From IMG/VR virus record IMGVR_UViG_3300046522_000252, positions 1 through 64,000 of that record: DNA of 64,000 bases, one strand, 5' to 3'. The notes beneath the pieces were generated by a model that saw only the letters and a list, made by a program, of their open reading frames with translations, made no database searches and was not told the DNA's origin. The position numbers and the translations under genes are program-made. Source of the DNA: a virus. Positions 1-64,000 of the stretch are shown in pieces (within the stretch, counting starts at the first letter, position 1; each line of letters opens with the position of its first letter).

Positions 1-90
1 GCCCCTGGGTGGTTCACGTCATTGGATGGCATGGCCCCCCTGGCCACCGATGCCGCAGTGCAACATTTTTGGCTGGCTGGGCTGGGTCAC
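1..90. other. Left window edge, no gene seen
   Basis: This stretch lies downstream of the first minus-strand gene. I see no open frame with a convincing start and ribosome-binding site, no clear terminator and no tRNA-like sequence. Confidence 0.5.
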
Positions 91-297
91 TCACCAAAAC
101 CCACCCCAAAAGAGGATGGCAACCAGCGCGGCTTTGACGAGGAAGTCACCGACGCGAGAGCCGAGATAGGTTCGCCAATCCGTCTTCGGCGTGTAGTCAT
201 TGAGGATCAGGCCATAGCGGATGACCGGCGGGAGCACGACGCTGCCTAGGAGGAAGGTTGCCAGCACCCACTGGGCGCCCTGCCAGTCCGCCGTCAT
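91..297 (-). CDS. Small two-helix membrane protein
   Basis: A 68-residue protein of unknown function. Two hydrophobic stretches, about residues 10-32 and 52-68, predict a two-pass inner-membrane protein with a short polar loop containing Asp-Trp-Arg. Its ATG overlaps the stop of the lipoprotein-like gene upstream (ATGA), so the pair is probably translationally coupled. I do not recognise a family. A small membrane protein next to a lipoprotein recalls spanin or holin units, but the distance from the endolysin argues against a lysis role. Confidence 0.6.
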   Translation of the reverse strand: MTADWQGAQWVLATFLLGSVVLPPVIRYGLILNDYTPKTDWRTYLGSRVGDFLVKAALVAILFWGGFW

Positions 298-437
298 CGC
301 CGGAGGTGCCGGGCTAGAGCGGCGCCGGTCTCGTCGCCCATGTCGTCACGGGGCGGAGAGATGCAGCCGAAGAGAAGGAGGAGAACGAACACGACGGCGA
401 GCGTGAAGGCGATCTGCGCAATGCGTTCATCATTCAT
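294..437 (-). CDS. Small lipoprotein-like protein
   Basis: A 47-residue protein. A hydrophobic N-terminal segment (about residues 9-24) ends in LLLFGC, a plausible lipobox with Cys25 as lipidation site, followed by a short polar tail. The N-terminus has few positive charges, so a plain membrane anchor is also possible. It sits between the HNH endonuclease gene and the two-helix membrane protein and overlaps the latter by ATGA. Function unknown. Confidence 0.5.
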   Translation of the reverse strand: MNDERIAQIAFTLAVVFVLLLLFGCISPPRDDMGDETGAALARHLRR

Positions 438-443
438 TGTCGG

Positions 444-821
444 TCAATCCCATTTGCCGCGCGGGATGCCTTGCTCCTCGCGCTGGATCAGTCCGTCATG
501 GACGGCCTTGGATACCGTCTCGATATTGTTGATATCCCAAAACAGCTTGGGGTCGCCGTGATGCGGTATCTTGTGGTTGGCCACCGGGCTATCCGGTGCC
601 GGGCTCGTGCCGATGCAAAGCACACCGCTGCGTCGGCAGGTGTAGCCGTCACGAACGAAGGCGGCTTCCCTCAGCTTCTCCCATCGGGTCGAGTTATACC
701 ACTGACGCCATGGTTGATGGACCCGCCGTTGCCGGTCGCGCGCCTTCTCGTCGCCGGGAGGGAAGCCCAGGCGGGGCGCCAGGGCGGCAACGTTTGGTTT
801 CAGCGTGCGTAGCTTAGGCAT
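444..821 (-). CDS. HNH endonuclease
   Basis: A 125-residue phage HNH nuclease. The N-terminus MPKLRTLKP, then RLGFPPGDEKARDR and PWRQWYNSTRWEKLR, is typical of short phage HNH proteins. The core carries a cysteine pair (C..SGVLC), the NHK.PH motif, DINN and a late K..H. I chose the ATG at 821 because the conserved N-terminus begins there, although an open frame reaches 905. In many siphoviruses such nucleases assist terminase during packaging. Here it lies about 4 kb from the right window edge if the genome is circular, and it could equally be a homing-type or early nuclease. A second HNH gene lies at 11371-11730. Confidence 0.88.
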   Translation of the reverse strand: MPKLRTLKPNVAALAPRLGFPPGDEKARDRQRRVHQPWRQWYNSTRWEKLREAAFVRDGYTCRRSGVLCIGTSPAPDSPVANHKIPHHGDPKLFWDINNIETVSKAVHDGLIQREEQGIPRGKWD

Positions 822-947
822 AGGGAGAAAGCCCGCCTGTGACCGCGTGTGGCAAGATGTAGTGGCAAATTGGGGAAGTAGTGAACTTATATGGTGTTCG
901 GTCACACGCTGTCAATCGGCAAGCAAACTTGAGCTGATTGTCAAGAC

Positions 948-973
948 GATTTAAATTGGCGGGAATTTAAATC
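948..973. promoter_or_regulatory. Perfect inverted repeat in divergent intergenic region
   Basis: GATTTAAATT and AATTTAAATC form 10-bp perfect arms around a GGCGGG spacer. The repeat lies in an AT-rich gap between the minus-strand HNH gene and the plus-strand gene starting at 994. The position fits an operator controlling one or both divergent promoters. No T-run follows, so a terminator is unlikely. Which regulator binds cannot be told from the sequence. Confidence 0.5.
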
Positions 974-993
974 CAAAACGGCGAGGCCGGATC

Positions 994-1233
994 ATGATCG
1001 ACGTTATCGACCTGTGCAGGGAGCGGGTGCGACGGGAGGCGCCAGACGCGGAATTCGTCACGATCATCGATGGCGTTACGTGGTTCGCCTTTTCCGCCAG
1101 CTACCAGGACGGCGATCAGGAATTCTCGTTTCAGTTTTGGGCGCTGGATCAGGCGGATGCCGAGCGTCGGGTGGCGGTGATGCGCGGAAACCTGAAATGC
1201 GACGGGCAGTTATTCGCGGTGATCGAGGCTTAG
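994..1233 (+). CDS. Hypothetical 79-residue protein
   Basis: An acidic, soluble protein with no family I recognise (VTWFAFSASYQDGDQEFSF near the middle). It is the only plus-strand gene in the first 6.5 kb and runs tail to tail into the zinc-ribbon gene at 1230, overlapping by four bases. A palindrome lies just upstream, so it may be an independently expressed accessory gene. Confidence 0.6.
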   Translation: MIDVIDLCRERVRREAPDAEFVTIIDGVTWFAFSASYQDGDQEFSFQFWALDQADAERRVAVMRGNLKCDGQLFAVIEA

Positions 1234-1427
1234 TGGGCCCAGTCCTGTTTGTACTTGCCGCACTTGCACACCCAGCCATCGACCGTGGCGATTATCGTCA
1301 AGTCTGTTTGGTCGCGGCATTCTGGCCTGTCGCCGGGGCAGGTATAGGGATGGAAACGACCGTCTGCCTGATGGCGGTTCAGCTCGTCGACCTTCTCTTG
1401 AGACCACGGCGCCTTTACTATCGTCAT
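1230..1427 (-). CDS. Small zinc-ribbon protein
   Basis: A 65-residue protein with CPGDRPEC and CKCG cysteine pairs about 20 residues apart, enough to bind one zinc ion. An AGGAGG ribosome-binding site stands just before the ATG. Last gene of the minus-strand accessory operon before the convergent gene at 994-1233. Function unknown; small single-zinc proteins of this kind are frequent in phage early regions. Confidence 0.7.
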   Translation of the reverse strand: MTIVKAPWSQEKVDELNRHQADGRFHPYTCPGDRPECRDQTDLTIIATVDGWVCKCGKYKQDWAH

Positions 1428-1456
1428 TGCGCGTCCTCCTCAGTTTAGCGGTGGGA

Positions 1457-1798
1457 TCAGGGCGACCGAGCGCGCCCAGCTGCCATCTGCTCTGCCACGT
1501 CGTCGATAGCTTGTTCTGCGACGAAGCCCTTAGCGTTCCTTTCGAATTCACAGATCGGGCAATATGGTTGCCCTTCGGCATTGGTGCCGAGCAGATAGAG
1601 GCCGCCGAATTTCAGGGCGTGATTCGTGAAATGCCAATGCATCGAAATCAGCGGGTCGAACGAGTCTGGGTTTTCCTCAATGTCGTTTTGCGTCAGCTTG
1701 GAAAGGGCGGCTTCCGGGTCGGCCGCGACGAGGCCGGACAATCCGCGCTCTTTCACGGTATCCCAGCATATTTGCCAATGCTTTTCGCAAATCCGCAT
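1457..1798 (-). CDS. Hypothetical protein with CPIC zinc motif
   Basis: A 113-residue soluble protein. It has cysteines near the start (CEKHWQIC) and a CPIC motif near residue 80, which together could hold a metal. The rest is mixed helix. It follows the DUF6456-like gene in the same operon. Not recognised beyond this. Confidence 0.65.
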   Translation of the reverse strand: MRICEKHWQICWDTVKERGLSGLVAADPEAALSKLTQNDIEENPDSFDPLISMHWHFTNHALKFGGLYLLGTNAEGQPYCPICEFERNAKGFVAEQAIDDVAEQMAAGRARSP

Positions 1799-1801
1799 AA
1801 T

Positions 1802-2380
1802 CTAATCCCTCTTTGCATGCCGCCGGGTAGCAATGCCCCACATAGCGGCGAGGACGTCGAGGCAGGAGCGCAAACTGTCGGCGGCGGCTAACTTATCCCG
1901 CTTGCTGCCACCAGGGCGGACAACTTCCTGTAGCGCGAAGCCTTCGCCGCATATCCGGGACACGAGCCAATAGCCTTGGTTGCCCAGCGCACGGTGGGCG
2001 CGGCGCAGCTCGTCGGCTGCATTCATCTGCCGCTCTGAGATAGGATCGGAGCGTCTGCCGCCGTCCACATGATCACGGCCATAGTCAATGGCGGAGGCGC
2101 CCTTCCCTCCCATCGCTTCCCACAGGGCCCGGAATTTGTTGGCGGCGGCCACCTGCGCGGCGTCGATCTTATTGCGGGAGGCCAACATCGTTATCGCGCT
2201 TTCGCGGATGTTGACGACGGCACCGATGTATCGCGGATTGGAAGCCTCGCCGGAATGAGCGCGGCTATAAAACGGATTTTCGACAGTGACACCGCGCAAG
2301 GCGATGTGCTTGGGTGTGGAAGGCTTTTTCTTCCCCATGGGAGGCGGCTTTTCCTTGGGAGCGAATCGGCGTGCTTCCAT
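1802..2380 (-). CDS. DUF6456-like putative DNA-binding protein
   Basis: A 192-residue protein with a basic N-terminus and a C-terminal helical region. The pattern SAITMLASRN, AANKFRALWEAMG, then a stretch ending AADSLRSCLDVLAAMWG resembles the layout of DUF6456 helix-turn-helix proteins of Alphaproteobacteria, with a similarly placed ISERQMNAADELRRAH segment. The assignment is by eye and modest. Its ATG overlaps the stop of the upstream XRE gene (TAATG), implying coupled translation and perhaps joint regulation. A later start, MGKKKPSTPK, is possible. Confidence 0.6.
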   Translation of the reverse strand: MEARRFAPKEKPPPMGKKKPSTPKHIALRGVTVENPFYSRAHSGEASNPRYIGAVVNIRESAITMLASRNKIDAAQVAAANKFRALWEAMGGKGASAIDYGRDHVDGGRRSDPISERQMNAADELRRAHRALGNQGYWLVSRICGEGFALQEVVRPGGSKRDKLAAADSLRSCLDVLAAMWGIATRRHAKRD

Positions 2381-2682
2381 TATACCAGACCGGGATTTTT
2401 GACTAATCGCCGTCCTTCGAGCTTCTCCCAATACCTGGTTGCTATGAGTTCGGCCATCATGGCGTCGTCTAATTGGGCGATCAGCAATTCGCGGGCATCG
2501 ACGCCGAAGGCAGCCTCAATCCGTAGGGCCAAGCCTACCGAAAGCGCGCTTTTGCCATTGATGACGTGGGAGAAGTTGACCCGATTGATTTCGAGTATCC
2601 CGGCCATCTGTTTTACTGTCAGACGGTGCCTTGCTTGCAAGGCCCGTAGCTCCATAGGGACGAGTGCGAACGGCTCTTTCAT
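2380..2682 (-). CDS. HigA-like XRE family regulator
   Basis: A 100-residue protein with a helix-turn-helix at about residues 17-55 (LTVKQMAGILEINRVNFSHVINGKS) and the tail SVGLALRIEAAFGVDARELL typical of HigA/VapI-type antitoxins. No HigB-type toxin is adjacent: the upstream gene encodes a small membrane protein and the downstream gene a DUF6456-like protein. It is therefore more likely a phage regulator or an orphan antitoxin. A GGGGAG ribosome-binding site lies inside the end of the upstream gene. Confidence 0.85.
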   Translation of the reverse strand: MKEPFALVPMELRALQARHRLTVKQMAGILEINRVNFSHVINGKSALSVGLALRIEAAFGVDARELLIAQLDDAMMAELIATRYWEKLEGRRLVKNPGLV

Positions 2683-2856
2683 TCAAAACCACTCCCCTCG
2701 ACGGAAATAGGCATAGACCAGCAGGGCGGCCAGCACGAGGTTAATCACCCGCTGCCAGCGCACCCACCGCCGGAGGCGTTCCACTTCCGCCTCAAGGCCA
2801 ACGCGGCCTATCAGCTTGTCGATCAGGTCCGGTTTGCCGTGGTGGTGATTATTCAT
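2683..2856 (-). CDS. Small single-pass membrane protein
   Basis: A 57-residue protein. Residues 1-35 are polar, with a likely short coiled coil (DLIDKLIGRVGLEAEVERL) and a run of arginine and tryptophan; one hydrophobic helix spans about residues 37-50 (INLVLAALLVYAYF). It sits between the macrodomain-like gene, whose end it overlaps by 8 bases, and the HigA-like gene, which starts one base after its stop. Function unknown. Confidence 0.6.
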   Translation of the reverse strand: MNNHHHGKPDLIDKLIGRVGLEAEVERLRRWVRWQRVINLVLAALLVYAYFRRGEWF

Positions 2857-3226
2857 TGGCGCCTTCCCTCAGCTCTTTTGGTTCTGCTAGGAATTCATCG
2901 GGCAGGATCACGTTTTCAGGGCAAGGAATGAACATCCAGGCGATTTGCTCCGGCTTGTAGCCTGCCAGGCCGCAGCCGATAGCCGTTACCCTGAACGTCA
3001 TTTCGGGATGGTTGCGGGTAAACTTCAGAAACCTCACGACATAGGCTTCGATGAAATCCAGCGGCAGCGTGCGCAGGTTTTTGTCCTTTGTAGGGATGGC
3101 GTAGCTTTTGCCCTGGAGCCCGTGCCCGTTGCCATAGATTGCGCCATGACGCTGCCGGGCATAGAGCGCGGCACCTTTCCCGTGGCGCCCGGCAAGATTG
3201 CTGCCGAAAACGAAAATCTCGGTCAT
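2849..3226 (-). CDS. Macrodomain-like protein (A1S_2505-type)
   Basis: A 125-residue protein beginning MTEIFVFGSNLAGRHGKGAA. FGSN, AGRHGKGAA, GKSYAIPT, VTAIGCGLAGY and NVILPDEF match phage macro-like proteins that bind or process ADP-ribose-type ligands. I know the family by pattern only, and activity is not shown here. The ATG at 3226 has a strong GGAGGCGGAG site and overlaps the stop of the upstream gene (ATGA). A possible role is reversing ADP-ribosylation placed by the host or by another phage protein. Confidence 0.7.
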   Translation of the reverse strand: MTEIFVFGSNLAGRHGKGAALYARQRHGAIYGNGHGLQGKSYAIPTKDKNLRTLPLDFIEAYVVRFLKFTRNHPEMTFRVTAIGCGLAGYKPEQIAWMFIPCPENVILPDEFLAEPKELREGANE

Positions 3227-3405
3227 TGCTCCGCCTCCGACAGCCGCGTCAGCGCCTCCCAAAAGCAGGTATCACACAGCGCCTCTGTCTCGTCGGCTTT
3301 GTACGGTTTGCCGAATAATGCCTCGTATTCAGCCTTAGCCTCCTCGCCGGGCCAGATGGAGAGGAATTTCCCCTCGCACATGGCGCACGTGTAGAAATCG
3401 CTCAT
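3223..3405 (-). CDS. Zinc-finger small protein, paralogue 1
   Basis: A 60-residue protein with CAMC near the start and CDTC near the end, plus an internal EYEALFGKPY segment. It is clearly related to the 65-residue product of 8332-8529 (same Cys pairs, AEYEA.F..P and ALCD.C), so the phage carries two diverged copies in opposite orientations. One zinc ion is the likely ligand. Function unknown. Overlaps both neighbours by ATGA-type junctions. Confidence 0.75.
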   Translation of the reverse strand: MSDFYTCAMCEGKFLSIWPGEEAKAEYEALFGKPYKADETEALCDTCFWEALTRLSEAEQ

Positions 3406-3617
3406 AGCCAGACCTCCACTATCACCGGATCATCGTTGTGGCTCCGACTGAGGCAAACCAAGTCCATGCTTCTGAGTTGGACCCGGATGGCGTGAAGGGT
3501 GTCGGCGCAAATCGTGTCGCCGGTTGCCGTCTCGCCAATCCACTTGCGGGCGATATAGCCGTCCGGCCAATCCTTCGGATGGTCGTAAACCGTCCAAATT
3601 TCCAACTGCGCGCTCAT
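3402..3617 (-). CDS. Hypothetical small phage protein
   Basis: A 71-residue protein beginning MSAQLEIWTVYDHPKDWPDG. A middle IARKWIGE and a CLSR segment are the only distinctive parts. The pattern (W.VY..P.D.P....AR) is common in small early genes of siphoviruses, without known function. Coupled to both neighbours by 4-base overlaps. Confidence 0.7.
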   Translation of the reverse strand: MSAQLEIWTVYDHPKDWPDGYIARKWIGETATGDTICADTLHAIRVQLRSMDLVCLSRSHNDDPVIVEVWL

Positions 3618-3991
3618 CGTCGGCTAATCCTTGTCATCTTTCCGCAGTTTTGGCATTTCGTCCGGGTCCGCTCGTTCAATCGGGCCATTTCGTCCTGATA
3701 GTGTTTGCGGGTTTCCTGCCAGTGGTTTTCCTCGATTGCGAGGATGCGCAAAACGAACATGGGGTCGATTCGCGCGTTGCACAGACTGCATTCGACTTCG
3801 GTATCGCCTTCGCGGATCAGGTATTGCGCGTTGACCTTGCGGCTTCGGCCAATTTCAGTGCGGAAGGACCAGCGATGATTGCAGCCGCCGGGATCGAACG
3901 AATGAACGACCTTGAGCATCGGCCCATCAGCCGAGGGCGGCTTCTTGAAACGAATAGGCAGCTTAGTGATTTTGTCGTCATCGTCGCTCAT
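3614..3991 (-). CDS. Zinc-binding hypothetical protein
   Basis: A 125-residue protein. Potential metal ligands are a CNHRW motif near residue 37, CSLC near residue 68 and CQNCGK near the C-terminus. The last pair with CSLC could form a treble-clef or zinc-ribbon site. The N-terminus is acidic and the C-terminus basic, suggesting nucleic-acid contact, but this is inference. Overlaps the downstream gene by four bases. Confidence 0.7.
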   Translation of the reverse strand: MSDDDDKITKLPIRFKKPPSADGPMLKVVHSFDPGGCNHRWSFRTEIGRSRKVNAQYLIREGDTEVECSLCNARIDPMFVLRILAIEENHWQETRKHYQDEMARLNERTRTKCQNCGKMTRISRR

Positions 3992-4298
3992 GTGCCTTGA
4001 CCCTTTCCGGCGGGCCCGCTCGAAAGCGCTTGTTCATATCCACCCACGCCTTGCGCATCTTCCGCAAAAACGCCGTTTCGCCGATGGTCACATATTCCGC
4101 GTCGGTGGGCTTCCGCAGGCCGCCAATCACCTTGGAGTCGAAGAACGCCCATTCGCCGCAGACGATGCACAGCGTTAAATCGCCATCCGTGGGCGTGTGC
4201 TGGGTTTTACCTCTTTCCGCGACGCCGGAGGCCATATCGTGCTTTTCCCCGCAAAAGGGACATTGGTTCGGGAATTCATTGTCGACCACCGGCATCAC
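3978..4298 (-). CDS. Zinc-ribbon hypothetical protein
   Basis: A 106-residue protein with CPFCGEKHD at about residue 13 and CIVCGEW at about residue 44, a classic two-knuckle zinc ribbon, followed by a helical basic tail. Similar small ribbons occur in many alphaproteobacterial phages. ATG at 4298 or 4295 are both possible because two ATGs stand in tandem at the stop of the upstream gene. Confidence 0.75.
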   Translation of the reverse strand: MMPVVDNEFPNQCPFCGEKHDMASGVAERGKTQHTPTDGDLTLCIVCGEWAFFDSKVIGGLRKPTDAEYVTIGETAFLRKMRKAWVDMNKRFRAGPPERVKAHERR

Positions 4299-4789
4299 GT
4301 CACCAGAAGGTTAAACATGCGGCCTTCCACCTTGTATTCCATCATGGTCTCATCATCGCGCGGGCCAAGATAACTCAGGCCATGTTTGCGGACGGTGACT
4401 AGGAAGCGAGTCCCGTCGAATTCGCCTTTCTGATCATAGGTGGAGATCAGCAGCACGTCGTCGCGCTTCTCTTTCTCGCTCGGCGGGACGGTGGTGTCGT
4501 CACCGTCAAAATAGCTGGCCATCCACGCCTCGGTGATGAACGAATAGGAGCGCGCGCCCATCGCCTTCATGGCTGCGCGAATGGCGGCGGTGGAGACGAC
4601 TTTTTCGCGGTCGTCCTCCCACGGTGTTTCGATCCAGATTACATCGGGTCCGGTGCAGATGATCCACATACAAGGCGCCGCGCCCTTGCGCTCAAATTCG
4701 GCGACCGCGTAAGCGACCGCCATTTCGTGCAAGTCGTGGCGGGTGAGACCCGGCACAAAATCGGTTTTGTAGACTTTTGGGGCTGGCAT
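4295..4789 (-). CDS. Hypothetical protein, 164 residues
   Basis: A soluble alpha/beta-looking protein starting MPAPKVYKTDFVPGLTR. An earlier TTG at 4813 is open but lacks support, so the ATG at 4789 is preferred. Segments VAYAVAEFERKGAAP and GRMFNLLV are distinctive, but I do not recognise the family. It lies in an operon of small accessory proteins, directly after a DUF3846-like gene. Confidence 0.65.
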   Translation of the reverse strand: MPAPKVYKTDFVPGLTRHDLHEMAVAYAVAEFERKGAAPCMWIICTGPDVIWIETPWEDDREKVVSTAAIRAAMKAMGARSYSFITEAWMASYFDGDDTTVPPSEKEKRDDVLLISTYDQKGEFDGTRFLVTVRKHGLSYLGPRDDETMMEYKVEGRMFNLLVT

Positions 4790-4799
4790 GGGCGCACAC

Positions 4800-5171
4800 T
4801 CATAGCCAGACAATATGTTCGAACAGGACGGCGGGCCCGGCGATCCACGGCAACTCTTCTGGATTGGTATAACCCTGGTTCAGCAGCGCGTTGCGGCGAT
4901 AGATTTTCGTCGCCGCCTCATTGCGCTGCATTGGCGGGTTTTCCAGATGGCCGTTTTCGTTCACGAACATGTCGGCGCGTTTGAAGTCGAAGCCGCCGGA
5001 GAAGTCGGCGAGCACGGTGACGTGCTCCAGCGGACGGCCGATGATCGGTTCCACGATTTGCTTGAGCGCCTGATAGGTCTTTTCGCTCCAGCGGTCGCCG
5101 TCTCCCGGCAATTCCACATCCCGCGTTTCGTGCGGTTGATCCGGGCGCATGATCAATATCCGTGTTTTCAT
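4800..5171 (-). CDS. DUF3846-like protein
   Basis: A 123-residue protein starting MKTRILIMRPDQ behind a GGGAGGAAG ribosome-binding site, which fixes the start. The C-terminal half (DMFVNENGHLENPPMQRN, then WIAGPAVLF) follows the pattern of DUF3846 proteins: a short acidic strand, an N-rich turn and a closing I.GPA segment. A second DUF3846-like gene is at 60505-60894. Function of the family is unknown; it is widespread in phages and plasmids. Confidence 0.55.
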   Translation of the reverse strand: MKTRILIMRPDQPHETRDVELPGDGDRWSEKTYQALKQIVEPIIGRPLEHVTVLADFSGGFDFKRADMFVNENGHLENPPMQRNEAATKIYRRNALLNQGYTNPEELPWIAGPAVLFEHIVWL

Positions 5172-5182
5172 GGCTTCCTCCC

Positions 5183-5713
5183 TTAACCGGCTCTGAGAAC
5201 CGCCGCGATCTCGGCGGCGGTGTGTTGCTTCTCTTCGACGCCCGAGCCCTCCTCGTGCCATATCCCCTCGTCGGTGAGAGACGGCGGAAACAGCACGGTA
5301 GCCGTTGCGTTGTCATACCGGACAAGCGCGGCCATGCCACCGGAGCTTAGTGACTTTCGCTCGATGTAATCACGCAAGGCCGGATCGCGGTGCGCGTCCG
5401 GGTATTTCGGATCGATCCAGATTTGCAGGACAGGCACCTGGCGCGGTGGCTTCCCATCGTGCTCGTCGATTTTGATAAAGTCCGGCATACAGTCGATCAC
5501 ATAGTGCGCCCGATCCGGGCGGCTGAGATCGGCGGTATCGTCACCATTCAGCCAACGGCACGACCAAGCCTTGCAACTGAGCGGATGATGGCCATAGATG
5601 GCGCATCCCTTATGCGAGCGCTGGTGGGCGCAACGCGCGCCCGCCAACTTGTCGAACTCCGGCACCGGCAGCAACTTGCAACAGAGCGTGCATTCGCCGC
5701 AACGCCGAGACAT
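5183..5713 (-). CDS. YkgJ-type cysteine cluster protein
   Basis: A 176-residue protein. The N-terminus CGECTLCCKLLPV, then CAHQ, CAIYG.HPLSC and CRWL, gives the eight-cysteine pattern of the YkgJ (CxxCxxCC) family, probably a metal-binding protein. The C-terminal half is less conserved. The biochemical role of the family is not established. It starts where the coiled-coil/winged-helix gene stops (one-base overlap). Confidence 0.85.
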   Translation of the reverse strand: MSRRCGECTLCCKLLPVPEFDKLAGARCAHQRSHKGCAIYGHHPLSCKAWSCRWLNGDDTADLSRPDRAHYVIDCMPDFIKIDEHDGKPPRQVPVLQIWIDPKYPDAHRDPALRDYIERKSLSSGGMAALVRYDNATATVLFPPSLTDEGIWHEEGSGVEEKQHTAAEIAAVLRAG

Positions 5714-6195
5714 CAGACTGCCGCCGCCAATTGCGGTTGCTGTTGATGGGCGAGACTGAAAAAGCGCTCTGTTCCGCGCTTCTCGCGGGTGATGAGCCCC
5801 GCCTGATGTAGCTCATACATCAGAGCATAGATCACTTGCTTGTCGGCCTGATCGGGGTTTTTCGGCCCAAACTGAGCGATCAGCTCTTTGGTCGACATTG
5901 CGTCACGCTGCCCAAGCAATTCAAGGACGCCCTCGCGCAGGCGCTTTTTTGCCTCGATATCGCGCAGGCGAGCCGTCCCGGTTTTTCGGTTGGCAGGAGT
6001 TTTCTTTGGCTGCTCGATCTGATGATGTTGCGGCTCTGCCACCTTGCGGATGGTGATCATGGGCGACGGTTTGGCGGCTTTGGCGGCTTTGCCGCCTCCG
6101 CCCATTTCCACGAACACCTGCAACGCCGATTCGAGCCGGAGGATTTCGGCGCGATGGTGGGCGATCTGATCTAGGATTTTCTCGGCGATATCCAT
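5713..6195 (-). CDS. Coiled-coil and winged-helix-like protein
   Basis: A 160-residue protein in two parts. Residues 1-30 form a coiled coil (ILDQIAHHRAEILRLESAL). After a Gly/Ala/Lys-rich and Pro linker, residues 85-150 resemble a winged helix (MSTKELIAQFG, IYALMYELHQAGLITREKRG, F). This layout fits a small DNA-binding regulator or a phage factor that opens DNA. It lies next to the XRE gene 6197-6475. Confidence 0.6.
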   Translation of the reverse strand: MDIAEKILDQIAHHRAEILRLESALQVFVEMGGGGKAAKAAKPSPMITIRKVAEPQHHQIEQPKKTPANRKTGTARLRDIEAKKRLREGVLELLGQRDAMSTKELIAQFGPKNPDQADKQVIYALMYELHQAGLITREKRGTERFFSLAHQQQPQLAAAV

Positions 6196-6196
6196 G

Positions 6197-6475
6197 TCAG
6201 CCTCGGACGAAGACTTCGTAGCCGAGGGCTTTGAGAATGGACAGGACGGTTTGCGCGCGCGGCGATTTTGTCGTGCCGCTGGCTATATTCGAGACCGTCG
6301 CGGCGCAGACGCCGCTTTTATCGGCCAGCTTGGTATATTTCGTTTTCGAGGCGCGAATCTCTTTCGCCACGAATTCGCAAAGCTCATAGGCGTCGCGAAA
6401 ACTGTACTCCTGGATTCCGATTTTCTCGCGTGCTGCCTTAAACCGCCGTGCTGATTCGAATTCAACGACCTGCAT
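6197..6475 (-). CDS. XRE-family transcriptional regulator
   Basis: A 92-residue protein with a C-terminal helix-turn-helix (YTKLADKSGVCAATVSNIAS) and the ending ILKALGYEVFV seen in small XRE regulators of antitoxin or Cro type. A GAGGAAA ribosome-binding site precedes the ATG. It is the first gene of the leftward accessory operon and is divergent from the plus-strand HTH gene at 6628, so it is well placed to control the shared intergenic region. Confidence 0.8.
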   Translation of the reverse strand: MQVVEFESARRFKAAREKIGIQEYSFRDAYELCEFVAKEIRASKTKYTKLADKSGVCAATVSNIASGTTKSPRAQTVLSILKALGYEVFVRG

Positions 6476-6547
6476 CTGCTTTTCCTCGCCTTAGTTGGGG
6501 GTTAACGCGGCTCGGAGCCCCGCTGTAGTTTCCTTTCATGACGCCAC

Positions 6548-6627
6548 ATTGGCGCGTCCCAAAGTTGCAGCCATATATCCGCCTGTCAATATTGAATTGC
6601 GCCAATTTGGCATTTACTATGCGTTGC
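6548..6627. promoter_or_regulatory. Divergent promoter and operator region
   Basis: On the plus strand TTGAAT (6592-6597) and TACTAT (6615-6620) are separated by 17 bases, a good sigma70 promoter whose start point would fall at about the ATG of the next gene. An odd palindrome GCCAATTTGGC (6601-6611) fills the spacer and is a likely operator. ATTGGCGC (6548-6555) and GCGCCAAT (6599-6606) form a distant inverted pair. On the minus strand TTGACA (complement of 6584-6589) could serve the XRE gene, but its -10 is weak. Confidence 0.6.
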
Positions 6628-6816
6628 ATGATGACAGTCAGCGAATACAAAGCGGCGCTCGCCGCCCTCGATTGGGATCACCGTAAAGCCGCCAAAGCGT
6701 TGGGGATCGGGCAAACTACGTCACGGCGCTACGCCGCCAAGGGCGCACCCAGGCATATCGCCCTGGCGCTGGAAGCGCTGATGAATCAAAAGCGCAAGAG
6801 GGAGAGAGCGGCATGA
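6628..6816 (+). CDS. Small HTH protein (Cro/CII-like)
   Basis: A 62-residue protein. DWDHRKAAKALGIGQTTSRRYAAKG is a compact helix-turn-helix, followed by a short helix ending in a basic tail. Two ATGs in tandem (6628, 6631) lie 7 and 10 bases after the -10 box, so the message is probably leaderless; an open frame back to 6538 crosses the promoter and is rejected. It is divergent from an XRE regulator gene, giving a second switch-like pair besides the main CI/Cro locus. Confidence 0.75.
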   Translation: MMTVSEYKAALAALDWDHRKAAKALGIGQTTSRRYAAKGAPRHIALALEALMNQKRKRERAA

Positions 6817-7070
6817 AAAGCCCACAAATCAACATACTGCCGAGGATCAACCAGGTCTGGATGGCCGTTTCCGTCGACGATGACGGCAGTGAAGGGGTTT
6901 GCGCGATTCGGACAGACAACGGTTGGCTGCCTTTGGTGGCGGCCGATGAAAAACGCTTGGAATTCATCATTGAACAGGCCCGGTTTCTCGCTGAGGCCCA
7001 GCGCCGGATTATCCGCGTTGTGAAGATGTGCAGCCGCGAGGAGGTGGCCGTCATCGATGGCCGCAACTGA
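6813..7070 (+). CDS. Hypothetical protein, 85 residues
   Basis: A mixed alpha/beta small protein, overlapping the upstream HTH gene by four bases (ATGA) and thus coupled to it. An N-terminal VWMAVSVDDDGSEGV strand pair is followed by a helical middle (LEFIIEQARFLAEAQRRI). No family recognised. Confidence 0.65.
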   Translation: MKSPQINILPRINQVWMAVSVDDDGSEGVCAIRTDNGWLPLVAADEKRLEFIIEQARFLAEAQRRIIRVVKMCSREEVAVIDGRN

Positions 7071-7090
7071 AGTATATTTCAGTATATCCT
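7071..7090 (+). promoter_or_regulatory. Ten-base direct repeat
   Basis: AGTATATTTC and AGTATATCCT follow one another exactly 10 bases apart, one helical turn, right after a stop codon and before the next small gene. The spacing suits tandem binding of a small regulator or an AT-rich promoter element. No confident -35 box is seen. Confidence 0.35.
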
Positions 7091-7111
7091 CCTAAACTAA
7101 TGGAGACAGAG

Positions 7112-7306
7112 ATGCTTACTCCTGGCGCCGGAATGAGCTATGTGATTAAGAAGTTACCGGGCGGCGGATCGCAGCCGAGCGTGGTGAAAACCTGCGAAGG
7201 AATGTCACGTGAGTTGGTTAAACGGCAGGGGAAATCCCACGTAGCCTGCCATCCCCGAAGGCGCGTTAGGGGACCAACTATGGTGCGCCCGGTAGCCACC
7301 TCATGA
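7112..7306 (+). CDS. Small basic hypothetical protein
   Basis: A 64-residue protein, strongly basic toward the C-terminus (HPRRRVRG). The ATG at 7112 has GGAGACAGAG upstream; ATG at 7100 is an alternative. It ends in a four-base overlap with the excisionase-like gene, which supports reality. Single family not recognised. Confidence 0.45.
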   Translation: MLTPGAGMSYVIKKLPGGGSQPSVVKTCEGMSRELVKRQGKSHVACHPRRRVRGPTMVRPVATS

Positions 7307-7782
7307 GCAGTCTTGCTGTGAGTATTGAGAAAGCCGCCGAGCTTTCCGGCATCGGCCGGACCCGCCTTTATGACGCGATCAAGCGCGGCTCCCTTCGCGC
7401 CCGGAAAGATGGCCGCCGGACAATCATTCTGCTCGACGACCTGAACCTCTTTTTGGCGGCGTTGCCGGATGCCGGGGATAGTCCGTCAAGTGCGCCGGAG
7501 GATCAGCGAATCAAGTCACTGGAAAGCCAACTGGCGTTTCTGGCCGGTGCCGCGATGGCGGTTGTCCATGACAGCTACCGCATCCACGACACCGAGCCGT
7601 GGCCGCTGAAATACCGGGCCCCGTTCGGACCGATTGCCAATCTCGCGCAAATCCTCGAATCACTGCCGTTTGTCAGGCAGCTCCCCACGGCCCGTCTATT
7701 CCTCGACGAATACGCCAAGGCCCGCCAGGAGGTGGACGACGAGAACGATGAGTTTCGGCGACGGCTGGGGCTGGAACCATGA
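7303..7782 (+). CDS. MerR/excisionase-type HTH_17 protein
   Basis: A 159-residue protein. Residues 4-50 (VSIEKAAELSGIGRTRLYDAIKRGSL, then RKDGRRTIILLDDLNLFL) are a typical HTH_17 winged helix found in excisionases and AlpA-like regulators. The remaining 100 residues are helical and of unknown role. It may act as a regulator rather than as Xis, since two further Xis-like genes stand next to the integrase. Confidence 0.75.
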   Translation: MSSLAVSIEKAAELSGIGRTRLYDAIKRGSLRARKDGRRTIILLDDLNLFLAALPDAGDSPSSAPEDQRIKSLESQLAFLAGAAMAVVHDSYRIHDTEPWPLKYRAPFGPIANLAQILESLPFVRQLPTARLFLDEYAKARQEVDDENDEFRRRLGLEP

Positions 7783-7946
7783 GCGCCATGAAAGATCGTG
7801 TCGATCTAAGTGATGCAGACTTCCTGCGCGCACTCGCCCATCAGCTTGAGGTTCATCGCCGCTGCTCACCCTTCCCGCTCTGGACCTCCGACACCGAGCG
7901 TCTTGAGCGGATTGCTGAGGCTATCAACGCGAAGGAAGTGACATGA
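7779..7946 (+). CDS. Hypothetical protein, 55 residues
   Basis: A short helical protein beginning MSAMKDRVDLSDADFLRAL and containing SPFPLWTSDTERLERI. It fits exactly between its neighbours with ATGA overlaps at both ends, the strongest argument that it is translated. Function unknown. Confidence 0.65.
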   Translation: MSAMKDRVDLSDADFLRALAHQLEVHRRCSPFPLWTSDTERLERIAEAINAKEVT

Positions 7947-8335
7947 GCCTCCGCAATTTCCATTACATCCTCCTGCCAAATCACCAGATTGCCGAGGCTG
8001 ATCTGATGACGTGGGCGGAATGGTTTGAGACCGCCGACCGGCACGTCTCCGAGACCTTTACCCAGCTTTACTGGATCAGCACGGTTTTTCTCGGCATTAA
8101 TCACCGCTTTGGAAGCGGCCCGCCGGTGCTGTTCGAAACGATGGTGTTTGAACGGGAAGGCTACGAGTCGTCGCTGATCAAAAGTTTCATCGTGCATGAG
8201 GACTTAGAATGTCACCGCTATTCGTCATGGGATGATGCCGAGGCCGGGCATGAGGCGACGGTGCGGCGCTACCTGAAAATGGAGGCTGACGCCACCGCTA
8301 GGATGATTGAGCGGGAGAAGGAAAAACATCGATGA
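7943..8335 (+). CDS. Conserved phage protein (VFLGxxHxF type)
   Basis: A 130-residue protein of a small phage family with the pattern WAEWFETADRHV, STVFLGINHRFG, PPVLFETMVFE and YSSWDDAEAGHEATV. The motif set is common in phage and prophage accessory regions, always with unknown function. Coupled to both neighbours by ATGA overlaps in a chain of small genes. Confidence 0.8.
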   Translation: MSLRNFHYILLPNHQIAEADLMTWAEWFETADRHVSETFTQLYWISTVFLGINHRFGSGPPVLFETMVFEREGYESSLIKSFIVHEDLECHRYSSWDDAEAGHEATVRRYLKMEADATARMIEREKEKHR

Positions 8336-8529
8336 CGCACCCGGTCTATCGCTGCGCTAAGTGCGGCGAGGAATTCGAATCCGAATGGACACTTGAAGAA
8401 GCGTGCGCCGAATATGAGGCGATCTTCAACAGACCGTTCAACGCCGCCGAGGTCTCGGCGCTGTGCGACGATTGCTATGAGGAGGAGCTGGCGGCGATGG
8501 CAAAACCCGAAGGGGAACCCTTGCAATGA
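8332..8529 (+). CDS. Zinc-finger small protein, paralogue 2
   Basis: A 65-residue protein with CAKCGEEF near residue 8 and CDDC near residue 46. It matches the 3223-3405 product in the cysteine pairs and in the AEYEAIFNRPF and ALCD.C segments. The pair probably arose by duplication within this phage lineage. One structural zinc is likely; role unknown. Confidence 0.8.
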   Translation: MTHPVYRCAKCGEEFESEWTLEEACAEYEAIFNRPFNAAEVSALCDDCYEEELAAMAKPEGEPLQ

Positions 8530-8738
8530 ACGCACCATTCCGCCCGCCAGGGCCGGGCCGTGACCCGCGCCAGAGCCTTGAAATGCTGATCGCCTATCAG
8601 GAGCAGCTCGCCTTGCGGATTAAGCGGGGCATCCGCACCATGCAATTGTGCATTGCCTTCAATCTGGTGCTGCTATCGATCATCATCTTTTTGCAGATCG
8701 GGATGATCATTCGCGTCTGGAGCCTTTTTTTCCGATAA
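8526..8738 (+). CDS. Small single-pass membrane protein
   Basis: A 70-residue protein: Pro-rich polar N-terminus, an amphipathic helix (LEMLIAYQEQLALRIKRGI), then a hydrophobic helix at about residues 40-64 (CIAFNLVLLSIIIFL). A type II membrane anchor is likely. Last gene of the coupled chain 6628-8738. Function unknown. Confidence 0.65.
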   Translation: MNAPFRPPGPGRDPRQSLEMLIAYQEQLALRIKRGIRTMQLCIAFNLVLLSIIIFLQIGMIIRVWSLFFR

Positions 8739-8771
8739 GTGGCGGATTTCTCCCGGTTTTCCGGGGTTTGC

Positions 8772-8803
8772 GGGTTGCTTCTCAACCCATTATGACCTAT
8801 ATT
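8772..8803 (+). promoter_or_regulatory. Sigma70-like promoter with small dyad
   Basis: TTGCTT (8775-8780) and TATATT (8798-8803) are 17 bases apart. GGGTTG (8772-8777) and CAACCC (8783-8788) form a 6-bp dyad over the -35 box, a possible operator. It would drive the gene at 8855 and those after it. Confidence 0.55.
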
Positions 8804-8812
8804 TAGGACATA

Positions 8813-8854
8813 GACGGAAGGGCATAGGGCCCGCCGCGAACCGGGAGAGACCCG
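8813..8854 (+). promoter_or_regulatory. Hairpin leader, copy 1
   Basis: A short stem (GGGC at 8820-8823, GCCC at 8829-8832) with a five-base loop is followed by GCCG, then AACCGGGAGAGACCCG and the ATG. The same arrangement occurs before the genes at 9397 and 9759. The hairpin ends about 22 bases before the start codon and leaves the GGGAGAG ribosome-binding site free. Confidence 0.5.
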
Positions 8855-9097
8855 ATGTTTAAACTCCAAGCTACTCTTTCAGACGGCTACACTGTTACGC
8901 TGGACGGGGAATTCCCGTCAGAAGCGGCGGCCAGCAGAGAGGCGGATAACTACATCCGCCACTATTCCGACCCATGCGGCCTGGGCGTTCACGTCTCTTA
9001 CGTCTCCATCGTCGATATGCAGCTTGCGGAGGAGCAACGCCGCAAGGCGGAGGCCGACCAGCGCCGCGAGGTCGCCGCTATGCGGCGCCAGAAGTGA
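8855..9097 (+). CDS. Hypothetical protein, 80 residues
   Basis: N-terminal half beta-like (FKLQATLSDGYTVTLDGEFPS), middle ADNYIRHYSDPCGLGVHV, C-terminus a charged helix rich in Arg, Lys and Glu. First gene after its own promoter and a hairpin leader. Family not recognised. Confidence 0.65.
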   Translation: MFKLQATLSDGYTVTLDGEFPSEAAASREADNYIRHYSDPCGLGVHVSYVSIVDMQLAEEQRRKAEADQRREVAAMRRQK

Positions 9098-9108
9098 GGG
9101 CCGCCACG

Positions 9109-9351
9109 ATGACCAAGAAAACCCCTCACTCCGACGAACGCCACCTTGAAGCCCGCATGAACCGCCGCCTCGCCGCCGAAGACCGCGCCCTGGCCCGGAT
9201 CGAAAAACGGGAGGCCGCCGCAGAAGTCCAGATCGGCGAGCTGTGCCGCCAGGGCAAGCCGGTGTTCTACATCTGGCCGGTCGGCGGGAAGTACCGGGAG
9301 GGCACCCGCGCCGAGCTGATCGCCTTCCTGATCCGCAATAACTACGCCTGA
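9109..9351 (+). CDS. Charged helical hypothetical protein
   Basis: An 80-residue protein. Residues 1-50 form a highly charged helix (MNRRLAAEDRALARIEKRE), probably a coiled coil; the end has VFYIWPVGGKYREGT and a short helix. An open frame runs further upstream inside the previous gene, so the ATG at 9109, after that gene's stop, is chosen. Confidence 0.6.
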   Translation: MTKKTPHSDERHLEARMNRRLAAEDRALARIEKREAAAEVQIGELCRQGKPVFYIWPVGGKYREGTRAELIAFLIRNNYA

Positions 9352-9354
9352 CCC

Positions 9355-9396
9355 ACCGGCTGGGGATGAGCCCCGCCGCCAACAAGGAGAAACGAC
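9355..9396 (+). promoter_or_regulatory. Hairpin leader, copy 2
   Basis: ACCGGC (9355-9360), one unpaired base, then GGGG (9362-9365), loop ATGAG and CCCC (9371-9374) with GCCG following. AAGGAGAAACGAC leads to the ATG at 9397. The core stem matches copies 1 and 3 in position and loop size, although loops differ in sequence. Confidence 0.5.
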
Positions 9397-9672
9397 ATGG
9401 AATATCACTACATCGCTTTCGCCACGTATATCGTCCCGGCCGCGCGCCAGGATGCCAAGGAAGTGCTCAGGCAGATGCTTGTTTCCACCGGCGAGACAGA
9501 GGCGGAGGCGCGCGAATGCATCGTCGACCAGATAGAGACCCTGGCCCGGCCGGACCTGCCGGACGAGGACTATGACCCGGAAAACTTCTACATCGTGATC
9601 CGCCGGTTGCACCTGCCTACGGGGCAAGCCGCCGACGTCGTTGCTGAGGGCGAGCGCGGCTGGTCTGATTGA
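9397..9672 (+). CDS. Hypothetical protein, 91 residues
   Basis: An acidic protein starting MEYHYIAFATYIVPAARQDA, with a helical middle (AKEVLRQMLVSTGETEAEA) and the segment DPENFYIVIRRLHLPTG. It may be a small ferredoxin-like alpha/beta fold, but this is a guess from strand order. Expressed behind hairpin leader copy 2. Confidence 0.6.
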   Translation: MEYHYIAFATYIVPAARQDAKEVLRQMLVSTGETEAEARECIVDQIETLARPDLPDEDYDPENFYIVIRRLHLPTGQAADVVAEGERGWSD

Positions 9673-9679
9673 TTTCCGC

Positions 9680-9699
9680 ATCCGCCCTCCGGGGCGGAT
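9680..9699. terminator. Short perfect hairpin after gene
   Basis: ATCCGCCC and GGGCGGAT form 8-bp arms around TCCG, just after the stop at 9672. The following bases (TTGG) give no real U-tract, so termination would be weak. It may insulate the gene from the next leader. Confidence 0.4.
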
Positions 9700-9712
9700 T
9701 TGGAAAGTAATC

Positions 9713-9758
9713 ACCGGCAGGGGATTGGCCCCGCCGGTCAACCGGGAAGGACCCGAAC
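9713..9758 (+). promoter_or_regulatory. Hairpin leader, copy 3
   Basis: The best of three copies: ACCGGC pairs with GCCGGT (9733-9738) and GGGG (9720-9723) with CCCC (9729-9732) around ATTGG, ten pairs with one bulged base. GGGAAGG lies about 10 bases before the ATG at 9759. Structure is kept across copies while loops vary, which suggests RNA-level function. Confidence 0.55.
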
Positions 9759-10196
9759 ATGAACACCGACACACTCAAAATTCAGAACGGCATCGGCGAC
9801 CTCTATGAGCGCGCACCAACCGGCGGCTGGTGTGATCACCGCCAGGCGGTCAAGCTGATCGACCATGAGCGCCTTGTGCTCCCGGTGCAGTCCCGCTTCG
9901 GCCACGGTCTGATTTACAACACGTACACAATCGGTTCCGTAGTCTCCGGCGCCCTGCGCGACGGCGATGATCCGGTGAAGGCGCTTGACCGGGCCCGGTC
10001 CTTCGGCCACGAATTGGTATTCATCTTCGCCAACGGCTCTTGCATCCACAACGGGCCGCGTTCGACCACGAAGCACGTGCTCATCGAGATCGGGATGACG
10101 GTACGGTTTGAGGGCAATCTTTACACAATCGAAACGGCGCCGAATGACAATATCTGGCTCAAGCCCATTGTCGACGAAAGCGGAGCAACCGAATGA
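9759..10196 (+). CDS. Hypothetical protein, 145 residues
   Basis: A soluble alpha/beta-looking protein. GGWCDHRQAVKLIDHERLVLPV and FGHGLIYNTYTIGSVVSG occur early; the C-terminus ends in beta-like MTVRFEGNLYTIETAPNDNIWLKPI. No family recognised. Preceded by hairpin leader copy 3 and overlapping the next gene by ATGA. Confidence 0.6.
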   Translation: MNTDTLKIQNGIGDLYERAPTGGWCDHRQAVKLIDHERLVLPVQSRFGHGLIYNTYTIGSVVSGALRDGDDPVKALDRARSFGHELVFIFANGSCIHNGPRSTTKHVLIEIGMTVRFEGNLYTIETAPNDNIWLKPIVDESGATE

Positions 10197-10417
10197 CACC
10201 GAAACTGTTTCACGACGCCGGTGAGGCCCTTTATGGGCCTCGTTGGCAATCCGACATCGCCCGCGATCTCAACATGTCCGACCGGCACGTTCGCCGGTTG
10301 GCCTCCGGCGCCGCCGAGCTGTCACCGGGGATGGCGGCGGATTTGCAGCGCATCTGCGAGGAGCGCATGGCCTTGCTTGCCGACGTGATCCGGCGGCTGA
10401 GCGCGGCGGCGGAATAG
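10193..10417 (+). CDS. Small HTH DNA-binding protein
   Basis: A 74-residue protein. WQSDIARDLNMSDRHVRRLASG is a clear helix-turn-helix, followed by a helical dimer-like tail (ELSPGMAADLQRICEERM). Similar to small Cro-like proteins found in phage and plasmid accessory operons. Its targets are unknown. Confidence 0.75.
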   Translation: MTPKLFHDAGEALYGPRWQSDIARDLNMSDRHVRRLASGAAELSPGMAADLQRICEERMALLADVIRRLSAAAE

Positions 10418-10422
10418 CCGCC

Positions 10423-10602
10423 ATGCCGACGCCCAAAAAGACGCTGGCCGAAAGAATCGCCGAAGCGGACATGCGCGGCTCACACTGGCTTGCGGAAGCA
10501 AATGAGGCGGCTGAGCGCGGCGACCGTGAGCAGGCAGAAGTGCTTTACACCAAGAGCCAATTCTGGCTCGACCGTTCCAATAAGCTGAGAGGTGAAACAT
10601 GA
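10423..10602 (+). CDS. Hypothetical helical protein, 59 residues
   Basis: A short charged helical protein (AERIAEADMRGSHWLAEANEAAERGDREQ). The pattern suggests a TPR-like helical pair, but one unit is too short to assign. ATGA-type overlap with the next gene. Confidence 0.6.
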   Translation: MPTPKKTLAERIAEADMRGSHWLAEANEAAERGDREQAEVLYTKSQFWLDRSNKLRGET

Positions 10603-10793
10603 ACGCCAATCACCGCAAGGACGCTGAGGTCCGAAACGATAGGTGCTTGATCGGGCGCGAAGCCTATGAGGCTTCCGTGGCCGCCGTGCCGCTCTATGAC
10701 GATGGCACAAGACGCAAGCAATGGGCTGAGCTTGACGTATTCACTCAATGGACATGGACCCGGTTTTTCGATTATCGTCCAGAGGTGCGCTAG
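10599..10793 (+). CDS. Hypothetical protein, 64 residues
   Basis: A small protein with REAYEASVAAVPLYDDGT and a Trp-rich end (WAELDVFTQWTWTRFFDY). Last gene of the plus-strand block; a strong bidirectional terminator follows. Confidence 0.55.
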   Translation: MNANHRKDAEVRNDRCLIGREAYEASVAAVPLYDDGTRRKQWAELDVFTQWTWTRFFDYRPEVR

Positions 10794-10855
10794 GATTCTG
10801 CGGGCCTTCGGGTCGTCGGCTCAGCCAACAGTCCGTGTAAGTCGGACCGCACACG

Positions 10856-10893
10856 AAAAGCCCGCGCGGACCGGCTCCGTCAAGCGGGCTTTT
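10856..10893. terminator. Bidirectional rho-independent terminator
   Basis: AAAAGCCCGC (10856-10865) and GCGGGCTTTT (10884-10893) form a perfect stem with A and U tracts on both strands, between the plus-strand block ending at 10793 and the minus-strand operon ending at 10893. The loop of 18 bases contains a smaller internal pairing. Confidence 0.9.
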
Positions 10894-11387
10894 CACACTC
10901 CCCAAAACCCACTCGTAACGAGCGGATAAGCATCGGGGAAAAGCCCGTTGTCCCACAGCGACCGGAAGTCTGTGTCTGGGTTGATCTCACGCGCCACTAT
11001 CCCGTCGACGACCGCCTGTAGCCGCTCCTCGGCGGCGGCATTGCTGGCCGCCTTGAACTGGTAGGCGTAATTTGGCGGGGACAGGCGGTGAAGGGACTCC
11101 GTCGTCGGCACACTGCCCTTGGCAATCGGGTGCTCGGGATCGAGGGCATAGAGCATCATTTCATGGGTGGCGTCCTTCAAGTGCAGCTTCGGCGCCTCAA
11201 CCGTCGGCGTGACAAGGTCGTAAAGGACCAGCACATATTGGTGCCAGAGCGGATGCGCCCACGGCGCGTTGATGAACCAGGTTAACGAGAATATCGGATG
11301 TGTCGGGTGCTCGACCTTCCAGGCATAGGTGGCCAGCGACGTTTTAGGTGTGGCGGCGGTGCTGTTGATTTTACGGGTCATGGTCAT
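10893..11387 (-). CDS. Hypothetical protein, 164 residues
   Basis: A soluble protein with an aromatic-rich middle (FSLTWFINAPWAHPLWHQYVLV) and a long helical C-terminal half. No recognised family. The ATG at 11387 follows GAGAGGGA; the frame stays open further upstream only because it overlaps the HNH gene. Last gene of the long early minus-strand operon. Confidence 0.65.
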   Translation of the reverse strand: MTMTRKINSTAATPKTSLATYAWKVEHPTHPIFSLTWFINAPWAHPLWHQYVLVLYDLVTPTVEAPKLHLKDATHEMMLYALDPEHPIAKGSVPTTESLHRLSPPNYAYQFKAASNAAAEERLQAVVDGIVAREINPDTDFRSLWDNGLFPDAYPLVTSGFWGV

Positions 11388-11730
11388 TCCCTCTCGTCTT
11401 GCGGAATCCCGCTCCCTTGATCTTAGCTTTTGACTTCGGCCATATGCCGAGGTGCTTCTTTCGGACCCTGTCAGCTTTGCCTTGCTCCGTCCGCTCAGCG
11501 GCCGACTTGTCTTTGTGAGGTTGGACCAGGACGGGCTGGAGGTTTGATTCGCGGTGCTCACCGCCCTTCCAGATAGCCTTGATATGGTCGAGCTGCCACG
11601 CCTCGCCGGGTCTGATCTTCCGTTTGGATAGTTGGCACGTTTCGTCAAACCGGGCGAACACGCGCAGCCTCACCCGGTCCGGGATGGCTTGATCGTCGTG
11701 CGTCGCTATCCACTCGTCGACCTTCCTCAT
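11371..11730 (-). CDS. HNH endonuclease, second copy
   Basis: A 119-residue HNH nuclease. RLRVFARFDETCQLSKRKI, then WQLDHIKAIWKGGEHRESNLQPV, and KKHLGIWPKSKAKI match a common phage family: LDH carries the first histidine and ESNLQP the asparagine. It belongs to a different HNH subfamily from the product of 444-821. A role in packaging, recombination or mobile self-spread cannot be separated here. Confidence 0.88.
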   Translation of the reverse strand: MRKVDEWIATHDDQAIPDRVRLRVFARFDETCQLSKRKIRPGEAWQLDHIKAIWKGGEHRESNLQPVLVQPHKDKSAAERTEQGKADRVRKKHLGIWPKSKAKIKGAGFRKTRGNDHDP

Positions 11731-11738
11731 CGCTGTTG

Positions 11739-12029
11739 CTACCTTCCCGAGATCAGCCGTTTGTAGGCTTCCTGCCCATCAGGGCTGGCGGCCCATTCCT
11801 CGCTCTCCTCCATCGAGGCATCGAAATCACCGTTGTGGTGGCGGCTCCGCAAAACCGACGCCGCTTGGTTCCCCCTCGCCGCTGCCTTCTGCAGATCGGC
11901 GTCGAGCTGCAATTCGGGGAAGTCCAGGGGTGATAGAAAATCGTGATAGAACCCATCCCGCGCCTTGGCCGCCATTTCCGGCAGCCCGGCCCGTTCCAGT
12001 TCTTCGGCGAGTTTGTCTTTGGTGTGCAT
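11739..12029 (-). CDS. Hypothetical helical protein, 96 residues
   Basis: Predicted mostly helical and acidic, with DKLAEELERAGLPEMAAKA and a FLSPLDFPELQLDADLQ segment. The sequence resembles small phage proteins of unknown function that accompany replication genes. Ends just before the HNH gene. Confidence 0.65.
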   Translation of the reverse strand: MHTKDKLAEELERAGLPEMAAKARDGFYHDFLSPLDFPELQLDADLQKAAARGNQAASVLRSRHHNGDFDASMEESEEWAASPDGQEAYKRLISGR

Positions 12030-12033
12030 CGGC

Positions 12034-12237
12034 TCAGTCCTCCATTGCAGCCTTTTCGGCGAGTGCTATGCACTCCCGGACTCCAGCAAGATATGCGGCG
12101 GCCTCTGATTCGGCTTTCCGCAATCCATCCAAAAACCTCTTATGGGCCGCCCGCGTCGAAAGCGGTGGGTCGTTGTTGATGATCGCTTGTTTCACGAATT
12201 CAATTGTTTCGGCGAGTTCGAGGCGCGTCGTTGTCAT
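12034..12237 (-). CDS. Hypothetical helical protein, 67 residues
   Basis: Starts MTTTRLELAETIEFVK behind a GAAAGG site and overlaps the upstream stop, so this start is preferred over an open frame reaching 12381. A helix-rich small protein with two Cys-free helices. Function unknown. Confidence 0.6.
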   Translation of the reverse strand: MTTTRLELAETIEFVKQAIINNDPPLSTRAAHKRFLDGLRKAESEAAAYLAGVRECIALAEKAAMED

Positions 12238-12632
12238 TTGGTTGGCCTTTCGGTTTTGTCGATAAAACAAAAATCCCACTCGTCGCATAGGTACTGCACC
12301 GCCGCCCGGCATCGTGCGTCCAGGGCAGACCAATCGCCACGAATCACGCCGTTCTGAAACTCGCCGATCCCATAGGCCCACAACAGGTCGGTTGCGTCAC
12401 GGTCATCCTCGAAAGACTGCGGCGGCCTTTCGAGATCGACTATCGTGTCGAAGATGCAGCTCAGGTCGGACAGCTTGATCTTGACGTCGCTTCCTCCGAT
12501 TTGCTTAACGGTGACAAATTCCGCACCCAGCGGCGCCTCCGCCAGGATGATGACGGCGAACGCGGCCATGGGCCGCAATGCGATGAGCGCCCGCTCATGT
12601 TGGGTCCGCAAAGATTCCATGGCCGCACCCAT
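12234..12632 (-). CDS. Hypothetical protein, 132 residues
   Basis: The N-terminal part has a hydrophobic helix (LRPMAAFAVIILAEAPLG), the middle a beta-like FVTVKQIGGSDVKIKLSDL and the end a helical CRAAVQYLCDEWDFCF. GGGAGG precedes the ATG at 12632; a TTG at 12638 is an alternative. No family recognised. Confidence 0.6.
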   Translation of the reverse strand: MGAAMESLRTQHERALIALRPMAAFAVIILAEAPLGAEFVTVKQIGGSDVKIKLSDLSCIFDTIVDLERPPQSFEDDRDATDLLWAYGIGEFQNGVIRGDWSALDARCRAAVQYLCDEWDFCFIDKTERPTK

Positions 12633-12634
12633 CC

Positions 12635-12919
12635 TCAAGCCTCCCTTCGATCAGAACGCAGGCGGCGCTTTAGTTCACCGCAAATGGCGATGATATCGAG
12701 CGCCAGGTTCTCCATGATGTTGACCCTGCGTAGATAGGTTTCCCGGACCTCCGCCGAGATCGGTGGCTTTCCGGGCGGCGGGTCTTCAACCGAAGCGAGG
12801 ATGGCCAGGAGCGCATTAGGTATATTTTGCGGGTCCATGGCGGCCCCGCCTTTCTCGCGGCGGCTGACGATCTGGCGGAGAAGGTCCACCTCGCTCTTGC
12901 GCATGTTGGGCGTCTTCAT
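12635..12919 (-). CDS. Hypothetical helical protein, 94 residues
   Basis: Starts MKTPNMRKSEVDLLRQIVSRRE and contains a Pro-rich middle (PPPGKPPISAEV) and a helical end (IMENLALDIIAICGELKRRL). Soluble and basic. Starts on the last base of the upstream stop codon. Function unknown. Confidence 0.6.
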   Translation of the reverse strand: MKTPNMRKSEVDLLRQIVSRREKGGAAMDPQNIPNALLAILASVEDPPPGKPPISAEVRETYLRRVNIMENLALDIIAICGELKRRLRSDRREA

Positions 12920-13206
12920 CAGATCAGCCGCCGGATGTGGTCGATGAGCTGGCGCATGTTCGCGATTTCCGTCTCGATGTCGCGGGCCGTGGCATCGATC
13001 TGCGGAATCAAACCGTCCGGGCCCCTGACCGCCCTTTGTGTAGGCGCCTCCTGGTACTTATCGCCGGTCAGCGCGAGGGATAGCTCGCCGAGTGCCTTAC
13101 TGAGCGACTGCGCCTCTCTCAGAGTTCGTTCCAACCGCGTCCGGGCCGGGCCTTGTTCCGTGATCAGCTTGAGGTGATGGCCGCTGTGTTGTCCTTCGAT
13201 TGCCAT
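12919..13206 (-). CDS. Hypothetical coiled-coil protein, 95 residues
   Basis: Mostly helical: RTRLERTLREAQSLSKALGEL in the first half and ATARDIETEIANMRQLIDHI in the second, with a short loop between. Could be a helical hairpin binding another replication protein. Function unknown. Confidence 0.6.
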   Translation of the reverse strand: MAIEGQHSGHHLKLITEQGPARTRLERTLREAQSLSKALGELSLALTGDKYQEAPTQRAVRGPDGLIPQIDATARDIETEIANMRQLIDHIRRLI

Positions 13207-13226
13207 GATGGTTTCTCCTGTTTCGG

Positions 13227-13499
13227 TTAGCGTTTTGGTGGGGCACGGTCGAAGCCCGCCATAGGGCTCGCGGCAGTGCCGTTGATGATCTCGACGAATG
13301 GCAACGTGTGATCAACCACAAGCCGCTGCTCGTCGATCCACTGGGAATCCTTCATGGCCCCGTCCGCTCCCACCTTCGGAGCCACAAGCACCTGATTGCA
13401 CCCAGTGATGTATTGGACAAAGCCAATCGCCACTCCTTGAAACCCGGTGATCCTGTCGGTGTAGGTTGCGCCGAGGACCGGCGGTGGATTGGTGCTCAT
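13227..13499 (-). CDS. Conserved phage protein (DRITGFxGVxxGF type)
   Basis: A 90-residue protein. YTDRITGFQGVAIGFVQYITGCNQ and VLVAP.VGADG, SQWIDEQRL are hallmarks of a small beta-rich family that is frequent in phages. The role is unknown. Located next to the DUF1376 replication gene in the early operon. Confidence 0.8.
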   Translation of the reverse strand: MSTNPPPVLGATYTDRITGFQGVAIGFVQYITGCNQVLVAPKVGADGAMKDSQWIDEQRLVVDHTLPFVEIINGTAASPMAGFDRAPPKR

Positions 13500-13521
13500 G
13501 GTCTCCTTCTCCTGTTTCGGT

Positions 13522-14175
13522 TCAATGCGTGTATTTCCTGACGAGGGCTGAATTCACTAGCGCCTCGGACGGCTCGACAGGATCATGGCTGTAATCAGGT
13601 GGATCATGGGTGGACGGCAGCGGCGTTGGCGCGCGCCTTCCAAGGGCGAGCGCGCCGATAGCCGCTAGGGCACTGCCGTTAAAAAATTGTTCTCCTATCC
13701 GCTGGGCTGATTGCCGTTCCTTTTCTTTTTCTTTTTCTTTTATTGGAGAAGGAGAAGGCGCGCGCGCGCGCGAGGATGTACCGGCCTTTGTTGATTTTGT
13801 TGCGTTTTTCGCTGCGTTTGGCTTCAACTTAGCGCCAACTTGAGCGCAACTTGAGCCCAACTTAGCGCCAACTTGAGCGCAAACAGGCGAAATTTCCATT
13901 TGTTTATCGACGCGCGGGTTATGAAGGAATCCGTCAGTGTCGATATAAATTTTCTCCCGATCTATAAGTTTCTGGATTCGTTTTGCTACGTCCACTTTCC
14001 GGCATTCGAGCAGATGACGCAGCTTATCCGGGTTGAATTCGACGGTCCCGCCATTGTCGTACATGTGCGCCAGCAGCCGGATATAGTCGCCGACTTCGGC
14101 GGCTGGCATGCCGCGCACACCGTCCAGAAAGTTGGTCGAATAGAAATCGAAGCGAGGATATTTCTTGCGCGGCAT
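13522..14175 (-). CDS. DUF1376 (YdaU-like) replication-region protein
   Basis: A 217-residue protein. Residues 1-95 (YSTNFLDGVRGMPAAEVGDYIRLLAHMY, LRHLLECRKVDV, KLIDREKIYIDTDGFLHNPRV) match DUF1376/YdaU, a winged-helix domain common in phage replication proteins and related in position to lambda O. The middle carries two copies of CAQVGAKL and a Lys-Glu repeat (KEKEKEKE). The gene contains tandem 11-12-base units and a long purine tract, described separately as a candidate origin. No helicase or loader gene was recognised beside it. Confidence 0.8.
   Translation of the reverse strand: MPRKKYPRFDFYSTNFLDGVRGMPAAEVGDYIRLLAHMYDNGGTVEFNPDKLRHLLECRKVDVAKRIQKLIDREKIYIDTDGFLHNPRVDKQMEISPVCAQVGAKLGSSCAQVGAKLKPNAAKNATKSTKAGTSSRARAPSPSPIKEKEKEKERQSAQRIGEQFFNGSALAAIGALALGRRAPTPLPSTHDPPDYSHDPVEPSEALVNSALVRKYTH
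13715..13750 (-). repeat. Purine-rich tract in DUF1376 gene
   Basis: On the minus strand this stretch is almost pure A and G (on the plus strand TTTTC/TTTTT repeats), giving the KEKEKEKE codons. A strand-asymmetric tract about 75 bases from the iterons resembles the AT-rich asymmetric part of the lambda origin. Confidence 0.5.
13825..13880. other. Iteron cluster, candidate replication origin
   Basis: Five tandem units of 11-12 bases follow the pattern CAACTT(G)AGCGC on the plus strand: CAACTTAGCGC, CAACTTGAGCGC, AACTTGAGCCC, AACTTAGCGC and CAACTTGAGCGC. The spacing is about one helical turn. They lie inside the DUF1376 gene, as lambda iterons lie inside gene O. The protein effect is two copies of CAQVGAKL. 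The likely ligand is the DUF1376 product. Confidence 0.6.
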
Positions 14176-14240
14176 CAGTCGCCCTCCTCGTCGGTTGGCG
14201 GTTGCGCTGCTCTAATTCTGAGTTTCTTTCGGTTGGTCAT
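14175..14240 (-). CDS. Possible 21-residue microprotein
   Basis: ATG at 14240 overlaps the stop of the PP-loop gene (ATGA) and its TGA overlaps the start of DUF1376 (TGATG), so it bridges the two genes in a coupled chain. The product is a basic peptide starting MTNRKKLRIR. It may be a real tiny gene or only a device that carries ribosomes to the DUF1376 start. Confidence 0.4.
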   Translation of the reverse strand: MTNRKKLRIRAAQPPTDEEGD

Positions 14241-15061
14241 ACGCCGCACATCCCCTCACACTCATTGATGAAGAGGTTCAGTTGGCCGCGCTCCTCGGCA
14301 GTCGATAAATCAACCTCGTCAAGCGGCTTGAGCGATCTATGGATAAACACCTGGGAGCGTTTCACGCCGGGCATGTTGTCCCGAATAGCGTGGTCGACCG
14401 CGACGGCATCGGCGAACGAGGCGGCGTCATTGTCGCGAAGGTCGCGCCAACCGGCGTCGTTGCGATACGGGCAGAACGTACAGGCGGATTTTGCTGGCAG
14501 CGGGTAGTCGTGGGTTTCAAGCCACTTGAGGCAGTCCCGGCGCGTCATGCGCTTTTCGATCAGCGGCCAACGGTTCTCTATGTAGCGGTCGCGGGAGGGT
14601 TTCATGCGGGCGGCCTCGTCAAGGCTGATGCCTATCCACTGCTCAGCCGCGACCGTCTTTGGGCCGCGCTGGCCGGGCTCCAGGCCCAGCAACTCACGCA
14701 TCTTCCTGCGGATTGGAGCGATCTTGAAATGCCGCGTGCATTGCCGATTGAGTGAACCAGGGGCGCCGTCATCGTTAACCGCGAAGAACGGCGGCCGACC
14801 ATCGTTTCCGCTGACCCAGGCCGCGCGCCCCATAAGGACGTCGCGCAGGTTCCCGGCGGTGACAACATGCACCGGGAACGGCAGCACGTTTAAAGACATC
14901 ATCCAAGCAAGGTGATCATAGACCGGCTGTGGCTCGGCGCCGGTGTCCGCGAAGATGGCGCAATCCGGCATGGGTCCGATTTCACCATGCGCGGCCATGA
15001 GCGCCATTGTCGTCGACTGGACGCCAGCCCCCAAGGATATCACGCGCAGCTTGACGGTCAT
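14237..15061 (-). CDS. PP-loop PAPS-reductase-like protein
   Basis: A 274-residue adenine nucleotide alpha-hydrolase family protein. SLGAGVQSTTMALMAAHGE is the modified PP-loop, FADTGAEP follows as in PAPS reductases, and a late CTFCPYRN gives a cysteine pair. Enzymes of this superfamily activate substrates with ATP or PAPS, or handle sulfur. In phages the substrate is unknown; sulfation, thiolation or DNA modification are all possible. The ATG at 15061 gives MTVKLRVISLGAG; the long open extension upstream overlaps the next gene and is rejected. Confidence 0.8.
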   Translation of the reverse strand: MTVKLRVISLGAGVQSTTMALMAAHGEIGPMPDCAIFADTGAEPQPVYDHLAWMMSLNVLPFPVHVVTAGNLRDVLMGRAAWVSGNDGRPPFFAVNDDGAPGSLNRQCTRHFKIAPIRRKMRELLGLEPGQRGPKTVAAEQWIGISLDEAARMKPSRDRYIENRWPLIEKRMTRRDCLKWLETHDYPLPAKSACTFCPYRNDAGWRDLRDNDAASFADAVAVDHAIRDNMPGVKRSQVFIHRSLKPLDEVDLSTAEERGQLNLFINECEGMCGV

Positions 15062-15062
15062 C

Positions 15063-15356
15063 TCAATACCCCTTCGGAGGAGCAAAGAGGCAGAGCACGC
15101 GGCCACCGTCTTCACCTGCAACAGTGCAGAGATGAAACTTGCCGTCAGGGCTGTTTTTGACGCGCTTGTCCGTGAACGGAATCGTCTCGCTTTTGGTGAC
15201 GTACCCGGCCGCCGTTTCCTTGAGGTCAGGCACCTCCCGGCAGTCCTGATCACTGCAACAGTTGAACGGATACGACCACCCGCTCGGGGCGTCATGCGCC
15301 ATGGCGCCGGGGCTGAGAAGATGAAACGCGACTGCCGTGGCGACGAGCTTGATCAT
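15063..15356 (-). CDS. Secreted cysteine-rich protein
   Basis: A 97-residue protein with a signal peptide (MIKLVATAVAFHLLSPGAMA, cleavage near residue 20) and a mature part with NCCSDQDCREV and later HLC and VLCLF, likely forming disulfides in the periplasm. The pattern, with FHLC and LFAPP near the end, is common in alphaproteobacterial genomes and their phages. A GGGAG site stands before the ATG. A host-envelope role is possible. Confidence 0.75.
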   Translation of the reverse strand: MIKLVATAVAFHLLSPGAMAHDAPSGWSYPFNCCSDQDCREVPDLKETAAGYVTKSETIPFTDKRVKNSPDGKFHLCTVAGEDGGRVLCLFAPPKGY

Positions 15357-15937
15357 TATGCCGCTCCCGCTAACCGAAGCCGGAATTGCTGCGAGCATGT
15401 CGCCGCCCACCGGGCGATACAGGCGGCCTCGGCTTCGTTCTCATTGTCGAAGCGAATGCCCAGCGTGTGGCAATATTCCTTCGCCCTGGCCTTCGCATCG
15501 AGGCGCGCTAGCTTGCCGCCACCACGGCCATAAAGCGCCGCCCGCCATGTGGCCGGTGACACCGATTCGAAGGGGATGCGATAGAGGATTGCCGACGCCC
15601 GGATCATGCCTTGTATCTCAGGGAGCAAGAGCTGGTCGGCGTTGACGGTCATGATAGCATCGCCGCTGAGCCCGAGCAGATCGGCGTTTGGTTTCTTTGG
15701 ATAGGCAGAGATTTGGCGCTTGGCCTTTTCCCAGCAAATAAAATCCGGGCGGCTATCCTTCGGCCCGATCACCCGCTTGAGGTGGTAGCCGAAGAGATCG
15801 CATTTTGCCTCGGCGCCGTCGCCATCCGCGCAGGAGAACGAGCCGCATTTCATATGCCGCTCGTCACCAGGGTAGCAATAAAGCGCCCACCCGGTTTGCG
15901 TGATGGACTGATCGAGGCCGAGGATAAGCATCGTCAT
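15356..15937 (-). CDS. RuvC-like Holliday junction resolvase
   Basis: A 193-residue RNase H-fold nuclease. LGLDQS gives the first catalytic Asp (residue 9), ICWEKA the Glu near residue 70, and NENEAEAACIARWA the final acidic pair (about 168 and 170). Phage RuvC-type resolvases trim branched DNA during replication and packaging. It fits the early replication operon with the DUF1376 protein and the methyltransferase. Overlaps the secreted protein gene by one base. Confidence 0.85.
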   Translation of the reverse strand: MTMLILGLDQSITQTGWALYCYPGDERHMKCGSFSCADGDGAEAKCDLFGYHLKRVIGPKDSRPDFICWEKAKRQISAYPKKPNADLLGLSGDAIMTVNADQLLLPEIQGMIRASAILYRIPFESVSPATWRAALYGRGGGKLARLDAKARAKEYCHTLGIRFDNENEAEAACIARWAATCSQQFRLRLAGAA

Positions 15938-15946
15938 TTCCTCCGC

Positions 15947-16573
15947 CTACATCAACCTTGGCCGGTCGTCGGGTCGATCATCGCCGTCGCCTTCCGGGCG
16001 CGGGAGACGTTTCTTGTCCGACGCCACGAATTTTGCGACCTCACGCTGGATCGTGAGCAGGTCGGCATTGATCCGGTCAACGTGAAACTGGACCGTCGCC
16101 GAAAGGTCGTCGATGCTCCTGTCTAACAGGCTAATGCCCAGTTGCAGGCTCGGCGGGAGCGTCGTCGCGTCCGTCGACTTGCGCAGGTTTTTCAGGTTTT
16201 TCCGCTTGGTGTTGAGGAAGGAACCAACTTGGCTGGGCAGGATGGTTGCGTCATGTTCAAACGCCTCTCCGGTCGCCCGGACCAAATAATCTCGCCCTCT
16301 ATTCCGCACCGCTATCTGAAACGCTGGCTTGTCCGACAAGGTCAGCCAGAGCGACCCGCGCGCAACTCGATTGATCTTCTGGCGCATCCCATAGCGCCGC
16401 GCGACGATAAGCGCCTGCTCACCCGCAAGGCTATATTCGTCATGATCTTCGGCAAATTTGTCGAGCGCGTGAACAGTGACCAACGTTGGGTTTTCTGGAT
16501 CACTGATCGGGAAGGCATCCGCAAAGGCTAGAGCCAGCTCGACCGCTTGCGTGGTTGATGAGAACATTGACAT
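15947..16573 (-). CDS. Hypothetical protein, 208 residues
   Basis: A soluble protein with a Ser/Thr-rich start (MSMFSSTTQAVELAL), a middle mixed domain (RRYGMRQKINRVARGSLWL) and a helical end with a disordered Asp/Arg/Pro tail. A strong AGGAGG site fixes the ATG at 16573. Family not recognised; a role as accessory to the adjacent ParB-like protein is possible. Confidence 0.65.
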   Translation of the reverse strand: MSMFSSTTQAVELALAFADAFPISDPENPTLVTVHALDKFAEDHDEYSLAGEQALIVARRYGMRQKINRVARGSLWLTLSDKPAFQIAVRNRGRDYLVRATGEAFEHDATILPSQVGSFLNTKRKNLKNLRKSTDATTLPPSLQLGISLLDRSIDDLSATVQFHVDRINADLLTIQREVAKFVASDKKRLPRPEGDGDDRPDDRPRLM

Positions 16574-16589
16574 CGGTTCATCCTCCTTT

Positions 16590-17816
16590 TCAAAGCCTGA
16601 TTTTTTCCTTGAGTTTGCCAATCAGTTTTGCGGCGAGCGCCATGCGCTCGATTGCCGCCACATTCATCGGGAAGGGCTGGTCGTATTCCCACTTCGCCTC
16701 TTCTTCGGCGATCTGGCTGAGAAAGGTTTCGACCCGCGCAACAGTGGCGGCCAATTGCTTCCACTTGCCATTGACGCGCTCGACGGCGCTCAGCGAGAGA
16801 AGGCGTTGTTTCTCCGCCGCATCGATTTCCTGTTGGGCGGTGATCGCCTGAGTTATGTGGTCGCCGACCATTTGCTTAATGGAGACGGAACCAAGATCGC
16901 GCCGCGTGCCGTGCTCGATTGCATCGATCTGCGCGCGGACATGCTGGGCGAGCGCCAAATGCTGTTCGAGGGCAATGAACCGGCGACCGTTCGGCGTGAG
17001 CACGGCTTCGCGGAATGCTGCCTCATGACTTGTGAGGCGGAAGACGTTGCCGCAGCGCATGTCATAGGTGGATTCCATTTCCTCCTGCGCCTTTATCGCT
17101 TCGCGTTCTTTGCGCCGCCGCTCGACCTCCACCTCTGTTTCCGCCTTGGCTAGTGCATCGACCGCCGCCGCCTTAGCTTTTGCGTCACGCTCGGCTCGGA
17201 TTGTTTCGATTTCGGCATAAACCTTGGCGACGATCTTCCCCATGACGCCGCTGGCCTTGAGCGCAGCGAGTGTTTGGCTAATGGCGGTTTCGGTGATGAT
17301 CTCGACGTCTTTCTTCTCGCCTCTCTCTTCGCGACCGAACCCGTTGATGGCCCGATAGAGCAAGGGCATTCCGGGACCGTCCTGGGCGACCTTGGCTTGG
17401 GTGCCTTCAAGGGCCCCGTTGCCAGCGGTCTCTAAAATCTTAGAGACCGTCCCCTCGCCGAGGAGCACCTGTTTCGTCACCAGCCGGGTATAGGCGGCAA
17501 CGCTATCGAGGACCGCCGCCGCGTTTTTGCCGCGTTGCGTCAGGTTCTCCATCGACATGATCTGCACCATCTGCTGATCGTCGTAAGACTTAACGGTTGC
17601 CTCAATTTCCTTGAGCCCACTCCGGCGCGCCGCCTCGATGCGATGGTGGCCCGCCGCAAGCTCATAGCCGACGCCGTTCTTTCGTGCCGAAACACCAGCG
17701 AAAAAGCCCAGTTCATTGATTGACTGCGACAGGCGTTGAACCTGCTCGTCGTCGAGCGGGTATAGGTCGAAATCACGGAACGGATTCGGCTTGAGCGTGG
17801 TGATGTCGATCTTCAT
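16590..17816 (-). CDS. ParB-like nuclease-domain protein
   Basis: A 408-residue protein. Residues 1-90 hold the ParB N-terminal fold (IDITTLKPNPFRDFDLYPL, then ELAAGHHRIEAARRSGL, the box II motif with HHR). Then comes a helical region with NLTQRGKNAAA, followed by a long coiled coil (about residues 180-260, rich in Ala, Glu, Lys and Arg) and a C-terminal helical domain. Partition ParB proteins bind CTP through this fold, but phage relatives may act as regulators or nucleases. No ParA gene is seen in the window, so a partition role is doubtful. A GGAGGAAG site precedes the ATG. Confidence 0.8.
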   Translation of the reverse strand: MKIDITTLKPNPFRDFDLYPLDDEQVQRLSQSINELGFFAGVSARKNGVGYELAAGHHRIEAARRSGLKEIEATVKSYDDQQMVQIMSMENLTQRGKNAAAVLDSVAAYTRLVTKQVLLGEGTVSKILETAGNGALEGTQAKVAQDGPGMPLLYRAINGFGREERGEKKDVEIITETAISQTLAALKASGVMGKIVAKVYAEIETIRAERDAKAKAAAVDALAKAETEVEVERRRKEREAIKAQEEMESTYDMRCGNVFRLTSHEAAFREAVLTPNGRRFIALEQHLALAQHVRAQIDAIEHGTRRDLGSVSIKQMVGDHITQAITAQQEIDAAEKQRLLSLSAVERVNGKWKQLAATVARVETFLSQIAEEEAKWEYDQPFPMNVAAIERMALAAKLIGKLKEKIRL

Positions 17817-18352
17817 TATTCTTCCTCCATTTGATTGTTTTCCACCCCCAGGGTGAGGCGGTTGTTGCGTGCAGCTTGCGGGAGTCGCATCGGCCTCAGC
17901 TCTGACTGAGGGACGAAATATGCGGCCGGGCGGCCACCATAGGCTTTCAGGAATTGCGGCAACTTCGCCGCGCCTCCCCATATCCAGCCACGGAGCACGA
18001 GGGTTGGCGCGGAGCCTGTCACCAGGATAAATGCGTGGTCGTCGTGGTCGTCCTCACGCACAATCAAATCATAGTCGTGCCGGGACCGGGTTCGAACCTG
18101 AACGCGCTGGCCGATGTCCCCTGCCTTGAATGTGCAAGTGTCTCCGCCCCAGTATTGCCCGCTCCATTTGGCGACCGCTGCCTCGCCGCAGGCGCCTTCA
18201 ATATGCAGGCAAAGACCGCTGACCTGATCCGGGGAGAGCCCGTGATTATCCTTTCGGCTATGCGTCACGCTTTCGTAGTAGCGCTTGGCTCCGATGAGGG
18301 CGGCGTGCTCCAGCTCTTGTTCGGTCAACGTCACGCGGACGAAGCTATCCAT
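17816..18352 (-). CDS. Conserved phage protein, possible nuclease fold
   Basis: A 178-residue protein with CGEAAVAKWSGQYW, then GQRVQVRTRSRHDYDLIVRE, DDHAFILVTG and AAYFVPQSEL. The order of an acidic residue, QVRTR and a hydrophobic core strand recalls PD-(D/E)XK-type folds, but key residues are not certain. The family is common in phages of Alphaproteobacteria next to ParB-like and methyltransferase genes. Confidence 0.65.
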   Translation of the reverse strand: MDSFVRVTLTEQELEHAALIGAKRYYESVTHSRKDNHGLSPDQVSGLCLHIEGACGEAAVAKWSGQYWGGDTCTFKAGDIGQRVQVRTRSRHDYDLIVREDDHDDHAFILVTGSAPTLVLRGWIWGGAAKLPQFLKAYGGRPAAYFVPQSELRPMRLPQAARNNRLTLGVENNQMEEE

Positions 18353-18380
18353 CGCTTTTCATCCTCTTCGACCTTCGTGG

Positions 18381-18911
18381 TCATGCCGCTACCCCCTGAT
18401 TGCGCCCGACGAACACCGGCCCGCCGCTATGCTGCCAATCGAAGCGATACCAGGACGCATTGTCCTTGCCCGAGTGCTTGCTTCCGGGCATCCACTTGAG
18501 GCGGCCCACCGAGACGATCTTCGTGCAATGGTCGATCAGCGCTGACGCCTGTCTGGTGTGTGCCCAATCGGCGTCGAACAAGAGCCACGTCGGCCTGATG
18601 CCGGAAAAGCGCTCGATCATCGGGTGCAGCAATTGCCTTGTCCAAGGCGGGTTGGTGATGATCGCGTCGGCCTCGGCGAGCAGGTGCGGACTGCATGTCA
18701 GCGCGTCGAAGCCGTCCTTGAGATCGCGGGCGAAGCGACATTGCAGGCCGAAGCCGATCAGGTATTTGACCAGATAGCCGGTGCCGCAGCATGGTTCGAC
18801 AAAGGTGAAAATCCGCTCAGCGAGCAGGTGCGGAATCACCGGCGGCACCGCCGGGAACGGCGTCGCGTAATCGTCCATAGCTCGGCGCGGAAAATCGCTG
18901 CGCTTTCCCAT
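18381..18911 (-). CDS. DNA adenine N6-methyltransferase
   Basis: A 176-residue S-adenosylmethionine-dependent methyltransferase. FVEPCCGTG (residues 37-45) is the cofactor motif and NPPW (87-90) the catalytic motif of N6-adenine enzymes. A target-recognition domain is not obvious, as in many small phage methyltransferases. It sits two genes downstream of a GcrA homologue, whose family reads methylated DNA in Alphaproteobacteria. Possible roles are protection from restriction and timing of phage promoters. Confidence 0.85.
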   Translation of the reverse strand: MGKRSDFPRRAMDDYATPFPAVPPVIPHLLAERIFTFVEPCCGTGYLVKYLIGFGLQCRFARDLKDGFDALTCSPHLLAEADAIITNPPWTRQLLHPMIERFSGIRPTWLLFDADWAHTRQASALIDHCTKIVSVGRLKWMPGSKHSGKDNASWYRFDWQHSGGPVFVGRNQGVAA

Positions 18912-18912
18912 C

Positions 18913-19050
18913 TCATGCCGCCTTCCTGTCACCCGGCTTGACCTTCCTGACGTCGCCGCAGTCGTCGCAAAACTGTTCGACATACTCGGCGGCGCTCAGG
19001 TGCTTGCCGCAGCGTGGACACGTGATGCGCAGGGATTGGGGAAAGGTCAT
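18913..19050 (-). CDS. Zinc-ribbon microprotein, 45 residues
   Basis: A 45-residue protein with CPRCGKHL and CDDCGDV, a compact zinc ribbon, with a basic tail. It begins inside the end of the 19047 gene and ends two bases before the methyltransferase start. It is small but has convincing codon and motif structure. Function unknown. Confidence 0.65.
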   Translation of the reverse strand: MTFPQSLRITCPRCGKHLSAAEYVEQFCDDCGDVRKVKPGDRKAA

Positions 19051-19379
19051 TGGCTATCCTTTCCGCCGGGGAAGACGACTAGCTCGGCCTTGTGTTGCAA
19101 CATGGGAAGCGGCGCGCTGCCGAGCGGCGGAAGAGGCCCGCCAAAGACCCACGCCTTAACCTGGGATTCGCGGACGAGGGCGTTTTGCGAACTGTAGTTC
19201 GTGCCGATGCGATGATAGCGGCGGCGTCCGTCGCCGCGTTCATACAGGTTCCAGTAACACGTCCTGTTTCCGCCGAGCGTGCGCCTGCCCGTCTCGTCGA
19301 CGAGGTGTGTGGGCCCCTCGACGGTGCCGACCCAACGCCAGGTAAATCTGGCTTTCAATGCGGTGAGCCACTTCATCAT
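19047..19379 (-). CDS. Hypothetical protein, 110 residues
   Basis: Starts MMKWLTALKARFTWRWVGT. The middle has a repetitive beta-like pattern (TCYWNLYERGDGRRRYHRIG) and the end is hydrophobic and Pro/Gly rich. Two tandem ATGs overlap the GcrA stop (ATGATGA). No family recognised. Confidence 0.6.
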   Translation of the reverse strand: MMKWLTALKARFTWRWVGTVEGPTHLVDETGRRTLGGNRTCYWNLYERGDGRRRYHRIGTNYSSQNALVRESQVKAWVFGGPLPPLGSAPLPMLQHKAELVVFPGGKDSQ

Positions 19380-19825
19380 CGCGCGCCCGCCTTCACCCGA
19401 GAAGTGTGGCCAACATAGTTGTGATACGGACACCAGTTTTGATCGCGCGGTGTTTTGGCGCCGCAGAACAGATGGCCGCCCGGCGCGGTCCTATCCATCT
19501 CGATAGGCCAGTTGCATTCGTTCCGGTTCAAATCCATCAACGGCACCCGGCGCATATTCTCCGGCGGCGACGGCGGCGGGTCGTTGCGTGGTGCCGGTGG
19601 TGGCGAGGGCACGATCTTTAACCTTGGGGGTGTCGATGGCACGGATGTTCGCCTTTCCCTTGGTTTTGGTGGTGGTGGAGCGATGGCCTTTAACTTTTTG
19701 TCGCGAAAAATCCGTCCGATGAAAGCATTCCGACCCATATGAAAAACGTCCGCGATCTGCCGCCTGGACAAACCGGCCTGGATCATCCCGGTAATTCGTT
19801 CTCGCTCCTCGTCGGTGAACGGCAT
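19376..19825 (-). CDS. GcrA family transcription regulator
   Basis: A 149-residue protein. Residues 3-42 (FTDEERERITGMIQAGLS, then IADVFHMGRNAFIGRIF) are the GcrA DNA-binding helix-turn-helix, followed by a Pro-rich linker and a C-terminal NECNWPI and CGAK...WCPYHNYV zinc-like region as in cell-cycle GcrA. Host GcrA binds sigma70 holoenzyme and promoters with N6-methylated GANTC. A phage copy could redirect or mimic that control. It lies close to a DNA adenine methyltransferase gene in the same operon. Confidence 0.85.
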   Translation of the reverse strand: MPFTDEERERITGMIQAGLSRRQIADVFHMGRNAFIGRIFRDKKLKAIAPPPPKPRERRTSVPSTPPRLKIVPSPPPAPRNDPPPSPPENMRRVPLMDLNRNECNWPIEMDRTAPGGHLFCGAKTPRDQNWCPYHNYVGHTSRVKAGAR

Positions 19826-19837
19826 AGCCGTGTCCTC

Positions 19838-20401
19838 CTATGCGATCTCATCGTCATCGTCGGGATCATTGGCGCCGTCGTCACCGGCGGCCGGGTCAGC
19901 GTCACTGGCGCGGGCAGCTTGTTTCTTTTCCATCGCCGCTTTCCAGTCGGCGAGCATTTGCGCCTGGGCCATCTGCCATTGATCGAGCCATACCCGGCCC
20001 GGCTCGGAGCCTTCATCGTAGGGGCAAGCGTCGGCACTCTTCCCGGCAAACCCGGCCGCCTCGCCTTCACGGGCGGCCCGTTCGACAAGCGGCTCCCGGC
20101 TAAAGTCCAGCTCGGTCTGGGCGCCAATAGGCAGGGCGAAATAACGGCCGATCTCGGCCCGGCGCCGTTGTTCGTCGACGACGATTTGCGGGTCTTCAAT
20201 CGTTGCGCAGCGCAGGCCGAAATCGATGTCGGACAGGATCACGCCATCGGTCTTGGCAAGCTTTCGAAGGCGCAAGCGCTCGACGTTCTCCATCTTGCAG
20301 ATTTCCGTTTGCGCTTGGATCGCGCGGAAATGGTGCATGTAGAGCGCCTTGGCTTGGGCTGGTGTCAGATCGTGGGAATTGTCGCCGATGGTCGCGGGCA
20401 T
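19838..20401 (-). CDS. Protein with RMF/CrpP-like C-terminal motif
   Basis: A 187-residue protein. The first half is helical (MPATIGDNSHDLTPAQAKAL, then LRKLAKTDGVILSD). Near residue 130, AAREGEAAGFAGKSADACPYDEGSEPG and W..QW..AQ follow the pattern of ribosome modulation factor-like proteins. RMF dimerises ribosomes in E. coli; phage relatives are untested. The Asp-rich tail is disordered. A second RMF-like gene is at 62404. It follows the Cro-like gene across a long hairpin. Confidence 0.6.
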   Translation of the reverse strand: MPATIGDNSHDLTPAQAKALYMHHFRAIQAQTEICKMENVERLRLRKLAKTDGVILSDIDFGLRCATIEDPQIVVDEQRRRAEIGRYFALPIGAQTELDFSREPLVERAAREGEAAGFAGKSADACPYDEGSEPGRVWLDQWQMAQAQMLADWKAAMEKKQAARASDADPAAGDDGANDPDDDDEIA

Positions 20402-20425
20402 GTGGTCTTCTCCTTTGGGGTTGGA

Positions 20426-20465
20426 GTGGCCACCGCGTTGCAGGTCCGATAAACGCGGTGGCCAC
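20426..20465 (-). promoter_or_regulatory. 13-bp hairpin after the Cro-like gene
   Basis: GTGGCCACCGCGT and ACGCGGTGGCCAC pair perfectly with a 14-base loop, in the transcribed gap between the Cro-like gene and the RMF-motif gene. No U-tract follows on the minus strand, so it may be a regulatory or antitermination hairpin at the position of lambda tR1. On the plus strand TTTT follows and could stop stray transcription. Confidence 0.5.
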
Positions 20466-20510
20466 TTTTCCCGCCGGTCTTTCGAGCCACGGGAAATCAG
20501 GCAGGCGACA

Positions 20511-20759
20511 TCATGCCGCCGCCTCTTTGCCGTCCGGCGCCGGGCCAAAGACATCCGGGCGGAGGCTGTAACGGGAAACGCCGCTCATCTTTTCGACCTC
20601 AAGGACGCGGGTCGCGGGGACGATCACCCATTGCATGACGGCCTGTCGCTTGATCCCAAGTCTGCTGGCCAGCGGCACCGGGCCGCCAGCCCGCGTCTTC
20701 GCAAGCTCACAAGCGATTGCGCGCGGGTCCGTCAGAAAGGTTTCTTTTCTCATATCCAT
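20511..20759 (-). CDS. Cro/YdaS-like regulator
   Basis: An 82-residue protein with the helix-turn-helix VPLASRLGIKRQAVMQWVIVPATRVLE and the ending MSGVSRYSLRPDVFG typical of YdaS/Cro-type phage regulators. It is the first gene of the long leftward early operon and divergent from the CI-like repressor. ATG at 20759 stands five bases after a TACACT -10 box, so the message may be leaderless; a second ATG lies two codons later. Confidence 0.85.
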   Translation of the reverse strand: MDMRKETFLTDPRAIACELAKTRAGGPVPLASRLGIKRQAVMQWVIVPATRVLEVEKMSGVSRYSLRPDVFGPAPDGKEAAA

Positions 20760-20764
20760 GCCAC

Positions 20765-20869
20765 AGTGTAAGCAAAGATTGCCCGGTTGCACAATGGGGG
20801 TTTACGAAAAATTATTGGCAAGGTTGTATTGCTTATGGCAAAGTTGTGAGAAGGTTAGGGAATAAACCA
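20765..20869. promoter_or_regulatory. Immunity region: divergent promoters and operators
   Basis: Leftward promoter: TTGTGC and TACACT with about 18 bases between, read on the minus strand. Rightward: TTGCAC, 17 bases, AATTAT. Operator candidates are GCAAAGATTGC (20772-20782, GCAA/TTGC dyad) and two direct repeats TGGCAAGGTTGT (20816-20827) and TGGCAAAGTTGT (20836-20847) exactly 20 bases apart, two helical turns. This is the expected site of the CI/Cro switch. Confidence 0.65.
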
Positions 20870-21313
20870 ATGGCGAGAGGGAAACCCTCGGACGCTGCGC
20901 CGGTGTTACGGCAAAAAAGAATGAGCACAGGGAAACACGAAAGGGATCAGCTCGCCGACCAGGAATTAGGTGAGCGCATCCAATACCTTAGAACGGAAAT
21001 CCTCGGTATCGGTCGCCAGGCCGACTTTGCCGAGCGTCTTGGTGTGACGCGCGGTGCTGTCGGTAACTGGGAGGTCGGGAAAGGGGTGAAGCGCGCGAAC
21101 CTCGAACGGATCGCTCAAACATTCACTGTCTCCCTCGTGTGGCTGACCACTGGGGGCGGTGCACCAATTAGCAGGCAGAGCATTGATGCGAGACTTGAGC
21201 TGCTGCCGCCTGAAGAATATGACCCGCTCTATGAACACTTCCAGGCAATGATAGATAATCGTATGCGATTCCTAGAGCGAAAAAAGGCGGAAGCGAAGAA
21301 GAAAAAGCCTTGA
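20870..21313 (+). CDS. CI-like prophage repressor
   Basis: A 147-residue protein. After a polar N-terminus, LGERIQYLRTEILGIGRQADFAERLGVTRGAVGNWEVGKG is a clear XRE helix-turn-helix, followed by a short helical C-terminal part with a Lys-rich tail. It lacks a LexA-type peptidase domain, so induction would not be by RecA-driven self-cleavage. ATG at 20870 is preferred; ATG at 20921 (MSTGKHERD) is possible. Divergent from the Cro-like gene. Confidence 0.85.
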   Translation: MARGKPSDAAPVLRQKRMSTGKHERDQLADQELGERIQYLRTEILGIGRQADFAERLGVTRGAVGNWEVGKGVKRANLERIAQTFTVSLVWLTTGGGAPISRQSIDARLELLPPEEYDPLYEHFQAMIDNRMRFLERKKAEAKKKKP

Positions 21314-21332
21314 AACTATTGAGGAAACCACG

Positions 21333-21782
21333 ATGGGACGAAGTTTCTATGAACCGCTAGCGTCGATAGACAACTGTTCGAACGTATCCCCGCTGGCGGA
21401 CTTTCGCATTAACAGGATAGACAACCAGTCAATTATGTATGCGTCGACGGACGACGGGCAGCAACTCGCCGCTCACATCCGTTTCGTCGACGAAGCCGCC
21501 TGGGTGAACCACGAAGCCAGCGTCAACGCTGCCGCGATGGTTTTACAATTGAGGCTTTCGCCGGACTACGGCGCTGGCCAGATCGCCCGGATGATGCGCC
21601 GGGGCGTCCGCCCCGACGTCGAACATAGCCACGTCAAGTATTATCCGGCGACGGATGAGTACGGCTATATTTTGCAGTTCTCCAATCACGGCCCCGTGCC
21701 GATCCTTTTGAAGCAATCCGACATTGACGCTTTCCGCGTCAAGGAATGGATCGCCCGCTCCGCCGCACGCGCCGGGCAGTGA
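21333..21782 (+). CDS. Hypothetical protein, 149 residues
   Basis: A soluble protein whose first third is loop-rich (MGRSFYEPLASIDNCSN) and whose centre is alpha/beta (MYASTDDGQQLAAHIRFVDE). Second gene after the repressor and likely lysogeny-expressed. Function unknown. Confidence 0.55.
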   Translation: MGRSFYEPLASIDNCSNVSPLADFRINRIDNQSIMYASTDDGQQLAAHIRFVDEAAWVNHEASVNAAAMVLQLRLSPDYGAGQIARMMRRGVRPDVEHSHVKYYPATDEYGYILQFSNHGPVPILLKQSDIDAFRVKEWIARSAARAGQ

Positions 21783-21791
21783 TCCATCCAC

Positions 21792-21839
21792 GGGAGGCGT
21801 GACCGCCGCGCCTCCCGCCGGGAGTAAAAATTTTACCCG
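21792..21839. terminator. Hairpins after 21782, possible terminator
   Basis: GGGAGGCG (21792-21799) and CGCCTCCC (21809-21816) pair around nine bases. A second, imperfect stem has CCGGG and CCCGG with GTAAAA/TTTTAC inside. Together they could end transcription from the repressor operon on either strand. U-tracts are short, so strength is uncertain. No gene is supported between 21783 and 22059. Confidence 0.45.
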
Positions 21840-22011
21840 GCAAAACTCCCTCCTCAATCACATTTTGCAATTTTTTCTTACTAGCCACTTGTGCTCCTCA
21901 GCAATCTTTGCTTTCATGTGGGCCTCACCACCGCTTTTCGAAGTCCCGGACAGATCGACCAGGCATTCAAGCGGAAGTGGGTTTTCGGACGCCTGAACGC
22001 TGAACCGAAGG

Positions 22012-22038
22012 GCTGACCGGCGTGAATCGCCGGTCAGC
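22012..22038 (+). promoter_or_regulatory. Perfect 11-bp hairpin before gene
   Basis: GCTGACCGGCG and CGCCGGTCAGC with a five-base loop, 21 bases before the ATG at 22060 and immediately before a TAGGAGG site. With no U-tract it is not a terminator. It may control translation or processing of the long recombination operon. Confidence 0.5.
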
Positions 22039-22059
22039 TCAAGTAGGAGGCTATGGCAA

Positions 22060-22281
22060 ATGACTGGCTTTGTGTTCGCCATGGCGCCGTGCCTCGGCTG
22101 CAACCGGATTTTCAGTTTTAACCCGGCGTTGGTTCCTTCGCTGATGTTCGACGGGGAACGCAAGCCGCTATGCGAGAAGTGTTTCGCATACCTCAACCGG
22201 AGGCGCACAGCGCTTCACTTGCCGGTGTTTGTCGCCCCACCAGGCGCCTATCAGCCGATGCCAGAGGAGGAATTGCCGTGA
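22060..22281 (+). CDS. Conserved small zinc-ribbon phage protein
   Basis: A 73-residue protein of a common phage family: N-terminal FAMAPCLGCNRIFSFNP, then VPSL, KPLCEKCF and a hydrophobic end. Two CxxC pairs bind one zinc ion. It is often found near replication or recombination genes; role unknown. Strong TAGGAGG site. Confidence 0.85.
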   Translation: MTGFVFAMAPCLGCNRIFSFNPALVPSLMFDGERKPLCEKCFAYLNRRRTALHLPVFVAPPGAYQPMPEEELP

Positions 22282-22790
22282 GACAGGAAACGGTGCTTGG
22301 CGTGAAGCTCGCTGAAAAAGGCTTTGTGCCGCGCAACATCAAATTCCAGATCGCGATTGCGCGATATCAGAATAGCGGCGGCGAGTACGGCGTGGCGCTT
22401 GCCATGTTGAACGCCGCTTTTGGACGGGGAAGCGAAGGCCAGAAGCCGGAAGCTGCCGACAAGGCCGGGAACCGTGAGCCCGACGCTGCGGCACGCAAGA
22501 TGCCAGGCCATGCCAGGCGCGGTGCCGCCGCAATCGGCGCGGTGCAGGGCACGATGCAAAAATCCTTGTTCGACTCCACGATCTTGCCCGATGGCCGCAC
22601 GTTGCGCGAGGTCAAATGGAGCGAATGCCCGCGCCTTTCGCGTCGCTATCGCTACCTCTCCCGCGTGCTGATGGCGATCCACAACGTCGGCATTCCCGCC
22701 GATCCCAACGACACAATCGACAACCTCGTCAATGAGGACGGGTTGAAGGAAATCATCTCAGCGGTGGAGCGGTTCAATGACATTCACTGA
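22278..22790 (+). CDS. Hypothetical protein, GTG start
   Basis: A 170-residue protein beginning with GTG at 22278, which overlaps the previous stop (GTGA) and follows GAGGAGG. The first 50 residues are helical, the middle is rich in Ala, Arg and Gly (possible DNA-binding linker) and the last 70 include LDSTILPDGRTL-like and YRYLSRVLMAIHNVG segments. No family recognised. Confidence 0.6.
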   Translation: MRQETVLGVKLAEKGFVPRNIKFQIAIARYQNSGGEYGVALAMLNAAFGRGSEGQKPEAADKAGNREPDAAARKMPGHARRGAAAIGAVQGTMQKSLFDSTILPDGRTLREVKWSECPRLSRRYRYLSRVLMAIHNVGIPADPNDTIDNLVNEDGLKEIISAVERFNDIH

Positions 22791-24375
22791 TCGAAAGAAT
22801 GATGGCGAAACGGGCCACGACATCAACGCCGATAAGTCCAGTCTGGAATTGCCCGCCTCGCCATCGCCGAAAGACGGGAAGGGTCCGCTTGCTTTTGCCG
22901 ACAAGGCCAATGGAGAAATGCCCAACCCGTCCCCCAATGGCGAAACGGTCCATCGAGTGAATGCCGCCGAAACGGCTGCAATCGGCTTGACTGTTTCGCC
23001 GCCGAAAGACGGAAAAGGTCGCCCCGCGCTTGCCGATAAGGCCAAGGTTTCGGTGCCTGATCCGTCCCCCAAAGATGACGCGGCGGGCCACCCCGACTCT
23101 GCCGCTGAGGCCGTTGCAAGTGTGCCCGCCGCGTCATCGCCGAAAGATGAGTTGGGCCATTCAGAGCGTGCCGAAGAGGCCGCAGACCCGATGCCCGACC
23201 CATCGCCGAATGATGGCGCGGCTGGCCGGAAAGCAAATGCAACATCCAGTGAAATGTTGCCCGCCGCGTCATCAGCTATGATCGACCATCTGGCCGAGCT
23301 TCAGGTCCGCCGAAAATTCTATATCGGCGTCGTCAATCGGCAGACGAATGCGGCCAAAGCCCTTGTCCGCCGCGCGCTGGGCTGGCGCTATGATGCCGAG
23401 GACGCCGGGCGGGAAAAGCTGAACGCCCGCGCCGCGCGGATCGTGGCCGCTGCTTTGGCCGGGAAAGAGCAAAAGGCCGAGGATGCGGCAGCATTCGGCG
23501 CGCTGGCGTTCGATCTGGCGACCATCGCGGCGGCCATCGAGCCTTGCACGACCGCCCGGCATGAAATCGAACTGGAAATGAAGCGCACCGCCCGCAAGCT
23601 GCCGGTGTGGTTCGCGTGGGCGAAGGACGTTAAAGGGCTAGGGGAACTTGGCCTCGCGGCCATCATCGCCGAGGCTGGCGATCTTTCCGGCTACCCCAAG
23701 AAGGGCCACCTCTGGAAACGCCTCGGCCTCGCACCGCTCGACGGCAAAGCCTTTTCGACGTGGCGGATGAAAGGTGGGCTGACCGCCGAACAATGGACAG
23801 ACGCCGGTTATTCGCCGCGCCGCCGGGCTGAAATCTATGCGGTGATTTCGGAACCGCTATTCCGCGCGCAATCGGTCGCCAGTGGATCATACCGCGCGAT
23901 CTATGATCGCCGCCGGGAGCATACCGCCGAGACGCACCCGGACTGGACCAAAGCGCACAGCCACATGGACGGGCTGCGGATCATGACGAAATATTTAATT
24001 CGCGACCTTTGGGCCGCGTGGCGGGCCTTGCATGCCGTGCCTATTCAGGCCGCTTCACTCGTGCCCGCCAACCTATCCGAGAATCGCCGGGAGGCCAAAA
24101 TCTGTCACCCTGAAAGGGTCGGAGGACGCGTGCCGACCGGCGAACCGAACGAGCGGGAGGCCGGGCAGGTTCCGCCTGAAAAGGCCGGAGTTTTTGTGCC
24201 GACCGCTCACCCCAACCGCCGCCGGGAGGCTAACGGACGGATATCTGAAACGGCCGAAAAAAAATTGCCGACCGGCGGCGGCGCGGAGGCTATCCCAGTC
24301 ATGCCCGAAAAAGGCCAAAAGACGGGTGCCTCCGCGCCATCATCCGCCACCCAAGATCAAAGAGGTGAACTATGA
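22777..24375 (+). CDS. Repeat-flanked protein with IS110 transposase-like C-terminal domain
   Basis: A 532-residue protein. Residues about 20-165 are seven or so degenerate 22-24-residue repeats of the type (S/P)PKDG.G..ADKA...PxP. Residues 166-280 look like a coiled coil. Residues about 284-410 (VKGLGELGLAAIIAEAGDL, then LWKRLGLAPLDGKA and a following helical part) resemble the C-terminal Transposase_20 domain of IS110 recombinases. The N-terminal DEDD RuvC-like domain of IS110 is not seen. After residue 428 four more repeats occur (VPTxxPN.REA). It lies beside the Bet/RecT gene, so a recombination or DNA-structure role is likely; mobile activity is doubtful. Confidence 0.6.
   Translation: MTFTDRKNDGETGHDINADKSSLELPASPSPKDGKGPLAFADKANGEMPNPSPNGETVHRVNAAETAAIGLTVSPPKDGKGRPALADKAKVSVPDPSPKDDAAGHPDSAAEAVASVPAASSPKDELGHSERAEEAADPMPDPSPNDGAAGRKANATSSEMLPAASSAMIDHLAELQVRRKFYIGVVNRQTNAAKALVRRALGWRYDAEDAGREKLNARAARIVAAALAGKEQKAEDAAAFGALAFDLATIAAAIEPCTTARHEIELEMKRTARKLPVWFAWAKDVKGLGELGLAAIIAEAGDLSGYPKKGHLWKRLGLAPLDGKAFSTWRMKGGLTAEQWTDAGYSPRRRAEIYAVISEPLFRAQSVASGSYRAIYDRRREHTAETHPDWTKAHSHMDGLRIMTKYLIRDLWAAWRALHAVPIQAASLVPANLSENRREAKICHPERVGGRVPTGEPNEREAGQVPPEKAGVFVPTAHPNRRREANGRISETAEKKLPTGGGAEAIPVMPEKGQKTGASAPSSATQDQRGEL
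22850..23275 (+). repeat. Degenerate 66-72-base tandem repeats
   Basis: Within the gene at 22777, blocks such as CCGAAAGACGG (22867, 23004) and CCCGCCGCGTCATC (about 23128, 23260) recur at multiples of about 70 bases. They encode the N-terminal Pro/Asp/Lys-rich repeats. The pattern is ancient and drifted. Confidence 0.65.
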
Positions 24376-25376
24376 CCATCGTCGACCCTTGGGAAAACTG
24401 GCGGGCCGCATTGGAAAACCCGCGCAAGATTGGCAGCGGGAAACTCGTTGTTCATCCGGGCGGCACGCCGTGGACTGGATTTTTCCGGGTCCGCAAAAAG
24501 GATGGCGACTGGGAACCCGTGCAGTTCTGGCAGGACGATCTAGGCTTGTGGTACGCGACGCGCTCCGGCAAGCCGGTCGATCCTGACCGCATCCCTGATC
24601 TGTTTCTATGGGCGGTGCGCCAGCCGATCAGCGAATTGGCCTTCGACCGCGCCACGGCGGGCAACGGTTGGGCCGACGAACCGGAGCGGACGCCGGGCAT
24701 CGGCGACAATTCCGGCGAGGCCGACCCCTTCGACGCTCTGAATATTGAGTGGCTGGGCGAGAAGGAGCTGGTCGAAGGCTTCCTCAAAATCCCGATCACC
24801 TCGAAGGACGAAGCTGACCGCGCAGCCATTTGGGCGACGCGCCTCAACGGCATTGCCAAGAGGGCGGACAAGCTCCACGGCGACGAAAAGGCGCCGGTCC
24901 TCGTCGCAGGGCGGCGCGTCGACTCCAAGTGGCGGGAGCTGCGCGAGCAGCCGAGCGGAATGGCAATCCTTCTGAAACGGCATCAGGACAAATGGTTGCG
25001 GGAGCAAGAGAGGCTGGAGCGTGAGCGCGTTGCCGCCGCCGCCGTGGAGGCTGAGCGCTTGCGGATCGAAGCCGAGGAGGCCGCCGCCAAGGCGCGGACG
25101 CCGGACGACGTGGCGGAGGCTGGCGCCAAGGTTGCCGCCGCCCAGGAAGCCGAGCGCGAAGCAACATATCAGCGCCCGCAAGCCGGGCGAACCGGCGCCA
25201 AGACATCGCTCCGCACGTTCCGAACCGGGAAGATTGTCGACTTCGATACTTTCCTGATGGCGGCCAAAGATCATGACGAGATCAGGGAGGCGGCACAGAC
25301 CACCGCCAACCGCCTCGCGCGGGCCAAGGTCACGCTGGCGGGGATGGAAATCGTCGAGGAACAACGGACGGTTTGA
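24372..25376 (+). CDS. Phage protein upstream of Bet/RecT
   Basis: A 334-residue protein. The N-terminal 90 residues have a compact alpha/beta look (WENWRAALENPRKIGSGKL). IGDNSGEADPFDA is a motif common in alphaproteobacterial phage recombination operons. Residues 190-270 are a strong coiled coil (REQERLERERVAAAAVEAERL). It overlaps the IS110-like gene by four bases and precedes the annealing protein gene. Similar genes may serve as accessory or exonuclease partners, but no nuclease motif is visible. Confidence 0.6.
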   Translation: MTIVDPWENWRAALENPRKIGSGKLVVHPGGTPWTGFFRVRKKDGDWEPVQFWQDDLGLWYATRSGKPVDPDRIPDLFLWAVRQPISELAFDRATAGNGWADEPERTPGIGDNSGEADPFDALNIEWLGEKELVEGFLKIPITSKDEADRAAIWATRLNGIAKRADKLHGDEKAPVLVAGRRVDSKWRELREQPSGMAILLKRHQDKWLREQERLERERVAAAAVEAERLRIEAEEAAAKARTPDDVAEAGAKVAAAQEAEREATYQRPQAGRTGAKTSLRTFRTGKIVDFDTFLMAAKDHDEIREAAQTTANRLARAKVTLAGMEIVEEQRTV

Positions 25377-25387
25377 AAGGCACGGAT

Positions 25388-26335
25388 ATGAACCAGGCAG
25401 TCGCAAGAACCGTAACCCAGGAACAGCCGCCGCGTTCGGTCCTCCACGACATGGCAAGTCGCTTCGGCATGGAGCCAGGCCCGTTCGAGCTGACCGTTCG
25501 CGCGCAGTGCTCTCCGGCACCGAAGAAAGGTGAGAGTTTTCGACCTCTCAGCAAAGAGGAATTCGCCGCCTTCCTACTGGTGGCGCGTCAGTATGATCTC
25601 AATCCGATCACCCGCGAGATTTTCGCCTATCCGAAGCGCGGCGGCGGCGTTGTTCCCATCGTCTCGATTGACGGCTGGGTTAACCTCGTCAACTCACACC
25701 CGGCCTGCGATGGCTTCGAATTCGATTGGGTCGAGGATGAAAAAGGTCGGCCGATCTCTTGCACCTGCATTATGCACCGCAAGGATCGCAGCCACCCGAC
25801 ATCCGTCACCGAGTATCTTTCCGAATGCTGGCGCGACACGGACCCGTGGAAAATGCCCCACCGGATGCTCCGTCACAAGGCGCTGATCCAGTGCGCCCGC
25901 TATGCGTTCGGCTTCGCCGGTATCTTTGATGAGGATGAAGGCCAGCGGATTATCGCCGCTACCGCTCTGGAGGCCGCCCCGGCGCCGAGACCTCCCCGGC
26001 CGGGACCGGCGCCCGTCTTCGATCAGGAAGACGCTGAGAGGCCACAGGAAGGCCAGGGAATGGTCATCGATCACGAAGCGGAGCCGGTTAGCGGCGACGA
26101 GGCGGATGATGCCGCGAGCGGCGGCGGTGGCGTTGACGCTCTTGATCTCGACGCCCTGGCCTACTTCGACGAGCTGCGCGACCGTCTGGCCGAAGCGCCG
26201 GACCTGGAAACCGTCGAAGAGGTCTGGACGAACCTTGACCCGATGGCGCGCTTCGAAGGCGACGATGGCGGCCAAGACCTTTGCCTGAACATCAAAGACC
26301 GGCGCGTCAAACAGCTTGAGGAGAAAAGCAAATGA
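25388..26335 (+). CDS. Bet/RecT single-strand annealing protein
   Basis: A 315-residue protein. LSKEEFAAFLLVARQYDLNP, TREIFAYPKRGGGVVPIVSI, DGWVNLVNSHPACDGFEF and the later RMLRHKALIQCARYAFGF are signatures of the phage Bet family, which anneals single strands in homologous recombination. The C-terminal 130 residues are acidic and disordered with a short helical end. No obvious lambda-Exo-like partner is adjacent; the 24372 or 26927 product could fill that role. ATG at 25388 is chosen (MNQAVART), since an upstream start lacks support. Confidence 0.88.
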   Translation: MNQAVARTVTQEQPPRSVLHDMASRFGMEPGPFELTVRAQCSPAPKKGESFRPLSKEEFAAFLLVARQYDLNPITREIFAYPKRGGGVVPIVSIDGWVNLVNSHPACDGFEFDWVEDEKGRPISCTCIMHRKDRSHPTSVTEYLSECWRDTDPWKMPHRMLRHKALIQCARYAFGFAGIFDEDEGQRIIAATALEAAPAPRPPRPGPAPVFDQEDAERPQEGQGMVIDHEAEPVSGDEADDAASGGGGVDALDLDALAYFDELRDRLAEAPDLETVEEVWTNLDPMARFEGDDGGQDLCLNIKDRRVKQLEEKSK

Positions 26336-26604
26336 AAAACCCGGCGGTTGTTCGATTAGAGCGGCGATTGGGATCGCTGCTAGAGGAGGAGCTGAGTCTA
26401 TGCGCGACCGCGCTTGAGCAGCAAGTGCTTATCGAATTGGCGATCAAGATGTCCATTGGCGCCTGGACTATCCGCTATCGTCAGGAGTCGCCGGAGCTGA
26501 AAGAGAAGTGCCTCACGGCTCTTGAGGGCTTTACCGGCTTTGTCGTGGACACATACCGCACGGCGCTGTTTCACCCTGAAAACACGAAAGGATCACGCCA
26601 ATGA
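26332..26604 (+). CDS. Hypothetical protein, 90 residues
   Basis: A helical protein with LERRLGSLLEEELSLCATALEQ and WTIRYRQESPELKEKCL. It is coupled to the Bet gene by an ATGA overlap and probably belongs to the recombination module. Function unknown. Confidence 0.6.
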   Translation: MKNPAVVRLERRLGSLLEEELSLCATALEQQVLIELAIKMSIGAWTIRYRQESPELKEKCLTALEGFTGFVVDTYRTALFHPENTKGSRQ

Positions 26605-26930
26605 AACCGATTTTCGACAACTCCAGCCTGATCGATTGGTTGTCCGGGAAGCACCGTGACGAGCGCTATGACTACCTCGACGGTCACGTCTGCCTGCTAG
26701 CGCAATATCTGAACTATCGCGGATTCAAGGGCGCCGTCGTCGATGCTGAAGTGGCAATCCTACCGGATCGAATGGCACCCTATGCCCTGCCGCGCACTTG
26801 GAATGAGATTGCACGGGCGAGGCCGTGGACGTTCGGCGCCGCGCTTGATCGCGCTCGGGAGGCGTTGACGCCAGCAAAGCTGACGGGCCGTAACGCCGTG
26901 CTGGTGTTGACCGATGGAGTCGACCGATGA
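26601..26930 (+). CDS. Hypothetical protein, 109 residues
   Basis: An alpha/beta protein beginning MKPIFDNSSLIDWLSGKHRD. YDYLDGHVCLLAQYLNYRGF and WNEIARARPWTFGAALDRAR suggest a compact fold. It resembles a small family seen in phage recombination operons. Function unknown. Confidence 0.6.
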   Translation: MKPIFDNSSLIDWLSGKHRDERYDYLDGHVCLLAQYLNYRGFKGAVVDAEVAILPDRMAPYALPRTWNEIARARPWTFGAALDRAREALTPAKLTGRNAVLVLTDGVDR

Positions 26931-27571
26931 GTAACCGCCCTCTCAACAACATGACCGCGCGCATTGATCGCCTTCCGCGAGATGCGCGCGGCTACCCGGT
27001 TCCCAAGTTTGTTCACTGGAAAGACGGTGTGCCGGATTTCCGCATTATCGATCCGTACCACATGGACAAGTGCATCAAGCGCGATGCCTGCTGGATTTGC
27101 GGCGATACGATGGGAACGCACAAGGCTTTCGTCATCGGTCCGATGTGCTGCATTAACCGGATATCGGCGGAGCCGCCAAGCCACCGCGACTGCGCAATCT
27201 TCGCGGCGACGAACTGCCCTTTCCTGACGACGCCAGCGGCCAAGCGCAACGAACGCGACTTGCCGGACACCAGGTTTGTTGCCGGGAAGATGATCGAACG
27301 AAACCCCGGCGTCACGGCGCTCTGGATGACGCGCTCGTATCAGCTCATGCACGTCAAGCGCGGTGTCCTTTTTATCATCGGCGACCCGGACTCGGTTGAT
27401 TTCTATGCACGGGGTAGGACGGCCACGCGCGCTGAGATCGAAACGTCGGTGACATCCGGCTATCCGCTCCTGATGGAAGAGGCAAAGCGCGAAGGCCGGG
27501 ATGCAATCGACGAACTGGCGCGGTTGCGGCGGCGCTTTGACAATCTTCTCGATGAGGCGGTGCCATCATGA
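26927..27571 (+). CDS. Conserved phage zinc protein, 214 residues
   Basis: A protein beginning with RIDRLPRDARGYPVPKFVHW, then CWICGDTMGTHKAFVIGPMCC and EPPSHRDCAIFAATNCPFL. The cysteines probably bind one or two zinc ions. The family is common in phages near recombination and replication genes, with no known function. It ends in a coupled overlap with the next gene. Confidence 0.75.
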   Translation: MSNRPLNNMTARIDRLPRDARGYPVPKFVHWKDGVPDFRIIDPYHMDKCIKRDACWICGDTMGTHKAFVIGPMCCINRISAEPPSHRDCAIFAATNCPFLTTPAAKRNERDLPDTRFVAGKMIERNPGVTALWMTRSYQLMHVKRGVLFIIGDPDSVDFYARGRTATRAEIETSVTSGYPLLMEEAKREGRDAIDELARLRRRFDNLLDEAVPS

Positions 27572-28389
27572 AGCATGAACTCCCTCCATTCCATATGACC
27601 GTTGGCACGGGCAAGCTCACGCCCGCCGATCCCTACACGGCGGAACGGCTGGACAGCTACCGCAATGGAACCGTCATGCTGTTTCAGCCGGTGGTCGACT
27701 CGCAAAGTTGGAAGCGCAAAAAATACTGGGCGATCTTGAACCGCGTCGTCGCCGATTGCCGAACCCCGTGGAAAAATTCGGCGGAGGCCAGCCAAGCGCT
27801 GAAACTCGCCCTCGGCATCGTCGACCAGGGCCTTACGATCAGCGGCGCCGTGGTGCGTTATCCGAAAAGCCTCAACGATCTCCAGGAACCGGATTTCGAG
27901 ACGTTCTTCGAAGGCGCGATGTTACTGCTTTACCGCGTGACCGGCGTCGATCCCGAAACGCTCTGGAAAGAATCAGCCGGATCAGGCAAGGATCAAAAAT
28001 CGTCGACCTCTTCCCCACGCTCAGAGGTCGACGAAGGCAGCGGTGACGAACTCCCCCGTACTGTCGCCGCTGCCGCCCCCAATGAGACGGTGCCCGTCGC
28101 GTCAGCCGCTCAGCAGATTGCCGATAGGCCCGGCGGGTCCAATCCTCCGCCCGGACACCTCAACGACCTGAAAGCCGAGGCGATCACCAAAATCCTGCAA
28201 TATGCGACCGACCCGAACGTGTCGGCGGAGGCGTTGCTCGACAATCTTCTCGGCGTGCAAACCGGTTGGCTTGTCCACATGCCGAATAATTCGGCCTTCA
28301 TCAAAACATGCTGCGAGACCGCCGCGAAGGTGATCCGGGGCGAGATCACACCCGACGCGGCGAGGAAATACCTGCTTTCGCTCAGTTAA
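27568..28389 (+). CDS. DUF1367-like phage protein with added C-terminal domain
   Basis: A 273-residue protein. Residues 1-130 (MLFQPVVDSQSWKRKKYWAI, then WKNSAEASQALKLALG, FFEGAMLLLYRVTGVDPETLW) look like DUF1367, a family in replication and recombination regions. A Ser/Pro/Glu-rich linker follows, and then a helical domain from about residue 200 to the end (ITKILQYATDPNVSAEALLDN). Role unknown. Confidence 0.65.
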   Translation: MKHELPPFHMTVGTGKLTPADPYTAERLDSYRNGTVMLFQPVVDSQSWKRKKYWAILNRVVADCRTPWKNSAEASQALKLALGIVDQGLTISGAVVRYPKSLNDLQEPDFETFFEGAMLLLYRVTGVDPETLWKESAGSGKDQKSSTSSPRSEVDEGSGDELPRTVAAAAPNETVPVASAAQQIADRPGGSNPPPGHLNDLKAEAITKILQYATDPNVSAEALLDNLLGVQTGWLVHMPNNSAFIKTCCETAAKVIRGEITPDAARKYLLSLS

Positions 28390-28400
28390 TGGAAGGGAGA

Positions 28401-28649
28401 ATGGTGATGACACAAGGTGCAGTAGAAGACCTATGGGAAAGCTACGTCGCCAAGGTCTATGAGGGCCCGCTTGAGGGCAGACAATTGCTTGAGGTCCGGC
28501 GCGCATTTTATGCGGGCTGTTTCGGTCTCAAGGCGCTCCTGGACCGGCTTGCTTTGGCGTCCGACGCGGACAAGGCGGAGGTCCTGACAATCATGCTCGA
28601 TAACGAATTGTTGGACTTTGCCGATGAAGTATTGGCGGGCCGGAAGTAA
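28401..28649 (+). CDS. Hypothetical protein, 82 residues
   Basis: A helical protein with VYEGPLEGRQLLEVRRAFYAGCF, a pattern common in small phage proteins of unknown function. ATG at 28401 has GGAAGGGAG upstream; ATG at 28407 is close behind. Confidence 0.65.
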   Translation: MVMTQGAVEDLWESYVAKVYEGPLEGRQLLEVRRAFYAGCFGLKALLDRLALASDADKAEVLTIMLDNELLDFADEVLAGRK

Positions 28650-28667
28650 ACAAAGGATGGGGAAGAA

Positions 28668-29132
28668 ATGACGAAGCGTGAGAAAACATCAGCCGAGGTG
28701 CTTGAGGCGGTCAGCGCCATTATCGATCAAATCAAACCGCACCTGTCCGGTCAGCACCCGGAAATTCAGGGCGCCGTGCTCGCCGATCTGATGGCAACGT
28801 GGCTGGCCGGGCACCCGCCGTTCATCCGTGAGTCCTTGCTCATGATGCACATGAACATGGTGCGCGAGCTGACCGTCGCCAACGAAAATATTATGTTCGG
28901 CAAGGATGGCCATCCGCAGCAAGAGCAACCGGACTTCGATTATTTTGAGTGCCCGGAATGCGGTTTCGATTGCATCCAGCCCGCCGCGTTTGATGGTGAC
29001 GAAACCTGCCCGCTTTGCGCCGGAGATAGCGGCCATGATGTGCAGATGCACCGGCGGACGGCGATAACCACTGACAAGCCCGAGGGCATCGACGCCCGCA
29101 AGATGAAGGCGGCCCCGCCGGACGTCCAATGA
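28668..29132 (+). CDS. Helical domain fused to zinc ribbon
   Basis: A 154-residue protein. Residues 1-70 are helical with HPEIQGAVLADLMATWLAGHPP and LLMMHMNMVREL, typical of one phage family. Residues 93-130 carry CPECGFDC and CPLCAG, a zinc ribbon, giving a two-domain fusion. Function unknown; it may bind DNA near replication. Confidence 0.7.
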   Translation: MTKREKTSAEVLEAVSAIIDQIKPHLSGQHPEIQGAVLADLMATWLAGHPPFIRESLLMMHMNMVRELTVANENIMFGKDGHPQQEQPDFDYFECPECGFDCIQPAAFDGDETCPLCAGDSGHDVQMHRRTAITTDKPEGIDARKMKAAPPDVQ

Positions 29133-29350
29133 CGGATACGGTCCCCAACATCCCGACCGACCGCCTTGAGGCGGTATGCAAGATGGGAGGCGGCGCCGAA
29201 TGTTGCCGCTTCATTGTCGCCGGGCGCGAAGGCATCGGCTGCGCCAAGCACGAGCCCGAGCTGGCGTCTCAAATCAACTGGCGCGTCGCCTTCGGAGCGT
29301 TCGTCGCCGTGGGTGATAATTGCGAGGGGCTGCGACATGACGAAGCATAG
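29129..29350 (+). CDS. Conserved cysteine-rich phage protein
   Basis: A 73-residue protein with VCKMGGGAECCRFIV, GIGCAKHEPEL and GDNCEG. The C..G.G.ECCR and GDNC patterns recur in phages and plasmids with no known role. A bound metal is likely. Confidence 0.7.
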   Translation: MTDTVPNIPTDRLEAVCKMGGGAECCRFIVAGREGIGCAKHEPELASQINWRVAFGAFVAVGDNCEGLRHDEA

Positions 29351-29603
29351 CCACCCCCTCGGCCTGACGGCCTACGAATGGAGCGTCATCGTTGATTGCC
29401 TCAACGCTTACAAGCGCGTCCCGAATGGCCATTTCCTGCCAGCCTTCGCGAAATTCGCGGCGGCCCGGCGGATGGCCGAGCAAGGCTATCTGACCCTCGT
29501 CGACGAGTTGCAGCCCGGCGGGTGGCCCGTCGTCAAGATCACGGAAAAGAACATCGAGTTTTATAATTCCCAACTGCAGAAGGTCATGGAGGTGGCGAGA
29601 TGA
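29337..29603 (+). CDS. Hypothetical protein, 88 residues
   Basis: Starts MTKHSHPLGLTAYEWSVI, with helical RRMAEQGYLTLVDEL. It overlaps the previous gene by 14 bases. The winged-helix-like shape of its C-terminal half is only suggested. Function unknown. Confidence 0.6.
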   Translation: MTKHSHPLGLTAYEWSVIVDCLNAYKRVPNGHFLPAFAKFAAARRMAEQGYLTLVDELQPGGWPVVKITEKNIEFYNSQLQKVMEVAR

Positions 29604-29731
29604 CGCTTAGACCCGATCCCCTCTCCTATCCGCCGCGTGGCCTCAGCCGCGACGATGCCGCGCGCTACGTCGGTGCAGGGCGGCACTTATTCGATGAGAT
29701 GGTGGCAGAGCCAGAGGAGACGCTCAAATGA
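29600..29731 (+). CDS. Truncated Xis-like HTH protein
   Basis: A 43-residue protein. GLSRDDAARYVGAGRHLFDEMV aligns with GLSREQAASYIGVGTTKFDDMV of the next gene, but the recognition wing and the following strand are missing. It overlaps both neighbours (ATGA on each side). Either a decayed tandem duplicate, or a small half-protein that competes with the full one. Confidence 0.55.
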   Translation: MTLRPDPLSYPPRGLSRDDAARYVGAGRHLFDEMVAEPEETLK

Positions 29732-29973
29732 AATCCATCTTAGATTTTGGCTGGCCTCGCGGCTTATCCCGCGAGCAAGCCGCGTCCTATATCGGCGTCG
29801 GCACCACCAAGTTTGACGACATGGTCGCCGCGCATGAAATGCCAGATGCGCGGGTCATGGGCGGCCGGGTCGTTTGGGACCGGGCCGAACTGGATAGCGC
29901 CTTTTGCAATCTGCCGCACCGCGCCGAAAAGACGAAAGCGCAAATAGCCCTTGAAAAGTTTGAGCGCAGTTAG
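29728..29973 (+). CDS. Excisionase/AlpA-like HTH protein
   Basis: An 81-residue winged-helix protein (GLSREQAASYIGVGTTKFDDMV, then GGRVVWDRAELDSAF) of the excisionase class. Its position, directly before the integrase operon, makes it the best candidate for recombination directionality factor. A separate promoter starts just after it. Confidence 0.75.
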   Translation: MKSILDFGWPRGLSREQAASYIGVGTTKFDDMVAAHEMPDARVMGGRVVWDRAELDSAFCNLPHRAEKTKAQIALEKFERS

Positions 29974-29981
29974 TGCGCATA

Positions 29982-30010
29982 TTGCGGCCTGCGCATTTTG
30001 CGTCTATAAA
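29982..30010 (+). promoter_or_regulatory. Sigma70-like promoter for integrase operon
   Basis: TTGCGG (29982-29987) and TATAAA (30005-30010) are 17 bases apart, in the gap between the Xis-like gene and the HTH gene at 30041. It would drive that HTH gene and the integrase. Confidence 0.6.
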
Positions 30011-30040
30011 CCATCCTGCACTGAAAAAGGAGTTTTACAG

Positions 30041-30283
30041 ATGCAGGAAAAAACGGACTTGGCCACATTCCTCAAGGAGTGGCGAAAAGAACACGGATTG
30101 ACACAGGCCGTCGCAGCCAAAGAACTTGGTATCGTGCTCCCGACCTATCGCGGGTTGGAGCAAGGCCGCCTCACCCCATATGCGCAAGTGGTTAGGATGG
30201 CGACCAAGGGTTGGGAAGCCGATGGCGGCCCCTTGCGCATGTTGCTTGAAGCAAGCGGGAGGGCCGATCATGGCCAAGCTTGA
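30041..30283 (+). CDS. XRE-family regulator
   Basis: An 80-residue protein with helix-turn-helix LTQAVAAKELGIVLPTYRGLEQG. It overlaps the integrase start by 14 bases and precedes it, so it may regulate integration. ATG at 30041 follows AAAGGAG. A longer open frame to 29951 crosses the promoter and is rejected. Confidence 0.75.
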   Translation: MQEKTDLATFLKEWRKEHGLTQAVAAKELGIVLPTYRGLEQGRLTPYAQVVRMATKGWEADGGPLRMLLEASGRADHGQA

Positions 30284-31478
30284 GGGTTACAACAACGTCA
30301 CTTCGTTTATCAAGAGCGGCAAAATGCGCTGGCGCTGGCGGGAAGAAGGCCGGGGCGGAAGGCAAGTCAATCTTCCGGGCAAGCCGGGCGAACCGGCGTT
30401 CGAAAAAGCCTACCGCGAATGCACGAAGGGTGAGACCCCCGAGCAAAAGGCGCGAGTCACCAGCATCTTCGATGCCAAGACCGTCAACGCCTGCTATCGC
30501 CGCCTGTTGCGCACCGCCGAATGGGACGAACTGGACCCACAGACGCAGGACAAGAACAACCGGATGCTGAAAGCCTTCATGAAGCTCACGGTCGCAGACG
30601 ATATGGATGTGACATGGGCCGACATGCCGATGGCAGACATCAAGACCAAACATCTGCGCAAGCTGCTTGACGGCATCCGACTCAATGCTCCGACCGCCGC
30701 CAAACACATGCTGGTCGCCATCCGCAAGCTGACCAGGATTGCCATCGAGCAGGAGTGGATTGAGTATGATCCGACCTTCACCCTTGAAGCCCCGGTGCCG
30801 AAGACATTGGGCCATCGCAAGTGGCCGGACGAAATGATAGCCAAGTACCGCGAACGTCATGCGGTCGGTAGTGCCGCCCGGACCTGCTTCGAACTGGCCA
30901 TCTGGCTTGGCAACCGGCGCAGCGACATCGCCCGGCTGACATGGGGCAATCTCATCACCGAAGCGGTCGAGGTCGAGGGTGTCGACCGCGAAATGACCGC
31001 CTTTGCCTTCCGCCAGAAGAAAAATAGCAAGCGCACCGGCGGTAAGGAAATGTTCCTGCCGGTGCGCAAGCAACTGGCCGTGGCGCTGGAGCCGCTAGAC
31101 CATGACAGCGAATACGTCCTGCTCACCGGGTACGGCAAGCCGTTCTCTGAAAAGAGCCTGACCGGCATGATGGCCCATTGGTGCAGGCAGGCGGGGATTC
31201 CGGTCAGCAATAAAAAGGAGGGCACGGTCGGCTACACCATCCACGGGCTGCGCAGGAATTTTGGCACCAAGCTCGCCCTCGACGGCGCGACGGGTCCGCA
31301 AATCATGACCTCGATGGGCCATTCATCGGTTCGCGAAGCCGATCCGTACTTGCAGGAAGCGAATCGCAAGCGTCTCGTTTCCGATGCCTTCCTCGAAGGC
31401 GAACGGCGCGATGCCGAACGGCTGGCAGCAAAACACCGGGCCGGTTTCAAGGTGGTGAATGGGACGGGCCCAACATGA
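30270..31478 (+). CDS. int: Tyrosine recombinase / phage integrase
   Basis: A 402-residue site-specific recombinase. The N-terminal part (to about residue 170) holds the SAM-like core-binding domain. Catalytic residues are an Arg in GNRRSDIAR (216/217), HGLRR (His325, Arg328), GHSS (His351) and the nucleophile Tyr360 in DPYLQEA; a Lys in KKNSKRTGG fits the fifth position. It catalyses integration and, with a directionality factor, excision. attP should lie just downstream, where repeats and a dyad occur. The stop overlaps the first dyad. Confidence 0.92.
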   Translation: MAKLEGYNNVTSFIKSGKMRWRWREEGRGGRQVNLPGKPGEPAFEKAYRECTKGETPEQKARVTSIFDAKTVNACYRRLLRTAEWDELDPQTQDKNNRMLKAFMKLTVADDMDVTWADMPMADIKTKHLRKLLDGIRLNAPTAAKHMLVAIRKLTRIAIEQEWIEYDPTFTLEAPVPKTLGHRKWPDEMIAKYRERHAVGSAARTCFELAIWLGNRRSDIARLTWGNLITEAVEVEGVDREMTAFAFRQKKNSKRTGGKEMFLPVRKQLAVALEPLDHDSEYVLLTGYGKPFSEKSLTGMMAHWCRQAGIPVSNKKEGTVGYTIHGLRRNFGTKLALDGATGPQIMTSMGHSSVREADPYLQEANRKRLVSDAFLEGERRDAERLAAKHRAGFKVVNGTGPT

Positions 31479-31650
31479 TGTTGGGCCCATGTTGGGCCAA
31501 AGCCGGATTATTCAATAAAATCAAATAGATTGGTAGGCCCGGAGGGCCCGCCATCCTCCCATGTTTTTATTGAGTTTTTGTTGGGCCTTTTTGGCCAATG
31601 TTCCCGCCCCGTTCCTGAATGGGCCCAACCGCAACAAACGGTTGGGCCCT
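31466..31650. other. Candidate attP region
   Basis: Directly after int, GTTGGGCC(C) occurs six times: three as a perfect 11-bp-arm dyad (31466-31488) with a tandem copy (31489-31498), one near 31579, and a second dyad with 7-base loop (31621-31649). They could be arm-type integrase sites. On the minus strand 31531-31546 reads CCCTCCGGGCCTACCA, which looks like the 3-prime end of a tRNA gene and could be the crossover core. AT-rich inverted TCAATAAAA/TTTTATTGA flank it. No gene is supported in 31479-31841. Confidence 0.5.
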
Positions 31651-31760
31651 CTTCCCTGCCCCTCCAGTTCCGCCCACAACGCGCGATGTCGGGGCGCCGC
31701 GCGTAAGCGTACCGGCGGACACGAAACGCGCGTCAGCGGCCTCCTATGGCCACAAAACGC

Positions 31761-31802
31761 AAAAAGCCCCGCCGAGGCCGAAGCCAAGGCGGGGCAGTTT
31801 TA
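31761..31802. terminator. Bidirectional terminator
   Basis: GCCCCGCC (31766-31773) and GGCGGGGC (31788-31795) with AAAAA before and AGTTTT after. It separates the plus-strand integrase operon from the minus-strand late operon, which ends here. Confidence 0.85.
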
Positions 31803-31841
31803 CAACGCGGGCCCAGGAGAAACGGAAGCCCGCGAGGAAAT

Positions 31842-32168
31842 TCAAAGGCTGCTCGGCGGAATGGTGATACCGGCCCTTGCCAGTCTCTCTTCCAAGATTG
31901 AAATCTGGCGACGCATTCGGCGGATGAGCGCCTCTTGTTTATGGCTCAGCTTCTCGGCGTCATTGAGATCGCCGCGCTGCCGCTTGATGATGTCGCTTAG
32001 TTGGTTGCGCTCCTCCTGGAGCTGATCGGTCAACTCGCGAAAGCCGGTCGTGATCGAAGCGCCGATGTCGGCCCTCGTCCTGGAGCGGGCGACATAGATG
32101 GTGCCGATAACGGTGATGATCGCCGTCAAGACGGCCCCGCCAAAGGTGAGCAATGGCGCGAGGTCCAC
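31842..32168 (-). CDS. Single-pass coiled-coil membrane protein
   Basis: A 108-residue protein: a hydrophobic helix at about residues 6-26 (LLTFGGAVLTAIITVIGTIYV), then a long coiled coil with RGDLNDAEKLSHKQEALIRRM. The layout resembles an i-spanin or a small phage anchor. It is the last gene of the late operon. It could be a membrane-bound accessory lysis protein or moron. Confidence 0.55.
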   Translation of the reverse strand: MDLAPLLTFGGAVLTAIITVIGTIYVARSRTRADIGASITTGFRELTDQLQEERNQLSDIIKRQRGDLNDAEKLSHKQEALIRRMRRQISILEERLARAGITIPPSSL

Positions 32169-32171
32169 AGT

Positions 32172-32363
32172 TCATTCCTTGCTTTCCGATTTCACCGCCT
32201 GGACGAATTCCTTGTGGTCGACATGCATCTGCTGGATATGTGCTTCGAAGGCTTCGGCGATTTCCTTCTTGGCCTGCCGAATTGATATCCGATAAGTGGC
32301 CATGCCGCAGCCGATGGCCACGGCAACCGTGGCGGCGACGGTCACGTAAGCCTCGATATCCAT
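32172..32363 (-). CDS. Small membrane protein, holin candidate
   Basis: A 63-residue protein starting MDIEAYVTVAATVAVAIGCGM, one helix at residues 5-25, followed by a charged helical tail. The ATG at 32363 is chosen; the longer open frame upstream overlaps the neighbouring gene. Single-helix proteins beside an endolysin are frequent holin or antiholin candidates, but the sequence does not prove this. Confidence 0.5.
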   Translation of the reverse strand: MDIEAYVTVAATVAVAIGCGMATYRISIRQAKKEIAEAFEAHIQQMHVDHKEFVQAVKSESKE

Positions 32364-32364
32364 C

Positions 32365-32745
32365 TCACCCGGTCCTCCGCTCCCGGCGCCCGGCGGCATA
32401 GTCGGAGACAACCGCGATGGCGGTGACAACCGAGACGGCGGCCATGGCGGCACGCACAAGAATGTCGAGGCGATAGACGCCGGAGAACAATGTAATGACC
32501 GAGGTCAGGTGTGACAGGCCGCACAGAAAAATGAACGCCCCGAACAGTAGCCGCATGGTCGGCCTGACCCGCCCCGGCGGCACCTGGCCGATAAACAGCA
32601 AGGCGAGGCCGATGGCGAAATAGGCGGCGAAGGTGGAAAGATCGGCGAGCACGTAAAGGAAGATCATCACCGGATCATTCGTCAGGCAAATCGAATGCTG
32701 GCTGTAGCGCTCGGCACCGAAGAAATTCAGGATATCAGTCCACAT
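32365..32745 (-). CDS. Ethylene-receptor-like membrane protein
   Basis: A 126-residue protein with three predicted membrane helices, about residues 27-52, 64-88 and 95-113. The sequence matches the ethylene-binding domain of plant ETR1 and bacterial homologues: D24 and Y31, AYF at 41-43, and FGAFIFLCGLSHL (68-80), where Cys75 and His79 correspond to the copper-binding Cys65 and His69 of ETR1. No kinase, GAF or other output domain follows, so it is a stand-alone sensor-like module. It may act as a holin-like or signal-sensing membrane protein in the lysis cassette. Confidence 0.6.
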   Translation of the reverse strand: MWTDILNFFGAERYSQHSICLTNDPVMIFLYVLADLSTFAAYFAIGLALLFIGQVPPGRVRPTMRLLFGAFIFLCGLSHLTSVITLFSGVYRLDILVRAAMAAVSVVTAIAVVSDYAAGRRERRTG

Positions 32746-33208
32746 TGGCCGTCACCTCGAACGGGAACTGCGCCGTCACGTCCTGCTGGGATCGCGTCGG
32801 GCACGTGCTGTCGATCACCGAGCGATACAGCCACCGGCCCGGATAGACGTTTTCAGGAAGCTGCAAATAGACGGTGGCGTCGTCTGTCCTCTTGATCTCG
32901 GTCGACATGATCGGGCGGCTGAGCAGGACACTGACCGGCGGGCCACCGCCTTGCGAAATGAAGGTGGCAATCACCGTGCCGGGACAAGAGGCGTTGCGCT
33001 TGGTCGATATGCGATAGGAGAGCGTGCCCTTGTAAGGCACCGTCGTCGAGATATTGCTCGGCCCCTCGGTCGTCTCGACCACCGGCCCATCGACTGAAAA
33101 CATATGCAGGACGCCGTAGGAGATCGACCCGGCAATGAGCAGGACGCCCGCAACCTGGGAGAAGCCAAACCAGATCGAGGCGATGATGGCGCGGGTCATT
33201 TCCAGCAT
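32735..33208 (-). CDS. Membrane-anchored periplasmic protein
   Basis: A 157-residue protein. One N-terminal helix (about residues 9-36), then a beta-rich domain with two cysteine-containing parts (ASCPGTV, STCPTRS) that may form a disulfide and an Ig-like fold. It overlaps the lipoprotein gene by 13 bases. The role in lysis or envelope interaction is unknown; it may mediate spanin or superinfection functions. Confidence 0.55.
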   Translation of the reverse strand: MLEMTRAIIASIWFGFSQVAGVLLIAGSISYGVLHMFSVDGPVVETTEGPSNISTTVPYKGTLSYRISTKRNASCPGTVIATFISQGGGPPVSVLLSRPIMSTEIKRTDDATVYLQLPENVYPGRWLYRSVIDSTCPTRSQQDVTAQFPFEVTANVD

Positions 33209-33414
33209 TTCTGCGCCCGCCCGAAAGCATTGTGCCCGGCGACGCCTTGGCCGGTCGGGTTAAGATCGGGATCGCTGGCGAGCTTAACGGCTGCGCCCGG
33301 TGCGACGGCGATCTTCTTCCACCCCGCGCAATTGGTCGCATTCTGGGTGTTGCACCCCGCCGCCGAGAAGCTCATTGCAAAGAGCAATGCCATCGAGGCC
33401 CATGATACGTTCAT
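33196..33414 (-). CDS. Outer-membrane lipoprotein, o-spanin candidate
   Basis: A 72-residue protein with a signal peptide ending in FSAAGC (lipobox; Cys21), then a small domain with NCAGWKKI and AFGRAQKCWK. CAGW and C.W recur in phage lysis lipoproteins of unknown detail. Its start lies inside the i-spanin gene in another frame, giving a nested Rz/Rz1-type pair. Confidence 0.65.
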   Translation of the reverse strand: MNVSWASMALLFAMSFSAAGCNTQNATNCAGWKKIAVAPGAAVKLASDPDLNPTGQGVAGHNAFGRAQKCWK

Positions 33415-33574
33415 CGATTTTCTCCCGCTTTTCGATTGCGGCGATAGTGTCTTTCAGTTGATCGGCCCGGCTATCCGCCCGGCCTTTCCAATAGCCGGAG
33501 CCAAACAGGGCGACGACGATCAACACTCCGCCGATCCATTTGCCGAGCGGCCCGGTCAGGAGCGCAATTATCAT
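33284..33574 (-). CDS. i-spanin-like protein (Rz type)
   Basis: A 96-residue protein: membrane helix at about residues 8-28 (KWIGGVLIVVALFGSGYWKG), a charged coiled coil (DTIAAIEKREKIDERIMG), and a Cys-containing end (LCNELLGG, CDQLRG). It follows the endolysin with a 4-base overlap and contains the start of the lipoprotein gene in a second frame. This is the standard arrangement of spanins, which fuse inner and outer membranes at lysis. Confidence 0.7.
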   Translation of the reverse strand: MIIALLTGPLGKWIGGVLIVVALFGSGYWKGRADSRADQLKDTIAAIEKREKIDERIMGLDGIALCNELLGGGVQHPECDQLRGVEEDRRRTGRSR

Positions 33575-34431
33575 ACCGGCACCTCGTCGAGCGCGTCAGC
33601 AATCCGTGCCTGCTGGCGGTTGGCGTACCAGCGATAGCCGATACCGCCCACGGCGAGCACGGCGCCGCCCACGGCCAAGCCGACGACAAGATTGCCGATC
33701 CAGTCGCCCGCCGCGCTAAATGGCGTCAATTGCTCCTGCAAGCCCTGCAACGTGGCCGAGATGCCGCCCGCGCCGATGCCGCCGCCGGTCGCAGCATCGG
33801 CGGGTGCCTTGGACGGTGCTTTGCGCGCGTCCTCGATAGGTGCCTTAGCCTCGGAGCCCGGCACGGCGACGACCTCGACCACCTCGGCGTCCATCTTGCT
33901 ATCGGCCATGGCCTGGCCGACCGCCCGGACGCCAGCGACGCGCGCCGTCCAGCCGCGCCCGAAATCCCGCCACGTATCCAGCGCCCGCAGATAGATCATG
34001 CGCCGGGCGCAAATCCGGTCGATCAGCGCATCAAGGTTTTCCGTCTCCTCAAGCGCGGCAAAGGTGGCAAGGCCGATCACGCCGTCAATGGTGCCGCGAT
34101 AGGCCGCGCCGAGCGAGCGCTGTAGCCACTTGATCGATTGCTTCGGGCCGGAATGTACCGCGCCGTCGAACAGCACATAATCGACGCCCTCGGGCAGCTT
34201 GTCGCCTTGCACTGCGTCCCAATACTGGTGGCGATAGATCGCGTCGCGTTCCGGTGCCACCAGTGAGCGGACATTCCGGGTGCGCAGTTTCTTGCCGCGC
34301 CGATAGGCGTCATAGGTCCGCTGGGTTATGCCCTGATTGGTCGCGCCGCCTTTGTCTCTCGGGTGGTCCGAAAAGCCGCCCTCATGTACGAGCACTCGGG
34401 CGAGTGCCGCCTTGAAACTGCTGGCCACCAT
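33571..34431 (-). CDS. GH108 endolysin with C-terminal membrane helix
   Basis: A 286-residue N-acetylmuramidase. HEGGFSDHP (Glu17 catalytic) and KGGATNQGIT are GH108 signatures; KQSIKWLQRSLG... and GVIGLATFAAL form the following peptidoglycan-binding part. After a linker rich in Ala, Pro and Lys, residues 246-268 form a hydrophobic helix. That C-terminal helix could hold the enzyme at the membrane before holin action. Family known; membrane role inferred. Confidence 0.9.
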   Translation of the reverse strand: MVASSFKAALARVLVHEGGFSDHPRDKGGATNQGITQRTYDAYRRGKKLRTRNVRSLVAPERDAIYRHQYWDAVQGDKLPEGVDYVLFDGAVHSGPKQSIKWLQRSLGAAYRGTIDGVIGLATFAALEETENLDALIDRICARRMIYLRALDTWRDFGRGWTARVAGVRAVGQAMADSKMDAEVVEVVAVPGSEAKAPIEDARKAPSKAPADAATGGGIGAGGISATLQGLQEQLTPFSAAGDWIGNLVVGLAVGGAVLAVGGIGYRWYANRQQARIADALDEVPV

Positions 34432-34446
34432 GACTGGCGCTCCTGA

Positions 34447-35385
34447 TTAATGATAGTTGACGTTCTGGACGCGGCGCGGGCGTCCGGTATCCGGCACGCC
34501 CTGAAGGATGTCGTAGCGGGAAAACTTCGTGACCGAGACCGTGCCGACAGCCATGAGCACGTCATAACGGGAAAGTTTCGTGGCGCTGATCGCCGCATCG
34601 TTCGACTGCATGACGTCGTATCGCGACAGCTTCGACGCCTGAAGGGCCGAGCCTGCCGAATATACGCTTTTGAAAGATGCCACGATCATAACGTGGCGAG
34701 AATTTACGTTGGCCGTTGCCCGCAACTCTCCCGTCGCCGACGCCGCCGTCTTGGTCGCGTCTGCTACCGCGATAGATGTATCCGCACCTGTGACCGTGAA
34801 ACTGTCGTGTCGCTCGGTCCAAACTTGTTCATTGCCGCTATCAAGCGTATCTGTAGCACCACTTCCGCTTGTTGGGTCAGTCACCGCACGGAAGTCCGAC
34901 ACGGTCATGGCATCAGAGCCAGCGACCATCGCGACAAGTAGTTCTTCTTCCGTGGTGGTGGTTATTGTGCCCGTTGCGGCTGTAACAGAATTAGAGCCCG
35001 CAGTGGCCGAACTGTGCACGTTCAACGCGCCGGAGCTTTTTTGCCCCTTGTAGACCATGAGAACGCCGCGCGCGACGTCACCCGCTGTTCGGGTGAATAC
35101 AAGGCTCGGCGCTGACGCTGGCCATGATTCACAAACCATCATCACGCCGGACGCAATAGATGTCGTCGGGTCGGTGTTTGTGTTTCCGCTAGTCTGCTGC
35201 TCGACTATCGACCAGCTAGCATCCGGCGCAGCGAACGCCGCGTTGCCGCGCGCAGCGATACACGCGATAACCAAATCACCCGTTTGGATCGTGACGCCGG
35301 TCGTGACGAGCGTCAGGTTTCCGCTGGCAACTTCGGCTGCGTTCGATACGCCGACAAACGTGAAAGGTGACGGATATGTCGCCAT
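34447..35385 (-). CDS. Tail fibre-like protein with C-terminal repeats
   Basis: A 312-residue beta-rich protein. The first 220 residues are Thr/Ser/Ala/Val rich, like a jelly-roll or adhesion domain. The C-terminus has three copies of a 14-18-residue unit, K(L/F)SRYD(V/I)x, near residues 255, 272 and 288, likely forming a fibre or shaft. It is the distal member of the receptor-binding group between hub and endolysin genes. Confidence 0.6.
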   Translation of the reverse strand: MATYPSPFTFVGVSNAAEVASGNLTLVTTGVTIQTGDLVIACIAARGNAAFAAPDASWSIVEQQTSGNTNTDPTTSIASGVMMVCESWPASAPSLVFTRTAGDVARGVLMVYKGQKSSGALNVHSSATAGSNSVTAATGTITTTTEEELLVAMVAGSDAMTVSDFRAVTDPTSGSGATDTLDSGNEQVWTERHDSFTVTGADTSIAVADATKTAASATGELRATANVNSRHVMIVASFKSVYSAGSALQASKLSRYDVMQSNDAAISATKLSRYDVLMAVGTVSVTKFSRYDILQGVPDTGRPRRVQNVNYH

Positions 35386-35386
35386 A

Positions 35387-36376
35387 CTAAGCCACCGACT
35401 TTGCGCCGTATTCAGCCGCGTTGATTTCGGCTATCGACCACGCCGCGCTTGTCGCCGGGTTTGTATTCATTACCGCTTGCCGGGTGCCATAGGCGGTATT
35501 GATGCCCGCGATGTTGCTTGTGGTGAAATCCGAACCGCTCTGCCGGACGACGCCCTGCATATTTTGCGGGCCGGTTGCGCCGCGCCTAGTGCGGGTCGAA
35601 AGAATGACCGCGCGCGGGACATAAGCCGCAAGATCGGTGTGCACGTCATCCATGACGTATGTTTCAAGTTGCGCCGCCGCGCCGGACTCGATGAAGGTGT
35701 TGTCGTTTCGATCTAGCTTCGTGACGTCGGCATAAGCCCCGGTCCACGCCGTGTTCGCGCCGTTAGCGGTTGCTTGACCTTGATGGAATACCATTGACCG
35801 GGTGTCTTCGTCGGCAATGATGAGCGCGGAATAATTAAGTTCCCCGTTGCCAAGGCCGCTGGGGTTTGGGGTCATAAGCTCAATCGTGTCGAGTGTTGTC
35901 GCGGCGGTAAAGATAGTGTCGCCTGTCATCTCATGAATAAGGGCATCATTCACATAGACGCGCACATAGCCCGCTGAATTATCCATTTTGAATTGGACGT
36001 CGACCTTAAAGCGGGCAGCGCTGAACGTGGTAGCTTCGCTGACTTCGACAAAAGCGCTACCGTTCCAGTATTCAAGGGCTTGCCCCGCGACGCCGTCGAA
36101 TTCAATTTGGAACAACACTTGACCAGTTTCTCCACTTTTGAGGCGGAGCATTTTTTCGGCTGAACTGCCCCCGACGGAGGTATTGAAATTAACATGGAAT
36201 TGTATCCATCCTTCGGACATAGCGCTGGGAAACAGGAAACGCGCATAACTCGTATCGCCGGTAATGGTAATGCCCTCTTTGGCATAAGGCGCGATTTTGG
36301 CCGCCGTCGTTATGGCTGCGGTTGTGCCGACTGTATAGAAATCGGCGCGGGATGTTGCTGCCGCAAGGATACTCAT
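35387..36376 (-). CDS. Minor tail / receptor-binding-type protein
   Basis: A 329-residue protein starting MSILAAATSRADFYTVG. A central region (WIQFHVNFN, GYVRVYVNDALIHEM) has the pattern of a lectin-like beta-sandwich, with VYVND as core strands. Such domains in phage tails bind glycans. The ATG at 36376 is chosen; upstream open sequence overlaps the previous gene. Function inferred from position. Confidence 0.6.
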   Translation of the reverse strand: MSILAAATSRADFYTVGTTAAITTAAKIAPYAKEGITITGDTSYARFLFPSAMSEGWIQFHVNFNTSVGGSSAEKMLRLKSGETGQVLFQIEFDGVAGQALEYWNGSAFVEVSEATTFSAARFKVDVQFKMDNSAGYVRVYVNDALIHEMTGDTIFTAATTLDTIELMTPNPSGLGNGELNYSALIIADEDTRSMVFHQGQATANGANTAWTGAYADVTKLDRNDNTFIESGAAAQLETYVMDDVHTDLAAYVPRAVILSTRTRRGATGPQNMQGVVRQSGSDFTTSNIAGINTAYGTRQAVMNTNPATSAAWSIAEINAAEYGAKSVA

Positions 36377-37194
36377 GTCAAATCTCCGAGCATGGTAATG
36401 GATACATCGGCGAGGGTGGCGTCGGGCGAAGCGGGCGCGACGACGGTCAGGATATCGCCTGCGGTCATAGCCGTAGGTGATGCCATCGCCAGCGTCGCCG
36501 TGGTGCCCGCCGCCGACCATGTGGCCGACCCGACCGAGCTACCGTTTTTCTTGATCGATAGCGCCGGTGTGCCGGTCGCCGCCCCGCCGGATGATCCGCG
36601 TGAGCCGGTCATGCCTGCCGGGATGGTGAAATCTTCGGTCGCCTCATAGCGAAAGATGACCTCACTTGCATCGAGCGTGCCGCCCGCGAAAAACGAAAGG
36701 GCGATTTTCGTGATGCCCGGCACAGCCTCCCACGCGGCGTCTTTGCGGCCATAGATGGTCCCGTCACTCGGCGCATCGGCTATCCCGGCATCAGGCACAG
36801 CCTCCCACGCAGCATCCTTCCGGCCATAGATTGTACCGTCACTAGGCGCATCGGCTATACCGGCTGTAAGCCCCACCCAATCGGTACCGTTGAATTGGAC
36901 GTTTTCATTGGCGTCGGCGACATAGGCGGTAAAGCCCTCGGCGGGGACGATATAGACCCACGCGCCATTGTCGCGGATGGCGATCTCGTTGGGATTACTC
37001 CCGGCGTCGGACGGGACAATGTAAATATCGCCGTCCGTCGGTGAACCAGGTAGCGCCGTCGTCCGGCTGATCACGCGCGGCTGGACGAGCGCGGACAGGA
37101 GCCGCAGGTTGATGTCATTGGCAGTATTCCAGCCGTTGTATCCCAGGTCCCAAAAGCCGGTGAGGCCAAGGCCGGGAAGTGTTCTTTCAGCCAT
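36373..37194 (-). CDS. DUF2793 tail protein
   Basis: A 273-residue protein. TTALPGSPTDGDIYIVPSDA and AIRDNGAWVYIVPAEG are the DUF2793 signature, a tail-tip domain of gene-transfer-agent-like and related phages. Residues about 111-160 contain an exact-frame duplication of a 25-residue unit (GIADAPSDGTIYGRKDAAWE). The C-terminal half is a Gly/Ser/Ala-rich beta domain. Likely a fibre base or tip protein. Confidence 0.8.
   Translation of the reverse strand: MAERTLPGLGLTGFWDLGYNGWNTANDINLRLLSALVQPRVISRTTALPGSPTDGDIYIVPSDAGSNPNEIAIRDNGAWVYIVPAEGFTAYVADANENVQFNGTDWVGLTAGIADAPSDGTIYGRKDAAWEAVPDAGIADAPSDGTIYGRKDAAWEAVPGITKIALSFFAGGTLDASEVIFRYEATEDFTIPAGMTGSRGSSGGAATGTPALSIKKNGSSVGSATWSAAGTTATLAMASPTAMTAGDILTVVAPASPDATLADVSITMLGDLT
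36721..36870 (-). repeat. 75-base tandem duplication
   Basis: Two copies, 36721-36795 and 36796-36870, with several third-position changes between them. In frame, each encodes 25 residues. Drift indicates purifying selection since the duplication rather than an assembly artefact. Confidence 0.8.
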
Positions 37195-40100
37195 CAGCTT
37201 CCTCCATAATCCAAGCCGTAGCCGTAGCCGTAGCCGGTCGTCACAACGACTTGAATTTGATGCGCTTGCAGAGAAATCAGCCCGTCGCGCTTTGAGCTAA
37301 CCCGGATATAACCGCCCGTCTCTCCGGCAAACGATGCGACCGGCACGTCATAGCTGGTGCCCGGCAAATCATCGTGGGTGGTCAGCACGGCTTCGGCGAG
37401 GTCGAGGACTTCAATCCGGGTCGTCTGATCGTCCTCCGGCGTTACGTCCGCCGAGTTCCAGGCCAGGATGACCGCGTCTTCAGTGAGCCGGTTGCGGTTG
37501 GCCCATGTGACCGGGATCGGGTCAACGCCATCACAATCAACCACGCCGCTAAAACCGTCGTCGCCGTTGACTTTCACGTCGGCGGGGCGGAGCGGCAAAT
37601 GCGGGCGCGCCGTGAGGGTCTCGGTGACAGTGGGTGCGGCACCGAAGGCCAGCAGACCGAGCGACGTGCGTGTCAGCACTTTATATTCGACGACTTCGGC
37701 TTCCGATCTCACGGTGTCGTCGCTGTTTTCCAGATTGCCGTCGAGGAACCATACCGGCGTCCCGGACGGCCAGGCGCGCGGCACGGTATCGAGCACGCCG
37801 CGCTTGACCGTATAGCCGAGACTGTCGGCCGCCGTGATCTCGCACAACTCAACATCGGTTTCGTCGGTGCCCTCAATCAGGATCAAACCGCCAAGCACGG
37901 GCGCGTTGCCTTGCGTCCGGTCGGGGAAGGTCGGCAGCTCGGTTTCGATCTCAGCATCGATCCCGGCGGCCAGCTCGGCGCGGCTAACAATGGTCTTGGT
38001 GCCAAGGTCGCTGCCGCCGGAATTGTAAAGCTCGAATTCCGCCGTGTCCTGGCCGCCCTCGGCCGCGAGCACCCCGGCGAAGACCTCGGGGTATTCGACG
38101 CCCAGCGCCAGCACGGTAGGATCGACTTCGTTTACGACCATGTAGTACGGGAGGGTGAAAACGAGGGTATCGTCGGCGGGCGACGGCTCCTCCGATACCG
38201 GCACCCATTCGGTGTCAGGCGGAATATCGTAGTCGGCCAGCGGCAGCGAGAAGATATCCTCGACGAGTTGGACTTTTACCGTGGGGTCGCCGGGCTTGCC
38301 GTAGTCGACCGGGCCCACGCGCATGACGATACTGTCTATGCCGTCCTCCGGTGAATTGAGAACGATCACGTCACCGGGCAATAGATTCCATGCTTCGCGG
38401 TTGACCTCCATATCGCCGGATGCAAGCGGGGTGGAAGCGGCGCGCAGATCGCGCTGGGCGAGCTTCATGGCCAAGCCACGGACCCGCACGCCGTAGTAAT
38501 TCCGGCCATCCGATACAATGCCGCCTTGCGCTTCGATGTTGGCGTTGTCCTGCGCAATGACGGTTTGTTCTTCCTCGTTCCTCGGATTGGTCCACGTCAC
38601 GACGATTTCGTTGATCGTCTCGCCCCATAGCTTGCGCCCGAATTTGGTGACGACGGAATTGTCCGGCGTGAATACCGGCAAGTCATCGACCTCATAATCA
38701 TCGCGGATCAGCTTGAGGGTCAGCAGGCCGTCCATCGGATTGACGAATAGCACCGCCTCGATGTGGTCGAGCACTTCGCTGATGAAACTTTCGATGGTCG
38801 ATTGTTTCGTCCAGATCATCGACAGGCCGAAATCCTCGTCATAGAGCACCGCCGCCGCGCTTTCGAAACTGGCGATATTGATTGCCGTGCCCGGCGCGCC
38901 CATGCCCCAGTCGGTGTTGGTCAGGCAGTCGTAAATGATATGCGACGGGTTGCTGTCGAATTCACCCGGCAAGAGCAACACATGCGCGCCGGTCGTGCCC
39001 GGCGAAACCGAATCGAAGATGACGAAGGCCCGCTCCTGTTCGGAAAAGGCGGCCTCACCCTGCCATGAGTCTTCGATCTCCCATTCGGTCAGGTAGAGGC
39101 GTTGTGATTCATTGCCGGATGAAACGTCGTAAAACCAGACGGATTGCGTGTCGACGTTGCCGGTATACTGGAAAAACGCGGCGGTGCCCGGCCCGTCGAG
39201 CAGTCGGCGCGATTGAACCGCATAGCGGGGCGACAAGCCACCCCAATCGCCGGTTTCGTCCGACGAGACGACGGCGGTCAGATCGGAATTCAGCGCGGCG
39301 AAATGACCGTTGGGGCCAACAAAAATCCACTGATCGGTGCCCTCGTCATAGGTCACGCTATTCAGTGGGTCCGACGATGTGACGGCCCATCCGAGCAGCC
39401 CGGCGAAATCAACCGCGACGGCATCCGTGCCAAGGGCGGTAGGCGTCCAGCTAACCCGATAGACTGCACCCGACGCGAATTTGATCGTTAGATATGTCGG
39501 CCCGGCGGCAATCACTATCGACGACGTGCCAAGGACGCCCCAATCCCAGCCGGTCCAAAGATACTCCCAGCCGCCGCCGTCATTGGACATGCAAACGATC
39601 TGATACCAGAGCGAGAAAAACAGATACGTCGTGCCGCCGACTACAAATTCGGTCGGCGATCCACTCAAGGCCAAATAGCTGTCGTCGCCACCGCCTAGCC
39701 TCGGGTCGCCCCAACCTGATACGCTCCCTTTGAATGTGCCGTGCAGCAGATCATAGGTGTGCAAAACGCCGAGGTTATCGGCGACGAGCAACTCGCTTTG
39801 CGACGGCGAAATGTAGAGCCAGAACGGCGTATAGGAGATCGGGATTGTCGCCCGCACATCGCCCGTGCGCAAATCCTCGATGATGATCTCAGAGAAGTCC
39901 TCGGAGAAATGCGCGATGGTCGAATTATAAGCATCAAACAGCTTCCAGCCGCCGGTGTTCGCCGGATCGAGGCCGACGTCTTCAACGTCGCGGGACTCGC
40001 GCAATTTGCCGGAGCGATAGATGCGGGCATAGTCCTCACCCAAGTGCGTCGAGGCGCGCGCCGCCTTGATCCAGACTCCCGGCAGGTATGGCGAATTGGC

Positions 40101-40484
40101 GGACCAGTAGAAACCCTCCTGACCCTGGCCGTCGTGGAAGAAGGCGGTGGCAATGCCGCGATAGGCGGGCATGGTCGCCGTCGTCCTGCCGTGCTTGGCG
40201 GCGATGTCTTCCGGGATGGTCTGCGTCGCGCCGCCGGGCAAATAGTAGGCAACACCAACGGCGCCTCCCTCTTTCTTCACGCCGCCAAAAAGCTCCGGCT
40301 TGTTGATGCTGATTCCGCCCTGGATGGTCTTCGTGCCCTCCCACGCGGTCTTTTCGTTGATGATAATCTCCGAAATATAATCGAGTGGGCCGTGGCAAAT
40401 GCCGAAGTGCTCGGACATGTAATAGAGGTTCACCTCTTGCTTCGGCTTGTCGCTCTTACCGCCCACGGGCGCGATTCCTTTCAC
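37194..40484 (-). CDS. Large tail hub / host-specificity protein
   Basis: About 1096 residues. The N-terminal SEHFGICHGPLDYISEIIINEKTAWEG is typical of phage tail proteins of the lambda J/GTA hub class, followed by a domain of repeated beta-propeller-like segments (about 190-470). The following DNA-facing half has FIS-like helical parts and a tip region to the end (YGYGYGLDYG). It forms the tail-tip baseplate. The GTG at 40484 is preferred; TTG 40511 and ATG 40418 are alternatives. It overlaps the stop of the small gene 40456. Confidence 0.8.
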   Translation of the reverse strand: MKGIAPVGGKSDKPKQEVNLYYMSEHFGICHGPLDYISEIIINEKTAWEGTKTIQGGISINKPELFGGVKKEGGAVGVAYYLPGGATQTIPEDIAAKHGRTTATMPAYRGIATAFFHDGQGQEGFYWSANSPYLPGVWIKAARASTHLGEDYARIYRSGKLRESRDVEDVGLDPANTGGWKLFDAYNSTIAHFSEDFSEIIIEDLRTGDVRATIPISYTPFWLYISPSQSELLVADNLGVLHTYDLLHGTFKGSVSGWGDPRLGGGDDSYLALSGSPTEFVVGGTTYLFFSLWYQIVCMSNDGGGWEYLWTGWDWGVLGTSSIVIAAGPTYLTIKFASGAVYRVSWTPTALGTDAVAVDFAGLLGWAVTSSDPLNSVTYDEGTDQWIFVGPNGHFAALNSDLTAVVSSDETGDWGGLSPRYAVQSRRLLDGPGTAAFFQYTGNVDTQSVWFYDVSSGNESQRLYLTEWEIEDSWQGEAAFSEQERAFVIFDSVSPGTTGAHVLLLPGEFDSNPSHIIYDCLTNTDWGMGAPGTAINIASFESAAAVLYDEDFGLSMIWTKQSTIESFISEVLDHIEAVLFVNPMDGLLTLKLIRDDYEVDDLPVFTPDNSVVTKFGRKLWGETINEIVVTWTNPRNEEEQTVIAQDNANIEAQGGIVSDGRNYYGVRVRGLAMKLAQRDLRAASTPLASGDMEVNREAWNLLPGDVIVLNSPEDGIDSIVMRVGPVDYGKPGDPTVKVQLVEDIFSLPLADYDIPPDTEWVPVSEEPSPADDTLVFTLPYYMVVNEVDPTVLALGVEYPEVFAGVLAAEGGQDTAEFELYNSGGSDLGTKTIVSRAELAAGIDAEIETELPTFPDRTQGNAPVLGGLILIEGTDETDVELCEITAADSLGYTVKRGVLDTVPRAWPSGTPVWFLDGNLENSDDTVRSEAEVVEYKVLTRTSLGLLAFGAAPTVTETLTARPHLPLRPADVKVNGDDGFSGVVDCDGVDPIPVTWANRNRLTEDAVILAWNSADVTPEDDQTTRIEVLDLAEAVLTTHDDLPGTSYDVPVASFAGETGGYIRVSSKRDGLISLQAHQIQVVVTTGYGYGYGLDYGGS

Positions 40485-40662
40485 GCTTGTGCTCGATGAC
40501 CTGGACGGCAAGGGCGTCGCCGGTCGCGAGTAATTCCTCTTCGGAGATGCCGTCTTTCAGGAAGGCGCGAAAATCGAACCCATGCCGTTCGAACCACGTG
40601 CGGGCGCCGCGCGCGCAGTGGCCCGCCGCGCGGATGTCGGTGATCGTGATGCGGAGGCTCAC
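40456..40662 (-). CDS. Small tail-region protein
   Basis: A 68-residue protein starting with GTG, overlapping the previous stop (GTGA). ITDIRAAGHCARGARTWFERHG, then ISEEELLATGDALAVQVIEH, matches a family that recurs between hub and tail-tip genes in alphaproteobacterial phages. It may be a small baseplate or chaperone protein. Confidence 0.75.
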   Translation of the reverse strand: MSLRITITDIRAAGHCARGARTWFERHGFDFRAFLKDGISEEELLATGDALAVQVIEHKRERNRARGR

Positions 40663-40886
40663 GCCGAGACCTTCTTGGTCTCTTTCAGCTTGTCGCCGTA
40701 CCAAAGGACATTCAGCCCCTTGATCGTGATCGTGCCAAACACGACCGGGATCGGCCGCCCGGCGTCCGCCGATGGATTGTCTAGGTCTTTCGCTTCCGGT
40801 GGTTTTTGCTTCTTCGGCTTCGGCGCCAGCAGATAGGCGATGACATTGAAGATGATCGCCAGCAGGAGTGGAATGAACCAGGCCAT
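40659..40886 (-). CDS. Small membrane-linked tail protein
   Basis: A 75-residue protein: hydrophobic N-terminus (FIPLLLAIIFNVIAYLLA), then a proline-lysine linker and GRPIPVVFGTITIKGLNVLWYGD, which is the shared N-terminal signature of tail-tip proteins. It may be an assembly factor or a split N-terminal part of the hub protein. Confidence 0.65.
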   Translation of the reverse strand: MAWFIPLLLAIIFNVIAYLLAPKPKKQKPPEAKDLDNPSADAGRPIPVVFGTITIKGLNVLWYGDKLKETKKVSA

Positions 40887-40898
40887 AGGTCTGAACCC

Positions 40899-41735
40899 TC
40901 AATAATAATTGTTGTGAATGCCGATGGGGTTTTTCGTCGGAATCCAGGGGCACCCGCCGAAGTTTTGGATGTTGTCGAAAAGGTCCTGGCAGTCGGTCAT
41001 TTGGTGGTTGCAGCCAAGGCTGGCGGTCACGGTCTCTCCGGCCGTGAGGTCGCGGAGCAAGCCGCCAACGCGAAGCGCGTTGGTCGCCACCCGAAGGATT
41101 TTTCGCCGCTCGGTGCCGCCTGCGTCGTTGGTCCACTCGATCATGCCTTCGCGAAACTTCGTGGTGTCAAAGGCGCCGTTCCACCCGTCGACCATTATGA
41201 CTTGCGTGCCGGAAATGCTGGCGACTTCCGCCGTGACCGAGTGCGTTGCCTTGACCGCCTTGCAATGCGGGCCATAGAGCTGGTGCGGGCAACCGAGCTG
41301 ATAGTGTCTGCGCAGGCCGGGGCGCCGGAGCGAGGACGAAATAGGTTCGCAGGAGACGACGCACTCTTCGCCCTCGCGGCCGACCGAAAGGACACGCCCG
41401 GACCAGACGACAAGAAACTGAGGCGTCGGGGTGGTATCGGTTAGGTGGCCCTGGCGGATGATCAGCGCGACGACCTGCGCGGGCGGATAGACCCGGAACA
41501 ATTCGGACAGCTCGACATCGCGCGGCATTCGGACCGCGAGCGCGGACTTGTCCAGGGTGCCCGATGCCGTCACAGCGTCACGCATGATCGGTATAGGTTC
41601 GTAAGTGATACCGGCGTGGGTGATTTCTTGCTCGGCGTCGGTGTACGCGAAGTTGGCTGTTTCGCTGTAACGGAAGCGATAGAGCGTGACCGGCTCACCC
41701 TTCTGGCGGCTAGTTTCAAATGCTTGAAAGGTCAT
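40899..41735 (-). CDS. DUF2163/BR0599 tail hub protein
   Basis: A 278-residue protein. LYRFRYSETANFAYTDAEQE, VSCEPISSSLRR, the YQLGCPHQLYGPHCK motif and the C-terminal C....NFGGCPWIPTKNP are signatures of the GTA-type gp13-like hub. Cysteines may hold an iron-sulfur or zinc site, as known for related hubs. The ATG at 41735 is chosen over 41756. Confidence 0.9.
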   Translation of the reverse strand: MTFQAFETSRQKGEPVTLYRFRYSETANFAYTDAEQEITHAGITYEPIPIMRDAVTASGTLDKSALAVRMPRDVELSELFRVYPPAQVVALIIRQGHLTDTTPTPQFLVVWSGRVLSVGREGEECVVSCEPISSSLRRPGLRRHYQLGCPHQLYGPHCKAVKATHSVTAEVASISGTQVIMVDGWNGAFDTTKFREGMIEWTNDAGGTERRKILRVATNALRVGGLLRDLTAGETVTASLGCNHQMTDCQDLFDNIQNFGGCPWIPTKNPIGIHNNYY

Positions 41736-41789
41736 GATTAATCCCGTAAAGCCCACTTCGTTTCGGGCCGTTAACTGGAGGGCAGACAG

Positions 41790-41996
41790 ATGATTGAGCG
41801 TGACGCTGAGCTGTTGCGGATCACCCGCGAGTTCCTGAAAGGCTGCTCATGCGCGCCGCCGGGGCGGCCTTACGAGTGCTCGGATTGCACCGAGGCTTTC
41901 GTGAAATATGCGATTGAGTCCGAGGTCCGGCACGGCGCCAAGGTCGGAAGTGGCGGCGGTGAGATTGACCACCTTTGCCTGCCGTTCATGCGTTAA
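41790..41996 (+). CDS. Opposite-strand moron gene
   Basis: A 68-residue protein, MIERDAELLRITREFLKGCSCA, with CSCAPP and CSDC suggesting a bound zinc ion. It is read plus-strand inside the minus-strand tail operon, between the hub gene and the distal tail gene, with its own GGAGGG site and a long gap on each side. This is the usual form of a moron acquired later. Confidence 0.65.
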   Translation: MIERDAELLRITREFLKGCSCAPPGRPYECSDCTEAFVKYAIESEVRHGAKVGSGGGEIDHLCLPFMR

Positions 41997-42176
41997 ACCA
42001 CTGTTTCCCCACGCATTTTTGCGTTCGGCGCCGGTGCGAAAAAGTGGTGTGCCGCGCATTTGCCCGTGGAAGGCCGTGGACGCGCGTTCGCCTCTTCCCG
42101 GTATTTCCGGGCGGCTGAAGGCGCCGACGCATTTGTTCTCTTTCCGTTGCTATGAACAATCTGGCGGGACTGTTTA
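41997..42176. other. Intergenic after moron, hairpin-rich
   Basis: Contains CGCATTTTTGCG and a longer interrupted pairing of CCACT with AGTGG around it, a possible terminator for the moron. No gene is supported. A promoter for the moron probably lies in 41736-41789. Confidence 0.35.
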
Positions 42177-43367
42177 CTATTCCGCCGTAAGGTTCTCGAT
42201 CATCTGGAGAGCCAGGCGCATTTCGGCGACGTCCTCGCGCGCCCAACTCGTGCTCAGGATGTCGGAGGAGAACCGCCAAACCGGCAGCCAGGACACCATG
42301 TCGATGTCGGCGACCGCGACGTTTTCACCCCATGCGGCGCTGATCGTGAGGGCGCTGTTGGTGCCGCCGGAAGGCGCGATGCTCGACACGGTGCGCAACA
42401 GCCAGGAGCCGTTTTTCTTCCTCACGCCGATAGCCTTGAACACGGTGTCGCCGCTGTAGGCTTGGGCGCCGGTGCCCTCGACGGTGATCGTCGTTCCGGC
42501 CGATGTCAGTGCAGCGAGCGGCACCAAATCCCGTTGCCACGTCGGCATGTAGAACTCACCGCGCCTGCCTTGCATCCGGTCGAAGAATTGCCGGATGGTG
42601 TCGGCGTGGTCGAAATCACAGCCGGTATAGTCGGCCTCCCACAACCGTGTTGCGAACTCGATGGGGAAGAACCGGCGGACCCGGCCGAAGCCAAAATCGA
42701 CATCGGCGGCGGCGTCTTGCTTCCGGTTGAGAGAGATTTGGCGCCAGCGGTTGGGCCGGGTTAGGAACGCCTCGCGGGAGGCGAACGTCACCGGCGCCGT
42801 TCCGATGTCCTCCGGCGGTTCCTCGCCGGGATCGACTTCAAAGACGACGGACACATTGACGACACCACGCGGCGAGACCAGCGGCGCCGTGATGTTGGCA
42901 TTGAGAAAACCATGGAGGGAGGGATGAAGGCGGGTGCCAGCGGGCCATGATGCCGCTTCGGTTTCGACAAACGTCACCGTCGTTCCGACGACGCTTTCGA
43001 CGGTCCGGGCGGCAACGCGGGAGCCGGACACCAGGAGCAATTCAGCGTCGGCGACGATCCAGGACGGAACCGGGCTGATGACGACCGTATCGACGGAGCC
43101 GCCGAGGCCGGAGGCCAGTCTGACGAATCGTACCCTATCCGGGATGGCGAGCTGTTCGCGCTGGGCCGTCTTCATGGACAGGTCAAAGTCGCGCAGGCAG
43201 TCGCCACCAACGCCGGTCAGATACTCGATGCGCTTGCGTGGCGTCTGACGCAGGGCGCGCCGTTGCTCTTTCCCGGACCGGGACACGATGATGTCGGTTC
43301 GATACTCCCGCGCGACGACAAAAGCCTCACGACGGATGTTCGGCAGAAACGGCCAGACGGTTGCCAC
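42177..43367 (-). CDS. Distal tail protein
   Basis: A 396-residue protein starting with GTG behind AAGGGTG. The N-terminal 190 residues are a beta sandwich; the sequence REAFLTRPNRWRQISLNRKQ and the later DHADTIRQFFDRMQGRRGEFYMPTWQRDL (a known distal-tail segment) support a role like phage distal tail or gp12-like proteins. It follows the tape measure gene. Confidence 0.75.
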   Translation of the reverse strand: MATVWPFLPNIRREAFVVAREYRTDIIVSRSGKEQRRALRQTPRKRIEYLTGVGGDCLRDFDLSMKTAQREQLAIPDRVRFVRLASGLGGSVDTVVISPVPSWIVADAELLLVSGSRVAARTVESVVGTTVTFVETEAASWPAGTRLHPSLHGFLNANITAPLVSPRGVVNVSVVFEVDPGEEPPEDIGTAPVTFASREAFLTRPNRWRQISLNRKQDAAADVDFGFGRVRRFFPIEFATRLWEADYTGCDFDHADTIRQFFDRMQGRRGEFYMPTWQRDLVPLAALTSAGTTITVEGTGAQAYSGDTVFKAIGVRKKNGSWLLRTVSSIAPSGGTNSALTISAAWGENVAVADIDMVSWLPVWRFSSDILSTSWAREDVAEMRLALQMIENLTAE

Positions 43368-43370
43368 GGT

Positions 43371-46300
43371 TCACCCTTGCATGGCCGCCCGGAAGGCGGC
43401 GGGCTGTGATTTGATTGCGTTGAGGATGACCTTGGCGCCCGCTGGCTGGGCCATCGCTTCCGATAGGAACGAGGCGGCGTCAAAGCGGTTGATGACGGTC
43501 GTTCGCGCATCGACGTTCGGCGTGGCGGACTGCGCTTGCGGCCTGACGGCGATGCCGTTGATCCGAGGCAGCACAAAGCCGCCCTGCGCATAACCGCGCT
43601 TAGCTGCCGCGTGCATGGCGTCGAGGTGGCGGCGGCCGATCCGGCTTGTCGCCTTTTTCGAGAAGACATATTCCCCGCCGTGGACGGTGCCCTTCGGCTC
43701 ATTCGTGCCGCCGTCTCCGGTATAGCCGCCACCAGCGAAGCCGAGCCCGCTAAACAGCGCACCAAACAAGCCGCCTCCGGCCCCGGCGCCGGTCGTCGAC
43801 GGAGTGAACAGGGATTTGAAAATCTGATCGAGGGCAATATCGAGCAGCCGGTCGGCAAGCTGAGACACGGCATTGTAGAGCGCTTCCGTCGCCGTCTTGC
43901 CATGCACCATGTCGGAAATGAACGACTTCATCGCGCCCTGGAAGGCGTAAGACGTGTCCTGCTGGAGCTGCTGGAGGTCTTCCTGCTTTTGCTTCAGCCG
44001 TTCGGCGGCCTGTTCGGCGGCATCATAGGCCGCCACCGTGCTATAGCGCGCGTTGGCTTCCGCCTCGATGGCGGCGCGCATTTCGTCAGTGACTGTGATG
44101 CCCGCCTTCTGCAATTCGAGGATTTTTTCGCGGACAATTCGCTCGCGCTCGCGCTGTGCATTCGTTGCGCCCAGCATCGTAGTTTCGGCGGCAATGGCTG
44201 CTGTTTCCTCACGGATGGAGGCGAGCACATCGTCATAGACCTTTTTCTGTTCGCGTTTCAGGGTGATGTCCTCGCGGACGCCTTCCGGCGCCCCGGACAG
44301 AAATTGCTCGGCCTCGCTGTTGCGGCGGGTGCGATTGACGCCACTGTTGTCGCTGCCAAGGCCGCGAATGGCGTTGTAAACGTCCTCGGTCGTGCCTTCC
44401 TTGACCGCTTTGATAATCCGATCCGGTAGCGAGCCGTAATTGTAGGCGATGCTGGTCAACACCGCCTGTTGATCAGCATTGAATGAGGCAAATCGTTCCG
44501 CGCCGATGTCTCTCTTTACCCCCGGCATGAATTCCGTTTCGATACGGTGTTCCAGGTTGCTGGTAGCATTCGCAAGCGTGGTCGATATGCCTTCGGTGAC
44601 TTTCTGAATGCTGCCGTCGTCAAGCGTAACGGTGCCCGATCCGAAGCCGACGCGATAGCCGCTGTTGACCCGCTCACCATTGCGCATTGTCCAATCTTTA
44701 TAGGCGTTCGGCCTGAATTTCTCATAGCCCGCGATCAGATCGAATGCCTTCTTGGTGCTGGCCGACCGCGTTTCCGCCGTCTCGCGATTTTCCAACTGCC
44801 GCCGCGCCGATGCTGCGGCCTCGGCTTCGGTGATCGCCTTGCCCGCTTCCTTGGCGTCTTTCATGATCTTTTCAGTAAGCTCGGCGAGTTCCTTTTCTTT
44901 CGCCGTGCGCAATTCCAGCAGTTCGCGCTCGGTCAGGTATGCGGAGGCGGAACGCCTGCGCGTCTCCTCCTGCGCGCCCTCGCGCATAAAGCCGGGAGGC
45001 GTGTTTGCGCCCGGCATAGTAAAGCCCGCCGCCTTCGTCTGGAATTCGTCCATGGCGGTGATTGCCTTGGCGAACATATCCAGCACCGGCTGGAAAGCGC
45101 TGGCGATGGCCTGGAATTGGTAGTTCTCGCTCGCCAGCCTTTGCAGCGCCGCCTTGGCCTCGTCGGCGCCGGTTGTGCCCTCGGCCAATCCGTCCCGCAG
45201 GTCTTCAAGTTGCTGCAACTGTTCTGGCGAAACGGTCTTGCGATCTATCGAGCGCAGGGCGTGATCGAACAGCGCAACAACCTCGTCGCGCGCCTTTTTG
45301 ACGGCGGCGCGGTAGCGGTCCAATTCGGCTGTATCCCCCAGCGCGGTAGAGGCGATTTGCGTAGCGCGAAATGTCTTGATGGTTTCGGCAAGCTCCTTAT
45401 TCAGTTTAAGGACCGGCTCGCTGATTTCCGTTTTCGCCATTTCCTCAAGCGTGGCGAGCGCCGCTTCTGCCGATATATTGCTGTCGCGGAAGCCGTCAGC
45501 AAGATTGGCAATGGTCTCGCGCGCCGCCTTGTCGATATCCGATGTCGAAAATATGCCGACAAGGCCGCGCATTCCCTGCCGCGCCTTTTCGGCAATGGAG
45601 CCGAGTTCGTCCCCAAGGCTCCCGCCAGTGCCGCCGCCGCGCAAGCGTTCCAGTTCATCATTAAATTCTTTCAGTTGCCGCGCCTTGGCACCCTTAGAAA
45701 GTTTGTCGACGGACGCGGCAGCCTCGTCGACACCATCCGCCGCCTTCGGGGCAAGGAGGCCCATTTTTTCCAATTCGGCGTTAACGCGCGCGGCTTGGGC
45801 GGCGGCCTTGTCCGCTTGCTGCTGGAAGGTGATCAGGGCTGCGGTTACAGCAAGCGCACCGAGGCCCGCCAATGCCCCAAGCGGCCCGGCGGCGGCGCCA
45901 AGGCTCGCCAACGCGCCGCCGGTGGACGCGGCGGCTATTTGCACCCCGCGCATCGCCCGGACAAAGTTATTCAGCGCGCCGATCCCCAAGCCAATATTCT
46001 TGAGCATTATCCCAATCGAGCGACCAAGAAGCCCGGCAGCAAGGATGCTGGCGAAAGCAATGGCGATATCAGCGGTCGCGTCGAAATTATTTGCCAGCGC
46101 TTCCAGCCCGGCAATCAACCGCCGCGATGCGCCGAGGCTTTCGTCGGTCTGGCCGATGTATTTGGTGAAGGCGTTTTCGATCTTCTGGAACGCCTGCCCG
46201 AATGTCGTCGATGCCTGCGCTGCCTGCGATGCGAGCCCCTTCGATCCTTTCAAAAATCCCTCGAAAAAGGCTTTCGAGGTCAGTTCACCTGCAAGGACCA

Positions 46301-46940
46301 TCTTGCGCAGCTTCGAGATGGAGCCGCCCGTCGAGTCAATACCAGCAGCGACCGCTTGCAGGATTGGCCGGGCGCCCTCCATGATCGAATTGAATTCTTC
46401 CGCCCGGACGATGTCGCCACCGAGCGCTTGGCTCAATTGCAGCAACGCGCCGCTGGCCGACGCAGCGTCGGTCCCGGCGACCTTCAGGGCATCGCCGACG
46501 CCTTTGGTGAATTGAAAAAGCTGCTCCTGATTGGCGCCAAGCTCGTTTGCGGATTGGGAAAGGCGGGAAAACAGGGTGACTGTCGCGCCGAGATCGGCGC
46601 CCGCGCCCTGCGCGATATCGAACAGCCGGTCAAGCGTGCCCGCGAGCTGGTCCGCCGGAACGCCAGAGACTTTGAGGGCGTTACCAGCCTGTTTCCAGGC
46701 ATCGGCATATTTGATGACCTCCGCAACGCTGAACGCCGCCGCCACACCCGCCAACGGTGCAGCCAGGCCGCGCCCGAACCCGCTGCCGATGTTGTTGAGG
46801 CTCTGGTTCATCGTCTTGGCGCGTCGCTCGATGGCGGTAAATTCGCGGTTCGTCACGCCGCGTGCGCGGCCTATCGCCCGCTCATAGGTCTTCACGTCCG
46901 CGCTAAGCTGGACGACCAGGCGCTCAAGATCGGTTGCCAT
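43371..46940 (-). CDS. Tape measure protein with internal lysozyme domain
   Basis: An 1189-residue protein. N-terminal part: MATDLERLVVQLSADVKTYERA, GFGRGLAAPLAG, and a tape-measure N-terminal domain. Hydrophobic helices near residues 295-330 and 345-375. Residues about 730-880 form a GH24-like lysozyme (GYEKFRPNAY with catalytic Glu, VGFGSG, FASFNADQQAVLTSIAYNYG). The C-terminus has AMKSFISDMVHGKTATEALYN and the Gly-rich AGGGYTGDGGTN. The lysozyme domain may open the cell wall during DNA entry. Length sets a tail near 180 nm at about 1.5 A per residue. Confidence 0.9.
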   Translation of the reverse strand: MATDLERLVVQLSADVKTYERAIGRARGVTNREFTAIERRAKTMNQSLNNIGSGFGRGLAAPLAGVAAAFSVAEVIKYADAWKQAGNALKVSGVPADQLAGTLDRLFDIAQGAGADLGATVTLFSRLSQSANELGANQEQLFQFTKGVGDALKVAGTDAASASGALLQLSQALGGDIVRAEEFNSIMEGARPILQAVAAGIDSTGGSISKLRKMVLAGELTSKAFFEGFLKGSKGLASQAAQASTTFGQAFQKIENAFTKYIGQTDESLGASRRLIAGLEALANNFDATADIAIAFASILAAGLLGRSIGIMLKNIGLGIGALNNFVRAMRGVQIAAASTGGALASLGAAAGPLGALAGLGALAVTAALITFQQQADKAAAQAARVNAELEKMGLLAPKAADGVDEAAASVDKLSKGAKARQLKEFNDELERLRGGGTGGSLGDELGSIAEKARQGMRGLVGIFSTSDIDKAARETIANLADGFRDSNISAEAALATLEEMAKTEISEPVLKLNKELAETIKTFRATQIASTALGDTAELDRYRAAVKKARDEVVALFDHALRSIDRKTVSPEQLQQLEDLRDGLAEGTTGADEAKAALQRLASENYQFQAIASAFQPVLDMFAKAITAMDEFQTKAAGFTMPGANTPPGFMREGAQEETRRRSASAYLTERELLELRTAKEKELAELTEKIMKDAKEAGKAITEAEAAASARRQLENRETAETRSASTKKAFDLIAGYEKFRPNAYKDWTMRNGERVNSGYRVGFGSGTVTLDDGSIQKVTEGISTTLANATSNLEHRIETEFMPGVKRDIGAERFASFNADQQAVLTSIAYNYGSLPDRIIKAVKEGTTEDVYNAIRGLGSDNSGVNRTRRNSEAEQFLSGAPEGVREDITLKREQKKVYDDVLASIREETAAIAAETTMLGATNAQRERERIVREKILELQKAGITVTDEMRAAIEAEANARYSTVAAYDAAEQAAERLKQKQEDLQQLQQDTSYAFQGAMKSFISDMVHGKTATEALYNAVSQLADRLLDIALDQIFKSLFTPSTTGAGAGGGLFGALFSGLGFAGGGYTGDGGTNEPKGTVHGGEYVFSKKATSRIGRRHLDAMHAAAKRGYAQGGFVLPRINGIAVRPQAQSATPNVDARTTVINRFDAASFLSEAMAQPAGAKVILNAIKSQPAAFRAAMQG

Positions 46941-46955
46941 TCGGTGGGGAAATCC

Positions 46956-47111
46956 TCAGTGTTTGGTTTGCATCCAGTTCCAGAGGTCATCGGCCTCTGC
47001 TGGCGATAGTTCCTTGGCGGCGTCGGGATCATGCGCCTTGGCAAAACCGTCGCAGGCTTGGACGAATTGCCAGACGCTCATGCGGTCGATCTCGGAGGGC
47101 GTGAAGCCCAT
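46956..47111 (-). CDS. Tail assembly chaperone, second frame
   Basis: A 51-residue protein, MGFTPSEIDRMSVWQFVQAC, ending ADDLWNWMQTKH. The GFTPSEID and WQF patterns match short tail assembly chaperones that follow the gp10-like gene in GTA-like phages. It starts on the last base of that gene's stop (TGATG) and lies in the -1 frame, open back to the A9 run, so it can be made both alone and as a fusion. Confidence 0.8.
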   Translation of the reverse strand: MGFTPSEIDRMSVWQFVQACDGFAKAHDPDAAKELSPAEADDLWNWMQTKH

Positions 47112-47524
47112 CACTGCGCCCGTTCCGTAGACGGCTCCAAATCGAAATTTTCCATTTGGGAGGTCATCGAGCCGGTCGCCGTCGTCTCGTCTTTTTTTTT
47201 AACGTCGTCCTCATCCGGCGCGCCCATCAGGCCGACGTGCAGAATGGCAATCGCGGTTAGGAGGTTTTCAATCGGTGGGCGGCTTTCGACATAACCCCGC
47301 GTCAACTTCAAAGCCTTGGCGGGCTCAAGCCCGCCGCCGATCAAACCGAGGCGGATAACCGAAGAAATATCCTCGATCCGCCACGTGTTGTTTTGCAGCC
47401 GGTCCAGGACGACGTAAGGCCCGGCGTCCGTGGCCTCCTGCAATTTGGCGAGTTCCCCCCAGGCCAGACGGAAAGTGTAATCCCCGTCTGCCCAGGTGAG
47501 GGTGATCGAAGCGTCGCGGCTCAC
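47111..47524 (-). CDS. GTA gp10-like tail assembly chaperone
   Basis: A 137-residue protein. ITLTWADGDYTFRLAWGELAKL, YVVLDRLQNNTWRIEDI and VIRLGLIGGGLEPAKALKL match the gene-transfer-agent gp10/TAC family, which binds the tape measure. Residues 109-111 (Lys) are encoded by nine A residues, a -1 slip site that would fuse it with the 46956-47111 product. Confidence 0.9.
   Translation of the reverse strand: MSRDASITLTWADGDYTFRLAWGELAKLQEATDAGPYVVLDRLQNNTWRIEDISSVIRLGLIGGGLEPAKALKLTRGYVESRPPIENLLTAIAILHVGLMGAPDEDDVKKKDETTATGSMTSQMENFDLEPSTERAQ
47192..47200 (-). other. Programmed -1 frameshift site
   Basis: The minus strand reads GTT AAA AAA AAA GAC in the zero frame, so the pattern A_AAA_AAA is present. 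The -1 frame is open for 27 codons and then joins the ATG of the 46956-47111 gene at 47111. The combined product would be about 189 residues (111 + 27 + 51), as in the lambda G/GT type. Confidence 0.7.
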
Positions 47525-47964
47525 GTGGTTTCCATGCTCCGAACGAGTTCACCGTCGCTCTGCATTTCGACGTTGTTGGTGACTCGGCCACCTTGCTCGG
47601 CGCCGAGCGTCATCGAAGCGATGTGCATTTTGCCGGTGTAGACGTAAGTCACGAGCGGAAACTCGATTTCAACCTTGACGCTGATCGAATCGACACTCTC
47701 ATAAGCGGCCATCCAGTCAGGAGCGGATTCCGCCGCCATGACACCTTCGCCGGTGATTGAAGCCGTCAGACTTTCAACATCGCGGCCGACCCATGCCGGA
47801 GCATCCGGGTCGTCGCAATCCGGGAGGTTCACGTCGGTCAGGTTCTTGGACAGGACGAGTGACTTCGAAGTGAAGCCGCAAGGTGCGGTGAATTCTTCCG
47901 GGGAATCGCCGTCGCCGAGGAGAACCCGGAATTTCCCAAAGCGGGCAGTGGTAGGAGCGGCCAT
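47521..47964 (-). CDS. Major tail tube protein
   Basis: A 147-residue protein (MAAPTTARFGKFRVLLGDGD, then FTAPCGFTSKSLVLSKNL, and TYVYTGKMHIASMTLGAEQG) matching the GTA gp9 tail tube family. It forms hexameric rings in the tail tube. AAGGA ribosome-binding site before the ATG at 47964. Confidence 0.9.
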   Translation of the reverse strand: MAAPTTARFGKFRVLLGDGDSPEEFTAPCGFTSKSLVLSKNLTDVNLPDCDDPDAPAWVGRDVESLTASITGEGVMAAESAPDWMAAYESVDSISVKVEIEFPLVTYVYTGKMHIASMTLGAEQGGRVTNNVEMQSDGELVRSMETT

Positions 47965-48050
47965 TGGTGGTTTTCCTTTCGTGGCAGCGGGAAGCACCCC
48001 GTCATTGCTGGCGGGGATCGGTGGATTTCTGGATCGGGGTTTGCGGTGGT

Positions 48051-48455
48051 TTACGGCGCTTCGACGAAGGCCGAGAAGGTCATCGCGGCGTGCGATGTCA
48101 GCCCGTCAGGATCGCGGAAGAACCGCGTCTGACGGTGCTCGAAAGAAACAAGGGCATTGGTGGTCAGTTCGAAATCGTAGCCGTGGATCGACTCGCGAAC
48201 CGCGTCGGCCAATTGCCGGACCTGTGGAAAGCCGACCGTGCGCGAAAAGCAGTCAATCTGAAACGCGATCTCGAAAGCCGTGATGCAGTCGGCGTCGTCA
48301 CTCGTCTCGTCGCTTGGGCCCAGCGCGGTATAGGGAAAGGTCGCGCCTTGCGGCACGCTGTCATAGACGCGGGCGCCGACGATTGCGGCGGTCGCGTTGT
48401 CGGCTTTGAGGCGCTGGATGATGCGCGCCTGCAATTCGAGCGTCGGCGATGTCAT
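48051..48455 (-). CDS. DUF3168 tail terminator-like protein
   Basis: A 134-residue protein. LELQARIIQRLKADN, VPQGATFPYTALGPS and FEIAFQIDCFSRTVGFPQV are DUF3168 hallmarks (GTA gp8 / tail terminator). It caps the tail tube at the head-tail junction. Confidence 0.9.
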   Translation of the reverse strand: MTSPTLELQARIIQRLKADNATAAIVGARVYDSVPQGATFPYTALGPSDETSDDADCITAFEIAFQIDCFSRTVGFPQVRQLADAVRESIHGYDFELTTNALVSFEHRQTRFFRDPDGLTSHAAMTFSAFVEAP

Positions 48456-48871
48456 TGAGCGGCAACCTTTTGCGCGGCCTTACGGGTGGCGGAGCTGATA
48501 CGGCGCTTGGCCGATTTCTTGTGAGCGCGGTAGGAAACGAAGAAATATGGTTGCGCCGTTTGGTTGGCCGTGCCGAATTCCTGCCAGCGGGCATAAAACG
48601 CCTTGGCGTTGCCCGCATAGATCGTCAACGTCAATTCACCGCCGAGCCGGGCCTTGGCTTGAGCGACTATCCCGGCGCCTTTCGGCGCCTTGCCCCAGGT
48701 CCAGCCGATGCTATCGCGCAGGGCGCCGCTATCGACTGGAACAAGGTTTTTCATGGTCGCCACCATGTCGTTCGCGGCGGCTTCCATGGCCGTTTTGATT
48801 TCGACTTTCACCGCATGAGGCAGGAGGCTCAGCTTCCTATTGAGCTTTGCCAGGCCGAGGATTTTTGCCAT
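48452..48871 (-). CDS. HK97 gp10-like tail completion protein
   Basis: A 139-residue protein with LVPVDSGALRDSIGW and FYARWQEFGTAN, the HK97-gp10 / phage_tail_10 signature, and a basic C-terminal tail. It connects head and tail. Overlaps the DUF3168 gene by four bases. Confidence 0.9.
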   Translation of the reverse strand: MAKILGLAKLNRKLSLLPHAVKVEIKTAMEAAANDMVATMKNLVPVDSGALRDSIGWTWGKAPKGAGIVAQAKARLGGELTLTIYAGNAKAFYARWQEFGTANQTAQPYFFVSYRAHKKSAKRRISSATRKAAQKVAAQ

Positions 48872-49062
48872 TACTCTTCGATGGGAAGCTCGACCGGCTC
48901 GGAATTTTTGCCCGTCTTTTTCACTCGGACAGCCGCACCAGCACTGACGGCGCGGTCAGCGCAGGCCGACTTGACGTTGAGGGTGCTACCCGCCTTGTAG
49001 GCGATAGTTACCTGCCTCGTCGGCTTCCAGTCAAAATTGCGTTTGAACCGTACCCAAGCCAT
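48871..49062 (-). CDS. Small head-tail region protein
   Basis: A 63-residue protein, MAWVRFKRNFDWKPTRQVTI, YKAGSTLNVKSACADRAV. This family recurs directly downstream of head closure genes in alphaproteobacterial phages and may be a virion or assembly protein. Function unknown. Confidence 0.75.
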   Translation of the reverse strand: MAWVRFKRNFDWKPTRQVTIAYKAGSTLNVKSACADRAVSAGAAVRVKKTGKNSEPVELPIEE

Positions 49063-49074
49063 GCGCCTTCCCCT

Positions 49075-49455
49075 TTATGCCGCGACGCCGCGCTCGACCA
49101 GGACGTCGATCCACGCGCGATCCGGCGTTTCGGCAGTTGAACGAACCGCATAAATTGGGCCGCTCCAGACCGTCTCGTCGCTGTCGGTCCATGCCCCGTT
49201 CTGCAAATCGCGCATCCGCCATTCCGGCTCGATTTGCCGCGTCTCGGTCGTCGCGCGGACCCGCACAACAATCGGCTGCTTGCCCTCTAGCCGGGAGGCA
49301 ATCACCGCCTCGGAGCCGCGCAGATAGGTGAACCCGGCGCGGCAGGCGAGCACCTGCGCGAATCCGCCCTCGACATTGCCGTAGCCATCGCTGGCCGCTT
49401 GGCGCTCGTCGAAGGCGACATATTCGTAAAGCTGGCCCGCGCTCCGCTTCGCCAT
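49075..49455 (-). CDS. Head closure protein
   Basis: A 126-residue head-tail adaptor. MAKRSAGQLYEYVAFDERQAA, FAQVLACRAGFTYLRGSEAV and RVRATTETRQIEPEWRM follow the phage_H_T_join pattern. It lies between a methyltransferase-type cassette and the rest of the tail genes. The ATG at 49455 shares its first base with the end of the methyltransferase gene. Confidence 0.85.
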   Translation of the reverse strand: MAKRSAGQLYEYVAFDERQAASDGYGNVEGGFAQVLACRAGFTYLRGSEAVIASRLEGKQPIVVRVRATTETRQIEPEWRMRDLQNGAWTDSDETVWSGPIYAVRSTAETPDRAWIDVLVERGVAA

Positions 49456-50018
49456 CAGAGCCTCGCAAACCAGGTAAAGTTGGCGTCGGTCTCGATGGCG
49501 CGGCCGGTCGCTTCCGCCCATTCATCAACGGCCCTGGCGACCTCGAACTTGAAGGCCGGGTCCGGGTTGTTGTAGTCGTGGCCGCCAATCCAGCCGCCCG
49601 GCTTGATCTTCGGGCGCCATGCTCTGAGGTCCGCCTTGACGCCGAGATAGCTGTGATCTGCATCGACAAAAACGAGATCGAGGGAAGCGTGGGGAAACAG
49701 TTCCGCCGCCTCAACCGATGTCATCGCCATGACGCGGGCGCGGCCGGGGAAGTGCCTGGCGCGGTTTTCCGCCTCGGCGCGGTGAGCGCGGACGCGGGCC
49801 GGATCAAAATGATTGGCATGGGTGTCGCCGGTGGCGCGATAGTGCTCGGGCTGTTTGTCCGCCGTCTGCCAGCTATCGACCATGTAAAGGGTGAGGTCTT
49901 TCCGGCGACGGAGGAGATATTCCGACATAACGCCGGTCAGAACGCCCACCTCGACGACCTTCGCCTTCGGCGGCAACCGCCGGATAATCGCTTTCCCGCG
50001 CTGCTCGAACGGCTTCAT
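49455..50018 (-). CDS. Class I SAM methyltransferase
   Basis: A 187-residue enzyme. VVEVGVLTGVMSEYLLRR is the cofactor motif, LYMVDSW follows, then FVDADHSYLGVKADL and GGWIGGHDY, as in Methyltransf_24. It is a small-molecule or glycan-type methyltransferase, not a DNA enzyme. It is part of a five-gene cassette inserted in the head-tail operon. Confidence 0.85.
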   Translation of the reverse strand: MKPFEQRGKAIIRRLPPKAKVVEVGVLTGVMSEYLLRRRKDLTLYMVDSWQTADKQPEHYRATGDTHANHFDPARVRAHRAEAENRARHFPGRARVMAMTSVEAAELFPHASLDLVFVDADHSYLGVKADLRAWRPKIKPGGWIGGHDYNNPDPAFKFEVARAVDEWAEATGRAIETDANFTWFARL

Positions 50019-50206
50019 TCGATGATCTCCGACAGGACGTCGAGCGAAATGCCGTCGTCGAGGATCAGCACCGGCACGCCCGGCGCAAAACCCGCCATGG
50101 TGGCTTTGATGCGCTCACACGCTTCCATCGAAATGCGCCCGGCAACGCGCAGAACCAGCCGGTCGCCCGGCCTGAATTCAATGCGCCGGATATCTTCGAT
50201 GTTCAT
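50015..50206 (-). CDS. Small hypothetical protein in cassette
   Basis: A 63-residue protein. LVLRVAGRISMEACERIKATMA and GVPVLILDDGISLDVL recall a small regulator or carrier-like fold; the family is not recognised. Coupled on both sides by ATGA overlaps. Confidence 0.6.
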   Translation of the reverse strand: MNIEDIRRIEFRPGDRLVLRVAGRISMEACERIKATMAGFAPGVPVLILDDGISLDVLSEIIE

Positions 50207-50742
50207 GCAATCCACCATGCCTTTCTTCCCGCCGTATCCGGGGCGCGCCCGATCCCGGCGGCGAAGTCGTTGATGGCTCCGGCCGCCAGCCAATCACGGC
50301 CCTCAAACCAATCGTCGCAACAGACAATCCCGCCCGGAATCATCCGGCCCCATATCCATTGCAGTGCAGCAAGGGTCGGGCCGTATTGATCCATATCCAG
50401 GTGCGCGAAGCCGAACCCGGACTCGGTGATCGCCGGAAGAATGTCCGGCACAAACCCTTTCAACAGCCGCGCTTGGGGCGCCGCCCGTTGCGCGTCACGC
50501 ATCGGCGCGGATAGGCGGCCCAGCGGATAGGGCGTCCATCCATCCTTGGTGTCCCGCCGCCCCGGTGCGGCCATCCCGGCAAAGCTGTCGACGCCTATCG
50601 TGAGGCCGGGATGCTTTGCGATTAGGCGCAATGTGGCGCCGCGAAAGACGCCAAATTCGATCCGTGGGCCAATGGGGCATTTCCCCAGCAATCCGACGAA
50701 GGCCGCGTGCTCTTGCGGCGTCATCACCAGCCCACGTCCCAT
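50203..50742 (-). CDS. TylF/MycF-like methyltransferase
   Basis: A 179-residue enzyme. IEFGVFRGATLRLIAKHPGL, TIGVDSFAGM, AHLDMDQYGPTLAALQWIW and GGIVCCDDW match the TylF/MycF O-methyltransferase family, which methylates sugars. With its neighbours it suggests modification of a glycan. Substrate unknown. Confidence 0.8.
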   Translation of the reverse strand: MGRGLVMTPQEHAAFVGLLGKCPIGPRIEFGVFRGATLRLIAKHPGLTIGVDSFAGMAAPGRRDTKDGWTPYPLGRLSAPMRDAQRAAPQARLLKGFVPDILPAITESGFGFAHLDMDQYGPTLAALQWIWGRMIPGGIVCCDDWFEGRDWLAAGAINDFAAGIGRAPDTAGRKAWWIA

Positions 50743-51323
50743 GGACGGGGTTTACCGTGAAACACCACTACGGACGTTCCGGCCGGGGCTTTGCCGGTGC
50801 GCCGGACATCGGCCTTGAACGAACACAACTGACCGGGGCAAACGTCCTGCCACAACCGCCAACCGGCGCCCCTGCCGTGCGCCTCAAGGAACGCCTGGTC
50901 GCCGCCCCGCGCGAATTCCCTCATGTGTTTTGCGGGCGATGCCGTGAAGGCGTTCCAGATGGGCGCCTTCATCGCCTGTGGGATGGCCATGACGCTGCTT
51001 TGCCAGCCGGAGGGCCGGTATACGTCTCGCATGATCATCGGCGCCCTGACCGCCTCCAGGACCGCAAGACTGCCGATAATTGCACTATCCAAATCAAAAT
51101 AGAGCCAGTCGACGGCGAGCACCGGGTTGAATAGCTCCATCTTCGCCCACCAGCCCGGCCAGCTATATTGAAGCGGGATGATGTTGACGCCGGGCACGGC
51201 TAGATCAGTCAGGCACCAAAACCCGGCGCCGGGCAGATGCTTGGCCACCTGATCGCGCAGGCGGGTCACATGCGCTGGCTTGTATTCGCCGCCGGATCGC
51301 AGGACGCAGGCCACCGCTTTCAT
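50724..51323 (-). CDS. Glycosyltransferase-like protein
   Basis: A 199-residue protein. LYFDLDSAIIG contains a DxD motif (DLD), with upstream HLPGAGFWCLTDL and a basic tail; the order resembles small GT8/GT-A-type enzymes that use nucleotide sugars. The pattern WPGWWAKMELF is also typical. Donor and acceptor are unknown. Confidence 0.65.
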   Translation of the reverse strand: MKAVACVLRSGGEYKPAHVTRLRDQVAKHLPGAGFWCLTDLAVPGVNIIPLQYSWPGWWAKMELFNPVLAVDWLYFDLDSAIIGSLAVLEAVRAPMIMRDVYRPSGWQSSVMAIPQAMKAPIWNAFTASPAKHMREFARGGDQAFLEAHGRGAGWRLWQDVCPGQLCSFKADVRRTGKAPAGTSVVVFHGKPRPWDVGW

Positions 51324-51946
51324 ACCGCTAGCGCATCCTCAAACGACATCTTCGGATAGTTTTCCAGCCTCGAAACGGGCGAGCAGTTAATGACCCGGAT
51401 ACCCATCGGCTCGATAACCTTTGCCGCCGCGTCCACTGCCCGGCGCCAGCGGTCGACGTTGCCCTGTTTCGGGTTGTTCATGTTTGACGGATGGGCGCCG
51501 TGCCAATGAAGGCCGTTCGCCACGGTCATATCGTAGCCGATCAGGATGATTTTCCGGGCACCGAACTGCACCGCAAGATTAAGGCAATGAAACCCGCTAT
51601 TGCCGCCCCAGCCGACCGTGCCGAGCGGTTTCAAAACAATCCGGTCATCGGCCTTCCGGCACTCGACGAGGTGGATGTCCTCGTATTTCCTGGAGGCGTT
51701 CCGGTCGATGGTGATCTTCATACCTTCGAAGTCAGGGCAACCGTGCGCGTGGTTCCACCATGCCACGTCGCAGGCGAAGAGGATGTCCGCCCACGGGCAA
51801 AGCTGCCACGAGGTGTTGATCGCGATAAACTTTGCCCGGCCGAGCGCCATCTCAAGCGGCGCATCCTTCGCGGTCGGCCCCGATGCAACGATCACGCACG
51901 TCTCACCTGACCAGTCAGGGAACCACTCTGGCCGGTCCCTCCTCAT
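51320..51946 (-). CDS. MptE-like (DUF115-type) protein
   Basis: A 208-residue protein. VIVASGPTAKDA, AKFIAINTSWQLCPWADILFACD, GGNSGFHCLNLAVQFGA and IILIGYDMT follow the DUF115/MptE fold, which occurs in glycan and pterin metabolism. It begins the cassette of glycan-modification type genes right after the connector gene. Catalysis not shown. Confidence 0.7.
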   Translation of the reverse strand: MRRDRPEWFPDWSGETCVIVASGPTAKDAPLEMALGRAKFIAINTSWQLCPWADILFACDVAWWNHAHGCPDFEGMKITIDRNASRKYEDIHLVECRKADDRIVLKPLGTVGWGGNSGFHCLNLAVQFGARKIILIGYDMTVANGLHWHGAHPSNMNNPKQGNVDRWRRAVDAAAKVIEPMGIRVINCSPVSRLENYPKMSFEDALAV

Positions 51947-52278
51947 GCAAGCGCGGGATCACGCAACGGATAGAGCAAGGCTGTGACCGGGCGAGGCAGA
52001 TAGCCTTGCTCAAAGGCGCGGTCGGTGTCGCCGTCCGGCTCCCGGTAAAAATGCCCGACGAGGATGATCGTGGCGATTTCTATTGCCGGAGGAACCTCGG
52101 TGCCGGACGGCATGTCGCCGCCGGTGTCGAGATCGAGCAGCGCATCGGCCTGGCCCTTGAGATAGGCGACGACCGCCGCCGACGCGGCGTGGATGTAAGC
52201 GGTCAGGAGCGCATCGTCCATGTCGGTATCGATGCGCAGCGCGCTCTTGACGCGCTCAAGCGTGACAAGCGCGATCAT
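51943..52278 (-). CDS. Head-tail connector (gp6-like)
   Basis: A 111-residue protein with VTLERVKSALRID, LLTAYIHAASAAVVAYL and ILVGHFYREPDGD, the HK97 gp6 / phage_GP20-type connector signature. It joins the portal to the head closure proteins. Confidence 0.85.
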   Translation of the reverse strand: MIALVTLERVKSALRIDTDMDDALLTAYIHAASAAVVAYLKGQADALLDLDTGGDMPSGTEVPPAIEIATIILVGHFYREPDGDTDRAFEQGYLPRPVTALLYPLRDPALA

Positions 52279-53585
52279 CAGTCGCCTTCCTTCGACGGCA
52301 CGCCGACGCGGATGGGCACGTTCGGCCTTTCGGCCTTCATGACTCCGTCCTTGCCGTCTCGGCCGCGTTTCACGGCCAGGCGCCAGCCCTTGCCGCCCTC
52401 TGGCTTTTCATCCGTCGTCGCCTGGGCAATCCAGAACGAACCGCCGTAAGAAACCCCGTCGCCGGTCTGATAAGCGCAACCGCTTTTGTAGACGCCCCGG
52501 TCAAGCACCACGGCAAGCGCGTGTCGGAATTCCTTCACCCGCTCGCCCTTTATGTACCGGGTGATGATCGTCCGGCCATCGTCGGCCAGCTCCTCGGTTA
52601 GATCGTCGAAGCCGAAACCGTCAGCGCCCGGCTTGCCCGGTTCGCCATCCTTGCCACAGACCATGCCTAGATCGCGCACGGTGCCATCGGTCAGCGTGAA
52701 ATTCAGATGGCCGTCGCGGTCGATGATGCCACCGGCCAGCCCGACGCCATCCTTGCCCGGTGCCCCATCTTTGCCCGGTTCGCCATCCTTGCCCGGCGCG
52801 CCGTCTTTGCCGTCCTTGCCGTCTTTCGGCACGGGGATGGCGGCTAGGCCCTTAGCGATCTGTTCCTCGATCATCGGGCTTACGTCATCGACGGTCACGT
52901 CTTTTGGTAGTTCGATGATCTCGGCGACCATTGCGGCCCACTCGCGGATTTGCTCCGGTGACGGCGTGTAGTTGATTTCCATCGGCTCCGGCGCGGGCTG
53001 CGCTTCGATCACCTCGGCGATGAGCACCTTCATCCCGTCCGGGCTGATCGGGTCCGGGATCGCCGCCACGGCCATTTCGATCATACCGGAGACGTCAGGC
53101 ATTTCCGGCGCGGGCGGCAGCACGATAATCGCGCCGTCAATCATCCCCTTGATTTTGTCCTCGCTGATCGGTGCCGGGATCGCGTCCACGGCGAGCTTGA
53201 TCATGCCCGCTACGTCCGGCAGCTCCGGCGCGGGAGGCAGCGCGGCAATCGCACCGTCGACTATGCCTTTGATCCCATCTTCGCTGAGAGGCGCCGGAAT
53301 GGCGGCCACGGCTTCCTCGATCATGCCTGCGATGTTAGGCAGCTCCGGCGCGGGTTGGATGGCGTCCAAGGCGGTCTGCATTTTGGCGAGGTCCGCCTTT
53401 ATCTCTCCCGCCACCATAGAGGCGACGAGGCGCGGGTCGGCGTCCTCGCCGTCCTTCGGTGTCGGCATTTCCGCCAAACGCTTCTCCAACGCTTCGACGC
53501 GGGCAAGCACGGGCGAAAGTTGATTCTCAAGGTAGCTTTTGACGACGCCGACGATCTCGACGCCGAATGCCTTCCCGTCGAACAT
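52278..53585 (-). CDS. Collagen-like head-region protein with CBM-like end
   Basis: A 435-residue protein. Residues about 75-200 have four ~40-residue repeats (PAPELPDVAGMIKLAVDA type), residues about 250-290 a GxY collagen-like stretch (GKDGAPGKDGEPGKDG), and the C-terminus a carbohydrate-binding-like segment (GVYKSGCAYQTGDGVSY, SFWIAQATTDEKP). Between portal and connector, it may decorate the capsid and bind surfaces. Confidence 0.65.
   Translation of the reverse strand: MFDGKAFGVEIVGVVKSYLENQLSPVLARVEALEKRLAEMPTPKDGEDADPRLVASMVAGEIKADLAKMQTALDAIQPAPELPNIAGMIEEAVAAIPAPLSEDGIKGIVDGAIAALPPAPELPDVAGMIKLAVDAIPAPISEDKIKGMIDGAIIVLPPAPEMPDVSGMIEMAVAAIPDPISPDGMKVLIAEVIEAQPAPEPMEINYTPSPEQIREWAAMVAEIIELPKDVTVDDVSPMIEEQIAKGLAAIPVPKDGKDGKDGAPGKDGEPGKDGAPGKDGVGLAGGIIDRDGHLNFTLTDGTVRDLGMVCGKDGEPGKPGADGFGFDDLTEELADDGRTIITRYIKGERVKEFRHALAVVLDRGVYKSGCAYQTGDGVSYGGSFWIAQATTDEKPEGGKGWRLAVKRGRDGKDGVMKAERPNVPIRVGVPSKEGD
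52998..53380 (-). repeat. 120-base repeats in collagen-like gene
   Basis: Three to four degenerate in-frame units of about 120 bases encode the 40-residue repeats. They are less alike than recent duplicates, so selection on the protein is likely. Confidence 0.65.
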
Positions 53586-54931
53586 CAGCGGAGTCCCTTC
53601 AAGATTTCGATGAGGGCGGCGCTTGCCTCCGCCTCAACTTCATTATCGTTGGCAGGCGGCGGCGCCGGTTCCGGCTTGGCCGTGCCGAACGGGTCGGCCT
53701 GCGCGTCGCGCTTTGCCAGCGCCTCCAGGCTGAAGTTTTGCTGTTGAAGCATGGGGCTGTCGCCGCCGGTCTTCGGCCGCAGGTCAAGTTTCTTGCGCTG
53801 CTCGTTCGGGGACATGATCCCCTTGGATTTGTCGAGGACGTCCATCTGCGTCACGCTGTCCATGCGCAGGAGATTTTCGGTATCGAATTCGGTGCCACGC
53901 CCTTCTCCGGTGCCGAGCCCTTCGTCAAGGCACAGCTCAGCGTCCTCGATCAGCTTTTGCAAGCACTGCGAATAGTATTCGACGTTCAAGCTCTGGATGT
54001 TGTTATAGGTGGGCATCGGGCCGACGCCGATCTTGTAAGGTGGGACGTGAAACGTCGAGCACACGACTTCGGCCGTCCACCGCAACTGCTCAATCAACTG
54101 GCTATCGTGGGCGGAGATCGCCAGCGGCTTGTAATCCAGGCCGTCACCGACGACGGCGATCTTGCCCGCGTTCTGTCCGGTATAGCCAGCCTCCCACGCG
54201 GTCTTGAGGCGCGCGGCGGTTTCGTCGGAGATCGCACCCGGCGCCACCAGGATACCGCCCGGCTGGCTTTGGTTGCCGAAGAACTGCGCCGAATTGTTCT
54301 GAATGCGGATACCCTGCGTCGCCGCGACACCGGCCGCCAGGATCGGCGATGTTCCCACGAGTGGGTGATAAAGGCAGTTCATCCGGTCGTGGATGATCTC
54401 ACGCGCCGGGACGACAATATCGCTTTCGATGGCCGCCATGTTGTCGGTCATCAGTTGATAGAACACCTCGCCGGTATCAGCCACGAGCGGCGTGACGCGG
54501 GTCGGGTCCAGGACAAACATTTGGACGACGACGCCCCGGTTATCGCGCGCCTTGAGAACATAGGTGTTACCGCGAATCAGCTTCGACAAAATCCAGCTTT
54601 CCATGAACTGGATGCGGTTCTGGTACGGATTGGGTTTGCGCAGGACCGGCGAAAAGGCCGCGTTCTTGATCTCGCTCCAAATCCCGTCCACGTCTTGCTC
54701 GACGAGCTTAATGCGCAGCTTCGAAATGTCGGCGGCGATCAGCGTCATGCAGGCATAGACGGCGTGGTAGGACAGAACCAGGTCACGGTCGACCGTGATG
54801 TTGCGCTGCCATGCGCCCGCGAAACTCTCAAAAAGCCGAAACCATCCGCTCCGGTTTTCGGTAACGGATGAAAGCGCCTTCTCTTGCTCGCGCACGGCGG
54901 TAAACGGGACCTGGAAACCTAGAAGGCGCAC
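53585..54931 (-). CDS. Portal protein (HK97 family)
   Basis: A 448-residue protein. DLVLSYHAVYACMTLIAADISKL, NRIQFMESWILSKLI, and the region MDVLDKSKGIMSPNEQRKKL are HK97-type portal signatures. It starts with GTG at 54931 behind AAGGACTGACC. In most phages portal precedes capsid; here it follows it. Confidence 0.92.
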   Translation of the reverse strand: MRLLGFQVPFTAVREQEKALSSVTENRSGWFRLFESFAGAWQRNITVDRDLVLSYHAVYACMTLIAADISKLRIKLVEQDVDGIWSEIKNAAFSPVLRKPNPYQNRIQFMESWILSKLIRGNTYVLKARDNRGVVVQMFVLDPTRVTPLVADTGEVFYQLMTDNMAAIESDIVVPAREIIHDRMNCLYHPLVGTSPILAAGVAATQGIRIQNNSAQFFGNQSQPGGILVAPGAISDETAARLKTAWEAGYTGQNAGKIAVVGDGLDYKPLAISAHDSQLIEQLRWTAEVVCSTFHVPPYKIGVGPMPTYNNIQSLNVEYYSQCLQKLIEDAELCLDEGLGTGEGRGTEFDTENLLRMDSVTQMDVLDKSKGIMSPNEQRKKLDLRPKTGGDSPMLQQQNFSLEALAKRDAQADPFGTAKPEPAPPPANDNEVEAEASAALIEILKGLR

Positions 54932-54937
54932 AGCGGG

Positions 54938-55273
54938 TCAGTCCTTGTTGGCTTTTTTGAAGTCGGCGATGCGCTTGTGAATTTCGGCGACATCCCAGCC
55001 GTTGAAGGGCCTTTTGCCCGTCACCCGCTCGTATTCCTCACGGGCCGCTTTCAATTGCTGGCCGAGATTATCCGGCGGGCCATCGTCCTCGTCGTCGATT
55101 GGCGGGGCGACGACGACAGGCGGCTCCACGACGGGCGGCGGGTCAGGCAGCGGCGCTGGAATGACCGGCGGCGCGGCTGGCGTGTCACCGTAGCCGCCCA
55201 GCTTGATTAGGATTTGGAGGTAGCGCGGGTCGGACGACCGCAGTGCGCGGGTCATGTAACTTTGGGATCGCAT
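54938..55273 (-). CDS. Proline-rich head-region protein
   Basis: A 111-residue protein. The first 25 residues (MRSQSYMTRALRSSDPRYLQ) match the start of the 59-residue product at 55937. A long Pro/Val/Asp linker follows, then a helical end (AAREEYERVTGKRPFNGWD). The paired N-terminus may be an assembly or packaging tag. Function unknown. Confidence 0.6.
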   Translation of the reverse strand: MRSQSYMTRALRSSDPRYLQILIKLGGYGDTPAAPPVIPAPLPDPPPVVEPPVVVAPPIDDEDDGPPDNLGQQLKAAREEYERVTGKRPFNGWDVAEIHKRIADFKKANKD

Positions 55274-55311
55274 AATGATGAACCTTTTTGGGAGGGGACA
55301 GCGGCCCCCAC

Positions 55312-55935
55312 TTATTCGACCAGCCCACTGCCTATCAGAAGGAAAGTGCCTGCCACGAATGTGTTCGACGAGGGCACGTCGAAGAATGTGTAGGGCGCAA
55401 TGCGCAGTAGATTTTGCCGCCCTGTGGCGGCCAAGAGCCACACATAGCCACGGCATGCATGCTTTCCGTTCTCGGGATGCCATGACATTACAGATGCATC
55501 CATGGAGGGGCCGTTATCGTCGCCGCCAGGATAAATATTCATGGTCGCCCTTTGTACGCGGAGGACGCTGTCCGGACCGATACCGCCACTATTGTTGGTG
55601 CCGGAGTCTACGGTGGGACCGTTATTGTTGCGCCAATACTCGTTGTCGTAAGCGGCATAGGTGCCGTTGCCGGAGCCTAGCGCACCGTCGCTGTCACTGT
55701 GCCACGTCGTTCCGCCATCGGGGGAGAAGTCGAGGGCCAAGAATTCTGGGGCGTTTAGTTCCAACGCGAGGATGACAACACGGAAATCAAGGTAGTTCTC
55801 TGGCAACACCAGATCGACATACTCGACCGGCGTGGTGATCACCGTCTTCTGTAAAATCGTTTGTCCAGCCAGATTGGAAAAGGCGGCTTGCAGGTCTGCG
55901 CTGTTTGATCCGGGGTTTTCGAGGTCAATGCCCAT
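55312..55935 (-). CDS. Virion-associated hypothetical protein
   Basis: A 207-residue beta-rich protein; MGIDLENPGSNSADLQAAFSNL at the start and GGTTWHSDSDGAL in the middle. It lies among head genes between two genes that share a motif, and resembles a structural or decoration protein. No family recognised. Confidence 0.55.
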   Translation of the reverse strand: MGIDLENPGSNSADLQAAFSNLAGQTILQKTVITTPVEYVDLVLPENYLDFRVVILALELNAPEFLALDFSPDGGTTWHSDSDGALGSGNGTYAAYDNEYWRNNNGPTVDSGTNNSGGIGPDSVLRVQRATMNIYPGGDDNGPSMDASVMSWHPENGKHACRGYVWLLAATGRQNLLRIAPYTFFDVPSSNTFVAGTFLLIGSGLVE

Positions 55936-55936
55936 G

Positions 55937-56116
55937 TCAGGCTCCTAATGTGAGGTAGTCGCCATTCAACGTGAGCGGTTGCCCATTCAGCGTCAGGGCG
56001 TTGGAGGGCACCGCGACGCCGGATGGCGGCATCGGCCAGCCGAGACTTGTCAGGATGAAAGCAAAACGCGGGTCCGCTGATCGCAGCGCGCGGATCATGT
56101 AGCTCACGGACTTCAT
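55937..56116 (-). CDS. Short protein with shared head-region motif
   Basis: A 59-residue protein whose N-terminus (MKSVSYMIRALRSADPRFAF) is close to that of the 54938-55273 gene, followed by a Pro/Gly-rich tail. ATG at 56116 is chosen over 56134. Function unknown. Confidence 0.6.
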   Translation of the reverse strand: MKSVSYMIRALRSADPRFAFILTSLGWPMPPSGVAVPSNALTLNGQPLTLNGDYLTLGA

Positions 56117-56140
56117 GACGGTAGGCCCTTTCAAACGACG

Positions 56141-56173
56141 AAAAGGCCCGGCCGCGAAACCGCGACCGGGCTA
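56141..56173 (-). terminator. Terminator after capsid gene
   Basis: A hairpin with GCCCGG and CCGGGC and inner CGCG pairs, followed on the minus strand by CCTTTTC. It lies just after the capsid stop and could attenuate transcription so capsid message is more abundant than downstream message. Confidence 0.7.
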
Positions 56174-56182
56174 AAGCTGAGA

Positions 56183-58159
56183 TCAGGAACCGGGAACGCC
56201 CCAGTTAACCTCGTCCAGCAGGGCGACCGCCGTGGCACGGCGCTTCGCCCAGTTGATCGTGCGTTCCGCCAGGAAGCCCACGGTGTTGGTCTGCCAGAGC
56301 GAGACCAGCGACGCGCCGGTGCCCGCTGTCGCATCCTGCGTCAGGCCGCTATCCTTCATTTCGAGCGAAGCCTCGCGGCTCATGTCGACCCGAATGCCGC
56401 CGTCGTCGGCGAGATAGATGTCCTGAGCATTGACCAGTGCCACGAACCCGCCCGCCGAGACCGGCGCGAAGTATTCGGACACAATCACCGGCAGCCCTTC
56501 GAAGTCACCACCCAGCATAGTGATGCCAGGGAATTCCTTCTGGCCGAGCGGATTGCGCATTTGGGACAGCGCAAGCGCGGTCGTTGCGGACATGATCCAC
56601 ACGCCGGAGGTCGGGGCATTGTTCGCCGCAATGAATACGCCGAACAGGAGGCGGATATCTTCGCGGATCGCGTCGGCGTCATTGCCGGTGGATGCGATGG
56701 CGGAGACGCCATTAGTGACCGACGCAGGAGAAATCCCTGCCGATGCGGCCTTGGCCGGATCGATAAAGTCGGTGTCGAGACGTTCGCGCAGGGCCGCAGC
56801 CAGGCTGTCGCGGACGATCATTTCGGCGGACGGGCTGGAATCGCGCAGCACCTCGTCGGTGACGACCGCGATATTCGCGACCTTCAACGGCTCAAGCGTC
56901 GTGCGATTGAAGTCGAACGCGGTCAGGGGCTTGGGCTTGCCTTCCCCGACCCAGTAGGCGTTGCCGCCGGAGGTCTGGCCGATCAGCGCAGCCCGGAACG
57001 GCACCTGCCGAAGCGACGGCACGCCATTGTTGCCGAACTTGCCGAGGATGGTCTGCGGACGCAGAAATTCCACGAAATCCGCAAAGGCCGTGGTTTCCTC
57101 GCCGACCAGGGCACCGGCCCAAGTCGCATCACTGACCGTACCGGCAGCGACCGCCGCCTTCAGGGCGTTGATGACGCTATCGTCGTTCGGATAGCGCTGT
57201 TGCGCCATTTCCAGCGCTTCGCGCCGGTTGCCCTGGGCCATACCGAGGCACTTGACGACGCGGGCGAAGCCAATGCCGGGCTTGGTGTCGGTCCGGGTTT
57301 TGACGACAACGCCAGCGCGGGCCTGCGTTCCGTCGTTTTCACGCTCAGTAATAACCGGCACCGGCTTTGCCGAGACGGCCTTAGCGCGCTCCAGCGACCG
57401 CAGCCGCTTGAGGTCATGGTCGATTGCCTCGACCTCGCTTTCGAGCGTGTCGAATTCTTCCTGCTCGGCCTCATCGGACGAGCGGCCCTCTTCGATGCTC
57501 TTTTGCATAACCTCTTCCATGCGGGAGGTGTTCGCCGCCCGCTTGGCTTCAAGCGCGGCGATCTGTTCTGCAAGCGTCTTCATTTTCTTAGCGTCCTTGG
57601 GGCGCGTAGTTACGGGTTGAGATTTTCCCGTGACGCCGGGTGCAACAGGCCGATCAGACGCCTTTGGCTCTTTGCCGGACGCGGCGAGCAAAGGACGGTC
57701 TATCGACTTGATTTCGGAAATGGTGGCCTCGGCCTGTGCCGGGATCGTAACCAGCGACAGCTCCATGACTTCGGTTTCGAGGAAGTGGATGCCGTTGGTC
57801 TTGTCGATCCATGCATATTCGATGGCGTTGAAACCAATCGAGACGGCAGCGACGAGGCCCGCCTTGACCGATTGCCAAGCCTCGTCGATCCGCTCTTTCA
57901 GCGTGCCAGGCTCGTCGATCTTCGGCAGCTTCGCCTCAAAGGTGATGCCGTCTTTGGTGGGCTTGTCGAACGTCACCGTGCCGACCGGCTTGTCGGTCTT
58001 GTGCTGCCAGAGAAGCGGCATCGGGTTTTTGAATTTGACGCCCAACGGTTCGACGATATCGCCGAGGCGATCCGGCGTCGGCGTGGTGGCCGTGCCCCGG
58101 ATAATGCGCTGCTCGTCCTCGACCGCCTTCACGGTCAGGATTGAATATGCCCTGTTCAT
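56183..58159 (-). CDS. Fused prohead protease and major capsid protein
   Basis: A 658-residue protein. Residues 1-160: HK97-type protease (LGVKFKNPMPLLWQHKTDKP with His, VAAVSIGF with Ser, ETEVMELSLVTIPAQ). Residues about 190-275 form a coiled-coil scaffold (LAEQIAALEAKRAANTSRMEE), and the rest the HK97 capsid fold (NNGVPSLRQVPF, TDEVLRDSSP, AERTINWAKRRA). The fusion means all capsid copies are made with a protease, or an internal start (MKTLAEQ) makes extra capsid-only protein. Confidence 0.92.
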   Translation of the reverse strand: MNRAYSILTVKAVEDEQRIIRGTATTPTPDRLGDIVEPLGVKFKNPMPLLWQHKTDKPVGTVTFDKPTKDGITFEAKLPKIDEPGTLKERIDEAWQSVKAGLVAAVSIGFNAIEYAWIDKTNGIHFLETEVMELSLVTIPAQAEATISEIKSIDRPLLAASGKEPKASDRPVAPGVTGKSQPVTTRPKDAKKMKTLAEQIAALEAKRAANTSRMEEVMQKSIEEGRSSDEAEQEEFDTLESEVEAIDHDLKRLRSLERAKAVSAKPVPVITERENDGTQARAGVVVKTRTDTKPGIGFARVVKCLGMAQGNRREALEMAQQRYPNDDSVINALKAAVAAGTVSDATWAGALVGEETTAFADFVEFLRPQTILGKFGNNGVPSLRQVPFRAALIGQTSGGNAYWVGEGKPKPLTAFDFNRTTLEPLKVANIAVVTDEVLRDSSPSAEMIVRDSLAAALRERLDTDFIDPAKAASAGISPASVTNGVSAIASTGNDADAIREDIRLLFGVFIAANNAPTSGVWIMSATTALALSQMRNPLGQKEFPGITMLGGDFEGLPVIVSEYFAPVSAGGFVALVNAQDIYLADDGGIRVDMSREASLEMKDSGLTQDATAGTGASLVSLWQTNTVGFLAERTINWAKRRATAVALLDEVNWGVPGS

Positions 58160-58183
58160 TTTCGTGATCCTTGTGGACGGTGG

Positions 58184-59878
58184 TCAGGCGGCCCCGACGA
58201 ACAACATTTGATAGGTCGGTTCCCGGCGCCGCTGAGGGTCGCGGCTCATCAGCATGGCCGCGTCAAACGCCGCCACGAGCGGATCAATCTTGGCTTTGCC
58301 TGCCGCCTGCTTGGTGATCAGCACGGCGTTGCCGCGTTGCTCGACCTTGGCGTTACCGACGCACCACGCCATCAGCGGCGAGCCGTCGTGCCAGAGGGTG
58401 CCGTCTTTCAGCTTGCGCTCCATACCCCACACGGCGCCGGAGAGCCGGTAGCCTTGAGCGACGGCAACAACCTGATCGCCGGTGATGTCGCGCGCGGCCA
58501 GCTCGTCGACCATGGCGGCAACTCCAACCGGGTCCAGGCCGACACCGGCCTTTTCCGGGAGGAGCCCGGCGTCGCGGACCCGCTCAATGATGTCGGCGAC
58601 ATCGCGGATATCCTGCGTCGGTGTTTGGCAAATGGTCAGGTCGCCGTCCGCTTCGAAATCGCGGAGCCGGTCGGCAATCTCCAGACGGTTCGTGAGAACG
58701 TCCGGGTGCGCCCAGGCGTGGGTCCAGAGCCGCCAGTCGCGGGTGATCTTGTCGCGGCCGATGGCGGCAAGGCCGAAGAGGTCGTCGAGGCCGCCGCCGT
58801 CGATCCCCATAACTATCACATCGGAATCGGCGATCAGGCTGTCCAGCGTGATCGTCTTGTCGGCGGCGGAAAGCCAATAGTCAGCGCCAAGCCAGCGGTC
58901 GCTATGTAGCGCCAGGCCGATCTCGACGTTAAGGTGTTGGCTGGCCCACCGGCGTTCTTCCTCGTCGCCCTTGGCCCGCGCCGAGGCATAATCAGCAACC
59001 AGCCGGTTGAGGGTGATCGACCGGCCAAGATTGGGAAGCACCAGCGGCCAATTGCCCGGCTCCCGCCAGGAGGCGTTCGCCTGCATGGCCTTCGGGAATT
59101 CATAGAGGATCGGCAGGACTTCGCCTTTGATGGTCCCGTCCCGGATGCCCCGCGCATAATTCAGCTCAGCCTTGAACACCCCGGCTGGCGGTTCGTCGCT
59201 TTGCGTCGTGATCATGATCAGCACGGCTTCGGGGTTCGGCAGAAGCCCGCCCCGTATCTGGCCGATGATGCGCGCGGCGCCGCTGATCGTCGCCATAAGG
59301 TGCAGCTCGTCGAGCAAGACAAACGCCGGTTTCGAGCCGGTGATGACTTTCATGTCGAAGGTTTTGACCTTGAGCCGCGCCTTGTTCCGCCGGTCCGTGA
59401 TCGTTTTCGTGTGGTGCGCGATGTGGAAGCGCTGAACCAGGTAGTCGTCGGCCTCGATCATGCCGACGGTTTGCTGAAAGGCGAGGTCCGCAACTTCGTG
59501 CGTCGGGCCGATGTAAATGAACTCGGCGCGCGGCCGGACATTCATCAATAGCCCGGTCAGCGTGATCGCCGCGCCCATTGTCGTTTTCGACGATTTCTTC
59601 GGCACCATGCAGAACACACCCGGCACCATGCGGGCGCCGTCGACGAGTGAGCCGAAGATTGTTCGCACGATATCCCGCTGCCAGGGCCCGGCCGCCTCTT
59701 TCATGGCGGGCTGGCCCGGAACGTCCGGGAGGCGCAACTTGTCGAAGATGGCGACCGCGCGCCCCGCTTCCGCCTCATCCAGCGGCAAGTCTGGAATCAG
59801 CGATCTCCCGTCCAGGAGCCGTTGCTCCCAGTCCGGGCAAGCGAAGTCCCACGGGATCACTGCAGGAGCGTGCTCCAC
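58184..59878 (-). CDS. Terminase large subunit
   Basis: A 564-residue packaging motor. VPGVFCMVPKKSSKTT is a variant Walker A, FVLLDELHL the Walker B, and VMGIDGGGLDDLFGLAAIG the first nuclease motif; a later VGLDPVGVAAMVDEL is the second. It belongs to the HK97/Terminase_1 type. GTG at 59878 overlaps TerS by 22 bases. Confidence 0.92.
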   Translation of the reverse strand: MEHAPAVIPWDFACPDWEQRLLDGRSLIPDLPLDEAEAGRAVAIFDKLRLPDVPGQPAMKEAAGPWQRDIVRTIFGSLVDGARMVPGVFCMVPKKSSKTTMGAAITLTGLLMNVRPRAEFIYIGPTHEVADLAFQQTVGMIEADDYLVQRFHIAHHTKTITDRRNKARLKVKTFDMKVITGSKPAFVLLDELHLMATISGAARIIGQIRGGLLPNPEAVLIMITTQSDEPPAGVFKAELNYARGIRDGTIKGEVLPILYEFPKAMQANASWREPGNWPLVLPNLGRSITLNRLVADYASARAKGDEEERRWASQHLNVEIGLALHSDRWLGADYWLSAADKTITLDSLIADSDVIVMGIDGGGLDDLFGLAAIGRDKITRDWRLWTHAWAHPDVLTNRLEIADRLRDFEADGDLTICQTPTQDIRDVADIIERVRDAGLLPEKAGVGLDPVGVAAMVDELAARDITGDQVVAVAQGYRLSGAVWGMERKLKDGTLWHDGSPLMAWCVGNAKVEQRGNAVLITKQAAGKAKIDPLVAAFDAAMLMSRDPQRRREPTYQMLFVGAA

Positions 59879-60258
59879 TCGGTGCGCTCGTGGCCGGTCT
59901 CAGCCGCAATTTGCTGCATTTCCTTTTTGCCCAGCGGACGCTCTCGCTCGGTCTGATGCGGTGCCGGACGCGGCACATACTGAGACCAGCCGAAACGACA
60001 AGCCAAGACGAATTGGATCGCCTTCAAGGCGGTGGCGTCTTTGCGATCCGCAATGGTCAACAGGTTGCTGACGAGCTTGGCTTCGACCATGGCGCCGCCC
60101 CGGTCCAGCTCGCGCCGGTAGTGTTTCCGCAGCGTCGCTTTCGTGATGTCCAGGACGTCGGCGATCTTTTCACTTGGGATTGCCATCCCGGCGAGGACTT
60201 CGACCATGCGACGGTTAGGGGCGGTCGGGTTGTGTGGTGGTCGACCGTTCTTTGACAT
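59857..60258 (-). CDS. Terminase small subunit-like protein
   Basis: A 133-residue protein. An N-terminal helix-turn-helix (AIPSEKIADVLDITKATLRKHYR), then a helical segment (LTIADRKDATALKAIQFVL) and a polar end. This layout fits the DNA-recognition subunit, which selects cos or pac. It is the first gene of the late operon, directly upstream of TerL. Confidence 0.8.
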   Translation of the reverse strand: MSKNGRPPHNPTAPNRRMVEVLAGMAIPSEKIADVLDITKATLRKHYRRELDRGGAMVEAKLVSNLLTIADRKDATALKAIQFVLACRFGWSQYVPRPAPHQTERERPLGKKEMQQIAAETGHERTEWSTLLQ

Positions 60259-60392
60259 GCAACTTCCTCTTGCACACGTAACGCACTTGCGTTACTGTAT
60301 TTTTGCGGGGAGAGATAAAGTCACCTGTCCCCTCAATGGGTTACGGATATTTTGCATTTTCAACGATCACTTTCATCTTTCGGGGAACCAGC
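60259..60392. promoter_or_regulatory. Late operon start and palindrome
   Basis: An 8-bp-arm palindrome GTAACGCA/TGCGTTAC with CT centre lies at 60278-60295, 19 bases before the TerS ATG on the minus strand. A promoter for the late operon must lie here but no convincing -10/-35 was found. The dyad may be an activator or operator site or part of the cos/pac region. Confidence 0.45.
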
Positions 60393-60476
60393 ATGACACT
60401 TCAGTTTCTTCCACTTGGAATCACCTTTCTTGCCTTCTGCCTCGCCTACTACTTCCGCGACATTTACCTCGACTGA
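60393..60476 (+). CDS. 27-residue membrane peptide
   Basis: MTLQFLPLGITFLAFCLAYY ends in a charged tail; one membrane helix. GGGGAACCAGC precedes the ATG. It is first in the rightward block. A small membrane regulator or toxin-like peptide is possible; reality is uncertain. Confidence 0.4.
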   Translation: MTLQFLPLGITFLAFCLAYYFRDIYLD

Positions 60477-60504
60477 AAGCAACCAAAAACAGGAGAAAAA
60501 CCCC

Positions 60505-60894
60505 ATGACGAAGCACAAAACGATCACCGGCTTCCTAGTGAACGCCGCCGCCCGGACAATCCGCCCGGTGACGCTGCCGTTTGCGTGCAGCGCGCAGATG
60601 CAAAAAATGTATGAGCTTATCGAATGCGACACATTCGATGTTGTCCGGCTCCCGGATGAAAACACAGCCTGGGTCGATGACAACGGCCTTGTGAATGACC
60701 CTCAGCATTTCGTCTTCATCAATGGCGGGCATCCTGACCCGCTCGCCGGGAACGTGCTTTTCCTCGGCCCGGCTGATCGGGATGGCAATTCGCTTTCCTG
60801 CACCGCAACCGGCGAATTCCTCATGGCGCGGGTTTACTGCGGAACCATCGGCCAACCCGGCTGGCATCACATAAGCGCGGTCGAGGAGGTCTGA
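60505..60894 (+). CDS. DUF3846-like protein
   Basis: A 129-residue protein. ITGFLVNAAARTIRPVTLPF, ELIECDTFDVVRLP, AWVDDNGLVNDP, and GNVLFLGPADRDGNS match DUF3846, a family of unknown function in phages and plasmids. A second member is at 4800. The ATG at 60505 is chosen; the open frame extends further. Confidence 0.75.
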   Translation: MTKHKTITGFLVNAAARTIRPVTLPFACSAQMQKMYELIECDTFDVVRLPDENTAWVDDNGLVNDPQHFVFINGGHPDPLAGNVLFLGPADRDGNSLSCTATGEFLMARVYCGTIGQPGWHHISAVEEV

Positions 60895-60897
60895 CCC

Positions 60898-61413
60898 ATG
60901 GCAAAGCATTATTTCACCAGCACCGGCGACGCTTACGACGCTTGCCAGACTGACGAAGGCATCAAAAACGGTGATTTGCTGATCGTCACCGAAACCGCCG
61001 ACGACGGCACCGAGCAAATCGTGATCGGCCTTGCCGGTGCATGGCCGGTCGCCGTTGGCTGCGCCTCCGGCAATTTCCATCAAGTCACGGCGGGCGCCGA
61101 CATCCGCAGGCTCGCCGCCGATTTTGAGTGGACGGACGAGCAGATCAACGCGGCAATCGCTGAGGCGAAAACGCGCGGCCTGCCCATTTGCCCGGCCTTC
61201 GCCCGCTGGGCGCCCACCGCCCCGGCTCCGGCCATGGTAACGGTCATGGCCGACTACCTGACGAAGCTGGAGGCGGCCATCTTGGACGCCGAATGGTGGT
61301 TGGCCGATCCGCAAGTTGCCCAGCGCAAGGATATGCGCGGAGAACGGAAGCGGGTGATTTTTGCCGCCGCCGATCTCGTCCGTCAGCGCCAGTTGGAGGC
61401 GCATGACCGATGA
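60898..61413 (+). CDS. Hypothetical protein, 171 residues
   Basis: A mixed protein: beta-like first half (LLIVTETADDGTEQIVIGLAG, then VAVGCASGNFHQV), then a helical end (DYLTKLEAAILDAEWWLAD). Coupled to the next gene by ATGA. No family recognised. Confidence 0.6.
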   Translation: MAKHYFTSTGDAYDACQTDEGIKNGDLLIVTETADDGTEQIVIGLAGAWPVAVGCASGNFHQVTAGADIRRLAADFEWTDEQINAAIAEAKTRGLPICPAFARWAPTAPAPAMVTVMADYLTKLEAAILDAEWWLADPQVAQRKDMRGERKRVIFAAADLVRQRQLEAHDR

Positions 61414-61667
61414 GCGGCAATGGCTATCGCTTTGCCGTCTGGCTCGACACCTTCGTCGAGGAGAAGGGTTTTGACACCGAACGGCTTTTCGAGGTCGAAG
61501 GGCCGTCCGGTCTGAACATCATCCCGCTCGGCGTCGTCCTCGCCGCCATCAAAACAACCTCAAGCCGCGAACAAGAGGCCATTCAAAAGACGCTCGTCCA
61601 GATCGATTTCCTGAACGGTGACTGCAACCACTTCTTCGCGCATCTAGCAAAGGCTTTGGCAATATGA
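61410..61667 (+). CDS. Conserved phage protein, EVEGPSG type
   Basis: An 85-residue protein with WLDTFVEEKGFDTERLFEVEG, NIIPLGVVLAAIK and LVQIDFLNGD. This family is widespread in phages and plasmids with no known function. Coupled to both neighbours. Confidence 0.8.
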   Translation: MSGNGYRFAVWLDTFVEEKGFDTERLFEVEGPSGLNIIPLGVVLAAIKTTSSREQEAIQKTLVQIDFLNGDCNHFFAHLAKALAI

Positions 61668-61834
61668 CCCACTTCACAATCTGCTTTTGCGCCGTGATCG
61701 TCACGGCCATCGCGGTTTATTTTTTCTGGCAGGATCGATCCGACAGAGCGCTTTACACCATGAGCAAAACCGAGAAACGGGTGGAAAGCGTGAACCGCGC
61801 CCTTGAAGAAATGGGGCTTTGGAAACGTCCATGA
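61664..61834 (+). CDS. Small membrane protein, 56 residues
   Basis: An N-terminal hydrophobic helix (CFCAVIVTAIAVYFFW), then a charged helical tail (TEKRVESVNRALEEMG). ATGA overlaps both neighbours. Function unknown. Confidence 0.65.
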   Translation: MTHFTICFCAVIVTAIAVYFFWQDRSDRALYTMSKTEKRVESVNRALEEMGLWKRP

Positions 61835-62046
61835 CCGGCGCCGAATTCAAGATCATCCGCCAGCAGCTCGGGCTCACGCAAGGCGAGCTGGCCGCCGTCC
61901 TCGACTACGCCTCGGCGGTGCGCGTCTCGGAATTCGAGCGCTCCGCCAACCCCCGCGATATCCCGTCGCACGTCGCCCGGATCATGCGGGCATACGCCGC
62001 CGGTTATCGTCCCAACGACTGGCCCAAAAAAGGAGACAAGCTATGA
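61831..62046 (+). CDS. XRE-family HTH protein
   Basis: A 71-residue protein with FKIIRQQLGLTQGELAAVLDY and VARIMRAYAAGYRPNDWP. It fits a small regulator with a second short helical domain. ATG at 61831 overlaps the previous stop (ATGA). Confidence 0.75.
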   Translation: MTGAEFKIIRQQLGLTQGELAAVLDYASAVRVSEFERSANPRDIPSHVARIMRAYAAGYRPNDWPKKGDKL

Positions 62047-62225
62047 ACGTGCGCCCATGCCCGTGTGGTTCCGGCAAGGATAGCCGGTGGCAATACGACG
62101 CCAGAGGCATTGAACTATGCCGGACCTGTTCCGCCTGCCATAAAACGAAGATGGCCCAGTATCGGCCGGAGGTTCTCGCCAACCCCGGCTATGAGGCCGA
62201 CGAGGCGATAGAGGAGGACGAATGA
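62043..62225 (+). CDS. Zinc-binding small protein, 60 residues
   Basis: MNVRPCPCGSGKDSRWQYDA has CPCGSGK, followed by CRTCSACHK: several cysteines that can bind one zinc ion. It ends in AIEEDE, from the repeated junction sequence. Function unknown. Confidence 0.7.
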   Translation: MNVRPCPCGSGKDSRWQYDARGIELCRTCSACHKTKMAQYRPEVLANPGYEADEAIEEDE

Positions 62226-62608
62226 TGCCGAAGTTCACGATACAGGTTCGCGCCATCCGCCACCTGACCGCCGAGCTTTCAGTCGAGGCGGAAACCGAAG
62301 AAGCGGCGAGGAAAGCGGCGCAAAGCCGTATCGGCTCAATCGATATGATGTGGGACGAGAGCGACCCCGAAGACGAGCAAATCGAGACGATAGAGGAGGA
62401 CGAATGATGGTTGACCCTCGCAAGGAAAAGCGGTTCTTCCGCAAAAACGGCATGGATCATCCGGTGTATGTGGCTTGGCTTGAGGGCGGGGCCGCCGCCG
62501 ACGACCGCAAGTCGAAGTGCAATCCGTATCCCGCCGGGCGACGCCACGATGAATGGGAGCGCGGCTATCAAGTCGCCACTGAGGACCGACGAAACGATAG
62601 AGGAGGAC
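62206..62608 (+). repeat. Triplicated RBS-containing junction
   Basis: A 22-base sequence starting CGATAGAGGAGGACG is identical at 62206-62227 and 62388-62409, and its first 14 bases recur at 62595-62608. Each copy ends one gene (encoding IEEDE in the first two) and supplies the GGAGG site of the next. They mark modular gene joining, and may allow recombination that deletes or swaps genes. Confidence 0.75.
62222..62407 (+). CDS. Small acidic protein, 61 residues
   Basis: MMPKFTIQVRAIRHLTAELSV, then ETEEAARKAAQSRIGSIDMM and an acidic end. Beta-alpha-like; DUF-type families with EAA..A pattern are common. Function unknown. Confidence 0.6.
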   Translation: MMPKFTIQVRAIRHLTAELSVEAETEEAARKAAQSRIGSIDMMWDESDPEDEQIETIEEDE

Positions 62609-62619
62609 TGACCCGATGA
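62404..62619 (+). CDS. RMF/CrpP-like small protein
   Basis: A 71-residue protein. GAAADDRKSKCNPYPAGRRHD, then EWERGYQVA, fits the NPY...W..GY pattern of ribosome modulation factor-like proteins. Second RMF-like candidate in the phage. It may bind ribosomes or another RNA-protein target. Confidence 0.6.
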   Translation: MMVDPRKEKRFFRKNGMDHPVYVAWLEGGAAADDRKSKCNPYPAGRRHDEWERGYQVATEDRRNDRGGLTR

Positions 62620-62858
62620 ATTGGGATGATCCAGCAGCCCGCGCCCACCTGATCGACCGGGTAGGCCCACAAGAATATAACCGGCAATTAGAGGCGCACC
62701 TTGCCGCCTCGGTTGTCTCCACTGTCAACGGCCATAAAATCCGCCCGGTCGGATCACGATTCGGGCGGCTTTTTATGGTCGGCAAAACCGGCAACGCTTT
62801 TCACACACTCGCCGAGGCTGAGACATTCGCAGCAAAAGAGCCACCCGCTGACAGTTAG
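62616..62858 (+). CDS. Conserved phage protein, SVVSTVNGHKI type
   Basis: An 80-residue protein: NWDDPAARAHLIDRVGPQEYN, SVVSTVNGHKIRPVGSRFGR and FHTLAEAETFA. A common family in small phage accessory operons. Function unknown. It ends only two bases before the convergent gene. Confidence 0.75.
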   Translation: MNWDDPAARAHLIDRVGPQEYNRQLEAHLAASVVSTVNGHKIRPVGSRFGRLFMVGKTGNAFHTLAEAETFAAKEPPADS

Positions 62859-62860
62859 GT

Positions 62861-63400
62861 TTACTTGGCCGCTACTACCGTCGGGGCGCCATCGAGGATG
62901 TGGGCGCCCTTGACGTATTCAAGCAACCGCTTGAGCGTGCTTGCCGGGTTTAGCATGATGTTGTGATCGATTGACGCGGTGACATTCCATGCCCCGGTGT
63001 TGTCCTTGTGGAATACCTGGTGAGGCGAATGGGTGTCGAGGATGTAGAACGTGCCGCGTCTCAGCATGGTCTCCTCGCGGTCGAAGCCGCGCACATAGAT
63101 TCCGGTGTCGACGCGAACCTTGAGCTGGTGCGAAAAGCGCGGGTAGCGCGGGTCGACATGCAGCGGCGTTCCGCCGCGCACCGCCAGCCAGTGCGGATCA
63201 TTCAGCACCCTTTTCTTGCCGTCGCTGTCGGCGCTCCGGTTCCAGGTTTGCAGCCGGTAGCCAGCGCCGCGAAAAATCTGCTCAAGCTCCGCATCGGTCG
63301 GCACAGCAACGCCATGCTCGTCGAGGTCCACCAGCTCGATATGCATAACCGGGTTGCTCCGCTGATCCGGCTTGAGCGGCTTGTCCCAACTCCAGTCCAT
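62861..63400 (-). CDS. Probable 2OG-Fe(II) oxygenase
   Basis: A 179-residue protein. LHVDPRYPRFSH has an HxD iron motif, and LDTHSPHQV may supply the distal His, with YVRGFDREE between and an N-terminal helical part. This matches the double-stranded beta-helix oxygenases. It follows the IbrB-like gene with TGATG overlap, so the two may act together. Substrate unknown; nucleic-acid or protein hydroxylation are possible. Confidence 0.5.
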   Translation of the reverse strand: MDWSWDKPLKPDQRSNPVMHIELVDLDEHGVAVPTDAELEQIFRGAGYRLQTWNRSADSDGKKRVLNDPHWLAVRGGTPLHVDPRYPRFSHQLKVRVDTGIYVRGFDREETMLRRGTFYILDTHSPHQVFHKDNTGAWNVTASIDHNIMLNPASTLKRLLEYVKGAHILDGAPTVVAAK

Positions 63401-64000
63401 CAGGCCGCCGCGCCGTTGCTGTTGAATTTGCGGCGGATTTGCATCTGGCGCCGCGTCATCCAAGCCCGCTTGTATTCCACATCCTTGAACAGCTTCGAAA
63501 AGCCGGTGATGTGCTTGAGCCGCAAAACTTCCTCCGGTTCCATCCCCAACTCGTTGCAGATGGCCGCCTCGTCCCACCCGTTGTCGAGCATCTGGAAAAC
63601 CATGTTCGCCATGCCGTCGACTGAGTGTTTGCCGCGCGCCCGGTTATGCCGGATGGTCGAGGCCATGCGGTCGTTGATTGACTTATCGATCACGACAACC
63701 GGGAGGAGGCCCTTGCTCCTGGCGAAAATGTCCGGGTTATTCTTGCACACGAAATAGCGGTGGAAGCCGTCGACGATCACATATTGATCGTTCTCTTCAT
63801 CATAGATCGTCACGACCGGCTGGGTGTAGCCGTCGTGGGCGATAGACGTGTACAGGAGCTTCATTTCGATCTTGGCAACGGAATTCGGATTGTAGTCGTT
63901 CGGCGTCACCTTCTCCAAGGGAACCCACTGTACGTTGTCGACCGGCTGACCGGCCAGCGGGGAAAACCCATGCAGAAAATCGCGCAGCTCATTGATGACG
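63400..64000 (-). CDS. IbrB/ParB-like protein, partial at window edge
   Basis: At least 200 residues, the start lying beyond 64000. VDNVQWVPLEKVTPNDYNPN, LLYTSIAHDGYTQPVVTIY, IVDGFHRY, RHNRARGKHSVDGMANMVF and LGMEPEEVLRLKHITGF match the IbrB/YbdM type of ParB-domain protein. In bacteria its partner is a PAPS-reductase-like protein (IbrA/YbdN), expected upstream beyond 64000. It may be a regulator or part of a nucleic-acid modification system. Confidence 0.85.
   Translation of the reverse strand, partial: VINELRDFLHGFSPLAGQPVDNVQWVPLEKVTPNDYNPNSVAKIEMKLLYTSIAHDGYTQPVVTIYDEENDQYVIVDGFHRYFVCKNNPDIFARSKGLLPVVVIDKSINDRMASTIRHNRARGKHSVDGMANMVFQMLDNGWDEAAICNELGMEPEEVLRLKHITGFSKLFKDVEYKRAWMTRRQMQIRRKFNSNGAAA

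What the first reader, a model, noticed from the sequence alone, without database searches (positions are those of the whole stretch)
22777..24375. IS110-like recombinase domain embedded in tandem repeats
The protein has the C-terminal Transposase_20-like part of IS110 but no visible N-terminal DEDD domain, and sits between two arrays of 22-24-residue repeats of similar type, [VLM]PxxxP(K/N). It lies in the recombination operon next to Bet/RecT. It may be a domesticated recombinase or a branch-DNA-binding protein, perhaps with an RNA or DNA guide, as in IS110 elements, but nothing shows a guide here.
Basis: partly seen in the sequence, partly recalled or inferred. Interest (0 to 1): 0.85.

Follow-up and report, generated by a model that had tools for sequence, protein, structure and literature searches.

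The report
RNA-guide arrays inside phage protein genes
The odd 'repeat protein' is a phage TIGR-Tas gene, a recently described RNA-guided DNA-binding system comparable to CRISPR in function only; its guide-RNA array is written in frame inside protein-coding genes, so the same bases appear to encode both hypervariable guides and protein.

Summary
Residues 168-420 are not a domesticated IS110 recombinase. They form a nuclease-free Nop-domain Tas (TasA-type) protein of the TIGR-Tas systems (Faure et al. 2025). Two lines support this. A profile of the core hits only TasR and TasH among solved structures, apart from noise. The predicted fold matches them best (Z 15-16, against about 12 for IS621).

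They are 12 TIGR stem-loop units (7 upstream, 5 downstream of the core): palindromic arm, CCA box C, 9-nt spacer A, TG-hairpin-CCA, 9-nt spacer B, TG box D, arm. Arm pairing covaries. A covariance model from these units finds more beside tas in 28 related loci.

The unusual part is placement. Units lie in frame inside two coding genes: tas itself (both ends) and, in relatives, the interdomain linker of an unnamed conserved gene just upstream. Spacing is a multiple of three in 34/39 cases, and stops are avoided in one frame only. In four near-identical prophages, 10-nt spacers are hypervariable inside roughly 90%-conserved genes. A distant phage relative keeps its hairpins largely intergenic.

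Expression, processing and targets are untested; no target was found.

The parts
22278..22790 (+). unnamed conserved two-domain gene upstream of tas ('upX'); in relatives carries 1-3 TIGR units in frame in its interdomain linker; in the window only one degenerate unit (about 22424-22490)
   Evidence: alignment A3; no Pfam or PHROG match (apart from a sub-threshold Clp_N row for L049); low-confidence model, no fold match
22777..24375 (+). tas open reading frame including both translated arrays; ATG overlaps the upX stop by 14 nt, TGA overlaps the next gene's ATG (ATGA)
23278..24042 (+). Tas core: Nop-type RNA-binding domain with coiled coil, no nuclease (TasA type)
   Evidence: NF052498 84.9 bits; phmmer to TasR 9mty E 1e-5; profile hits TasR and TasH; AlphaFold model pLDDT 86, TasH Z 15.7, TasR Z 15.4
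22800..22866 (+). TIGR stem-loop unit 1, spacers CGACATCAA / GTCTGGAAT
22870..22935 (+). TIGR unit 2, spacers GCTTGCTTT / ATGGAGAAA
22936..23004 (+). TIGR unit 3, spacers TCGAGTGAA / CAATCGGCT (loop 12 nt)
23005..23070 (+). TIGR unit 4, spacers CCCCGCGCT / AGGTTTCGG
23072..23140 (+). TIGR unit 5, spacers CCCCGACTC / TTGCAAGTG (perfect 15-bp stem)
23143..23208 (+). TIGR unit 6, spacers TTCAGAGCG / CAGACCCGA
23210..23275 (+). TIGR unit 7, spacers GAAAGCAAA / GTGAAATGT (loop 6 nt)
24011..24080 (+). TIGR unit 8, spacers TGCATGCCG / CTTCACTCG; overlaps the 3' end of the conserved Tas core
   Evidence: weakest fold of the 12, z -0.8
24082..24147 (+). TIGR unit 9, spacers AAATCTGTC / GAGGACGCG (D' box AC)
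   Evidence: in the alignment used for the model; not listed separately, overlaps a neighbouring hit by one base
24149..24212 (+). TIGR unit 10, spacers GGCAGGTTC / GAGTTTTTG
24214..24283 (+). TIGR unit 11, spacers ACGGACGGA / AAAAAAAAT
   Evidence: in the alignment used for the model; not listed separately, overlaps a neighbouring hit
24277..24342 (+). TIGR unit 12, spacers TCCCAGTCA / AAAGACGGG
24372..25376 (+). downstream gene, exonuclease-like (phrog_10477), 4-nt ATGA overlap with the tas stop

Best explanation
A phage TIGR-Tas system of TasA type (Nop-domain protein, no nuclease) with stem-loop guide units that are overprinted on coding sequence. SHOWN by sequence: the Tas fold and kinship; twelve dual-spacer box C/D units with covarying palindromic arms; units in one fixed frame inside the tas ORF and, in relatives, inside the upstream gene; spacers that vary freely while the gene around them is conserved. 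INFERRED from the published TasR/TasH/TasA work: the polycistronic transcript upX-tas folds into unit hairpins, Tas dimers bind the CCA/UG boxes, a host RNase frees dual-spacer guides, and the ribonucleoprotein pairs spacer A with one DNA strand and spacer B with the other, bending the target without cutting it, most likely to block transcription, replication or maintenance of competing mobile elements or host genes. INFERRED, specific to this variant: because the guides are part of the message for Tas, guide maturation destroys Tas message and ties guide supply to Tas supply, a built-in negative feedback.
For: Protein: NCBIfam NF052498 TIGR_Tas_endo 84.9 bits, E 7e-24; TasR 9mty is the only PDB sequence hit of the single protein; the A2 profile hits TasR at 7e-9 and TasH at 1e-3 and nothing else below E 0.1; fold: TasH Z 15.7, TasR 15.4, IS110-type recombinases (IS621, ISCro4) 11.9-12.9, Nop5 and Prp31 about 7.5. 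Array: 82.5% of stem cells paired against 27-44% in slid controls, 27 doubly changed cells against 9 in shuffles, 0/500 (the stem was defined from these sequences, so the slide control leans towards it); covariance model gives 135 plus-strand hits around tas in 29 of 38 sources and none elsewhere in the 64-kb window. Frame: stops in the coding phase in 2/57 upstream-side units against 16 and 29 in the other phases (Fisher 7e-8), 3/31 against 7 and 16 downstream (0.004); spacings multiple of 3 in 34/39, p 5e-12; upX homology resumes after the array; conserved start context and 14-nt overlap, ATGA at the tas stop in 7 of 10 loci. RNA-level selection: in L003-L006 third codon positions are less conserved than first and second in flanking coding (0.77-0.80 against 0.89-0.97) but not in array arms and boxes, and spacers have about 0.2-0.35 invariant columns at all positions.
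Against: No expression, processing or targeting data. No target found: own and related contigs at about control level, five exact 18-mers absent from IMG/VR. The window protein scores below the curated NF052498 cut-off of 100 (relatives pass). Spacer-only stop avoidance is significant upstream (p 9e-4) but not downstream (p 0.2). Units within an array share ancestry, so phase counts are not fully independent and the p-values are too small. Units of register score below 36 were left out of the phase statistics, and the unfiltered tally has more exceptions. The feedback idea rests on no measurement.
Confidence: 0.86

Rival explanations
1. A functional TIGR-Tas array whose open reading frame is incidental: Tas is really translated from the internal ATG at 23278, and the array region is untranslated leader and trailer that happens to stay open in GC-rich DNA.
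For: An ATG exists at 23278; a distant relative (RHph_X2_25) keeps array-like hairpins mostly outside its annotated coding sequence.
Against: Stops are avoided in one phase only; spacings are multiples of 3; in upX the array is flanked on both sides by conserved in-frame protein; Shine-Dalgarno-like GGAG and start context at 22777 conserved, ATGA coupling at the tas stop.
Confidence: 0.08
2. A domesticated IS110-family recombinase or branched-DNA-binding protein of the recombination operon.
For: Sub-threshold Transposase_20; transpos_IS110 27.4 bits against cut-off 140; IS621 fold match Z about 12; Bet and exonuclease downstream.
Against: No DEDD family listed; better sequence and fold match to TasR and TasH; no single bridge RNA but a multi-unit array; recombination neighbours not conserved.
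Confidence: 0.03
3. Pure protein repeats (disordered Pro-rich linkers) with palindromes arising by chance.
For: The repeats appear to be translated and begin at a conserved start context.
Against: Compensatory arm changes, hypervariable 10-nt windows in all codon positions and loss of wobble-position freedom in arms and boxes, the same boxes beside tas in 28 relatives.
Confidence: 0.03

Closest known systems
TIGR-TasA with stem-loop array (Faure et al. 2025, PMC12045711; Peromyscus gut contig)
   Same: Nop-domain Tas without nuclease; units of two about 9-nt spacers bounded by box C and box D, palindromic sequence instead of edge repeats, found in phages
   Different: [quoted passage not shown] here most units lie in frame inside tas and, in relatives, inside a second gene. 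Supplementary figures of that paper could not be read here
TIGR-TasR and TasH (PDB 9mty, 9w03)
   Same: core fold; CCA and UG box motifs as in TasR arrays
   Different: they carry an N-terminal RuvC or HNH nuclease, and the ones described use dual-repeat arrays; no nuclease here
IS110 / IS621 with bridge RNA
   Same: shares the RNA-binding part of the fold
   Different: no DEDD domain, multi-unit array instead of one bridge RNA
Archaeal box C/D sRNA genes overlapping ORF ends (review PMC7994747)
   Same: box C/D guide RNAs overlapping coding sequence: 25% with a 3' end, 7% with a 5' end
   Different: there single sRNAs at gene edges guiding RNA methylation; here tandem arrays kept in frame, also inside a gene's middle linker, with hypervariable spacers

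Membership tests
TIGR-Tas | Tas protein with Nop-type RNA-binding domain closest to TasR/TasH | tested here: met
TIGR-Tas | passes curated model NF052498 (100 bits); a library threshold, not a defining feature of the published family | tested here: not met
   84.9 bits for the window protein; three aligned relatives pass at 108.6-128.8 bits, so this is a matter of distance, not of a missing part
[quoted passage not shown]
TIGR-Tas | spacers variable while repeats are kept | tested here: met
   L003-L006
TIGR-Tas | array processed into guide RNAs that bind Tas | not testable with these tools
   needs small-RNA sequencing
TIGR-Tas | guide-dependent DNA binding on both strands | tested here: inconclusive
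   only a search for targets was possible; none found
TIGR stem-loop subtype | palindromic arms with covariation instead of edge repeats | tested here: met
TasA (nuclease-free) | no RuvC or HNH domain | tested here: met
   no such domain in the Pfam, PHROG or NCBIfam scans; the N-terminal extension is array-encoded
IS110 transposase | N-terminal DEDD domain (DEDD_Tnp_IS110) | tested here: not met
   no match listed at E up to 1
IS110 transposase | Transposase_20 over curated cut-off | tested here: not met
   17.7 against 21.3 bits; 20.2 bits in the six-frame search

The most novel reading that the evidence does not exclude
One transcript is at once message and guide precursor: spacers are replaced inside living reading frames of two genes under a rule that keeps the frame, guide maturation destroys the Tas message (feedback), and the conserved upstream protein that shares the array is a dedicated partner, perhaps for spacer turnover or array regulation, which published TIGR systems are said to lack.
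Probability: 0.2. Interest if true: 0.9.

Novelty: new variant of a known kind. Interest (0 to 1): 0.78.

Why it matters
TIGR-Tas was described in 2025; its natural targets, spacer turnover and biology are open. An array hidden inside reading frames would be called a 'repeat protein' by gene finders, so such systems may be missed. Sets of near-identical prophages with swapped spacers (L003-L006) make spacer replacement directly studyable, and a conserved partner gene gives a handle on whether a second protein is involved. Dual coding of hypervariable guides and protein in one frame is not described in the papers that could be read here.

Tried and rejected
Self-targeting: unit 1 matches 16/18 in the predicted A-rcB geometry at 22334, with a 15-nt run, but over 61 units the real geometry gives no more hits than three control geometries. 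Over all contigs gap-0 hits are 9 of 11 in the predicted geometry against 5/14, 3/9 and 4/14 in the control geometries, suggestive at most. Five exact 18-mer target scans of IMG/VR: none. Plasmid collection: no Tas relative. 385 alphaproteobacterial genomes: only the centre genome had a match, so the system is rare. The covariance model finds no unit in three phage records with distant Tas; RHph_X2_25 shows hairpins of a different make by eye. First model R1 was built with a mis-registered structure string and not used. upX: no Pfam or PHROG family apart from a sub-threshold Clp_N row, no fold match. A role in recombination was dropped because the downstream gene varies. Supplementary tables of Faure et al. 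were not available, so whether they list such loci is unknown.

Full report
OBSERVATION. The ORF 22777-24375 and its two repeat arrays are there. The Pfam Transposase_20 match is real but below the curated cut-off (17.7 against 21.3 bits), and no DEDD domain is listed. The window is part of a 66,983-base virus record.

THE PROTEIN. The best library match is NCBIfam NF052498, TIGR-Tas RNA-guided endonuclease, 84.9 bits. The only PDB sequence hit of the core is 9mty, the TIGR-TasR structure (named). A 13-sequence profile (A2) hits TasR and TasH and nothing else below E 0.1. The AlphaFold model (pLDDT 86) matches TasH Z 15.7 and TasR Z 15.4, then IS110-type recombinases (ISCro4 12.9, IS621 about 12), then Nop5 and Prp31 at about 7.5. 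No nuclease domain is present, so it is of TasA type in the terms of Faure et al. (PMC12045711). The window protein is below the NF052498 cut-off of 100, whereas three aligned relatives are above it.

THE REPEATS ARE GUIDE UNITS. Faure et al. [quoted passage not shown] The window repeats have this plan: arm, CCA, 9 nt, TG, short hairpin loop, CCA/CCG, 9 nt, TG, arm. Seven units lie before and five after the core. In the 12 units 82.5% of arm cells pair, against 27-44% when the partner is slid; 27 cells are doubly changed against 9 in shuffles. Eleven of 12 fold better than shuffles at z -2.2 or lower; unit 8 is weak at -0.8. A covariance model (R2) trained on these units gives 135 plus-strand hits at E up to 0.1 in 29 of 38 sources, all around tas, and none elsewhere in the window. 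The two minus-strand hits sit on palindromic plus-strand units.

INSIDE READING FRAMES. In relatives found in IMG/VR and GTDB genomes the tas ORF also runs through units. For 88 units with reliable register in 24 loci, the coding phase has stops in 2 of 57 upstream-side units against 16 and 29 in the other phases, and 3 of 31 against 7 and 16 on the downstream side; 34 of 39 spacings are multiples of three although they range from 60 to 141 nt. Restricting to full spacer codons keeps the effect upstream (1/235 against 26/563, p 9e-4) but not downstream (p 0.2). Within the tas ORF, box C is at codon position 3 upstream (23 of 26 units) and position 2 downstream (23 of 24). These counts use only units with register score 36 or more; the looser tally is less clean.

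The strongest case for true coding is the gene just upstream (22278-22790, here upX). It is conserved on both sides of the array, and the protein alignment resumes in the same frame after it. In the window this gene keeps only one degenerate unit. The tas ATG lies inside the end of upX with a conserved GGAG...CAATGA context and a 14-nt overlap. In 7 of 10 loci the tas stop is an ATGA overlap, as in the window.

SPACER TURNOVER. L003-L006 are closely related phages with no indels here. Flanking coding columns are 88-90% invariant, array regions 59-63%, and the alignments show 10-nt windows with almost no shared base between invariant boxes and arms. In flanking coding sequence third codon positions are freer than first and second (0.77-0.80 against 0.89-0.97). 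In array arms and boxes they are not, and in spacers all positions vary alike. So one reading frame switches between protein-type and RNA-type selection.

CONTEXT. Downstream genes differ: exonuclease plus Bet (window, L012), integrase (L009, near in L007), primase (L008), head-tail adaptor (L013), unknown (L004). The conserved cassette is upX-tas with its arrays, not a recombination operon. In Rhizobium phage RHph_X2_25, whose Tas is 33% identical over 60% of the query, most array-like hairpins lie outside annotated genes in stretches with stops in all frames. The in-frame placement therefore looks derived, though the model R2 does not match those hairpins and no tree was built.

TARGETS. The published cut geometry (8-nt 3' overhangs) implies a target strand 5'-A-rc(B)-3' (my derivation). 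Own and related contigs show no clear excess over control geometries and five exact scans of IMG/VR were empty.

HOW IT WORKS. See Best explanation. Steps up to array architecture and reading-frame constraint are shown; transcription, maturation, DNA binding and feedback are inferred from the 2025 work and from the layout. The nearest precedent for guides overlapping genes is the archaeal box C/D sRNAs at ORF ends (PMC7994747).

LIMITS. No wet data; the supplement of Faure et al. was not readable here, and only open-licence papers were searched; related sequences are few and partly close kin; the unit scorer rewards CCA and requires TG at the last box, so box frequencies are biased towards these.

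Noticed in passing
window 22334-22351: Unit 1 spacers match 16/18 (15 contiguous) in the predicted A-rcB geometry inside upX; at control level over all units.
   Followed up: yes
arms of many units, e.g. window 24149-24212: Pairing dips at arm positions 3-5, in some units a GA/GA or AA/GA internal loop near the box C-D pair, reminiscent of tandem G.A pairs of k-turns.
   Followed up: partly
L003-L006, 4181-4846: upX encodes a conserved C-terminal motif (SLFDxTxLPDGRxLREVxWxECP; in more distant loci a VLDxxxVRDGRxIGDVxW-like form) with no known family.
   Followed up: partly
L077 3110-3520 and 4577-4880: Rhizobium phage RHph_X2_25 has mostly intergenic hairpins with about 28-31-nt loops around a Tas-like gene annotated only as hypothetical protein (QWY83253.1).
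   Followed up: partly
L004 and L006: Two IMG/VR records with the same genome number prefix (2894228515) carry related Tas cassettes with wholly different spacers; possibly two prophages of one host.
   Followed up: no
window 24372-25376: Exonuclease-like gene (phrog_10477) directly before Bet/RecT, with a NinB/Orf-like gene at 27568-28389.
   Followed up: no
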